Notes under the pieces: generated by a model
What the model saw: the letters and a program-made list of their open reading frames with translations, nothing else
Told to the model about the DNA's origin: nothing
Database searches by the model: none
Program-made: the position numbers and the translations under genes
In this document: piece after piece, positions 1-39,485 of the stretch
How the letters are laid out: every line of letters starts with the position of its first letter
How positions within the stretch are numbered: the stretch's first letter is position 1
NCBI GenBank assembly: GCA_011525905.1
Contig: WYBK01000014.1
Location: 1 to 39,485 of the forward strand
Reading direction: 5' to 3'
DNA length: 39,485 nucleotides
From: Acidobacteriota bacterium
Lineage (GTDB): Bacteria; Acidobacteriota; Thermoanaerobaculia; Multivoradales; JAGPDF01

Positions 1-1253
1 AAGCCGGGCAGGCCGACGAAGTCGAACTGCTGCCGGCCGCCCAGTCCGAAGGTGGCGTCGACGTCGAGCGTCGCCGCGTCGAGGCGCGAGACGTACATCT
101 CACCCTCCGGATCGGGACCGGGCGGCGAGGGCGACGTGCCGCCCGCGATCAGCAGGCCGCCGCGCGGGTCGACCTCCACGGCGAAAGCCTGGAGGCTCTC
201 GCCGGGCAGCACGATCGGCAGCAGCGTGGCCGCGTCGACCTCGTCGCCGTCGTCGTCGAGACGGACGGCCCAACCGAGGTCGCCGCTGAGCAGGCAACTG
301 TGCGAGCCCACAGCGATCACTCCGCCGCCCGGCAGAAGAGCGAGGTCGCGCAGGACCTCCTGCGCCCCCGCGGAGGCCGAGCAACCGTCGACCCGGGTCC
401 TGCCGCCGGAGCCGAAAGTGGGATCGAGGTCGCCGTCGGCGTCGAGCCGGAAGATCGCGGCGAGGTTCTCGCCGGTCGAGGTCACCGCGTCGACCGCGAC
501 CAGGATCCGGCCAGCCGGGTCGAGCGCGATCGCGAGCGCGTTCGAGCTGCCCGGCACCGCGGGCGGCTCGAAGGGATCGAGCTCGAGCCAGCCGCCGGTT
601 GCGAAGCCGGTGTCGAGCACGAAGGAGGAAGAGAGGCGGGCGACGAAGGCCCGGTCGACCAGCAGCGCCTGGCCGTAGACCACGAAGCGCCCCGCGGCGT
701 CGCGCACGAAGCCGTTGACGCGCGGCGGCAGGGCGAATGGGTCGTTGGGCAGGACGAACGGGCCGTACTCCTCGGCCGCGGCACCGTCCTCGTCGATGCG
801 CTGGAGGAAACCGACCGAGGTAGCGACCGCTCCGAACGAGCGATAGCCGCCGACTACGATCGCGCCGTCCGGCTCGAAGACCACCGACTCGCTGGCGAGC
901 TCGAAGCTCGACGGGTAGTCGAGGACGAAAGTACCTCGCCCGGGGGGCACGTCGCCGAAGCTCGCGTCGCGGGCGCCGGACGGATCGAAGCGAGCGAGCC
1001 CGATGGCGAAGGGGAAGCTCGCGTCGCCGGTCGCGATGCCCCCGACCAGCACCGCGCGGCCGGCGGCGTCGAGCGCCACGCCATTCGCGAAATCGCCGGC
1101 GTCGCCCCCGAGGTCGAAGTAGACGATCTCGCGGCCGGGAGCCGCGGCGGCGCCGTAGGGCGCGTCGAGCTCCCCTTCCGACTGCGCCGCGACTCTCGCC
1201 GTCGCGGAGACGATGAGGATGGCCAGGCAGGCAGCGAAGAGCTCGCGCCGCAT
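1..1253 (-). CDS. Secreted delta-60 repeat (beta-propeller-like) protein, C-terminus cut off by the window edge
   Basis: The frame is open from an ATG at 1253 to base 1, so only about 417 N-terminal residues are visible. The start is backed by a purine-rich Shine-Dalgarno (GGAGGGGGAAAGG). The protein opens with a Sec signal peptide (MRRELFAACLAILIVSATARVAAQ). It then repeats units of the form 'F/RLDxxGxLDxxFGxGG', for example LDADGDLDPTFGSGG and LDVDATFGLGG, alternating with 'aiALDPAGRILVAVD'-type strands. This is the pattern of the delta-60 repeat domain, which is thought to form beta-propeller blades in secreted bacterial proteins of largely unknown function. No enzymatic motif is visible. 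It lies 115 bp downstream of lipA on the same strand but is unlikely to be functionally linked. Family assignment is good; function is unknown. Confidence 0.8.
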   Translation of the reverse strand, partial: MRRELFAACLAILIVSATARVAAQSEGELDAPYGAAAAPGREIVYFDLGGDAGDFANGVALDAAGRAVLVGGIATGDASFPFAIGLARFDPSGARDASFGDVPPGRGTFVLDYPSSFELASESVVFEPDGAIVVGGYRSFGAVATSVGFLQRIDEDGAAAEEYGPFVLPNDPFALPPRVNGFVRDAAGRFVVYGQALLVDRAFVARLSSSFVLDTGFATGGWLELDPFEPPAVPGSSNALAIALDPAGRILVAVDAVTSTGENLAAIFRLDADGDLDPTFGSGGRTRVDGCSASAGAQEVLRDLALLPGGGVIAVGSHSCLLSGDLGWAVRLDDDGDEVDAATLLPIVLPGESLQAFAVEVDPRGGLLIAGGTSPSPPGPDPEGEMYVSRLDAATLDVDATFGLGGRQQFDFVGLPG

Positions 1254-1368
1254 GGCAGCCGCCTTTCCCCCTCCAGTTTGGCTGCGACCGAGGGTAGCAG
1301 GCCGCGCTGCCGATGACCAGGGAGCACGACACGCGCCCGCGTCCACGGCGCGGAGAGGCGCCTTCGGC

Positions 1369-2328
1369 TCAGACCACCGGGGCGGCGCGCAGCGGGCGGT
1401 CGACGGCCTCGTGGGCGTGGTAGGAGGAGCGGACGAGGGGGCCGGCGACGCACTGGGCGAAGCCGAGGTCGAGGGCGAAGCGGCGCAGCTCGTCGAACTC
1501 GGCCGGCGGCACGTAACGGGCGACCGGCAGGTGCTCGCGGGTCGGCTGCAGGTACTGGCCGATCGCCAGGATCTCCACCCCGGCGGCGCGGATGTCGGCG
1601 ATCGTCTGCCGCACCTCCGCGGGCGTCTCGCCGAGCCCGAGCATGATCGCGGTCTTCACTCGGCCCGCGTACTCCCCCGCGTCACGCCGCCGCGACGCCT
1701 CGGCGAGTAGCGCCAGCGTGCGCTCGTAGCGGCTCCCCGGGCGCGCCGCGCGGTAGATCGACGGCACCGTCTCGACGTTGTGGCTGAAGATCTCCGGGCG
1801 CGCGGCGAGCACGACGTCGAGCGCGTCGGGCACGCCGCGGAAGTCGGGGGTGAGCACCTCGACCGAGCACTCCGGCGCGCGGCGGTGGAGCGCTTCGATC
1901 ACCGCCGCCCAGTGGCGGGCGCCGCCGTCGGGCAGATCGTCCCGGTCGACCGAGGTGATCACCGCGTGGGCGAGCCCCATCGCCGCGACCGCCTCGGCGA
2001 CGTGCTCCGGCTCGGCCGGGTCGGGACCGGCCGGCGGTCGCCCCGAAGTCACCGCGCAGAATCCGCAGCGGCGCGTGCAGACCTCCCCCAGGATCATGAA
2101 GGTCGCCGTCCCGTGCTCCCCCCAGCACTCGTAGATGTTCGGACAGCGCGCCTCGGCGCAGACGGTGTTCAGGGCGAGCCGGTCGACCAGCTTGCGCACC
2201 TCGTGGTAGCGCGCCGGGGTCGCCAGCTTGATGCGCAGCCAGTCGGGGCGCTCCCCGGCGCGCGGGCTCCCCGCGCCCTGCCCGCTCGCGCTCCTCGCGC
2301 CGCCGATGCGCACCAGCCGCTCGCTCAT
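1369..2328 (-). CDS. lipA: Lipoyl synthase LipA
   Basis: Radical-SAM enzyme that inserts two sulfurs into protein-bound octanoyl groups to make the lipoyl cofactor. With the start at [10 protein letters not shown] it is 319 residues, close to E. coli LipA (321). Both iron-sulfur clusters are visible: the auxiliary-cluster cysteines C57, C62 and C68 ([17 protein letters not shown]) and the SAM-cluster CxxxCxxC at C84, C88 and C91 ([11 protein letters not shown]). The C-terminal RSSYHAHE carries the conserved RSSY motif with the serine ligand. An in-frame extension of 46 residues upstream is arginine-rich, low-complexity and outside the family, so it was rejected. No clear Shine-Dalgarno precedes the chosen ATG. 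It is divergent from maeB. Its substrates in this window are the lipoyl domains of E2 (22.5-23.9 kb) and E3 (27.5-29.3 kb), with LipB (17.5-18.2 kb) as the preceding enzyme. Confidence 0.95.
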
Positions 2329-2388
2329 GGTGCCGCAGTCTATTACGGCGCCCTCCGCCCTCCGGCGGGCACGTGCGGTCCTTCCCGG

Positions 2389-2412
2389 CCGCCCACCCCC
2401 ACGGGTGGGCGG
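2389..2412. repeat. Perfect 10-bp inverted repeat with 4-base loop between lipA and maeB
   Basis: CCGCCCACCC (2389-2398), loop CCAC, GGGTGGGCGG (2403-2412). Neither side has a T-run, so it is not a typical terminator. It lies just upstream of the proposed maeB promoter and 61-84 bp upstream of the lipA start. It could be an operator or part of a lipA leader. Confidence 0.6.
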
Positions 2413-2429
2413 GCCAGCCCGGCCGAGTC

Positions 2430-2458
2430 TTGCCGGCGGTCTGCGACGAGCGTGTAGT
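2430..2458 (+). promoter_or_regulatory. Possible sigma-70-type promoter of maeB
   Basis: TTGCCG (2430-2435), 17-bp spacer, TGTAGT (2453-2458). Each hexamer matches the consensus at four of six positions. Transcription would begin near 2465, about 28 bp before the maeB ATG, which leaves room for the strong Shine-Dalgarno at 2480-2487. Assigned by eye. Confidence 0.4.
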
Positions 2459-2492
2459 GGAGCCACTCGATCGACTCGAGGAAGGAGCCCCC

Positions 2493-4808
<2,316 letters not shown>

Positions 4809-4833
4809 CCTGCCCGCTCGACCCGCGGCCTTC

Positions 4834-4870
4834 AGCGCCGGCGGTCCTCCGGGGCCGCCGGCGCTTCGTT
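4834..4870 (+). terminator. Rho-independent-like terminator of maeB, between convergent genes
   Basis: An 11-bp perfect stem, AGCGCCGGCGG (4834-4844) and CCGCCGGCGCT (4855-4865), with a 10-base loop and then TCGTTT. It starts 26 bp after the maeB stop and sits between maeB and the convergent 85-residue gene. The T-tract is short, as expected in GC-rich DNA. Confidence 0.65.
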
Positions 4871-4880
4871 TCGGCGCGGT

Positions 4881-5138
4881 TCAGGGCACGTGCGGCGCGT
4901 CGTGCGCGCGCGCCAGCTCGCGCAGCCGCTCGTAGGCCTGGTCGCGGCTGACGGCCAGGACCTCCTCGCACTCCCCTTCGCGGTGCGCTTCGAGCGCCCA
5001 GACCCGGCGCGCGCGCACCTGCCAGCCCCGCGCCTCGAGCTCGCGCGCGATCTCGGGCCAGACCGCGCCCGGCTCGGCGACCAATGCGTCGAGGTCGTCG
5101 GTCGAAGGGGCCGGGGGCGCTGTTTCTCGGACGTACAT
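4881..5138 (-). CDS. Small hypothetical protein (85 aa) at the end of the acpS-ligase-ACP-kbl cluster
   Basis: Not recognised. The ATG at 5138 has a strong Shine-Dalgarno (GAGAGGAGGG) and lies 13 bp after the kbl-like stop, so co-translation is likely. The product (MYVRETAPPAPSTDD...) is acidic at the N-terminus. It continues as an amphipathic alpha/beta-like sequence with RELEARGWQVRARRVWALEAHREGE and a helix YERLRELARAHDAPHV. There is no signal peptide, membrane segment or cysteine cluster. The charged pattern and codon bias match its neighbours, which supports it being coding. An upstream extension of the frame would overlap kbl and has no ribosome site. It could be a small partner of the ACP module, but only position supports that. 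Confidence 0.6.
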   Translation of the reverse strand: MYVRETAPPAPSTDDLDALVAEPGAVWPEIARELEARGWQVRARRVWALEAHREGECEEVLAVSRDQAYERLRELARAHDAPHVP

Positions 5139-5151
5139 GGCGGCCCTCCTC

Positions 5152-6399
5152 TCAGGCGCCGAAGCGCTCGACGATCTCCCGCTTGCCGAGGCCGAGCACG
5201 CCATGGCGCCGGCCGACCGCGACGAACGCCTCGAGCGCCCGCTCGAGGTGCGCCCGCTCGTGGCCGGCGGAAACCTGGGTGCGGATGCGCGCCTGCCCCT
5301 TGGGCACCACGGGGAAGAAGAAGCCGACGACGAAGACCCCCTCCTCGAACAGGTCGCGCGCGAAATCCTGCGCCAAGCGGGCGTTGTAGAGCATGATCGG
5401 GACGATCGGGCTCTCGCCCGGCTTGACGTCGAAGCCCGCCTCGACGAGCAGACGCCGCCAGAGCCGCGTGTTCTCCTCCAGCCGGTCGCGCCGGGCGGTC
5501 GATTCCTCGATCAGGTCGAGCACCTCGAGGGCGGCGGCGACGATCACCGGCGGCACCGAATTGGAGAAGAGGTAGGGGCGCGCGCGCTGCCGGCAGGTCT
5601 CGACCAGCTCGCTGCGTCCAGAGACGCAGCCGCCGGAAGCGCCGCCGAGCGCCTTGCCGAGCGTGGTGGTGAGCAGGTCGACCCGACCGAGAACGCCCTT
5701 CGCCTCGTGGGTGCCGCGGCCGCGCGCGCCGATGAACCCGGTGGCGTGCGAGTCGTCGACGAAGACCAGCGCGTCGTACTTCTCGGCGAGCGCGACGATC
5801 TCGTCGAGCTTGGCGAGGTCGCCGTCCATCGAGAAGACGCCGTCGGTGACCACCACCCGCGCCCGCTTGTCGAGGTGCTCGGCGAGCTTCTCCTCGAGAT
5901 GTCCCATGTCGGAGTGCTTGTAGGTGTCGGTCTGCGCCTTCGCCAGGCGCATGCCGTCGACGATCGAGGCGTGCACCAGCCGGTCGGCGATCAGCACGTC
6001 CTGCTCGCCGAACAGCGCCTCGAACACGCCGGCGTTGGCGTCCATGCAGGAGGGGAAGAGCAGCGTGTCCTCGGTGCCGAGGAAGCCGGTCAGGCGCTCC
6101 TCGAGCCTCCGGTGCAGGTCCTGGGTGCCGCAGATGAAACGCACCGACGACATGCCGTAGCCGCGCGCCTCGAGACCCGCGCGCGCCGCCGCCAGCACCC
6201 GCGGGTGGCTCGACAGGCCGAGGTAGTTGTTGGCGCACAGGTTGATCACCGGCCGCGGTAGCTCTCCCGCCGGGAACTCGACCTCGACGCGCACGTCCTG
6301 CGGACCGTGCAGGATCCGCTCCTGCTTGTAGAGACCGGCCGCGCGGATCTCCTCGAGCCCGCGGCGGAAACGCTCCTTCAAAGGCTCCGGGTAGGCCAT
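5152..6399 (-). CDS. kbl: KBL-like alpha-oxoamine synthase (glycine C-acetyltransferase family)
   Basis: PLP enzyme that condenses an acyl thioester with glycine. KBL proper makes 2-amino-3-oxobutyrate from acetyl-CoA. The 415-residue product aligns along its length with E. coli KBL (398 aa), with shared motifs LCANNYLGLSSHP, SVRFICGTQD, SCMDANAGVFEAL, VFVDDSHATGFIG (D215, H218), TTTLGKALGGASGG (PLP lysine K249), RPYLFSNSVPP and FFFPVVPKGQARIRTQ. The SC-DAN-G-FE segment is KBL-like rather than typical of serine palmitoyltransferase. There is no threonine dehydrogenase (tdh) next to it, unlike the classical kbl-tdh pair. Instead it follows an ACP gene by 29 bp and a ligase and acpS before that. 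The natural acyl donor may therefore be an acyl-ACP; this is inference. Family assignment is secure, exact substrate is not. Confidence 0.88.
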   Translation of the reverse strand: MAYPEPLKERFRRGLEEIRAAGLYKQERILHGPQDVRVEVEFPAGELPRPVINLCANNYLGLSSHPRVLAAARAGLEARGYGMSSVRFICGTQDLHRRLEERLTGFLGTEDTLLFPSCMDANAGVFEALFGEQDVLIADRLVHASIVDGMRLAKAQTDTYKHSDMGHLEEKLAEHLDKRARVVVTDGVFSMDGDLAKLDEIVALAEKYDALVFVDDSHATGFIGARGRGTHEAKGVLGRVDLLTTTLGKALGGASGGCVSGRSELVETCRQRARPYLFSNSVPPVIVAAALEVLDLIEESTARRDRLEENTRLWRRLLVEAGFDVKPGESPIVPIMLYNARLAQDFARDLFEEGVFVVGFFFPVVPKGQARIRTQVSAGHERAHLERALEAFVAVGRRHGVLGLGKREIVERFGA

Positions 6400-6428
6400 G
6401 GCATCCTCCTCGCCGCCGTGCTCCGGCT

Positions 6429-6692
6429 TCAGACCGGCACGCGACGCGCCGCGACGCGCCGCACCAGCGCGGCGATCGAACGCACGCTGTCGAAGGCCGC
6501 CGGCGTCGCCTCGGCGTCCGGGATCTCGATGTCGTTCTTCCTCTCGAGGAAGCGCTTGAGCGAGACCATCGAGAAGGAGTCGACGATGCCGCCGGTGATC
6601 AGCGGCGTCTCGAGCCCGACCTGGCGGTCGTCGTCCTCCTCCAGGTACTCGCGACGCACGTAATCGAGAATCGCTCTCTCCAGATCGTCCAT
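6429..6692 (-). CDS. Acyl carrier protein, dedicated (87 aa)
   Basis: Small carrier protein with the phosphopantetheine site GGIVDSFSMVSLKRFLE, where Ser39 would be modified; DSF replaces the usual DSL. It is predicted to be helical and mostly acidic, with a basic C-terminal tail (RRVAARRVPV). The ATG at 6692 follows GGAGGACTAGCCGCC and lies 5 bp after the ligase stop. A much longer open frame through the ligase region is a shadow. This is not the fatty-acid-synthesis ACP by context: no fab genes are near. The flanking acpS can activate it, the ligase may load it, and the KBL-like synthase 29 bp downstream may use it. Identity as a carrier protein is firm; the cargo is unknown. Confidence 0.88.
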   Translation of the reverse strand: MDDLERAILDYVRREYLEEDDDRQVGLETPLITGGIVDSFSMVSLKRFLERKNDIEIPDAEATPAAFDSVRSIAALVRRVAARRVPV

Positions 6693-6697
6693 GGCGG

Positions 6698-8398
6698 CTA
6701 GTCCTCCATCAGGCTCGAAAGGTCGCCCGGCGGCTCGCCCCACTCGCGCGCGCGCAGCACGCGGCGGACGATCTTGCCGCTGCGGGTCTTGGGCAAGGAG
6801 GGGACGAACTCCACCTCCTGGGGCATGGCGAGCGGCGAGAGCCGTCGCCGCAGCGCGTTCATCACCTCGAGCTCGAGGTCGGTCGAGGGCTCGAAACCGG
6901 GCTTGAGGACGACGAACGCCTTGACCACCTCCATGTTGACCGGATCGGGCTTGCCGACCGCGGCCGACTCGGCCACCGCGGGGTGCTCGAGCAGCGCCGA
7001 CTCGACCTCGAACGGGCCGACCAGGTGGCCGCCGGTGTTGATCACGTCGTCGTCGCGGCCGACGAACCAGAAGTCGCCGTCGGCGTCGACCGAGGCGCGG
7101 TCCCCGGTCAGGTACCACCCCTTGCGGAACTTGGCGTCGAAGGCGCTCCGGTTCCCCCAGTAGCCGCGCAGCATCGAGGGCCAGCCGGGGCGCAGCCCGA
7201 GCTGGCCGACCCGTCCCGCCGGCAGCGGCTCGAAGCGCTCGGGGTCGAGCACGGCCGCGTCGATGCCCGGGAAGGGGCGCCCCATCGAGCCCGCCTTGAT
7301 CCGCGCGCCGGGCAGGTTGGCGATCACGATGCAGCCGGTCTCGGTCTGCCAGTAGGTATCGTGGAAGGGGCGGCCGAAGGTGGCGCGCGACCAGTGCACG
7401 GCCTCGGGATTGAGCGGCTCGCCCACGCTCGCCAGGTGGCGCAGCGCGCGCAGGTCGTGGCGGTAGGCGAGCTCGGTGCCCTCGCGCATCAGCAGGCGGA
7501 TGGCGGTCGGCGCCGAGTACCAGACGGTCACGCGCTGCTTCTCGAGGGTCTCGTACCAGCGCTCCGCGTTGAAGCCGGCGTCGAGCACCACCTGGGTGAC
7601 GCCGTTCGACCAGGGACCGATGATGCCGTACGAGGTGCCGGTCACCCAGCCGGGATCGGCGTTGCACCAGTAGACGTCGTCGGGGCGCAGGTCGAGCGCC
7701 ACCTTCGCCGTCCAGTACTGCGCGGGCAGCGAGCCGTGGACGTGCTGCGCCCCTTTCGGCTTGCCGGTCGTGCCCGACGTGTAGTGCAGGATCGAGGGGG
7801 TCTCGGGACCGGCGCGGTGCGGCTCGAAGGCCTCGGGCAGCGGGCCGCGCTCGAGGTCGAGCGCGACTTCGCCCGGCTGCAGGGCCCCCGCGCCGACGTC
7901 GACGACCACGACGTGGCGCAGCGCCGGCAGCCGCTCGCGCGCGCGGCGGACCTTGCCGAGGTGGCGGCGCTGGGTCAGCAGCGCCAGCGTGCCGGCATCT
8001 TCCAGCCGGGTCTGGAGAGACTCGTCGCCGAAAGCCGAGAAGAGCGGCTGGACGATGGCGCCGAGCTTGAGGATGCCGACGAACGCGAAGTAGAGCTCGG
8101 GGACCCGGTCGAGAAAGAGGCAGACGCGGTCTCCGGGGCCGACGCCCAGCCCCGCGAGAAAGCTGGCGATCGCGTTCGAGCGTCGGCGCAGGTCGTCGAA
8201 GTCGTAGCGGCGCGTCTCGCCGGCGTGCCCCTCCCAGAGCAGCGCCGGGTGCCCCCCCCGGCCCGCCGCGCAGATCCGGTCGGCCAGGTGCCAGCCGAGG
8301 TTGACCGGGGCGCCGCTCGCCAACCCGAGCTCGCGCGCCGCGGTCGCCCAGCCGGTGGCCTGACTCCTCTGCCCAGCCTCGCTCGCCGGTCGGCTCAT
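6698..8398 (-). CDS. Acetyl-CoA-synthetase-like AMP-forming ligase (ANL superfamily)
   Basis: Activates a carboxylic acid as its acyl-adenylate and transfers it to CoA or a carrier thiol. 566 residues from an ATG behind GGAGGAGAGGGTGAGGG. Motifs: YTSGTTGKPKG (206-216), WCNADPGWVTG as in acetyl-CoA synthetases, DTYWQTETG with W350, the hinge region TGDRASVDADGDFWFVGRDDDVINTGGH, and the catalytic lysine in KTRSGKIVRR (K542). In acetyl-CoA synthetases the tryptophan of WQTETG closes the acyl pocket and favours acetate; longer-chain ligases usually carry glycine there. A short acyl substrate is therefore likely. It is shorter than typical Acs (about 650 aa). It lies between acpS (4 bp upstream) and the ACP gene (5 bp downstream). 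Whether it loads CoA or ACP cannot be told from sequence. Confidence 0.88.
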   Translation of the reverse strand: MSRPASEAGQRSQATGWATAARELGLASGAPVNLGWHLADRICAAGRGGHPALLWEGHAGETRRYDFDDLRRRSNAIASFLAGLGVGPGDRVCLFLDRVPELYFAFVGILKLGAIVQPLFSAFGDESLQTRLEDAGTLALLTQRRHLGKVRRARERLPALRHVVVVDVGAGALQPGEVALDLERGPLPEAFEPHRAGPETPSILHYTSGTTGKPKGAQHVHGSLPAQYWTAKVALDLRPDDVYWCNADPGWVTGTSYGIIGPWSNGVTQVVLDAGFNAERWYETLEKQRVTVWYSAPTAIRLLMREGTELAYRHDLRALRHLASVGEPLNPEAVHWSRATFGRPFHDTYWQTETGCIVIANLPGARIKAGSMGRPFPGIDAAVLDPERFEPLPAGRVGQLGLRPGWPSMLRGYWGNRSAFDAKFRKGWYLTGDRASVDADGDFWFVGRDDDVINTGGHLVGPFEVESALLEHPAVAESAAVGKPDPVNMEVVKAFVVLKPGFEPSTDLELEVMNALRRRLSPLAMPQEVEFVPSLPKTRSGKIVRRVLRAREWGEPPGDLSSLMED

Positions 8399-8402
8399 GC
8401 CC

Positions 8403-8819
8403 TCACCCTCCTCTCCCGTTCGAGCCGCCGGGTCCGGGCTCGCTCCCGCGCTCGGCCAGCGCGGTCGCCGCCACCCGGGCCGGGCTGCCGCCCTGGGCGA
8501 GCCGGAGCCGCGCGACTCCCCGCTCGCGGGCGCGGGATGCGACCGCGCCGTGCAGCCGGGCGACCAGCCGCCCCTCTTCTTCCAGGATCTCGATCTCGAG
8601 CCAGGGGAGACCCGCGGAGCCGTCCCAGGCGAGCGCCTTGGCGACCGCCTCCTTGGCCGCGAAGCAGGCGGCGAAGGCCCGCGCCGCCGCGCGACGGCGC
8701 GAGCAGCGCGTGATCTCGGCCGGGGTGAAGAGCGCCACGGCGAACGCCGGGCCGCCCTCGCGCAATTGGCGCGCCATCCGCTCGACCTCGAAGAGGTCGA
8801 CTCCCACTCCCGAGACCAT
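8403..8819 (-). CDS. acpS: Holo-[acyl-carrier-protein] synthase AcpS
   Basis: Transfers 4'-phosphopantetheine from CoA to the serine of apo-ACP. 138 residues, near the family length of about 125, with a short Gly/Ser/Pro tail. Motifs: [12 protein letters not shown] (metal-binding D8) and [15 protein letters not shown] (E57 and K56), both diagnostic of AcpS. The ATG at 8819 has GGAGG seven bases upstream. It is the first gene of the minus-strand cluster, ending 4 bp before the ligase. Finding acpS at the head of an operon that contains an ACP suggests it serves that carrier, though it may be the cell's only AcpS. Confidence 0.93.
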
Positions 8820-8867
8820 CGGCGGTCCTCCGAGAGCCCGGCGTCGAATCGTGCGGCGCCTCCGAGG

Positions 8868-8873
8868 ATTCTA
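8868..8873 (-). promoter_or_regulatory. Possible -10 element of the acpS operon
   Basis: TAGAAT on the minus strand, about 50 bp upstream of the acpS ATG, in the 125-bp gap to the divergent reductase gene. The -35 position is not convincing (GGGACG). The same TAGAAT word precedes lipB, which supports its use here. Confidence 0.35.
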
Positions 8874-8944
8874 GGTTCCGGATCCCCCGGCGTCCCCGCC
8901 CGTTCGGGGAGTCTTCGTCGCCGCCGCACCCGCTCCGTGGGAGC

Positions 8945-10366
8945 TTGACCGCCCTGCCGCGAGGGAGCATTCTGGAATCGCCGCTCACCGCGCGCCGGGC
9001 TGCGCCGCGAGCGACCGAGGAGCGCGCCCTGGCCCAACTCGACGCACCCACGACGATCGCCGACGGCGAGCGAGCTCTCCACCGCTTCGCCTTCGTCGTC
9101 CATCCGCTCACGCTCGGGTACATCCACAGCTACCCGCCCCTGCGCTGGACCCGGGTGCTGCCCGACGCGCTGGTCGAGACCATCGCCGCCTGGATGCCCC
9201 CGCGGCGAATGAGCAGGATCCGCGGCGGGCGCTCGCCCGAGACCGGGCAGCGCATCGAGGGGCTGCTCTACACGCTCGGCTCGACGCCGCGCCAGATGCT
9301 CGAGCGCGACCCCGACTTCACCTACCGCAGGCTGCTGGCGGCGGCGCGCGACGCCGCGCGACGCGGCGCGCGGCTGATGGGCCTGGGCGCCTACACCAAG
9401 GTGGTCGGCGACGCCGGCGTCACCGTCGCGGCACGCTCGCCGATCCCGGTGACCAGCGGCAACAGCCTGACCGTCGCGGCGACGCTCGAGACCGCGAAGG
9501 AGGCGGCGCGCCGGCTGCACGGCGAGGACCTGGGCCGCGGCCGCGCGATGATCGTCGGCGCCACGGGCGCCATCGGCTCGGTCTGCTCCCGCCTGATCGC
9601 GCGCGCGATCCACGACGTCGTGCTGGTCTCGATCGAGCCCGAGCGGTTGCGCGACCTGAAGGCGACGATCGAGGCCGAGACGCCCGGCGCCCGGGTCGAG
9701 ACCGCGCTCGCGAGCGACGCGGCGATCGGCGACTGCGACCTGGTGGTGACCGCGACCTCGGCGTTCGGCCAGCGCGTCGTCGACATCAGCCGCTGCAAGC
9801 CGGGGGCGGTGCTCTGCGACGTCGCCCTGCCGCCCGACATCGGCCCCGACGAGGCGGCGCTGCGCCCCGACCTGCTGGTGATCGACACCGGCGAGGTGGA
9901 GATCCCCGGACCGGTCGATCTCGGCTACGACGTCGGCCTGCCCCCCGGCGTCGCCTACGCCTGTCTCGCCGAGGCGGCGCTGCTGGCGATGGAGGGGCGC
10001 TTCGAGTCGTTCACCCTGGGACGCGACATCCCGCCCGACCGGGTCAAGGAGATCTACCGGATCTATCGGCGCCACGGCTTCGCGTTGGCGCCGCTGCGCT
10101 CCTTCGGCCGCCTGCTCGGCGACGAGGACTTCGCCCGTCGGCGCGCGCTGGCGCGCGAGCTGACCGCCGATCCCGAACGGCTGGCGCGCCTGCGCGCCGA
10201 GGCCGCCGCCCGGCTCGCCGCCATCCCGCCGCGCGCCAAGGGAGTGACTTCGGCGGCCGCGCCCAAAGTCGCGCGACGGACGCGCGCCCGCCTCCGGCGT
10301 GACGCCGCAGAGGCCGCGGCAGCGCTCCCCGAGCCGGGCGGGACCCGCCGCCGCGCGGCTCGCTGA
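8945..10366 (+). CDS. Acyl-ACP-reductase-like protein (homologue of cyanobacterial AAR)
   Basis: Cyanobacterial AAR reduces acyl-ACP to fatty aldehyde with NADPH. This protein aligns with it segment by segment: [10 protein letters not shown] near the N-terminus, [10 protein letters not shown] (AAR: ALGGFTSIIF), [10 protein letters not shown] (AAR: FTTGNTHTAY), the Rossmann loop VGATGAIGS (204-212), and [14 protein letters not shown] (AAR: ACFAEAMLLEFEG). In that last motif C340 corresponds to the acyl-binding cysteine of AAR. At up to 473 residues it exceeds AAR (about 340), with a basic, Ala/Arg-rich tail after about 405. The start is uncertain: 8945 is a TTG without a good Shine-Dalgarno, and conserved sequence only begins near residue 45. 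It is divergent from the acpS-ligase-ACP-kbl cluster and converges on nadC 11 bp away. No aldehyde-deformylating oxygenase is present. Homology is convincing; substrate length is unknown. Confidence 0.78.
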
Positions 10367-10377
10367 GGCCGCTCCGA

Positions 10378-11250
10378 TCAGCCGTCGAGGTCGAGCGCGA
10401 CGTCGAGCGCCGGGCTCGAGTGGGTGAGCGCCCCGACCGAGAGCAGGTCGACGCCGGTCGCGGCGATCGCCGCGGCGGTCGCGAGCGTGATTCCCCCGGA
10501 GGCCTCGGTGACCGCGCGACCGGCGACTCGCGCGACCGCGGCGGCGAGCGCCGGCAGCTCGAAGTTGTCGAGCAGGATCGCCTCGACGCCGAGCTCGAGC
10601 GCCTCGTCGAGCTCGGCGGCCGAACCGACCTCGACTTCGATGCGGACCAGGTGCCCGACGTGCGCCCGGGCGCGCTCGACGGCCGGGCGCAGGCCGCCGG
10701 CGGCGACCAGATGGTTGTCCTTGATGAGCACCGCGTCGTCGAGGCCGAAGCGGTGATTGGCGCCGCCGCCGCAGCGCACCGCGTACTTCTCGAGCGCACG
10801 CAGCCCGGGGGTCGTCTTGCGCGTGCAGACGATGCCCGCGCCGCTGCCGCGCACCGCCTCGACGAAGGCGGCGGTGGCGGTCGCGACCCCGCAGAGCCGG
10901 CCGAGCAGGTTCAGGGCCGTGCGCTCACCGGCGAGAATCGGCCCCGCCGGGCCGGCGAGCCGGGCGAGGGTCCGCCCCGCCTCGACGCGCTCCCCGTCGA
11001 CGGCCGCCGGTGCGATCTCGACCGCAGGATCGAGCAGGCGGAAGGTCGCGAGTGCCACCTCGAGCCCGGCGATCACGCCCGCCCGGCGCGCGACGACGGC
11101 GCCGCCGGCCCGCGCGCCGCGCGGCAGGACCGCGTCGGAGGTCAGGTCCCCGGCGCGCCCGAGATCCTCGGCGAGCGCCGAGCGCAGAAGCGGCTCGTAC
11201 TGCGGCGGATAGAGCGTCGGCAGACCCACGCGCGCGGCCTCCCCGTTCAC
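10378..11250 (-). CDS. nadC: Nicotinate-nucleotide pyrophosphorylase (quinolinate phosphoribosyltransferase)
   Basis: Converts quinolinate and PRPP to nicotinate mononucleotide, CO2 and PPi, the third step of de novo NAD synthesis. With the GTG start at 11250 it has 290 residues, a normal length. The GTG overlaps the nadB stop as GTGA, which decides the start; the longer upstream frame is Arg/Ala/Gly-rich and lies inside nadB. Motifs: the substrate-binding segment CTRKTTPGLRALEKYAV (142-158), GGGANHRFGL, IKDNH (176-180), IEVEVGS, and the C-terminal LLDNF and EASGGI loops that bind the phosphoribosyl group. Last gene of nadABC. Confidence 0.95.
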   Translation of the reverse strand: MNGEAARVGLPTLYPPQYEPLLRSALAEDLGRAGDLTSDAVLPRGARAGGAVVARRAGVIAGLEVALATFRLLDPAVEIAPAAVDGERVEAGRTLARLAGPAGPILAGERTALNLLGRLCGVATATAAFVEAVRGSGAGIVCTRKTTPGLRALEKYAVRCGGGANHRFGLDDAVLIKDNHLVAAGGLRPAVERARAHVGHLVRIEVEVGSAAELDEALELGVEAILLDNFELPALAAAVARVAGRAVTEASGGITLATAAAIAATGVDLLSVGALTHSSPALDVALDLDG

Positions 11251-12863
11251 CCGGCGAGCGACCGCTCGGCCGCGCCCGGCGCGCCCGCCGCCGCCGGCAC
11301 GAACCGCGCGGCGAGCGCCCGCTCGTCGACTCGCGGCAGCAGCGCGAGGCGCCGACACTGCGCCGCGTCCTCCGCCGGAAAGTCGGAGCGGAAGTGCGCG
11401 CCGCGGCTCTCTCGGCGGGCGAGCGCCGCGGTGGCGATCAGCCAGGCTCCGGTCAGCAGCGACCGCGCCTCGCTCGCCCCGGGGGGCAGCCGCTCGTGCA
11501 GGCGCTCGAGCCGCGCGATCGCCGCGGCGAGTCCCTCCTCGGCGCGCACCAGCCCGATTCGCTCCCAGGCCAGGCGACGCACCTCGGCGCGCAGCGCCGG
11601 CGCCGCCCGCCGCGGGTCCGTGCCGGCCCGCGGCGGCCGCGCCGCGACCAGCCGCACCGGCCTCTCGGGGGAGCTCGCGCCGGCATCCTGCGCCACGCGG
11701 GCGCCGAAGACCAGCGCCTCGAGCAGCGAGTTGGAGGCGAGCCGGTTGGCGCCGTGCACCCCGGTCGAGGCGACCTCGCCGCAGGCCCAGAGGCCGGCGA
11801 CGCTCGTCCGCCCCCAGCGGTCGGCCTCGACTCCCCCCATGTGGTAGTGCGCTGCCGGGGCGACCGGGATCGGCTCGACGCGCGGGTCGAGGCCGGCGGC
11901 GCGGCAGATCTCGAAGACCGCCGGGAAGCGCTCCGGGAAGCGCTCGCCGACCGCCCGGCGGGCGTCGAGGAAGACTCGCCGCCCAGCCACCAGGCGCCGC
12001 CAGATGGCGCGCGCCACGACGTCGCGCGGCGCGAGCTCGGCGCCTTCGTGCTCGCCGGGCATGAATCGCTCGCCCCGGTCGTCGACCAGCCAGGCGCCCT
12101 CGCCGCGCAGCGCCTCCGTCAGCAGCGGCCGCGGGTCGAAGCGCTCCGCGGCGAGCGCGGTCGGGTGGAACTGCACGAACTCGAGGTCGACCAGCCGCGC
12201 GCCCGCCGCGGCGGCGAGCGCCAGACCGTCGCCGGTCGCTTCGCGCGGGTTGGTGGTCGCCGTCCAGATCTGGCCGCAGCCGCCGGTGGCGAGCACGACG
12301 CGCGGCGCCAGGTGGAGCTCCCGCCCTCCCCCCGGACGGATCGCCTCGACGCCGTAGACGCCGCGCTCGCCGACCAGCAGACGGGCGGCGAAGCGCCGTT
12401 CGAAGCGAGCGATCGACGGATGGCGGGCGACCTGGGTCGCCAGCGCGCGGACCAGCTCGGCGCCGGTGCGGTCGCCGTGCGCGTGCAGGATCCGGTCGCG
12501 GCTGTGCGCCGCCTCGCGGCCGAGCGCGAGCTCGCCGGCGGCGTCGCGGTCGAAGTCGGCGCCGGCCGCGATCAGCCGACGGATCGCGGCGACGCCGTCG
12601 CGCGCCAACAGCTCCGCCAGCTCGGCATCGACCAGCCCGGCGCCGGCCGCCACCGTGTCGGCCGCGTGCCGCGCGGGAGTGTCTCGGCCGCCGAGCGCCA
12701 CGGCCACGCCGCCCTGCGCCCAGTCGCTGGCGGAGCCGGCGCCGACCGTGGCCTTGGTCAGCAAGTGCACCCGGCGCGGAGCCAGGCCGAGCGCCGCCGC
12801 CAACCCGGCCACGCCGGTGCCGACGACCAGGGCGTCGGCGCGGAAGACCTCGAGGGCGCTCAC
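11247..12863 (-). CDS. nadB: L-aspartate oxidase
   Basis: FAD enzyme that oxidises L-aspartate to iminoaspartate, the substrate of NadA. 538 residues from a GTG at 12863, against 540 in E. coli. The N-terminus has the FAD fold [19 protein letters not shown], followed by [16 protein letters not shown], typical of NadB. Further motifs are [51 protein letters not shown] and the C-terminal [12 protein letters not shown]. The GTG overlaps the nadA stop as GTGA, and its own TGA overlaps the nadC GTG in the same way, so the three genes are translationally coupled. A longer open frame reaching into nadA is a shadow. Confidence 0.96.
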
Positions 12864-13882
12864 CGACCGCTCCCCCGGCCGACCTCGAGCATCCGCTCGA
12901 CGGCCCGGCGCGCGCGGCGCGCGACCTCGGGATCGACCGTCACCTCGTGGGTCATCGTCTCGAGGCTGCGCAGGACCTTGGGCAGAGTGATCCGCTTCAT
13001 GTGCGGGCAGAGGTTGCAGGGGCGGACGAAGTCGACCTCCGGGTGCGCGGCGGCGACGTTGTCGCTCATCGAGCATTCGGTGATCAGCACCACGCGACGC
13101 GCGCCGGAGCGTCCGACTTCGTCGATCATTCCCGAGGTCGAGCCGACGTAGTCGGCCTCCGCCAGCACCTCCGGCGGGCACTCCGGGTGGGCGAGCACGT
13201 GGAGCGCCGGATCGAAGCGGCGCATCGCGCGGATCTCCTCCGCGGTGAAGCGCTCGTGCACCTCGCAGTGGCCGCGCCAGAGGACGAGCTCGACGCCGGT
13301 GCGCCCGGCGACGTACCGGCCGAGATACTCGTCGGGCAGGAAGATCACCCGGTCGCTGCCGAGCGACTCGACGACCTCGACGGCGTTGGCCGAGGTGCAG
13401 CAGACGTCCGACTCCGCTTTCACCTCGGCCGACGTGTTGACGTAGGTGACCACCGGCACCCCGGGATAGCGCTCCCGCAGCAGGCGGACGTCGTCCCCGG
13501 TGATCGAAGCGGCGAGCGAGCAGCCCGCCTCGAGGTCGGGGATCAGCACCGTCTTGTCGGGCGCTAGGATCTTCGAAGTCTCGGCCATGAAGTGCACGCC
13601 GCACTGCACGATCACCCGGGCGTCGCAGGCGGCGGCCTGCCGGGCGAGGCCGAGCGAGTCGCCGACGTAGTCGGCCACCCCGTGGAAGATCTCCGGCGTC
13701 TGGTAGTTGTGGGCGAGGATCACCGCCCCCCGCTCGCGCGCCAGGCGGCGGATCGCCGCGACGTAAGGGGCGTGCACCGGCCATTCGACGTCGGGAATCA
13801 CCCGCGCCAGGCGCCGACGCAGGTCGGAGGTCGCGGCCGCGACCTCCGGGGTGTAGGCAAGGGGTGCGGCGGCGGTCGTCAT
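12860..13882 (-). CDS. nadA: Quinolinate synthase A
   Basis: Condenses iminoaspartate with dihydroxyacetone phosphate to quinolinate using a [4Fe-4S] cluster. 340 residues from the ATG at 13882, which follows GGAGGAGC; the 20-residue in-frame extension upstream was rejected. The three cluster ligands expected for the family are visible: C121 in [11 protein letters not shown]235 in HPECPPEV, and C292 (or C289) in [12 protein letters not shown]. Other landmarks are [41 protein letters not shown] and GSTSGMI. First gene of nadABC, with a leader of about 78 bases behind a strong promoter that carries a palindromic operator. Confidence 0.96.
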
Positions 13883-13962
13883 CGCGATGCTCCTCCGGTG
13901 CGTTGCCGGCCGCGGGGGACGCCGCGGCGAGCGCGCGCCCACCCGATCAACTCCGCGCGCAG

Positions 13963-13987
13963 AATTATCCTAGTTCTGAGCATAATT
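13963..13987. promoter_or_regulatory. 25-bp imperfect palindrome overlapping the nadABC promoter, predicted repressor operator
   Basis: The outer arms are AATTAT (13963-13968) and ATAATT (13982-13987). Matching extends inward as AATTATnCT and AGnATAATT, with a seven-base unmatched centre. The element covers most of the -35/-10 spacer and the whole -10, so a bound dimer would block RNA polymerase. NrtR, encoded in the next operon upstream, is the obvious candidate regulator. The pairing of protein and site is inference. Confidence 0.65.
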
Positions 13988-13995
13988 GCTGTCAA
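13967..13995 (-). promoter_or_regulatory. Promoter of nadABC
   Basis: On the minus strand: TTGACA (13990-13995, perfect -35), a 17-bp spacer, and TAGGAT (13967-13972, four of six -10 matches). The region is strikingly AT-rich for this window. Transcription would start near 13960, about 78 bp before the nadA ATG. Confidence 0.75.
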
Positions 13996-14050
13996 GGACC
14001 TGTCCCGCGATCGACGCGCAGGCGCCACTGCGCGGCTCTCCGGCGCTGGA

Positions 14051-15094
14051 TCAGGGCTCGGGCAGCGGATCGGTGCTGCGCAGACGGCGGGCGCCGACGG
14101 CCGCGAACCGGGCGAAGGCGGCCGCGGCCTCGGCGGTGAAGTCGGCGAGCAGCTCACCCGGGCGCTCCGGGTCGGGCACGGCGACCGCCGAGGTGGCGTC
14201 CTCGAGCAGCCAGATCCGCGAGGCGCCCCCTTCCCCCCGGCGCTCGAGCTCGGCCACCAGGTCGGCGACCGTGCTCTTCACGCAATGGCTCGCCGCCTGG
14301 CCGGCGACGATCAGCGCGTCGGCCGCGAGCAGCTCGTCGCGCAGTCGACGATTCGGCTCCGCGAGGCGCCGGCCGTCGTGCGCCCACTCGACCTCGGGCG
14401 AGAGCGCCGAGTAGTACTCGGTGAGCGGCGCCTCCCCCTTGACTTCGAGCGGTGCGTCGACCTGCCGGCACCAGGCGTGGAAGAGGCGCGCCTCCTGCAC
14501 CACGCCGGCCAGCGCGTGGCCGTCGCCGCCGGCCAGGCAGTGCGGCGGCCAGAGGTAGAGGCGATAGTGCCCGGTCGCCTCCAGCCGCTCGCAGTAGTCG
14601 AGTGCCTGCCGCTCGAGCCAGGCGAGGTCGCCGCCGGCGTGGACGGCGGCGAGCCCTGGGGCGGGCCGCGCCTCGCCCCGCCGGACCTCTTCGGCGGTCA
14701 CGGTCCGGTGGGCAGCGAGAGGCCTGCCCTCCCGATCGACCCAGAACTCGGGGAAGAAGATTTGGAATGGGCGGTGAGTGTCGAGCGTGCAGACGATTCT
14801 CGAGATGCGCCCGAGATTGCGGTAGACGAACTCGGCGATCCGGCGGTTGTCCTCGAGCGCTCCCCGGCCGCTGCGCCCGCCGACGTAGAGCGTGCCTTCG
14901 GGGAAGCAGAAGTCGCGCTGGACGTCCACCAGCAGCAGCACCACCCGCGGCTCGGCGGTCCCGGGACCGCGCAGCCGGTGCCGCGCGCGCCAGGCGTCGG
15001 CCGCGGCCGCGAGCGCCACCGGATCGGGCGTGTAGCCGAAGCTCTCGGCGCGCTCGGCGCGGTAGTGCGGCGGCAGCGGCAGCTCGCCCCTCAT
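14051..15094 (-). CDS. pncA: Nicotinamidase-like isochorismatase-family hydrolase, unusually long
   Basis: Probably hydrolyses nicotinamide to nicotinate for PncB. The catalytic triad of nicotinamidases is present: D57 in [10 protein letters not shown]219 in [16 protein letters not shown], and C271 in AASHCVKST. Metal-site candidates are D105 and H107 (TLDTHRP) and H185 (WPPHC). At 347 residues it is much longer than typical nicotinamidases (about 180-220). The extra length is an N-terminal stretch of about 50 residues and an insertion of about 70 residues (110-180) between the metal motifs. The ATG overlaps the pncB stop as ATGA, so it is coupled to nicotinate phosphoribosyltransferase, which strongly supports the role. 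A related amidase on another substrate cannot be excluded. Confidence 0.82.
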
Positions 15095-16608
15095 GCCGGC
15101 TCTCCGCCGTGGGCGGCGCGCGCCGCGAGAATCAACTCGGTCTTGGCCTCGTGCAGGCCACGCTCGAGGCCGACCGGATAGGCGTGCGGGTTGAGAAAGC
15201 GGAGCACGCCGGGGTGCAGCCGCGCGAGCTGGTCGCGACAGTGGGCGCGGACCGACTCGACCGGCGGCGGCTCGGCCACCACCTCGCCGTGCACGACCAC
15301 CGGCCGGAGCAGGTCGTGCCACTCCATCTTCTGGTGGAGCCGTCGGCGGCGGGTCGAGTCGAGCGGATCGACGATCTCGGGCGGGGGCGCGACGCCGAGC
15401 GACTCGTCCCAGATCATGTCGGCGACGAAGCCCCGGTCGTCGCCGAAGCGGCGCACCTGCAGCCGGCCCGGGGTGGTCGTCTTGGCGACCTGCTCGGACA
15501 GCTTGATGCGCGGCTGCCAGGGTCCCCCGCCCCGGCGCACCGCGGCGAGCTTGTAGACGCCGCCGAGCGCCGGTTCCTCCCAGGCGGTCACCAGCCGTGT
15601 GCCGACGCACCAGACGTCGATGCGGGCCCCCTGCTGCCGCAGGCTCTCGATCAGGTGCTCGTCGAGGTCGTTGCTCGCCAGGATCTGGACGTCGCCGAGA
15701 CCCGCGCCGTCGAGGAGCTTGCGCGCCTCGATCGACAGCCAGGCGAGGTCGCCCGAATCGAGCCGGATGCCGGCGAGCCTCGCCCCGCGGGCACGCAGCT
15801 CGAGGCCGACCTCGACGGCCCGGCGCACCCCTTCGAGCGAATCGAAGGTGTCGACCAGCAGCACGCAATTGCCCGGCTGCGCCTCGGCGTAGGCGCGGAA
15901 GGCCTCGATCTCGGAGTCGAAGGCGAGCACCCAGGCGTGGGCGTGGGTGCCGCGCACCGGCAGGTCGAAGGCCCGGCCGGCCATCAGGTTCGAGGTCCCC
16001 TCGCAGCCGCCGATCGCCGCCGCGCGCGCCGCGGTCAACGCCCCGTCGGGTCCCTGCGCCCGCCGCAGGCCGAACTCGACGACCGGCGCGCCGCCCGCTG
16101 CACAGACCAGGCGCGCGGCCTTGGTCGCCACCAGCGTCGGGAAGTTGACCAGGGTGAGCAGCGCGGTCTCGACGATCTGGGCGTCGAAGATCGGCCCGCT
16201 CACCCGCAGCAGCGGCTCCTGGGCGAAGACCACCGTGCCCTCGGGGAGGGCCTCGACGTCGCAGCGGAACCGGAAGCTCTCGAGCCGGTCGAGGAAGGCG
16301 CTCTCGAACAGCGGCCGGCCGTCGCCGCCGGTCAGGCCGGCGAGGTAGGCGAGATCGTCCGGCTCGAAGCGGAGCTCGCGCAGGTAGTCGAGCACCGCCG
16401 CGAGCCCGCAGGCGACCGCGAAGCCGCCGCCGAAGGGCAAGCGCCGGAAGAAGAGGTGGTAGACCGCCTCCTGCTCCGGCTCGAGCCGACGCCGCCAGTG
16501 GGCGTGCGCCATGGTCAGCTGGTAGAGGTCGGTCAGCAGGGCCGCCGACCGGCGGTAGAACCCGCTGGGGTAGCGGAGCGCCGGGCCGCTGCCGGGGGCG
16601 TCAGCCAT
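15091..16608 (-). CDS. pncB: Nicotinate phosphoribosyltransferase
   Basis: Makes nicotinate mononucleotide from nicotinate and PRPP with ATP hydrolysis: NAD salvage. 505 residues. N-terminal [15 protein letters not shown] and [17 protein letters not shown] are family hallmarks. [13 protein letters not shown] (178-190) and GTHAHAWV (220-227) follow; the second contains the histidine phosphorylated in this family. Further on are [25 protein letters not shown] and SNDLDEHLI, then a basic C-terminal domain. The ATG lies inside the 3' end of nrtR (8-bp overlap) and its stop overlaps the pncA-like start. It belongs to the lipB-nrtR-pncB-pncA operon. Confidence 0.95.
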
Positions 16609-17551
16609 GACTCTTCAATCCGGGCAGTCCGACGCCGGGCGCCGGTCGCTCGCGCAGCACGTCGCGGCGGAAACGGAAGAGCTCGGCCGGCCGACCGCCG
16701 GTGTGCGGGTTCTTCTCGCCGGTGCGCTCGACCAGCCCGCCCTCCTCGACCAGCCGGCGGAAGTTCTGCTTGTGCAGGCGCACGCCGGCCAGCGCCTCGA
16801 CCAGACGCTGCGCCTGGAGCAGAGTGAAGCTCTCCGGCAGGAGCTCGAAGACCACCGGTCGATAGCGCAGCTTGCCGCGCAGGCGGCCGAGCGCGCTGGC
16901 CAGGATCCGGCGGTGGTCGAGCGCCAGAGGTTGGCCGAGGCCGGCGCGGTCGACGCCGGTCGCGCCGGCGCCGTCGCGCTCCGCCTCGGCCGCCAGCCCC
17001 GACTCGTAGAGCAGCTCGAACCGGTCGAGCACGCGCTCGCCGTCCCACGGGGCGCCGTGCAGCCCGAAGGCGATCTCGGCGCGCTCGCGGCGCCCGGCCC
17101 GCTCCTGCCCGCCGATCGACGCCGCCAGCCAGCGCGTCAGCCCCGGGGCGATCGCGCGGTCGAGCGCGGCCGGCCGCCCCGCGCGCCAGTCCTCCCACGG
17201 GAGCAGGTCGTAGCACGCGACCCAGCGGGCGCCGCCGCCCCGGGCGAGCGGCGCCTCGCGCACCAGCGCGAGGTAGGCGATCGAGACGACGCGCGGCGCG
17301 CCGAAACGCTCGCGCGGATCGCGATTCCGGTTGCCGAAGGTATAGAGCTGCTCGACGTAGCCGAGGTCGAGGCCGCTCTGCTCCTCGACCCAGCGGCGCA
17401 GCGCCAGCTCGAGCGTGCGGTCGCGCTCCGGATCGAGCGGACCGGACGGCAGCGCGAGCCCGCCGTCGCCCTCGACCAGCAGGACGCGCGGTTCCTCGTC
17501 GGTCACGGCGACGATCACGCAATTCAAGCCGATGGCGAGCTCGGTGGTCAT
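16601..17551 (-). CDS. nrtR: NrtR-type transcriptional regulator (Nudix-derived sensor plus winged helix)
   Basis: NrtR proteins repress NAD-synthesis genes and usually sense ADP-ribose or related compounds with a degenerate Nudix domain. Here the Nudix fold spans about 1-150. The Nudix box (about 37-61, [25 protein letters not shown]) has R in place of the first Glu of the REUXEE core, so hydrolysis is probably lost. The C-terminal winged helix (about 215-295) has the typical [41 protein letters not shown] and [21 protein letters not shown]. 316 residues, longer than most NrtRs (about 220-250) because of a Gly/Ala/Asp-rich linker near 170-210. The ATG overlaps the lipB stop as ATGA. Likely targets are the nadABC promoter and perhaps its own operon. 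Confidence 0.88.
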
Positions 17552-18240
17552 GCCGAGCGCGCCTCCGCGCCGAACCCGGCGAGCTCCAGCTCCCGCTCGA
17601 AACGGCGCGCGAAGCGGCGGGCGAAGCGCGCGGCGACGCTTTCGAGCGCTGGCGTCCGGCCGGTCTCGCGCGCGATCGAGGTGGTCTGGATGCCGATCAG
17701 GCCGCAGGGGACGATGCCGGCGAACAGCGCGAGATCGGGGTCGACGTTCAACGCGAAGCCATGCGTCGTGAGCCAGCGCGAGAGGTGGATGCCGATCGCC
17801 GCGATCTTGCGCCCGCCCGTCCAGACGCCGATCCGCTCGCCCTCCCCGACCTCGGCGGTCACGCCCAGCTCGGCGAGCGTCTCGACCAGCAGCTCCGAGA
17901 GGTCGCGCACGTAGCGGCGCAGGTCGCGCCGGTCCGGCGACAGATCGACGACCGGATAGCCGACCAGCTGCCCCGGCCCGTGGTAGGTGACCTGGCCGCC
18001 GCGGTCGGTCTCGTGCACCTCGATGCCTCGGCGCTCGAGCTCGGCGCGCGGCAGCAGGACGTCCGCCGGCGTGGCGTTGCGGCCGAGCGTGTAGACGGGG
18101 TCGTGCTCGAGCAGGAAGAGCCGCTCCGGCCCCGCGCCCCGCCGCAACGCCTCGCGCGCGGCGAGCTGCAGCTCGAGCGCCGGCGCGTAGCCGATCCGCC
18201 CGAGCCAGCTCGCCACCAGCCTGCGCCGCTCCGCCGCCAC
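17548..18240 (-). CDS. lipB: Octanoyl-[ACP]:protein octanoyltransferase LipB
   Basis: Moves octanoyl from ACP to the lipoyl domains of 2-oxoacid dehydrogenases, ahead of LipA. 230 residues. Motifs: LLEHDPVYTLGRNA, the signature RGGQVTYHGPGQLVGYPVV (80-98), catalytic K145 in GGRKIAAIGIH and catalytic C179 in GIVPCGL. The GTG at 18240 is the first in-frame start that keeps the family N-terminus. It has no Shine-Dalgarno but sits six bases after a TAGAAT -10 word, so the message may be leaderless. First gene of the lipB-nrtR-pncB-pncA operon, an unusual pairing of lipoate and NAD salvage genes. Confidence 0.93.
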   Translation of the reverse strand: MAAERRRLVASWLGRIGYAPALELQLAAREALRRGAGPERLFLLEHDPVYTLGRNATPADVLLPRAELERRGIEVHETDRGGQVTYHGPGQLVGYPVVDLSPDRRDLRRYVRDLSELLVETLAELGVTAEVGEGERIGVWTGGRKIAAIGIHLSRWLTTHGFALNVDPDLALFAGIVPCGLIGIQTTSIARETGRTPALESVAARFARRFARRFERELELAGFGAEARSA

Positions 18241-18246
18241 CCGACC

Positions 18247-18252
18247 ATTCTA
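18247..18252 (-). promoter_or_regulatory. Possible -10 element of the lipB operon
   Basis: TAGAAT on the minus strand, six bases upstream of the lipB GTG. No good -35 is seen at the expected distance. If used, transcription would begin at or within a few bases of the start codon. Confidence 0.4.
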
Positions 18253-18550
18253 GCGACCCGCTCCGAACGCCCCGACGAGCCGCACCACGCCTCGACGCCC
18301 CCAGGCGCCGCTTTTCTTTGGCTTCCCGATTCGCTCGCAGCGCCTCCCCGATCCGCAACGTAGCCGCAATCGCCCGGAAAAGCGGCATCTAGGGGGAGCT
18401 CGGTCCGACGCGCGCTCCCTCCCGAGACGCCGCGCCAGCTCGAGGCGGCTCTCCCCGATCGACAGCCATCCCATGCCATCCCCTACCGTCCTCTCGGAGC
18501 CGAGGCGCGATCCGCAGAGCGCCACCGCGCCCGGAGCCAGCACCCCTTAG

Positions 18551-18780
18551 CCGGAGCTTCTCTGGCAACCGAACGGCCTCATCGGGGTCCCGCGCAGCGC
18601 CACGACGCCCGAGGCCTCCTCCCCTCAACCGGAGCTTCTCGGGCGCTCGAACGGCCTCAGCGGCGATTCGCGCAGCGCCACGACGCACGAAGCAGCCACC
18701 TTACAAACGGAGCTCTTCGAGCGCTCGAACGGCCTCGGTGGCGTTTCGCACAGCGCCGAGGCGAGCGCGCCAGGCGGACG
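18551..18780. repeat. Tandem array of 78-bp repeats in the lipB to deoxyhypusine-synthase gap
   Basis: Three head-to-tail units start at 18551, 18629 and 18707, each exactly 78 bp after the last. The shared core is CGGAGCTTCTC, then CGAACGGCCTC, then CGCGCAGCGCC. A decayed fourth unit, recognisable in its right half (CCGCAGAGCGCCACCGCGCCC), precedes them at about 18473-18550. The third unit contains the 14-bp perfect palindrome TTCGAGCGCTCGAA. 78 bp is 26 codons, so one minus-strand frame stays open through two units, but no conserved start or ribosome site goes with it. The rest of the gap (18253-18472) shows only faint similarity to the unit. This array and the promoter after it are all that is seen in 18241-18866. 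Confidence 0.85.
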
Positions 18781-18793
18781 TTGCGATTTCCTT

Positions 18794-18799
18794 TACAAT
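18794..18799 (+). promoter_or_regulatory. Possible -10 element of the deoxyhypusine-synthase-family gene
   Basis: TACAAT (five of six consensus) in a short AT-rich patch directly after the 78-bp repeat array, 67 bp before the ATG. No convincing -35 is visible 17 bp upstream; that position falls at the edge of the last repeat. Confidence 0.4.
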
Positions 18800-18866
18800 G
18801 CTTCCGTCGCGGTCGCGCGGGCCGCGCTTGGGTCACAGATCCCGGAGACCGAGGAGGGAACCCGGA

Positions 18867-19844
18867 ATGCCGGACGGCGCGGTTCGCTCGTTCATCCGCC
18901 ATCACTTCCGCCACTTCAACGCCGCCGCGCTGGTGCGAGCCGCCGAGGACTACGAGAAGCACCTCGAGGCCGGCGGCAAGATGATGGTGACGCTCGCCGG
19001 CGCCATGTCGACCGCCGAGCTCGGGCTGTCGCTCGCCGAGATGATCCGGCGCGACAAGGTCCACATCCTCAGCTGCACCGGGGCGAACCTCGAGGAGGAC
19101 GTCTTCAACCTGGTGGCCCACGACCACTACGTCATGGTGCCCCACTACCGCGACCTGACTCCCGCGCAGGAGCGCGAGCTGCTCGACCGGCATCTCAACC
19201 GCGTGACCGATACCTGCATCCCCGAGGAAGAGGCGATGCGGCGCATCGAGCGTGCCGTCTTCGACGAGTGGCAGGCGGCCGAGGCCAGGGGGGAGCGGCT
19301 CTTTCCCCACGAGTTCCTCTACCGGGTCTTGCTCTCCGGCAAGCTCGACGCGCAGTTCCAGATCGACCCGAAGGACAGCTGGCTGCTGGCGGCGGCCGAG
19401 AAGAACTTGCCGATGGTCGTCCCCGGCTGGGAGGACGCGACGCTCGGCAACATGTACGCCGGCCACGTCATGAAGCACGATCTCGAGAACGTCCACACGG
19501 TGCGCACGGGCATCGAGTACATGACCTTCCTAGCCGACTGGTACCGCCGGGAGAGCGCCGCGAGCTCGATCGGTTTCTTCCAGATCGGCGGCGGCATCGC
19601 CGGCGACTTCCCGATCTGCGTCGTGCCGATGCTCTACCAGGACATGGGCCTGCACGACATCCCGTTCTGGGGCTACTTCTGTCAGATCAGCGACTCGACG
19701 ACCAGCTACGGCTCCTACTCGGGCGCGGTGCCCAACGAGAAGATCACCTGGGGAAAGCTCGACGTGCCGACGCCCAAGCACGTCATCGAGTCCGACGCGA
19801 CGATCGTCGCGCCGTTGATCTTCGCCTGGCTCCTCGGCTGGTAG
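18867..19844 (+). CDS. Deoxyhypusine-synthase-family protein (possible homospermidine-type aminobutyltransferase)
   Basis: NAD-dependent aminobutyl-transfer family. Eukaryotic and archaeal members modify eIF5A/aIF5A from spermidine. Bacteria lack that substrate, and bacterial members are generally proposed to act on small polyamines, for example forming homospermidine. 325 residues from an ATG behind GAGGAGGG; a longer frame from 18738 starts inside the repeat array and was rejected. Motifs: VTLAGAMSTAELG, SCTGANLEED (NAD-binding segment), GGGIAGDFPICVVP, and NEKITWGKLDV, where K297 matches the lysine that carries the aminobutyl imine in deoxyhypusine synthase. No polyamine gene is adjacent. 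Convergent with yceH, with 7 bp between them. Family is certain; substrate is not. Confidence 0.88.
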   Translation: MPDGAVRSFIRHHFRHFNAAALVRAAEDYEKHLEAGGKMMVTLAGAMSTAELGLSLAEMIRRDKVHILSCTGANLEEDVFNLVAHDHYVMVPHYRDLTPAQERELLDRHLNRVTDTCIPEEEAMRRIERAVFDEWQAAEARGERLFPHEFLYRVLLSGKLDAQFQIDPKDSWLLAAAEKNLPMVVPGWEDATLGNMYAGHVMKHDLENVHTVRTGIEYMTFLADWYRRESAASSIGFFQIGGGIAGDFPICVVPMLYQDMGLHDIPFWGYFCQISDSTTSYGSYSGAVPNEKITWGKLDVPTPKHVIESDATIVAPLIFAWLLGW

Positions 19845-19851
19845 GCCCGCG

Positions 19852-20520
19852 TCAGCCGTCCAGCCGGCGGCGCAGGTCGGCGACCTCGGCCTCGAGCGCG
19901 TCGACGCGCCGCGCGAGACTCTCGAGCGCGCTCTCGCCGCGCTCGACTCGCTCCGTCGCGCCCGCCCGCGCGGTCACCTTGCCGGCCGGGGATCCTGCCG
20001 CCGGCGCGCCGACCCGGTGCGCCCAGCGGTTCTCCTTCTGCCCCGGAGCGCGCTCGAGCTCGACGACCAGGGGTTCCTCCCCCGCGGCGAGATCGGCGAG
20101 CGCGGCCTCGACCGCGGCGGGCGTCTCGAAGGGGTGCAGGCGGTCGCTGCGGCCCCGCAGCTCGCCCGGCGTCTGCGGGCCGCGCAGCAGCAGCAGGGTC
20201 ATCACCGCCTTGCCCGGCGGCGTCAGCGACCAGCGCCGATCGAGGTTGTGCGACCAGCGCAGCGTGCGCGCCCCCTCCTCGCGCCAGACCAGCACGTCCT
20301 CGAACAGGCGGCGCAGCGCGGCCTCGATCTGCGCTTCGCCGAGCTCGAGCACCGGGTCGCGGTTGCTCTTCTGATTGCAGGCGGCGAGCAGCGCGTTGAG
20401 CGTCAACGGGTAGTACTCGGGGGTCGCCTGCTCCTTCTCGAGCAGCGCGCCGAGCACGCGGCACTCGACGGGGTCGAGCCGGCGCGGCAGGCGGGGCATC
20501 GCGGGATCGCGGGGGAGCAT
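19852..20520 (-). CDS. yceH: YceH family protein (DUF480)
   Basis: Conserved protein of unknown function with two winged-helix-like domains. The signature N-terminal region LDPVECRVLGALLEKEQATPEYYPLTLNALLAACNQKSNRDPV matches E. coli YceH closely. It continues with LRWSHNLDRRWSLTPPGKAVMTLLLLRGPQTPGELRGRS. The C-terminus after about 185 is a heptad-like helix (ESALESLARRVDALEAEVADLRRRL), a probable coiled coil. 222 residues from the first ATG. A second ATG at codon 8 (MPRLPRRLDPVE) is equally possible, as neither has a clear ribosome site. The fold suggests DNA binding, but no target is known. Monocistronic, convergent with the deoxyhypusine-synthase-family gene. Confidence 0.92.
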   Translation of the reverse strand: MLPRDPAMPRLPRRLDPVECRVLGALLEKEQATPEYYPLTLNALLAACNQKSNRDPVLELGEAQIEAALRRLFEDVLVWREEGARTLRWSHNLDRRWSLTPPGKAVMTLLLLRGPQTPGELRGRSDRLHPFETPAAVEAALADLAAGEEPLVVELERAPGQKENRWAHRVGAPAAGSPAGKVTARAGATERVERGESALESLARRVDALEAEVADLRRRLDG

Positions 20521-20601
20521 CGGGATCGAGTCGCTCGGCCCGCATGGTAACCGAAGGGCCGAAGGGCGCGAAGCGCGGCGAACCGCGGGCGACCGGGCAG
20601 G

Positions 20602-22539
20602 TCAGCGGCGCGGCGCCGCGGACGCCCGGGCGATCAGCTGCGCCGCCCGGTGGTAGCGGCGCGCGGCCTCACCCGCATCGCCACGCCGCTCGGCGATCTC
20701 GCCGCCGACCCGCCAGGCCCGCGCCTCCTCCGGCGCCAGCGCCAGGGCCCGGCCGATCTCACGCTCCGCGCCCTCGAGGTCGCCGCGCGCGAGCTCGTAG
20801 CGCGCCAGCTCGACCGCCACCGCCGCGCTCTCGAGGCCGGCGCGCTCCCCCTCGCGCAGGAGCTCGGCTCCGGCCTCGGGACGCCCCGCCCCGGCGAGCA
20901 GCCGCGCCAGCCCGAGCCGTCCGCGCAGCGAGAGCGGGTCGAGCGCGAGCGCCAGCCGGAGCTCGGCCTCGGCCTCGCCCCAGAGGCCCGCCTCCTCGAG
21001 CGCCTCGGCGAGGTTGAGGTGGGCGAACTCGCTCCCCGGGTGGGCGCGGGCGGCCTCGCGCAGCGCCGCGATCCCCCCGCCGCGGTCGCCCACCGCGAGG
21101 CGGGCCCGGGCGAGCTGGTTGAGGAAGGGGACGTTGCCCGGGCTCGCCTGCACCAGGCGCTCGAGCGTGGCGAGCGCTTCGCCGCCCCGGCCGGCGTCGA
21201 GCGCCGCACGAGCGCCTTCGAGCTCGGCGAGCAGCGCGAGGCCCGCCCGCGGATCGAGCCCCCCTCGCGCCGCCGATCCGGCAGCGCGGCTCGCCCCGGA
21301 GAGGTAGCCGAGCGCCGCGAGCTGCTCCTCGAGCCCGCTGGCGGCTGCCGGCGCGCTCCGCCGCGCGAGGCTCCGCTCGTGCTTCTCGAGCTCGGCGAGC
21401 AGCGCGCGCGAGCGCGAGCGTTCCCGCGCCGCGAGATCGCGCCGCTCGCCCGGGTCGGCGAGCAGGTCGAACAGCTCGAGCCGTGCGCCGCGCACCAACC
21501 GGTGGCGCCCCGAGGTCCAGCTGGTCAGGGCGCTCCAGCCGTAGGCGCTCCTCGGAAGCTCGGTCTCGCTGCGTACGCCGGCCGCCACCGGGTCCTCGCC
21601 GGCGCCCGCGCCGACGGGCAAGGGGCGCCCGCCGAGCGCGCCCGCCGGATGCCCCAGTAGCGTCAGCAGCGTCGGCGCCAGGCGCCAGGCCGCGACCGGA
21701 CCGGCAATCGTCCTGCCGGCCCGAACTCCCGGGCCGGCGACGAACAGCGGCACCCGCAGGACACCCTCGTGGAGCAGCAGGCCGTGCCCCGCCTCGCCTT
21801 GCTCCCCCAGGCTCTCGCCATGGTCGCCGGCGACGGCCACCAGCGTCTCGCCGCGCGCCGGGCCGAGGCCTCCGAGGAGCCTGCCGAGCTCCCGGTCGAC
21901 CGCCGCGACCTCGCCCAGGTAGTCGGCTCGCGGCCCGGCGCCGAAGGGCCCCGAGTCGGCGCGATAGGGGGCATGCGGGTCGTAGAAGTGGACCCAGAGA
22001 AAAAAGGGGCGCGCCGGGTCCCGATCGGCCAGCCAGGCGAGCGCCGCGTCGACCACCTCGCGCGCCGGTCGCTCGGGGTAGCCGTACTCGCCGATGCGGT
22101 CGGCGAGCATCCGGTCGTCGTAGACGGCGAAGCCGCGGCCGAGCCCGAACCGCCGGTCGAGGACCCGCGAGGCGACCACGGCGCCGGTCTGCCAGCCGGC
22201 GCCGGCGAGCCGGGTGGCGAGCGTCGGCAGCTCGGCGGGCAGCACGCCGCCGCCGTTGTCGCGCAACCCGTGCGCCGGCGGCTCGAGCCCGGTCAGCAGC
22301 GAGGCGTGCGCGGGCAGGGTGAGCGGCGCCGGGGCGAGCGCGCCGCTCCAACTCGTGCCCGAAGCGGCGAGCGCGTCGAGCACCGGCGTGGCGCCGGCGC
22401 CGAGCGCGTCGGCCCGCGTCGTGTCGAGGGTGATCAGCAGGAGGTGGCGGGCGTGCGGCGCCCGCTCGCGCTCCCCCGCCGCCGCGCCGGCGGCGCCCGC
22501 GAGCACGAGCGCGACCAGCGCGGCGCGGCCGGCGGTCAC
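20602..22539 (-). CDS. Exported sulfatase-like (alkaline phosphatase superfamily) protein with TPR repeats
   Basis: N-terminal hydrophobic signal sequence (about 1-22), then a sulfatase-type domain (about 30-380) and at least five TPR-like helical repeats (about 430-640, e.g. LLAGAGRPEAGAELLREGERAGLE). Metal motifs are present: LLITLDTTRADALG (D39) and VAVAGDHGESLGEQG. The nucleophile region reads APLTLPAHASLLTG. Thr74 stands where sulfatases have the Cys/Ser of CxPSR, so formylglycine formation is impossible. A phosphoesterase, phosphotransferase or different hydrolase role is more likely than a classical sulfatase. It starts with a GTG seven bases after the E2 stop, without a Shine-Dalgarno, so it is probably translated by coupling in the 2-oxoacid dehydrogenase operon. 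Physiological role unknown. Confidence 0.85.
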   Translation of the reverse strand: MTAGRAALVALVLAGAAGAAAGERERAPHARHLLLITLDTTRADALGAGATPVLDALAASGTSWSGALAPAPLTLPAHASLLTGLEPPAHGLRDNGGGVLPAELPTLATRLAGAGWQTGAVVASRVLDRRFGLGRGFAVYDDRMLADRIGEYGYPERPAREVVDAALAWLADRDPARPFFLWVHFYDPHAPYRADSGPFGAGPRADYLGEVAAVDRELGRLLGGLGPARGETLVAVAGDHGESLGEQGEAGHGLLLHEGVLRVPLFVAGPGVRAGRTIAGPVAAWRLAPTLLTLLGHPAGALGGRPLPVGAGAGEDPVAAGVRSETELPRSAYGWSALTSWTSGRHRLVRGARLELFDLLADPGERRDLAARERSRSRALLAELEKHERSLARRSAPAAASGLEEQLAALGYLSGASRAAGSAARGGLDPRAGLALLAELEGARAALDAGRGGEALATLERLVQASPGNVPFLNQLARARLAVGDRGGGIAALREAARAHPGSEFAHLNLAEALEEAGLWGEAEAELRLALALDPLSLRGRLGLARLLAGAGRPEAGAELLREGERAGLESAAVAVELARYELARGDLEGAEREIGRALALAPEEARAWRVGGEIAERRGDAGEAARRYHRAAQLIARASAAPRR

Positions 22540-22546
22540 CGCCGGC

Positions 22547-23893
22547 TCAGAAGTAGGGCTCGAGCTCGGGCCAGTGCCCCGACTCGAGCGACTTCTTGAC
22601 GTCGTTCATGAAGTGATCGGCGTCGGCGCCGTCGACCAGGCGATGGTCGTAGGTGATGCCGAAGTAGCACATCACCCGGATCGCGATCGTGTCGCAACCG
22701 TCCTCGTCGGTCACCACCACCGGCCGCTTCTCGATGGCGCCGACGCCCAGAATCGCCACCTGCGGCTGATTGATGATCGGCGTGCCGAACAGCGAGCCGA
22801 AGACCCCCGGGTTGGTGATCGTGAAGGTGCCGCCCCTGAGCTCGTCGGGGCCGAGCTTCTTGGCGCGCGCCCGCTCGGCGAGGTCGTTGGCGCTCTTGGC
22901 GAGGCCGACCAGGTTGAGCGTGTCGGCGTTCTTGATGACCGGCACGAGCAGCCCCCAGTCGAGGGCGACCGCCATGCCGAGGTTGATGTCCTTCTTGAAG
23001 ACCACGTCGGTGCCGTCGATCGCGGCGTTGAGCTTCGGGTTGCTCTTCAACCCCTCGCAGACCGCCTGGAAGATGAAGGGCATGTAGGTGAGCTTGGTGT
23101 CGTTGGCCTGCTGGAACTTGCGCTTGGCCCGCTCGCGCGCGCGGTGCACCCTGGTGAAGTCCATGTGGAAGACGGTGGTGACGTGCGCGGAGGTGTCCTT
23201 CGAGTAGCGCATGTGGGCCGCCGTGATCCGGCGGATCTTCGACATCGGCTCGATGGTGACCCGCTCCCCCTCGACGTAGGCGGGGACGGAAAAGCCGCTG
23301 TCGAGCTTGCCGGCGGGGCGCGCGGGCGCGGCGGCCGGCGCCGAGGGGCGCGCCGGCAGCGTGCCGGCCTTGCGCTGCTCGAGGTAGCCGAGGATGTCCG
23401 ACTTGGTCACGCGGCCGTGGATGCCGGTACCCGGCACCTCGGCGAGGTCGACCCCCTCCTGGCGCGCGATGTTGCGCACCAGCGGGCTCGAGAGCTTGCG
23501 CACGCGTTCTTCGAGACTGCCGGCAGGAGCAGCGGGGGCAGCCGGCGGCGGCGCCGGGGCCGTCGGCGCCGGCTTCGGCGGCTCGGCCGGGGCGGCGGCC
23601 GGTGGGGCCTCGGCCGGCGGCTCGGCGCGCACCGGCGCGGCGCCGGCGGACTCGCCGGATTCACCGAGGATCGCCACCACCTCGTGGATCGGCACGGTCT
23701 CGCCGGCCTGGCGCCGGATCTCGAGCAGGACGCCGGCGGCCGGGCTCGGAATCTCGGCGTCGACCTTGTCGGTCGAGATCTCGAACAGCGGCTGGTCGCG
23801 CTCGATCCTCTCGCCCACCGCCACCAGCCACTTGGTGATCGTCCCCTCGGCGATCGACTCGCCCATCTGCGGCATCACGACTTCCGTCGCCAT
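22547..23893 (-). CDS. Dihydrolipoamide acyltransferase (E2) of a 2-oxoacid dehydrogenase complex
   Basis: Core of the complex; passes the acyl group from E1 to CoA. 448 residues, behind a GGAGAGACGGAG ribosome site. Domains: one lipoyl domain (1-80, lipoylated K43 in EISTDKVDAEIPSP), an Ala/Pro linker, the peripheral-subunit-binding domain (about 133-172, SSPLVRNIARQEGVDLAEVPGTGIHGRVTKSDI), another Ala/Pro linker, and the catalytic domain (about 215-448) with active-site YDHRLVDGADADHF (H417, D421). One lipoyl domain and the catalytic sequence fit branched-chain or generic bacterial E2s. Pyruvate as substrate cannot be excluded. The first 203 bp are nearly identical to those of the E3 gene. 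Confidence 0.94.
   Translation of the reverse strand: MATEVVMPQMGESIAEGTITKWLVAVGERIERDQPLFEISTDKVDAEIPSPAAGVLLEIRRQAGETVPIHEVVAILGESGESAGAAPVRAEPPAEAPPAAAPAEPPKPAPTAPAPPPAAPAAPAGSLEERVRKLSSPLVRNIARQEGVDLAEVPGTGIHGRVTKSDILGYLEQRKAGTLPARPSAPAAAPARPAGKLDSGFSVPAYVEGERVTIEPMSKIRRITAAHMRYSKDTSAHVTTVFHMDFTRVHRARERAKRKFQQANDTKLTYMPFIFQAVCEGLKSNPKLNAAIDGTDVVFKKDINLGMAVALDWGLLVPVIKNADTLNLVGLAKSANDLAERARAKKLGPDELRGGTFTITNPGVFGSLFGTPIINQPQVAILGVGAIEKRPVVVTDEDGCDTIAIRVMCYFGITYDHRLVDGADADHFMNDVKKSLESGHWPELEPYF
23691..23893 (-). repeat. Lipoyl-domain DNA repeat, copy in E2
   Basis: Direct repeat of 29146-29348. By eye about nine mismatches in 203 bp, with almost all synonymous positions identical. Confidence 0.85.
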
Positions 23894-23990
23894 CTCCGTC
23901 TCTCCGTCCCAGTCCCTGCGTTCGGCGCCTCGGTCCGCGGACGCCGCCGGACGCTTCGCGATGCGCGATCCTATCCTGCCCGACGCACGG

Positions 23991-24989
23991 CTAGCCGGAG
24001 ACCAGCTCGCGCACGCGGGCCGCGAGCTTGGCAGCGTTGGGCAGGTAGAAGTCCTCGAGCGGCGGGCTGTAGGGCACCGGGGTGTCGAGGCAGCCGACCC
24101 GAGCGACCGGCGCGTCGAGGGACCAGAAGGCGCGCTCGGCGATGCGCGCGGCGACGTCCCCCGCGACGCTGCCGGTGACCGGTTCCTCGGAGAGGACGAG
24201 CGCGCGGTTGGTCTTCTCGACCGAGGCGAGGATCGCCGCTTCGTCCATCGGCTTCAACGTGCGCAGGTCGACGATCTCGATCTCGATCCCCTCGGCGGCG
24301 AGCGTCGCGGCCGCCTCGAGCGCGACGTGGACCATCGCCGACCAGGTGATCACCGTCAGATCGCGCCCCGCGCGCGCCAGCCGCGCCCGGCCGAGCGGCA
24401 GGGTCTCCAACCCTTCGGGCAGCGTCCCCTTGACCCGCCGGTAGAGGTACTTGTGCTCGAAGAAGAGCACCGGATTCGGATCGCGGATGGCCGCGCGCAG
24501 CAGGCCGTAAGCATCCTCGGCGGTCGCGGGATAGACGATCTTGAGGCCCGGCGCGCGATGGAAATAGGCCTCCGGGTTGGCCGAGTGGAAGGCCGAACCG
24601 CTCACCCGCCCGCCCGAGGGCCCGCGCAGCACCAGCGGCACCTTCTGCCCCCAGCGGTAGCGGTTGGTGCCGGCGAAGTTGACCACCATGTCGAAGGCGT
24701 TGGCGATGAAGTCGATGAACTGGTACTCGACCACCGGCCGCAGCCCCATCATCGCCGCGCCGATCGCCGCGCCGGTGAAGCCCGACTCCGAGATCGGCGT
24801 GTCGATCACCCGGCGGGGCCCGAACTCGTCGAGCAGGCCCGCGGTCACCCGGAAGGCGCCGCCGTAGCGCCCGACGTCCTCGCCGATCAGGAAGACCCGG
24901 TCGTCGGCGCGCATCTCGTCGGCGAGCGCGCGCCCGATCGCCTCGAGGAAGGTGACCTCGGTCGCCGCGCCGGTCGCGGTCGCGCTCAT
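23991..24989 (-). CDS. 2-oxoacid dehydrogenase E1 component, beta subunit
   Basis: Transketolase-like beta subunit of E1, which decarboxylates a 2-oxoacid with thiamine diphosphate. 332 residues, the normal length. Typical segments: TFLEAIGRALADEM, VFLIGEDVGRYGGAFRVTAGLLDEFG, RVIDTPISESGFTGAAIGAAMMGLRPV, FHSANPEAYFHRAPGLKIVYPAT, and a C-terminal transketolase domain with DLRTLKPMDEAAI. The ATG overlaps the E1-alpha stop as ATGA. Together with E1-alpha it forms the heterotetrameric E1 used by branched-chain complexes and by many Gram-positive-type pyruvate complexes. Confidence 0.94.
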   Translation of the reverse strand: MSATATGAATEVTFLEAIGRALADEMRADDRVFLIGEDVGRYGGAFRVTAGLLDEFGPRRVIDTPISESGFTGAAIGAAMMGLRPVVEYQFIDFIANAFDMVVNFAGTNRYRWGQKVPLVLRGPSGGRVSGSAFHSANPEAYFHRAPGLKIVYPATAEDAYGLLRAAIRDPNPVLFFEHKYLYRRVKGTLPEGLETLPLGRARLARAGRDLTVITWSAMVHVALEAAATLAAEGIEIEIVDLRTLKPMDEAAILASVEKTNRALVLSEEPVTGSVAGDVAARIAERAFWSLDAPVARVGCLDTPVPYSPPLEDFYLPNAAKLAARVRELVSG

Positions 24990-26029
24990 GTCTCCCCCTC
25001 CTCGTAGACCCCTTCGAGCGCCCGCTCGGGGGGCGGCCAGGGCGAAGCGAGCGCGAAGTCGACGTCCTCGTCGAGCCGTCGGTCGACGTCGGCGAGGATC
25101 GCGTCGAGCTCCGCGCGCGTCGCCAAGCCCTCGTCGGCGAGATGGCGCTCGAAGCGAGCGATCGGATCGCGCGCGCGCCAGCGCTCGAACAGCTCCGGCG
25201 GCACGTAGCCGGCGTCGTCGTGCTCGGCGTGCCCCTTCATCCGGAAGGTCTTGACCTCGAGCATCCGCGGGCCGCCGCCCGCGCGCGCCTCCGACACCGC
25301 CTGCCGGGTCGCCTCGTAGACCGCGAGGACGTCGTTGCCGTCGACGATGCGCGCCGGAATGCCGTAGGCCACCGCGCGCTGCGCGAGGTCCTTGATCTTC
25401 ATCTGGCGCTCGGTGGGCGTCGAGTAGGCGTAACCGTTGTGCTCGGCGACGACCACCAGAGGCACCTCGAGCACCGCGGCGAGGTTCATGCCCTCGTGGA
25501 AATCGCCGGTCGAAGTGCCGCCGTCGCCGATGTAGGTGAGCGCGACAGAGTCCTCGCCGCGGTACTTGGCGGCGAGCGCCACCCCCGCGAGCACCGGCAC
25601 CAACGCTCCGAGCATCGAGATCGGCGAGACCAGGCCGCGCGCCAGGTCGCCGAAATGCAGATTGCAGTCCTTGCCGCCGGTCGGGCTGGTGCCGCGCGCC
25701 ATGTACTGCGTCAGGATCTCGCGTGGCGCGACGCCGCGCACCAGCAGCGACCCGAGGTTGCGGATCAGCGGGCCGACCACGTCGCGCGGCCCGAGGGCGT
25801 AAGCGGAGCCGACCGAGATCGCCTCCTGGCCGCGCGAGGAATAGAGGCCGCCGACGACCTTGCCCTGCCGGTAGAGGTTGGTCAGGCGGTCCTCGAGCCG
25901 CCGGTTGAGCTGCAGATAGCGGTAGAGCTCGAGCTGCGACTCGCGCGGGAGCGCGGTCGCCGCCAGGCGCTCGCGGCGGGGTTCGACGTCGGGGTGGAGC
26001 GGGCCGAGCGGCGAGGCGGAGGTCGTCAT
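24986..26029 (-). CDS. 2-oxoacid dehydrogenase E1 component, alpha subunit
   Basis: Thiamine diphosphate-binding alpha subunit. 347 residues. The ThDP motif runs from GDGG (168-171, YIGDGGTSTGDFHEGMNLAAV) to N198 (VVAEHNGYA). Other landmarks are VVGGLYSSRGQEAISVGSAYAL, GGKDCNLHFGDLARGLVSPISMLG and FRMKGHAEHDDAGYVPPE, the last in the phosphorylation-loop region of branched-chain E1-alpha. The upstream neighbour on the strand is the PAS kinase (15 bp gap). Substrate class (branched-chain versus pyruvate) is not decided by sequence alone; I lean towards branched-chain. Confidence 0.93.
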   Translation of the reverse strand: MTTSASPLGPLHPDVEPRRERLAATALPRESQLELYRYLQLNRRLEDRLTNLYRQGKVVGGLYSSRGQEAISVGSAYALGPRDVVGPLIRNLGSLLVRGVAPREILTQYMARGTSPTGGKDCNLHFGDLARGLVSPISMLGALVPVLAGVALAAKYRGEDSVALTYIGDGGTSTGDFHEGMNLAAVLEVPLVVVAEHNGYAYSTPTERQMKIKDLAQRAVAYGIPARIVDGNDVLAVYEATRQAVSEARAGGGPRMLEVKTFRMKGHAEHDDAGYVPPELFERWRARDPIARFERHLADEGLATRAELDAILADVDRRLDEDVDFALASPWPPPERALEGVYEEGET

Positions 26030-26044
26030 CGGTGGCTGCGCACT

Positions 26045-27571
26045 CTATCGCGCCGCGCGCGGCAGGAAGCAGCGCACGCGGGTCCCCTCGCCCTCGACGC
26101 TCTCGAGCTCGACGCCGCCGCCGCTCTGGCGCAGGATGCCGTAGACCGTCGACAGGCCGAGGCCCGAGCCCTGGCCGACTTCCTTGGTGGTGAAGAAGGG
26201 CTCGAAGACCGAATCGCGGATGCTCTCCGGGATGCCGTGGCCGTCGTCCTCGACCTCCACCTCGACGTAGCAGCCCGGCGGAATGCGTGCCGCCGCCGCC
26301 TGCTCGCCGCCGAGCTCGCGCATCCCGGTGCGCAAGCTCAAGCGGCCGCCGCGCGGCATCGCGTCGCGCGAGTTCATCGCCAGGTTCAGCAGGACCTGGT
26401 GCAGCTGGCGCGGCTCGACGTAGACCGGCTCGACCGCCGGGTCGAGGTCGAGCCGCACCTCGACGTCCTCGCCGAGCGTCCGCCCGAGCAGGCGCCCGAC
26501 ATCACGGACCACCTCGTTGACGTCCACTGCCTCCGGACGCAGCAGCTGGCCGCGGCCGAAGGCGAGCAGCTGGCGGGTCAGCTGCGCGGCGCGCGCCGTC
26601 GCGCCGAGGATCTCGTCGGCCGAGGAGAGATCGCGCCCCGCGGCGGCGAGCTCTTCGCGCACCAGCTCGGCGTGCCCCTGGACCACCGTCAGCAGGTTGT
26701 TGAAGTCGTGCGCGATGCCGCCCGCCAGCCGGCCGATCGCCTCCATCTTCTGCGCCTCGAAGAGCTGCTCGCGGGCGCTCTCGAGCTCCTCCTCGGCGCG
26801 CTTGAGCGAGGTGACGTCGGCGACCGCGGCGCGGAAGCCGACGATCTCGCCGCCGCGCAGGATCGGACGCCCCTGGCTGCGCGCCCAGATCCGCTCGCCC
26901 TCCCGGCCGACCACCCGGTAGTCGAGCGGCTCGACCCGGCCGCGCGTCAGCAGCTCGGCGACGCTTTCGAGCACCCGTTGCCGGTCCTCCGGCGCGACGA
27001 ACTCGAGGAACTCGTGCCCGACCAGCTCCTCGGCGCGCCGGCCGAGGATCGGCTCGACCGCCGGGCTGACGTAGGTGAAGGTGCCGTCGACGCTCACCTC
27101 GAGCACGACTTCGTTCAGGTTCTCGACCAGCTCCTGGAAACGGCGGCGCGATTCGGCGAGCTCCCGTTCGGCGCGCACGCGGGCGGTGACGTCGTGGACC
27201 GCGACCAGGCGCACGCGCCGGCCCGCGAGCTCCATGCCGTGCGCGGCGACCTCGACGTCGAGCTCGCTGCCGTCCTTGCGCCGGTGGCGCCAAACGCCGG
27301 TCAGCGCGAGCCCGTCGCGCGTTTCGGCGACCTCGGCCTCGAGCCTCGGCAGCTCGCTCTCCGGTCGGATGTCGCGCAGCGTCAGCGCGAGCATCTCCTC
27401 CCGGGCGTAGCCGTACTGAGCCAGCGCCGCGTCGTTGACCTCGAGGAAGGCGAGCGTCTCGACGTCGTAGAGCCACATCGGCTGCGGGTTGCGCTCGAAC
27501 AGCAGCCGGTAATAGTCCGGGACCGCCGCCCGCCCCCCGCCTCCCGGCTCAGGAGTGGATGGCGGCGCCAT
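26045..27571 (-). CDS. Cytoplasmic PAS-PAS sensor histidine kinase inside the 2-oxoacid dehydrogenase operon
   Basis: Two PAS domains (about 20-135 and 143-262), each ending in a PAC-like segment (VRLVAVHDVTARVRAE; EIVGFRAAVADVTSLKRAEEE). They are followed by a HisKA domain with H288 in RLAGGIAHDFNNLLT and a HATPase domain (about 385-505) with N-box LNLAMNSRDAMPRGG, G1 EDDGHGIPESI, F-box FEPFFTTK and G2 GSGLGLSTVYGI. The 508 residues contain no membrane segment or signal peptide, so sensing is cytoplasmic. No response regulator lies nearby and no receiver domain is attached. The start overlaps the E3 stop by 23 bp and E1-alpha follows 15 bp after, so it is fully embedded in the operon. Signal and partner are unknown. 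Confidence 0.92.
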   Translation of the reverse strand: MAPPSTPEPGGGGRAAVPDYYRLLFERNPQPMWLYDVETLAFLEVNDAALAQYGYAREEMLALTLRDIRPESELPRLEAEVAETRDGLALTGVWRHRRKDGSELDVEVAAHGMELAGRRVRLVAVHDVTARVRAERELAESRRRFQELVENLNEVVLEVSVDGTFTYVSPAVEPILGRRAEELVGHEFLEFVAPEDRQRVLESVAELLTRGRVEPLDYRVVGREGERIWARSQGRPILRGGEIVGFRAAVADVTSLKRAEEELESAREQLFEAQKMEAIGRLAGGIAHDFNNLLTVVQGHAELVREELAAAGRDLSSADEILGATARAAQLTRQLLAFGRGQLLRPEAVDVNEVVRDVGRLLGRTLGEDVEVRLDLDPAVEPVYVEPRQLHQVLLNLAMNSRDAMPRGGRLSLRTGMRELGGEQAAAARIPPGCYVEVEVEDDGHGIPESIRDSVFEPFFTTKEVGQGSGLGLSTVYGILRQSGGGVELESVEGEGTRVRCFLPRAAR

Positions 27572-29348
27572 GCGACGCGTGGGCGGCCTCCATGACCGCC
27601 TCGGCGAGCGTCGGGTGGGCGTGGATGGCGCGGAAGAGCTCCTCGGCCGTCGCCTCGAGCTGCAGCGCGACGCAGGCCTCGGCGATCAGGTCGGTGGCGT
27701 GCGGCCCGACGATGTGGACGCCCAGCACTTCGTCGTACTGCTTGTCGCGCACCACCTTGACGAAGCCCTGCGCCTTGCCGAGGATGCGCGCCTTGCCGCT
27801 CGCCATGAAGCTGAACTTGCCGACCGCGACGTCGTAGCCGCGCTCCTTCGCCTTGGCTTCGGTCAGGCCGACGCTCCCGACCTCCGGCTCGCAATAGGTG
27901 CAGGAGGGGGTGCGGTCGTAGTTCAGCGGCCGCACCTGCCGCCCCGCCATGTGCTCGACCGCCAGGATCCCCTCCGCCGACGCGATGTGCGCCAGCCAGG
28001 GGGTGTCGACCACGTCGCCGATCGCGTAGACGTTGGGCACCCGGGTCTGCATGACGCCGTTGACCGGGATGTAGCCCCTCTCGGTCTCGATGCCGAGGGC
28101 GTCGAGGCCGATGCCGTCCGAGACCGGCGCGCGGCCGATCGCCACCAGCAGCATCTCGGCCTCGAGCTCCGACTCCTTGCCCCCCTTGTCGACGCGCACC
28201 TTGACGCCGCTCTCGGTGCGCTCGGCGCCGGCCAGCTTGGTGCCGGTCATCACCGTGAGGCCGCGCTTCTTGAGCTGGCGCTCGGCCTCCTTGGAGACCT
28301 CCTCGTCCTCGATCGGCAGCACGCGCGGCAGCATCTCGACCAGCGTCACCTCGGAGCCGAAGGAGCGGAAGACCGAGGCGAACTCGGTGCCGACCGCGCC
28401 GGCGCCGAGGACGACGATCGAGGCGGGCACCCGTTCCATCTCGAGCAGGTGGTCGGAGTTGACGATGCGCTCGCCGTCGGTCGGAGCGATGCCGATCTCG
28501 CGCGGCACCGAACCGGTCGCGATCATCACGAAGCGGGTCGAGAGCGTCCGCTTCTCGCCCCCCGCGCCCTCGACCTCGACGGCGTGGGCACCGGTCAGGC
28601 GGCCGAACCCCTTCACCCCCTCGACCTTGTACTTCTTGAACAGCGTCTCGATGCCGGAGGCGCTCTTGGCGACGATGCCGCGCTTGTGCTCGTGCACCTT
28701 GGCGATGTCGAGCGTCGGCTCGGCGACGCCGACGCCGAACTCGCCGGCCCGGCGCACCTGCTCGAGCACCTCGGCCGAGTGCAGCAGCGCCTTGGTCGGG
28801 ATGCAGCCCCGGTGCGTGCAAGTGCCGCCGAACTTCGGGTCCTTCTCGACGCAGGCGACCTTGAGGCCGAGCTGGCCGGCGCGGATCGCCGCGACGTAGC
28901 CGCCCGGGCCGCTGCCGACGATCACCAGGTCGTAGTCGAACGTCCCCTCGGGCTTCGCCGGAGCCGGAACTTCGCTCGCTGCGACCAGGCGCTGGGTCGC
29001 CGCGGGCGCCTGGCTCTTCGCGGCGGCCGGCGCCGCGGCCGCGGGCTTCGCAGGCTCGGCCGCCTTCGGCGTCGCGGCGGCGGGCGCCGGAGCTTCTCCC
29101 GCCGACTCGCCCTCGGCGCCGAGCAGGGCGACGACGGCGTTGACCGGCACGGTCTCGCCGGCCTGGTTGCGGATCTCGAGCAGCACGCCGGCGGCCGGGC
29201 TCGGAATCTCGGCGTCGACCTTGTCGGTCGAGATCTCGAACAGCGGCTGGTCGCGCTCGACCTTCTCGCCCACCTTCACCAGCCACTTGGTGATCGTCCC
29301 TTCGGCGATCGACTCGCCCATCTGCGGCATCACGACTTCCGTCGCCAT
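27549..29348 (-). CDS. lpdA: Dihydrolipoamide dehydrogenase (E3) with N-terminal lipoyl domain
   Basis: Flavoprotein that reoxidises dihydrolipoyl groups with NAD+. 599 residues: lipoyl domain (1-80, K43 in EISTDKVDAEIPSP), Ala/Pro-rich linker (80-133), then a full E3. FAD fold VIVGSGPGGY (GSGPGG 145-150); redox disulfide C177/C182 in GGTCTHRGCIPTK; NAD fold VVLGAGAVGTEFASVF; second FAD segment VYAIGDVVDTPWLAHIASAEG; interface H578/E583 in HPTLAEAV. E3s with their own lipoyl domain occur in several bacteria. Ribosome site GGAGAT precedes the ATG. First gene of the operon, with 113 bp to the next upstream gene. The lipoyl-domain DNA is nearly identical to that of E2. Confidence 0.95.
   Translation of the reverse strand: MATEVVMPQMGESIAEGTITKWLVKVGEKVERDQPLFEISTDKVDAEIPSPAAGVLLEIRNQAGETVPVNAVVALLGAEGESAGEAPAPAAATPKAAEPAKPAAAAPAAAKSQAPAATQRLVAASEVPAPAKPEGTFDYDLVIVGSGPGGYVAAIRAGQLGLKVACVEKDPKFGGTCTHRGCIPTKALLHSAEVLEQVRRAGEFGVGVAEPTLDIAKVHEHKRGIVAKSASGIETLFKKYKVEGVKGFGRLTGAHAVEVEGAGGEKRTLSTRFVMIATGSVPREIGIAPTDGERIVNSDHLLEMERVPASIVVLGAGAVGTEFASVFRSFGSEVTLVEMLPRVLPIEDEEVSKEAERQLKKRGLTVMTGTKLAGAERTESGVKVRVDKGGKESELEAEMLLVAIGRAPVSDGIGLDALGIETERGYIPVNGVMQTRVPNVYAIGDVVDTPWLAHIASAEGILAVEHMAGRQVRPLNYDRTPSCTYCEPEVGSVGLTEAKAKERGYDVAVGKFSFMASGKARILGKAQGFVKVVRDKQYDEVLGVHIVGPHATDLIAEACVALQLEATAEELFRAIHAHPTLAEAVMEAAHASHGAAIHS
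29146..29348 (-). repeat. Lipoyl-domain DNA repeat, copy in E3
   Basis: Direct repeat of 23691-23893 in the E2 gene. Similarity also continues a few bases upstream of both start codons (CTCCGTCTCT on the plus strand, offset by eight bases). Confidence 0.85.
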
Positions 29349-29461
29349 TCGCGGATCTCCGTCTCTGGTAGTCGCCGTCTCGAAGCCGGCCGGATCCCCC
29401 GGCGGCGCCCGGCGATCCTACCTCGCCCCGCCCGCCCGGCCGGCCGGCTCGGGCGCGGCGG

Positions 29462-30331
29462 TCAGCCGAGGCCGACCGGCTCGGCGCGGAAACGTCCGGG
29501 AGAGTCTTCGACGATCCGGCCGACCGGGGTGTCGGCGTCGTGCTCGAAGAAGCAGAGCCAATTCTCGCCGGCGGCGCGCGGTATCCACTCGCGCTTCGAC
29601 TCGAGGGTCCGCATCGGGAAGGCGTCGAAGCCCATGATCCAGGGGTAGGGCACGTGGACCGCGTGGGGGATCAGGTCCGCCCAGAAAGCCGCGCGCTCGC
29701 CGCCGCCGCCATCGAGGGTGACGATGCAGTGGTCGGCGTTGTGCCCGGGCGCGCGGACCGCGCGCACGCCGGCGACGATCTCGTGCTCGCCGTCGAACAG
29801 CTCCACCCGGCTCGCCTCGAGCAGCGGCTCCCAGTTCTCCGGAAAGTAGCTGGCCCGGTCCCGCTCGTTCGGCCGGCGAGCGTGCTCGAGCTCGCCGCGC
29901 GCCATCCAGTAGCGGGCGTTCGGGAAGGTCGGGACCAGCCGGTCCCCCTCCCGCCGGGTGTTCCAGCCGCAGTGATCGAAATGGAGGTGGGTGAGAAGGA
30001 CCTGGGTGACCCTCTCCGGCGGACATCCGGCCGCGCGCAGCCGGTCGGGCAGGCGGAGAGCCTCTTGATCGAGGGCGTACTGCCGCTCGAGCTTCGCGCC
30101 GAGCTTGTCGCCCAGGCCCGTATCGACCAGGATCCGCTCCTCCCCCGCCTCGATGAGCAGGCAGTTCGTCGCCATGCGGATCCGGTTCAGCTCGTCGCAG
30201 GCCTTGACCCGGCTCCAGAGGCTCTTCGGCACCACTCCGAACATGGCGCCGCCGTCGAGCCGGAACTCGCAGTCGGGCAGGCGCCGGAGCGTGAGCCGCC
30301 CCAGTCGGAAAGGGGACGCCTCCGGGATCAC
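29462..30331 (-). CDS. Metallo-beta-lactamase-fold hydrolase
   Basis: 289 residues. The metal motif THLHFDH (H115, H117, D119, H120) is followed by APGHNADHC and FWADLIPHA, which supply the remaining metal ligands. The N-terminal GAMFGVVPKSLW and MATNCLLIEAGEERILVDTG resemble the lactonase-like / quorum-quenching branch of the superfamily, but many unrelated esterases share this. No signal peptide, so probably cytoplasmic. The GTG start overlaps the stop of the DUF4440 gene as GTGA. Last gene of a run with class I aldolase and DUF4440. Substrate unknown. Confidence 0.87.
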   Translation of the reverse strand: MIPEASPFRLGRLTLRRLPDCEFRLDGGAMFGVVPKSLWSRVKACDELNRIRMATNCLLIEAGEERILVDTGLGDKLGAKLERQYALDQEALRLPDRLRAAGCPPERVTQVLLTHLHFDHCGWNTRREGDRLVPTFPNARYWMARGELEHARRPNERDRASYFPENWEPLLEASRVELFDGEHEIVAGVRAVRAPGHNADHCIVTLDGGGGERAAFWADLIPHAVHVPYPWIMGFDAFPMRTLESKREWIPRAAGENWLCFFEHDADTPVGRIVEDSPGRFRAEPVGLG

Positions 30332-30828
30332 TCGGGACAGGCGGGGCAGGGGGAGCAGCCGGCGTCGAAGACGACCCGCCAGCCACCGTCGGCCTGGCGC
30401 CGCCAGACCGAGTTGAAGATCCCCGCGAGGTCGATCGGCTCGCCCTGCGCGTCCTTGCCCTTCATCGTCCAGGGGCCGCGCGTGAAGCCGAGCGTGCCGT
30501 CGGCCGAGAGCTCGACGACCTCCGGCCGCCAGACGAACTCGGGCGCGGTCGGCTCGAAAAAGCGCGACCAGGCCTGGACGATCGCGTCGCGGCCGCGCGT
30601 CGCGCCCCCGCCGCCGACGAAGACCGCGTCCTCGGCGATCATCGCGGCGAAGCGCATCCTGTCGCGCGCCGCCACCGTCGCCGCGAAGGCGAGCTCGCTC
30701 TGCCGCACCTGCTCGACGAGCGCCTCGCGCGCCACGGATTCGGATTCCTCCGCCGCCGCCGGCGCCGAGGCGCCGGCCGCCAGCAGTCCCGCGGTCACCA
30801 GGACGATCCGCAGCGCCGGGACGCTCAC
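30328..30828 (-). CDS. Exported DUF4440 / NTF2-like protein
   Basis: 166 residues. A Sec signal peptide ([26 protein letters not shown], cleavage probably before EESE) is followed by a cystatin/NTF2-like domain of the DUF4440 type: [42 protein letters not shown], then [23 protein letters not shown] and [18 protein letters not shown]. Such proteins bind small ligands or act as small hydrolases or isomerases; no catalytic role can be assigned. The tail CSPCPACPE holds three closely spaced cysteines, unusual for the family and perhaps a metal or disulfide site. The GTG start overlaps the aldolase stop as GTGA. Confidence 0.85.
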
Positions 30829-31889
30829 GCGACCGTGACCTCGGCGGCGAGGTAGACGTCCTGGATGGCGTGCAACAATGCGACCCCCTCGGCCAGCGGC
30901 CGCTGGAAGGCCTTGCGGCCGGAGATCAGGCCCATGCCGCCGCCCCGCTTGTTGATCACCGCGGTGCGCACCGCCTCGGCCAGGTCGCTCGCCCCCGCGG
31001 AGGCGCCGCCCGAATTGATCAGGCCGATCTTGCCCATGTAGCAGTTGGCCACCTGCCAGCGCACGTAGTCGACCGGGTGCTCGGCGACCAGCTCGCCGTA
31101 GACCTTCTCGTGCGTCTTGCCGAAGCCCTTGAAGGCGTTGTAACCGCCGTTGTGGGTAGGCAGCTTCTGCTTGATGACGTCGGCGCCCAGCGTGACGCCG
31201 AGGTGGTTGGCCTGCGCCGTCAGGTCGGCCGCCGTGTGGTGATCGACCCTGCCCTGCTTGAACTCCGGGTTGCGCAGGTAGCACCAGAGGATCGTCGCCA
31301 TGCCGAGCTCGTGGGCGGCGGCGAAGGCCTCGCCGACCTCCTCGATCTCCCGGTCGGCGTCGTCGGAGCCGAAATAGATCGTCGCGCCGACCGCGGCAGC
31401 ACCGAGGTCCCAGCACTGCTCGACGCGCGCGAACATCGTCTGGCGGAAGCCGTTCGGGTAGGTCAGCAGCTGGTTGTGGTTGATCTTGACGACGAAGGGG
31501 ATCCGGTGGGCGTAGCGGCGCGCCACCTGGCCGAGCCCGCCGAGCGTGCAGGCGACCGCGTTGCAGCCCCCCTCGATCGCCAGTTCGACGATCTTGCCCG
31601 GATCGAAGTAGTCCGGGTTCGGGGCGAACGAGGCGGCCGCCGAGTGCTCGATCCCCTGGTCGACCGGCAGGATCGACAAGTAACCGGTGCCCGCCAGGCG
31701 ACCGGTCGAGTGCAGGCGCTGGAGGTTGACCAGCACCTGCGGGTGGCGGTCGGAGGCGGCGAACGCGACGTCGACCTGGTCGGGCCCCGGGACGCGGATG
31801 CGCTCGCGCGGGATACCGCGGCAGACGTGGGAGAGCAGCGGCTCGGCCTCGTCGCCGAGCAGGTCACGGATGCGGTCGATCGATCTCAT
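30825..31889 (-). CDS. fbaB: Class I fructose-bisphosphate aldolase (DhnA/FbaB type)
   Basis: Cleaves fructose 1,6-bisphosphate to the two triose phosphates through a Schiff base, without metal. 354 residues, against 350 in E. coli FbaB. Motifs: [69 protein letters not shown] (K240, the probable Schiff-base lysine), and INSGGASAG with [10 protein letters not shown] for phosphate binding. A much longer frame upstream runs antiparallel through the transglutaminase gene in another phase and is a shadow. The stop overlaps the DUF4440 gene. It follows the TgpA-like gene by 41 bp. Confidence 0.95.
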
Positions 31890-31930
31890 CGTCTTCGGTC
31901 TCTCGGTTCGTGGAAGGGCGGACGTCGCGG

Positions 31931-34060
31931 CTATTCCACCACAGATCGGACGCGCTGCCCGGCGCCGGCGCGCCCCCGGCTTCGGCGCGAACGGGCGAGC
32001 GCCCGTTCGACCCGCTCGAGGTCGCGCCGCGAGCTCTCGAGCGACGCGGCGTCCGCCGGACGGCCGCCGAAGGCGCTGGCGACGTAGGCGCCGACCAGCC
32101 GGTCGATCGCCGGCCCGACCTCGGGGGCGCGCTGGCGCGCCGCCGCGCCGAAGGCGAGCGGCGCCAGCGAATCGGGGACCGGCAGCCCCCGGCCGGCGAA
32201 GGCCGCGCGCAGGTGCCGGTAGGCGAGCTCCAGGCTCCAGGCCTCCCGCCGCCGCCAGAGCAGCACGCCCGCCCCGGCGAGCAGCAGCGCGAGCGCGCCG
32301 ACCGCCGGGAGCCAGCGCCGCGGATCGGGCGGCCCGGCCTGGACGCTGGCCTCCGGTCCGGGCTCGCCGGCCGGGGCCAGCGGAGACGGAGCCGTCCGCC
32401 GCTCGCTGGCGAACGAGCGCCGGAGCCGCTCCCAGAGCTCGCGCAGCTCGACCGCGAGGCCGACCTGGTCGTAGAAGTCGTAGGAGAGGACGTAGCGGTC
32501 CCAGCGCAGCACCAGCGACTCGTAGGCCTGGCGCATCGAGAGCCAGGCGGTGCGCTCCGCCGCCGTCGGGCGTCCCTCCGGAGGCGTCGGGTCGAGCGTC
32601 ATCCAGCCCCCGGAGGGGAGGTAGGCCTCGACCCAGGCGTGGGCATTCGCCTGGCGGACGATCCACCCCTCCTCCCAGTAGCTGCGCTCGGCGCCGTAGA
32701 AGCCGGTCACCAGCCGAGCCGGAATCTCCTCCGCCCGCAGCAGCAGCACCAGCGCCGAGGCGAAGTACTCGCAGTGCCCCCGCCGCGCCTCGAAGAGGAA
32801 GTGCTCGAGGGGCGCGTCGCCGCCACGACCGATGAACTCGAGCGTGTAGTCGTAGTCGTCCAGCAGCCGGCGCTCGAGCCGCCGCGCCCGCTCCTCGGGG
32901 CTCCCCTCCCCCGCCCACTCCGCCGCCAGGGCGCGGATCCGCTCGCTCAGCCCGCTCGGGTCGAGCGCCAGGTCGCCCTCCTCGCCGGGCGGCGCGGCGG
33001 CCGATTGAGGGCCCGCGGCGAGTCGCGCCGAGTACTCGAGCGGCTCGGCGGGAATGCCGTGCAGGAATGCCGCGCCGCCCCGGTCGAGGCGCAGTACCGG
33101 CAGCTCGGCGTCGACCGCCGCCGTCTCGACCGGCAGCGGCAGCGACGTCGCGCGCAGCGGCTCGAGGCGGATGCGGGCGCTGCCGGCGATCGCCGCGTCG
33201 GTCAGGCGAAAGAGGTCCTCGAAACCGTTCTTGCGCACCGTCGCGCGCCCCTCGGTCCGCCGCCAGCGCCTCCCCTCCCAGATCTCGTAGGTCGCCGCCT
33301 TGAGGCGCAAGGTCTCGGGCGGCGGATGGCGCCCCGACAGCTCGAGGCGCAACGCGATCTCCGGGTTGTTGCGAATGCGGCCGATCAGGTCCAGGCTCAT
33401 CTCGTCCGAGAAGCCGGCCGCCGGCTGGCGCGCGCCGCCGCCGTTGGGACCGCCGGCCATCAGGTAGGGCCCGCGCACCCGGGGCAGCAGCGCGAACAGC
33501 GGCGCGGCGAGCAGCAGCGTCGCCAGGATCGAGCCGCCGACGAAGCGGCCGAGCGGCAGCTCGGGCGCCTCCCCTTCCCGGTGGCCGAAGCTCGACAGCA
33601 CGTGCAGGTAGACGAAGCGCACGAGCAGCGCCAGGGTGAGGCCGAGGAAGGCCGCCAGGTAGACCACGACGGCCGGGTGCACGCTGGTCGCCATCGACGC
33701 GAGGAAGACGAAGAAGATGCCGATCCAGGTCTGCCACTTGTCGCGCTCGCGCGCGAGCGACCAGAGCTTCGCCGCCACGCCGAACAGCGTCAGGTGGAGG
33801 ATCGGCCGCACCAGCTGGATCTGCGCCGTGGCGGCGAAGTCGACGACCAGCACCGGCAGGTAGGCGAGACCGAGGAGATTGAGCGTGCGGTGGGAGAGCC
33901 AGCGCTCGCTGCCGGCGCGCGCCCGCCGCAGGAAGGCGGCCACCGCGAGCAGATAGGCGACGAGCGCCGGCCACTCGAGCGCGTCGTTGAGCGGCAACGG
34001 CAGCGGCGCCAGGAACGCCGCCAGGCCGAGCAGCAGCCGCTTCTCGCGCGCGAAGGTCAC
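31931..34060 (-). CDS. Membrane transglutaminase-like protein (TgpA type: DUF3488, transglutaminase core, DUF4129)
   Basis: 709 residues. The N-terminal half has about six hydrophobic segments (up to about 195) matching DUF3488. It is followed by a periplasmic part with a transglutaminase core whose triad is complete: C430 ([12 protein letters not shown]), H474 (NAHAWVEAY) and D490 (MTLDPTP). One more membrane helix near 585-600 ([20 protein letters not shown]) leads to a cytoplasmic DUF4129-like tail. P. aeruginosa TgpA has this layout and is essential there, but its substrate is unknown. The GTG start overlaps the DUF58 stop as GTGA, giving the common MoxR-DUF58-TgpA trio. Probably acts on cell-envelope proteins or peptides. 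Confidence 0.92.
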
Positions 34061-35160
34061 GTCGCGCCCGCGGGGATGGTCAGCCGGAGCTGGCGCGCGC
34101 CGGTGTCACCGGCGGCGAGCGGCTGCCGCCGGCGCGGCGCCGGCTCGACGAGGGCCAGCGTCTCGAGGATCTCGCGCCGCTGCCGCCCGCCGCCGCCGAA
34201 GGGAAGCCGGCGGTCGCGGGTCACCAGCTCCACCTCGAAGCCGCGGTCGAGATGGTCGACGGCGGCGGTCGCGGCCTCGGAGACCAGGCGCTCGAACCGG
34301 CCCCGCTCGCTCTCGTCGGCGAGCCGGCCGACGCCGTTGTCGAAGAGGATCGACAGGCGCAAGCTCTCCTCGGCCTCGCGCTCCTGGAAGACCAGGGCGC
34401 TCGTCTGGGCGCTCTTCTTCCAGTGGATGTTGCGCGGGTCGTCTCCCTGCCGGAACTGGCGCAGCGAGTGGAGCTCGTGCCCCCAGCCGGCGCGCGGCGC
34501 CGAGAGGTCTCCGGCGAGCCCCGCAGGATCGAGCTCGACGCTGCCGGCCGGGAAGATCTCGGGGTAGACCAGGATCTCGATCCCCAGCCCGTAGCGCATC
34601 CCCTTGCGGAAGAGGCCGAGCGGGAAGAGCGACGAGAGGTGCGCCGCCTCGAGTCGGTGCCGGCCGCGCCGCGGCAGCAGCAGGTCGAGCGCGCCGCGCG
34701 CCGTGGCGCCGGCGGGCAGGTAGGGGATCAGCCGCATCGGGCCGCGCGGGTGGACCGAGAAGAGCAGCAGCCAGCGCGGCAGCCGCCGGGAGCGGTTGCG
34801 CGCCGCAAAGGCGAGCGTGAAGGGGCGCTGCGCGTAGACGTCGGCCGGCGGCGTCGCCTCGATCGTCAGCTTGCGCAGATTCCAGCGCGAGGAAATGCCC
34901 GACACCGCGAGCAGGGCGAGCATGCTGGCGAGCACGAGATAGAGGGAGTTGTTGCCCGTGTTGGTCGCCGCGATCGCCACGACCACGGTCAGCAGCACGA
35001 ACCAGAGTCCGACCTTGGTGATCCGGATCCCCTCGGGCACCCCCCGCCGGCGCCAGGCCGTGCCCGCCCGCCGGCGCCAGCGCGCGAGCAGGTCGGCGAC
35101 GCCCGCTCGGTCGAGCGAGGTCACGGCGGCATTCTTCGACAGGGTCTGGGAGATCCGCAT
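34057..35160 (-). CDS. DUF58 domain membrane protein
   Basis: 367 residues from the ATG at 35160 (GAGG five bases upstream; a GTG four codons earlier is possible). Two membrane helices near 50-90 ([18 protein letters not shown] and [16 protein letters not shown]) precede a beta-rich region and the DUF58 hallmark [28 protein letters not shown] (about 245-272). A VWA-like C-terminal part follows ([11 protein letters not shown] ... [13 protein letters not shown]). DUF58 proteins are usual partners of MoxR ATPases, with roles proposed in assembling or activating envelope complexes. It sits between MoxR (55 bp) and the TgpA-like gene (overlapping). Confidence 0.9.
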
Positions 35161-35215
35161 CCCGAGCCTCACCCTCCCCGGGCTCCTCTCCGGCGCGCCG
35201 CGGGTCCGCCCCGGC

Positions 35216-36184
<969 letters not shown>

Positions 36185-36230
36185 GCCCCTCTTCCTACGG
36201 GCGGGCGCGGCATCGGGTTGGAGTCGGGCC

Positions 36231-36719
36231 TCATCCGCCCCCAGCCTGCCCTCCGGCGCGCTCGCCGGGCCCCGCGGCGAACTCGCGGTACTCGCCCCGC
36301 TCGGCCGCGGGAACCGGCGAGCGGACCTCGACCCAGAAGCCGTCGCCGGCCTGATAGGGCAGGTCGTCGACGACCAGCGAGTACTGCCGCCCCGGGCCCT
36401 TGCCGAGGCCGGTGACGTCGACCCAGAGGAGGCGCCGGGTCTTCTCGCGACCCGCCCCGTCGGCCATCGAGAGGTCGAGGGTCAGGCCGTCGAGCGGCTC
36501 GCGGCCGTCGAACTGGACGAGCACGTCGAGCAGGATCTCCTGGCGGGCGGCGCCCTGCTCGGCGGCCGGATACTCGCGCACCACGAAGCCGCCGAGGCTG
36601 GCGCTGTAGCGCGCGCGGCGCGACTCGATCTCGGCGATCGGATCGCGGGCGCAGCCCGGGGCGAGAACGAGAGCGAGCAGGACGGAGAGGAGCGCGGGGC
36701 GAAACGGGATCCGGATCAT
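36231..36719 (-). CDS. Putative lipoprotein of unknown function
   Basis: 162 residues. A type II signal peptide, MIRIPFRPALLSVLLALVLAPGC, has the lipidated cysteine at C23; the -3 position is Ala rather than Leu, acceptable but not ideal. The mature part is a beta-rich domain (ILLDVLVQFDGREPLDGLTLDLSMADGAGREKTRRLLWVDVTG) ending in a Gly/Ala-rich tail. No known family recognised. It starts seven bases after the glycosyltransferase stop and precedes MoxR, so it is probably in the same transcript. It could be an envelope substrate or accessory of the MoxR-DUF58-TgpA set; position is the only evidence. Confidence 0.75.
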   Translation of the reverse strand: MIRIPFRPALLSVLLALVLAPGCARDPIAEIESRRARYSASLGGFVVREYPAAEQGAARQEILLDVLVQFDGREPLDGLTLDLSMADGAGREKTRRLLWVDVTGLGKGPGRQYSLVVDDLPYQAGDGFWVEVRSPVPAAERGEYREFAAGPGERAGGQAGGG

Positions 36720-36725
36720 GGGCCT

Positions 36726-37433
36726 CTAGTCCGCGAGATTGTAGCGGACGATCGCCCAGACCGCGGCGAAACCGTCGCGCCAGCCGATCTTCTTGCCCTC
36801 GGCGTAAGTGCGGCCGTGGTAGGAGATCGGTACTTCGTAGATGCGCGCCCGCCGCCGCGCGAACTTGGCGGTGAGCTCCGGCTCGATGCCGAAGCGGTCG
36901 GAGCGCAGGGTCATGCCCTCGAGCAGGCTGCGCCGGAAGACCTTGTAGCAGGTCTCCATGTCGGACAGGTTCAGGTCGGAGAACATGTTCGACAGCGTCG
37001 TCAGCCCTTTGTTGGCCACGTAGTGCCAGAAGAAGAGGACCCGGTGCGGCCCTCCCAAGAAGCGCGAGCCGTAGACCACGTCCGCCTCGTCCTCGAGGAT
37101 CGGCTGGAGCAGCACGGGGTAGTCGCGCGGGTCGTACTCGAGGTCGGCGTCCTGGATCAGCACGAGGTCCCCGGTCGCCTCGGCGAAGCCGCGCCGCAGC
37201 GCCGCTCCCTTGCCGCCGTTCTCGGGCTGCTCGACCAGCCGGAAGGGAGGATCGCCCCGCTCGGCGAGCCGGCGCAGCAGCTCGCGCGTGCCATCGGTCG
37301 AGCAGTCGTCGACGATCAGGATCTCGCGCTCGAGCTCCCCCGGCAGCGGTGCCCGGGCGACCCGGCGCAGGATCTCCTCCACCGTCCCGCTCTCGTTGTA
37401 GGCGGGGATCACGATCGAAAGCTTGCGGACCAT
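36726..37433 (-). CDS. Family 2 glycosyltransferase (dolichol-phosphate-mannose-synthase-like)
   Basis: 235 residues of GT-A fold with no membrane segments. Motifs: [68 protein letters not shown] (DAD metal motif), [10 protein letters not shown], and [35 protein letters not shown]. Enzymes of this type usually transfer a sugar from a nucleotide donor to polyprenyl phosphate. The start [14 protein letters not shown] is canonical for the family yet has no Shine-Dalgarno; a promoter-like element lies only nine bases upstream. First gene of the series running down to the MBL hydrolase. Confidence 0.92.
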
Positions 37434-37442
37434 GGAGGCGGA

Positions 37443-37471
37443 ACTCTAGCCTCCCCTCCGGATGCTGTCGA
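37443..37471 (-). promoter_or_regulatory. Possible promoter of the glycosyltransferase operon
   Basis: On the minus strand TCGACA (37466-37471), 17-bp spacer, TAGAGT (37443-37448). The -10 ends nine bases before the ATG, so the transcript would be leaderless or nearly so. This agrees with the absence of a ribosome site. Confidence 0.5.
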
Positions 37472-37521
37472 ATCCGCCGGACGGCTCGGCCCGCTGTGAA
37501 TCCGGAATTGACAGCGTCCGG
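37458..37521. repeat. Imperfect 19-bp inverted repeat carrying both divergent -35 elements
   Basis: Left arm 37458-37476 (CCGGATGCTGTCGAATCCG) and right arm 37503-37521 (CGGAATTGACAGCGTCCGG) match at 16 of 19 positions in inverted orientation, separated by 26 bp. Each arm contains the -35 of one of the two divergent promoters. Confidence 0.65.
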
Positions 37522-37536
37522 TGGCCGGTTTACGTT
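37508..37536 (+). promoter_or_regulatory. Promoter of the secreted metalloprotease gene
   Basis: TTGACA (37508-37513, perfect), 17-bp spacer, TACGTT (37531-37536, with the key TA and final T). Transcription would start near 37543, 45 bp before the ATG, which has its own Shine-Dalgarno (GAGAAGGGG). Confidence 0.65.
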
Positions 37537-37587
37537 GAGGGATCGAGCTCCCGCCCCCGCCCGGGCCGGAGAGAAGGGGTTTCTTCC

Positions 37588-39485
37588 ATGAGTGTCCGCT
37601 CCGTCGCGTCCTGCGCCCTCCTCCTCGGCCTCGCCGGTGCCGCCGCCACGCCGGCCGGAGCGACCCTGCTGGTGCCGTTGCGCGACGCGGCCCTGGTCGA
37701 TCAGGCCGCTCTCGTCGTCGTCGCCGAGGTCGAGGCGGTGCTACCGCGCACCGACGAACGCCCGGCCACCGACTACCTGGTGCGAGTCGAGCGGGCGCTC
37801 AAGGGGGAGGCGGGCGCCTCGACCGTCGTCGTGCGTGTGCCGGGCGGGCGCGACGCCGCCGGACGCGAGCTCGTGCTCTTCGGCGCCCCGCGCTTCGCCG
37901 CCGGCGAGCGCGCGCTGCTCTTCCTCGGGCCGGAGCGCGAGGACGGCACGCGGCGGATCCTGCACTTCGTCCAGGGCGCCTTCCACGCCGCGCGCGCCGG
38001 CGAGCGGACCGCGGCGGTGCGCGACTACTCCGAGGTACAGGTCGCCAGTCGCAGCGAGGCCGCGGCCGCGCCGCGGGTGCGCGATTTCGAGCGGTTCGCC
38101 GACTGGATCGCCGACCGGGCGCGCGGCCTGCGCCGCTTCCGCGACTACCTCTTCCGGCCGGAGCCGGCGGTCCTCGGCACGCTGACCCAGGAGTTCACCT
38201 ACTTCGAAGAGGACGGGCTCAACTACCGCTGGTTCCAGTTCGACACCGGCAACCCGGTGCCCTGGCGCGCCCACGAGAGCGGCCAGCCGGGGCTGCCCGG
38301 CGGCGGCTTCGCCGAGTTCCAGCGGGCGCTCGCCGCCTGGAACGACGAGCCCGCGACGCCGATCCGGTTGACCTACGCCGGCACGACGACCGCCAGCGCC
38401 GGCTTCGATCGCTTCGACGGCCAGAACGTCATCCTCTGGAACGATCCGAACGGCGACATCGAGGGGACCTTCAGCTGCTCGCAAGGGGGGACGCTGGCGG
38501 TCGGCGGCCCCTGGTCCGACTCGGGAGTGACCGGGCGATTCGACGGCAAGACCTACATCCGGATCCAGGGCGCCGACATCATCTTCAACGACGGCATCGA
38601 CTGCCGCTTCGCCCGCTCGCCCGACGCCAGCGAGATGGTCGAGGAGGTCGCCGCGCACGAGCTCGGGCACTCGCTCGGCCTCGGGCATTCGAGCGAGAAC
38701 GAGGACGAGACCAACCCGGTCCTGCTCGACGCGCTGATGTACTACCGCGCCCACGACGACCGGCGCGGCGCGCGGCTGGCGAGCGACGACCTCGCGGGCA
38801 TCCGCGGCCTCTACGCGAAGGCCTCCGGCGGGGGGGGCGGCACGGCGGCCTGCCCGGCCGGCAACCTCTGCCTGCTCCGCGGGAGGTTCCGCGTCTCGGT
38901 GACCTGGCGCAACCAGCACTCCGGCGCCACCGGCGTCGGCGGCGCGATCGCCGACACCGACCTCGCCGGCTTCTTCTACTTCACCGACAAGAACAACGTC
39001 GAGCTGATCGTCAAGATCCTCGATTTCGGCAGCGAGATCAAGGTCTTCTACAGCCAGCTGACCGACTTCGAGTTCGAGATGACGGTGCTCGACACCGCGA
39101 CCGGCCAGTCGAAGGTCTATCGCAACACGCCGGGCAACTGCGGCGACATCGACCACGCGGCTTTCCAGATCGCCGCGCCGCCGGCGGGCGACCTGCTGGG
39201 CGAAGCCGCGACGGTGACCGCCGAGGCCGGCAGCTGCCGCGCCGACGCCGACACGCTCTGCCTGCTCGACAACCGCTTCGCCCTCGAGGTCGCCTGGCGC
39301 AACCACTACTCGGGGCAGACCGGCATCGGCACGCCGCGCCGCCTGTCGAATCTCACCGGCGCCTTCTGGTTCACCCAGCCGGCCAACCTCGAGATCCTGG
39401 TCAAGACCCTCGACTTCGGCGACCGGATCCTGGTGATCTACGGCTCGCTCTCGGATTTCGAGTACTCGATCCGGGTGACCGACAC
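37588..39485 (+). CDS. Secreted metzincin-type metalloprotease with repeated C-terminal domains, C-terminus beyond the window
   Basis: Open from ATG 37588 to the right edge (632 residues visible). Sec signal peptide MSVRSVASCALLLGLAGAAATPAGA, then an N-terminal domain (about 30-200). The catalytic domain has zinc motif HELGHSLGLGH (H357, E358, H361, H367) and a Met-turn at M384 (ALMYY), as in matrixins (M10). Expected substrates are extracellular proteins. After a Gly linker (residues 415-419, encoded by a run of eight G) come two copies of a roughly 130-residue domain starting at C428 and C558. The pattern is LCLLxxRFxxxVxWRN, SGxTGxG, then GxFxFTxxxNxExxVKxLDFG and SDFEYxxxVxDT. The second copy is cut by the edge. 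Similar repeats occur at the C-termini of secreted acidobacterial proteins, as far as I recall; their role is unknown. Confidence 0.9.
   Translation, partial: MSVRSVASCALLLGLAGAAATPAGATLLVPLRDAALVDQAALVVVAEVEAVLPRTDERPATDYLVRVERALKGEAGASTVVVRVPGGRDAAGRELVLFGAPRFAAGERALLFLGPEREDGTRRILHFVQGAFHAARAGERTAAVRDYSEVQVASRSEAAAAPRVRDFERFADWIADRARGLRRFRDYLFRPEPAVLGTLTQEFTYFEEDGLNYRWFQFDTGNPVPWRAHESGQPGLPGGGFAEFQRALAAWNDEPATPIRLTYAGTTTASAGFDRFDGQNVILWNDPNGDIEGTFSCSQGGTLAVGGPWSDSGVTGRFDGKTYIRIQGADIIFNDGIDCRFARSPDASEMVEEVAAHELGHSLGLGHSSENEDETNPVLLDALMYYRAHDDRRGARLASDDLAGIRGLYAKASGGGGGTAACPAGNLCLLRGRFRVSVTWRNQHSGATGVGGAIADTDLAGFFYFTDKNNVELIVKILDFGSEIKVFYSQLTDFEFEMTVLDTATGQSKVYRNTPGNCGDIDHAAFQIAAPPAGDLLGEAATVTAEAGSCRADADTLCLLDNRFALEVAWRNHYSGQTGIGTPRRLSNLTGAFWFTQPANLEILVKTLDFGDRILVIYGSLSDFEYSIRVTD

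Follow-up and report, generated by a model that had tools for sequence, protein, structure and literature searches.

The NadQ regulon (COG4111) is known from Proteobacteria, where the consensus ttATRCTCannntGAGYATaa lies upstream of nadABC, with nadE and nadD added to the regulon in some groups (Leyn et al. 2016, PMC5343134). According to the title of Minazzato et al. (2022, J Struct Biol 214:107917; cited in PMC11452294), NadQ is Nudix-like and ATP-responsive. Two other regulators are built along similar lines. NrtR of Mycobacterium smegmatis (PMC6800001) is, like NadQ, a Nudix-like and winged-helix repressor of nadABC with a palindromic operator near nadA; unlike the system described here, it has another motif, responds to ADP-ribose and is an autorepressor. 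AraR of Bacteroides (PDB 5bs6; PMC4666351) also has winged-helix and Nudix-like domains, but controls arabinose use. Here we consider a palindrome upstream of nadABC in an Acidobacteriota bacterium. The locus shares with the NadQ regulon of alpha-, beta- and gammaproteobacteria its motif, a regulator family matched over its whole length, and nadABC as the core target; the published reconstruction (PMC5343134) concerns Proteobacteria, whereas the present case is acidobacterial.

The DNA analysed, which we call the window, is a stretch of 39,485 nucleotides with a G+C content of 73.4%, and the genes discussed here all lie on its minus strand. The predicted first controlled gene is nadA, for quinolinate synthase (12860-13882; NCBIfam NF006878, 376 bits, above cut-off). 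It is followed by nadB, for L-aspartate oxidase (11247-12845; NF005701, 630 bits, matching from residue 314 of a long open reading frame), and nadC, for quinolinate phosphoribosyltransferase (10378-11190; TIGR00078, 315 bits, matching from residue 58), both with approximate starts. On the other side of the operator lie lipB, for a lipoyl transferase (17548-18240); nadQ, for a Nudix-like winged-helix repressor that is the most likely operator binder (16601-17551); the salvage gene pncB, for nicotinate phosphoribosyltransferase (15091-16608; NF006695, 562 bits), which overlaps the end of nadQ; and a nicotinamidase-like gene of the isochorismatase fold (14051-15094). Each of these four genes shares a few bases with the next, and together they apparently form one operon, with the operator situated between its last gene and nadA. 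A preliminary description of the sequence had spoken of nadABC and of a salvage operon, and the profile matches bear its gene calls out, with pncB and the nicotinamidase-like gene upstream of the operator. The matches of the nicotinamidase-like gene are weak (PRK11609; PF00857 at 22.9 bits, below the cut-off of 27). Its protein, of 347 residues against the 213 positions of the PncA model, is weakly like the isochorismatase family and is best called a putative nicotinamidase.

In Proteobacteria nadQ is often found beside nadABC (PMC5343134), as here. The arrangement in this acidobacterial order differs from the proteobacterial one in that nadQ comes after lipB, and is followed in the window's genus by pncB and the nicotinamidase-like gene. 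Of seven nadQ regions that were looked at (L179-L184), six have lipB directly 5' of nadQ, as does the window, which makes this a conserved neighbourhood of lipoate and NAD genes. Upstream of lipB, at 18500-18700, there are near-repeats such as 'agagaagctccggyt' and 'atgaggccgttcg', possibly a short repeat array.

Upstream of nadA the minus strand reads TTGACA as a -35 hexamer (13995-13990), a 17-bp spacer and TAGGAT as a -10 hexamer (13972-13967). A 25-bp imperfect palindrome, AATTATGCTCAGAACTAGGATAATT (13963-13987), overlies the -10 and the greater part of the spacer; its arms, AATTATnCT and AGnATAATT, pair at 8 of 9 outer positions. The hexamers, their spacing and the palindrome with its arms had been noted in the preliminary description and can be read directly. 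The same account called the palindrome the most AT-rich patch of the window, and 13963-13987, with a G+C of 7/25, is indeed its lowest-GC 25-mer. The further claim that the match is unlikely to be chance holds, though not by palindromy alone, which is not significant: pairing at 8 or more of 9 outer positions occurs at 32 places in the window, the other 31 being mostly GC-rich. The site stands out instead by composition, by position and most of all by being conserved. Within the palindrome lies the predicted operator core, TTATGCTCAGAACTAGGATAA (13965-13985, minus strand), which fits ttATRCTCannntGAGYATaa at 15 of 18 positions. One half is perfect; the downstream half-site, CTAGGATAA, which doubles as the -10 hexamer, deviates from tGAGYATaa, and the operator is among the weaker ones, while those of relatives reach 18/18. 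The operator is about 80 bp upstream of nadA. Judged by position, transcription would start near 13960, giving a leader of some 80 bases to the nadA start at 13882.

How widely does this arrangement recur? A whole-genome scan with TATNCTNANNNTNAGNATA at no more than one mismatch hit 36 of 59 relatives. Most of these hits lie at nadA, and a reversed-pattern control was almost empty. In genus g6 every genome lacks both nadA and the motif. With leaders read singly, the recurrence upstream of nadA that the preliminary description had proposed to look for was found in 30 of 30 same-order loci, which supports its placing of an operator on the nadABC promoter. The consensus of the order, TTATnCTCA-N3-TGAGnATAA, equals the motif that was published for NadQ (PMC5343134). 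The promoter is retained along with the motif: TTGACA is present in 27 of the 30 loci, the other three match it at 5/6 positions, and the spacing is 17-18 bp.

Two copies of the motif are present in 27 of these 30 leaders, 57-91 bp apart and mostly by about 60. The distal copy lies on the promoter and has TAGnAT as its -10-side half-site in 26 of the 27 two-site genomes; the proximal copy has GAGnAT, likewise in 26 of 27, and usually has no -35. The window's species has only the distal, promoter copy: a search of the window's leader for a proximal one gave 10/18 at best, and the same-genus genome G003 retains a weak one. This two-operator layout, near-universal in the order and with one copy on the promoter, differs from that of proteobacterial NadQ, and outside the acidobacteria a two-site promoter arrangement was seen in just 14 of 54 nadA loci. 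The promoter's -10 requirement would best explain the TAG for GAG: the distal half-site would depart from the ideal GAGnAT because it also serves as the -10 hexamer. Two operators might act by looping, by cooperation or as a roadblock. We put forward, tentatively and as rather more apt to be wrong than right, a model in which NadQ of this order acts on nadABC from a pair of operators spaced by about six helical turns. One would be embedded in the promoter, where a half-site is the -10 and GAG has become TAG, and the other would lie in the leader; they could work jointly by looping or as a roadblock, and in the window's species the second would have been lost.

Does NadQ accompany the motif? 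Among 80 named nadA loci, with a motif counted at a match of at least 13 of 18 positions, 62 are motif-positive, and NadQ is present for all 62, within about 6 kb in 45 cases and elsewhere in the genome or record in 17. Among the motif-negative genomes tested NadQ is found in 0 of 11, one of which has a weak Nudix-only match. Of 247 genomes sampled evenly across the phylum, 144 have nadA and 25 have NadQ. The exact motif stands upstream of nadA in 18 of the 247: 15 have NadQ, one draft has a NadQ fragment (G162), and in two further drafts, G264 (motif at C373:12047) and G170 (C39:107151), a search for nadQ detected none. Nor was nadQ detected in G033, a draft 82% complete that has the motif upstream of nadA. 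The motif without nadQ in G264, G170 and G033 would reflect either gaps in draft assemblies or loss of the regulator. Since NadQ and the motif both track one NadA subfamily, these counts are not independent events, and the co-occurrence is in part shared ancestry. In a NadQ tree of 75 rows the acidobacterial proteins group together, but their cluster is interrupted by sequences that carry the labels Gemmatimonadota, Myxococcota and Rhodospirillales, and a sequence with the label Tectimicrobiota lies beside it. Transfer and mislabelled metagenome bins may both contribute to this mixture.

Which regulator, then, would bind the site? The preliminary description took it for an NrtR operator, which would be released by ADP-ribose. 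That account was right that a Nudix-like winged-helix regulator is encoded nearby, and the family it named is a relative: NrtR and NadQ have the winged-helix domain in common, and in mycobacteria nadABC is likewise under the control of NrtR (PMC6800001). The protein encoded at 16601-17551 nevertheless fits NadQ far better. By phmmer it matches PDB 7q91, 'NADQ transcription factor', over residues 9-310 with 279.8 bits (E 2.7e-82), roughly four times the score to AraR (70 bits) or to NrtR (62 bits to the solved example 3gz5, which aligns in two short stretches only). Identity to 7q91 is 151/302 (50%) overall and 67/105 (64%) in the winged-helix part, where the segment LHKQNFRRL is the same in both proteins. 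Pfam finds NrtR_WHD (76 bits) and NUDIX, the latter in agreement with a Nudix-like N-terminal domain, while on the NCBIfam model of the ADP-ribose-responsive repressor (NF050029) the protein scores 86.5 bits against a cut-off of 400. Given the whole-length 7q91 match and a score so far below that cut-off, sequence comparison identifies the regulator as NadQ (COG4111), which is homologous to NrtR yet distinct from it, and no other NrtR or NadQ homologue was found in the window's genome. Motifs of NrtR differ between lineages, and a motif mismatch alone would not exclude NrtR. As an NrtR site the operator was rejected also on its motif, which is that of NadQ and is unlike both the mycobacterial GTTTTCGA-N7-TCGAAAAC (PMC6800001) and the streptococcal motifs. 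We consider control by NrtR very unlikely.

It might be supposed instead that a different regulator binds the conserved palindrome, and that NadQ is merely a neighbour, as the few draft genomes with the motif and no detected nadQ would allow. Against this, NadQ goes with every one of the 62 motif-bearing named loci, including the 17 in which it is encoded elsewhere in the genome; moreover, the pairing of motif and NadQ is published (PMC5343134), and a winged-helix segment is identical to that of the solved NadQ. We rate this supposition as improbable as control by NrtR. Least credible of all is that the site is a mere AT-rich promoter, palindromic by chance. Promoters are AT-rich, and equally strong palindromes are found at 32 places in the window, but the same palindrome, in register with the -35 and -10, recurs across diverse families of the order, and most relatives have a second, promoterless copy about 60 bp downstream; chance is refuted by this conservation. 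The palindrome is, with high probability, the operator of the NadQ encoded 2.7 kb upstream, lying over a sigma-70-type promoter of nadABC.

What else might this NadQ control? With TTATNCTNANNNTNAGNATAA at up to three mismatches, the nadA site is the sole place in the window's whole genome; no site at that threshold lies before pncB, the nicotinamidase-like gene or nadQ. The 25-mer of the preliminary description likewise has, as exact or near copies in its own genome, this place and one chance match with three mismatches at C79. The proposal that the palindrome ties the de novo pathway to the salvage genes, as an operator shared by both, is therefore not supported. It seems that nadQ is co-transcribed with the salvage genes, and that the two pathways are linked by gene order alone. 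The regulon is larger in the relative G034, as a 17/18 NadQ site lies directly 5' of a gene for an NAD synthase of the glutamine-dependent type, nadE (C53; L174:2008-2028). In some alphaproteobacteria, too, nadE belongs to the NadQ regulon as published (PMC5343134). Motif-like matches beside PadR-type-looking genes in G011 (C33) and G021 (C166) were set aside as poorer motifs, being operators of those genes or chance. NadQ-like palindromes lie near PadR-type-looking genes at L175:2009 and L176:2016; judged by eye, they probably represent another kind of operator whose core is similar.

The sequences show an operator site and promoter-like hexamers, both of them conserved, and a regulator that can be identified and that co-occurs with the motif. 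Binding, repression and the ligand we infer from the family, as follows. A NadQ dimer on 13963-13987 would cover the spacer and the -10 hexamer. So bound, it would keep RNA polymerase out and turn de novo NAD synthesis off. A ligand, probably ATP, which is named for proteobacterial NadQ, would then bind the Nudix-like domain and release NadQ, if the acidobacterial protein behaves as its family does.

We found no earlier description of a NadQ operator in Acidobacteriota in the literature examined. The case adds a phylum to those in which control by NadQ is known, and is in other respects ordinary. It means that the NadQ regulon reaches beyond the Proteobacteria, to Acidobacteriota and to related loci labelled Gemmatimonadota, Myxococcota and Tectimicrobiota. 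To name such a regulator NrtR is a likely misannotation, and one that would point experimenters to the wrong ligand. If the two-operator model is true, repression in the window's species, which would have lost the second operator, should be weaker or tuned in another way. The fixed contrast of TAG in promoter operators and GAG in leader operators is a clean example of a sequence that serves both RNA polymerase and a repressor.

What the first reader, a model, noticed from the sequence alone, without database searches (positions are those of the whole stretch)
18473..18784. Tandem 78-bp repeats in front of the deoxyhypusine-synthase-family gene
Three units at an exact 78-bp period (18551, 18629, 18707) and a decayed unit before them fill an otherwise gene-free 626-bp gap. 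The period is a multiple of three, and one unit carries a 14-bp palindrome (TTCGAGCGCTCGAA). The spacing is too long for CRISPR, and there are no unique spacers. The array ends at the promoter of the next gene, so copy number could affect its expression. It may also be a lineage-specific intergenic repeat family.
Basis: seen in the sequence. Interest (0 to 1): 0.5.

Follow-up and report, generated by a model that had tools for sequence, protein, structure and literature searches.

The report
Intergenic repeat family seeding 78-bp arrays
The three 78-base repeats are one local outgrowth of a short DNA motif scattered between genes throughout this bacterium and its closest relatives, where each species keeps its own version in many copies, as a small self-spreading repeat would.

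Summary
The array is real: period 78, 3.2 copies, 18507-18757. It is not a one-off. The same unit occurs in 16 gene-free gaps of this 3.7-Mb genome (29 units, E<=1.7e-6, none in a gene). Only a ~22-33 bp core is shared with relatives: here CCCCTTAGCYGCCGCTTCTCG, in congeners CCCTTCTATGGAAGCTTTTCG or CCCCTTCWATGGAGCTTCTC, in a sister genus CCCTTTACTGGAAGCTTTTCG. The relatives' versions occur in about 9-60 copies per genome against 0-1 in reversed controls, without enrichment in the rest of the order. Copies are ~95% intergenic. When both strands occur in a gap they point outward (20 of 24 gaps). Copies seed tandem arrays of 76-85 or ~190 bp. In the window a reverse copy (18377-18398) precedes the array, and the block (~540 bp) separates two -10-like boxes that lie 7-14 bp apart in three congeners: a lineage-specific gain. 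Best reading: a REP/REPIN-like non-autonomous repeat of Acidobacteria with BOX-like arm amplification. It fails the REP tests (no tag, no conserved palindrome, no RAYT flanking), and its mobilising enzyme is unknown. A regulator-site reading is less likely because the core consensus changes between close species. Effects on expression are untested.

The parts
18507..18757 (+). tandem array, period 78 bp, 3.2 copies (best-fit units 18512-18589, 18590-18667, 18668-18745)
   Evidence: TRF; the repeat finder; unit identities; model R1 hits 18513-18599, 18600-18677, 18678-18755 at E 3e-13 to 5e-9 (these units were in the training set)
18473..18550 (+). probable decayed first unit
   Evidence: 41-46% identity to the three later units, z 2.5-3.3
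18541..18562 (+). core motif copy CACCCCTTAGCCGGAGCTTCTC
   Evidence: PWM score 29.1
18619..18640 (+). core motif copy CTCCCCTCAACCGGAGCTTCTC
   Evidence: PWM score 24.5
18697..18718 (+). core motif copy, degraded
   Evidence: PWM score 8.9
18377..18398 (-). reverse-strand core copy CTCCCCCTAGATGCCGCTTTTC, the outward partner of the array
   Evidence: PWM score 28.2; model R1 18347-18411 minus, E 0.006
18295..18316 (+). weak core-like match, may be chance
   Evidence: PWM score 9.2
18716..18729 (.). 14-bp palindrome TTCGAGCGCTCGAA, in unit 3 only
18247..18252 (-). ATTCTA (TAGAAT on the minus strand), -10-like box of the lipB-side gene, kept in congeners
   Evidence: promoter role inferred
18794..18799 (+). 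TACAAT, -10-like box of the deoxyhypusine-synthase-family gene, kept in congeners as TAGAAT/TACAAT
   Evidence: promoter role inferred
17548..18240 (-). LplA/B catalytic-domain gene (lipB-like), divergent neighbour (gene caller starts it at 18216)
   Evidence: PF21948 E 2e-47
18867..19844 (+). deoxyhypusine-synthase-family gene
   Evidence: PF01916 E 6e-38

Best explanation
The array is one locus of a short interspersed intergenic repeat family found in one GTDB-defined family of Acidobacteria. The heritable unit is a 22-33 bp core. SHOWN: it occurs in many copies per genome, almost only between genes. It has a different consensus in each species. It often occurs as copies pointing outward from the middle of a gap. 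Its arms are locally amplified into head-to-tail units of 76-85 bp (or ~190 bp). It differs in presence between close species: the window block of ~540 bp is absent at the orthologous site of three congeners. INFERRED: the core spreads as a non-autonomous element copied by an enzyme encoded elsewhere (as REPINs are proposed to be), landing in gaps because insertions in genes are purged. The 78-bp arrays then arise by ordinary tandem duplication of one arm. At the window locus the block pushed apart two divergent -10-like boxes, so the sequences upstream of both now come from the repeat, and unit number could tune expression. That last step is untested.
For: Own genome: model R1 (23 units, sequence only) finds 29 units at E<=1.7e-6 in 16 gaps, 0 of 16 overlapping a called gene; six of the 16 gaps (C88, C47, C353, C283, C8, C218) were not in the training set. 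Core PWM: 43 hits in 20 array gaps against 3 in the reversed control. Relatives: G001 51 hits vs 0 control; G003 61 vs 1 and G002 24 vs 0; sister genus G004 11 vs 1 and G006 9 vs 0; G005 and G007 0 vs 0; the remaining 51 genomes of the order 4 hits vs 6 control. Intergenic: 30 of 31 G001 sites and 32 of 34 G003 sites in fetched stretches; 22 of 24 in a 400-kb G003 sample that is 89% coding. G001 copies are alike over ~33 nt only. Outward polarity in 10 of 12 own gaps with both strands and 10 of 12 congener clusters. Empty site in G001, G002 and G003. In the C88 gap own and G001 carry repeats with unlike units while G002 has none. Exact-pattern scan of one genome per species for 84,980 species: 10 of 19 stretches lie in two Acidobacteria MAGs (7 in BJ1, 3 in CTSoil_010), the other 9 are single matches in 9 other records.
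Against: No mobilising enzyme was found: none of 17 Y1-transposase regions in G000-G003 carries the core. No target-site duplication or exact element boundary could be defined, because the congeners are too diverged. Left and right arms were compared by eye only and do not look matched. Whole-unit homology (76-80 bp) exists only inside the own genome. Several polarity calls rest on weak PWM hits (scores 7.5-10), and four of 24 gaps break the rule (own C120b and C61; G003 C46:65846 and C18:56549). No strain-level length comparison, expression or transposition data.
Confidence: 0.6

Rival explanations
1. The core is the binding site of a DNA-binding protein (global regulator or nucleoid protein), and arrays are multi-site operators or upstream activating sequences.
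For: Short core kept while the surroundings change; almost strictly intergenic; arrays end close to gene starts in several gaps; some G001/G002 variants hold the dyad CTTC-N4-GAAG or CTTCCATGGAAG.
Against: The consensus differs at about half its positions between own and G001 although the DHS proteins of the congeners are 87-90% identical to the own one, which a conserved regulator would hardly allow. The dyad is not kept in the own genome. Polarity is outward even in the convergent gap C339a. Sites differ between congeners. Gap classes of arrays (6 divergent, 5 co-directional, 1 convergent of the 12 resolvable of 16) resemble other long gaps (7, 4, 3 of 14).
Confidence: 0.17
2. True REP/REPIN or TIR repeat mobilised by the RAYT/TIRYT-type Y1 transposases that this genus carries.
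For: Y1_Tnp genes are present (5 in own, 4 each in G001-G003). Acidobacteria are known for TIRYTs (PMC3733652, section 16 read). Inverted doublets and clusters resemble REPINs/BIMEs.
Against: 17 of 17 Y1 regions lack the core within the fetched flank; at least 7 mismatches of 21 in the nearest 400 bp for the 16 of 17 with both flanks held (L205 is truncated). Several of these genes have other inverted repeats, AGGTGCCAGCCG or GGGGACAC blocks. Y1 genes are as common in G005 (8), which has no core.
Confidence: 0.12
3. Outward transcription terminators or Rho-loading insulators; a 78-nt unit is about one Rho footprint (recalled).
For: The outward strand is C-rich over G in 34 of 36 arms, 28 of 36 with the core masked; control gap halves show no such skew (13 of 32 positive).
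Against: No 12-13 nt C periodicity (p 0.65-1.0 for periods 12 to 13.5). The outward strand of the 13 longer arms folds at -0.20 to -0.46 kcal/mol per nt. No intrinsic terminator in the window gap. Part of the skew follows from defining arms by a C-rich core.
Confidence: 0.05
4. One-off tandem duplication, or a coding repeat.
For: Two forward frames are open across the 251-bp array.
Against: Units occur in 15 other gaps; other arrays have periods of 76, 80 and 85 bp, not multiples of three; the gene caller finds no gene in the gap.
Confidence: 0.01

Closest known systems
REPINs / BIMEs (repetitive extragenic palindromes; Bertels and Rainey 2011, PMC3116915, passages read)
   Same: Short conserved core (16-mer there, 22-33 nt here), intergenic, inverted doublets with a variable middle, ordered clusters as tandem repeats.
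   Different: No GTAG/GGAG or CGTC tag seen, no palindrome conserved across species, not found next to Y1 transposases, amplified 76-85 bp arms.
TIR repeats of TIRYT transposases in Acidobacteria (PMC3733652, passages and section 16 read)
   Same: Same phylum, dispersed TIR-like repeats in singles, dimers and groups.
   Different: The TIR motif GGGGWSAS is not in the core; the genus has such TIRs separately and they are another sequence.
Pneumococcal BOX elements (PMC3049150, passages read)
   Same: Composite intergenic element with a variable number of tandem modules; effects on neighbouring genes reported.
   Different: BOX has distinct A and C ends around B modules and a predicted RNA fold; here both ends are the same core in inverse orientation and no fold is conserved.
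MIRU minisatellites of mycobacteria (recalled; search listing only)
   Same: Intergenic tandem units of ~50-100 bp dispersed in the genome.
   Different: Sequence relation not tested; no inverted outward partner known to me.

Membership tests
REP (GTAG/CGTC tagged) | GTAG or CGTC tag beside a 20-40 bp palindrome | tested here: not met
   No tag and no shared palindrome or fold in the alignments; the dyad CTTC..GAAG occurs only in some congener copies
REP/REPIN | Association with a RAYT (Y1 transposase) gene | tested here: not met
   0 of 17 Y1 regions carry the core; flank of L205 truncated
REPIN | Inverted doublets of a conserved core with variable spacer, intergenic | tested here: met
   20 of 24 two-strand gaps show outward doublets; 0 of 16 strong own clusters in genes
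MITE | Terminal inverted repeats with shared interior and target-site duplication | tested here: inconclusive
   Interior not shared; empty site known but no duplication can be read at this divergence
BOX | boxA/boxB/boxC modules | not tested
   The units were not aligned to BOX modules; a general Rfam scan of 18200-18900 gave no match at E<=1
CRISPR | Constant repeat separated by unique spacers | tested here: not met
   Units are similar along their whole length, 59-78% identity, with no constant/variable alternation
RNA element (Rfam) | Match to a curated family or covariation | tested here: not met
   No Rfam match; 3 consensus pairs, none with a change on both sides

The most novel reading that the evidence does not exclude
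A new class of self-propagating bacterial micro-repeat: a ~30-bp core that spreads within genomes of one Acidobacteria family in outward-facing pairs without a Y1 transposase, changes its consensus in every species, and repeatedly nucleates 76-85 bp arrays that re-wire divergent promoters.
Probability: 0.3. Interest if true: 0.7.

Novelty: new variant of a known kind. Interest (0 to 1): 0.5.

Why it matters
Small selfish repeats of bacteria are known mostly from Pseudomonas, enterics, Neisseria and pneumococcus (recalled), and the best studied ones are tied to a known transposase. A family with many copies per genome, a species-specific consensus, outward pairing and no detected transposase would be a second test case for how such sequence populations persist. 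Its insertion between two -10-like boxes gives a natural experiment on how promoters survive being pushed apart. The four paper searches I made listed no description of these repeats; I did not search supplements or other libraries.

Tried and rejected
Full-unit homology in relatives: a DNA search of 58 relatives and the R1 search gave only background-level matches; the link appeared only at core level (onward). RNA structure: none conserved, no Rfam hit. RAYT/TIRYT mobilisation: Y1 genes present but not flanked. Rho/terminator idea: skew present, periodicity absent, strand structured. Divergent-promoter preference: gaps with arrays look like other long gaps. Phage or plasmid origin: no blastn match in either collection at E 1e-5. 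Weak R1 hits inside genes (E 1.5e-4 to 2.9e-3, 9 of 32 clusters at E<=0.01) are treated as noise; two core matches (C195:13916 own, G004:C73) lie in reading frames whose protein looks like HisA (recalled motif, not tested) and are treated as chance. A 167-kb own sample not chosen by hits held no further strong copy, as expected from ~16-20 clusters in 3.7 Mb. A first gene caller was wrong (DHS gene on the wrong strand) and was replaced. Strain-level length variation could not be tested.

Full report
OBSERVATION. The three-unit array is as described. TRF: 18507-18757, period 78, 3.2 copies, 77% matches, score 243. Units at 18551/18629/18707 share 59-78% identity (z 6-10); the 'decayed' unit at 18473 shares 41-46% (z 2.5-3.3). 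The gap lies between a lipoyl-ligase-family gene (minus, PF21948) and a deoxyhypusine-synthase-family gene (plus, PF01916) and contains no called gene.

GENOME-WIDE. A DNA search of the own genome (G000, 3.74 Mb, 353 contigs) returned, besides the locus itself, partial matches up to E 6e-6, several of them in arrays with a similar period. Twenty-three units were aligned (A1) and a sequence-only covariance model R1 was built. It finds 29 units at E<=1.7e-6 in 16 clusters and 55 hits in 32 clusters at E<=0.01. All 16 strong clusters lie wholly outside called genes; 9 of the 32 clusters at the looser cut lie inside genes and are probably noise. Six of the 16 were not in the training set (C88, C47, C353, C283, C8, C218). 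Conserved parts of the unit are a block CGCGCAGCGCC and a core CCCCTTAG-NN-G-NN-GCTTCTCG; over six own arrays the block is on average 92%, the core 76% and the rest 68% identical between units. No fold is conserved and Rfam has no match.

RELATIVES. Whole units are confined to this genome, but the core is not. In G003 a PWM made from 15 cores (12 congener copies, three own) finds 24 sites at score >=14 in a 400-kb sample against 2 in reversed sequence (part of the sample was chosen around known sites); 22 of 24 are intergenic although 89% of the sample is coding. Pattern counts with up to 3 mismatches: G001 51 (control 0) for CCCTTCTATGGAAGCYTTTCG; G003 61 (1) and G002 24 (0) for CCCTTCWATGGAGCTTCTC; sister genus G004 11 (1) and G006 9 (0) for CCCTTTACTGGAAGCTTTTCG, G005 and G007 none, the remaining 51 genomes of the order 4 hits against 6 control hits. 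In G001 the copies agree over about 33 nt only, kTTTTCCCTTCTATGGAAGCTTTTCGTCTTTGTC; 30 of 31 fetched G001 sites and 32 of 34 G003 sites are intergenic.

ARRANGEMENT. In own gaps with cores on both strands the minus copies lie left of the plus copies in 10 of 12; exceptions are C120b (alternating) and C61 (the window: a weak plus hit at 18295 precedes the minus copy). Eight more of the 20 gaps examined show one strand or no hit (threshold 7, 43 hits against 3 in control; several of the counted hits score only 7.5-10). In G001-G003 10 of 12 two-strand clusters show the same order, one is reversed and one alternates; 92 cores are alone and 17 clusters have one strand. Same-strand spacings gather at 75-101 and 185-218 bp. 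Polarity is outward in divergent, co-directional and the one convergent strong gap, so it belongs to the element, not to gene direction. Gap classes are those of other long gaps.

EMPTY SITE. In G001, G002 and G003 the lipB-DHS gap is short. The boxes ATTCTA (TAGAAT, minus) and TAGAAT/TACAAT (plus) are 13, 7 and 14 bp apart; in the window they are at 18247-18252 and 18794-18799, 541 bp apart, with the repeat block between (spacings counted on the printed sequences). A gain in this lineage is the simplest reading. In another gap (C88) the own genome has a minus unit and a weak plus core and G001 has arrays with unlike units but the same outward arrangement (78-bp x 3.8 on the left, 85-bp x 2.5 on the right), while G002 has none there.

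MECHANISM. Many similar copies per genome, a consensus that shifts between species whose DHS proteins are 87-90% identical, intergenic bias and presence/absence between congeners are the marks of a spreading repeat population, as described for REPINs (PMC3116915, passages read). The mover is not the obvious one: Y1 transposases are present, but 0 of 17 regions carry the core, and several have other flanking inverted repeats. The 78-bp arrays are best seen as secondary tandem duplication of one arm, comparable to boxB modules in BOX elements (PMC3049150, passages read). A Rho-loading role was tested: a C-over-G skew exists (28 of 36 arms with the core masked) but no 12-13 nt periodicity, and the strand is structured.

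VERDICT. An ordinary-looking tandem repeat turns out to be one site of a lineage-restricted interspersed repeat family that my four paper searches did not show as described. It works like REPIN/BOX repeats but fails the membership tests of REPs. Effects on lipB or DHS expression are inference only.

Noticed in passing
L206 (G000:C203), L219 (G001:C85), L212, L217, L220 and others: Y1 transposase genes of this genus are flanked by inverted repeats of their own: AGGTGCCAGCCG around ~280-325-aa genes, and GGGGACAC tandem blocks around ~215-235-aa genes; the latter fits the TIRYT motif GGGGWSAS.
   Followed up: partly
L085:1436-1465 (G000:C88:13123-13152): A 30-bp perfect palindrome, GGTGACAGTTACCTCGAGGTAACTGTCACC, lies in the same gap as an array (seen).
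   Followed up: no
L161:515-620 (G003:C1), L378, L379, L381: Directly 3' of several G003 cores the pyrimidine tract is expanded into short microsatellites such as (GCTTTTC)n, starting from the last bases of the core.
   Followed up: no
L102 and L170 (G003:C14 near 70500 and 77600): Core-like copies in inverted orientation sit inside long open frames of two similar stretches, the in-frame case with the lowest E-value (3.3e-5) in a relative.
   Followed up: no
G000 C283:2-124, C337:8062-8111, C353:2895-3174, C47:13182-13320: Several arrays lie at or near contig ends, so the true copy number in the genome is probably higher than counted.
   Followed up: no
L296:2257-2559 (G002:C143): Where own and G001 carry repeats in the C88 gap, G002 has a called small gene of ~100 aa instead.
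   Followed up: no
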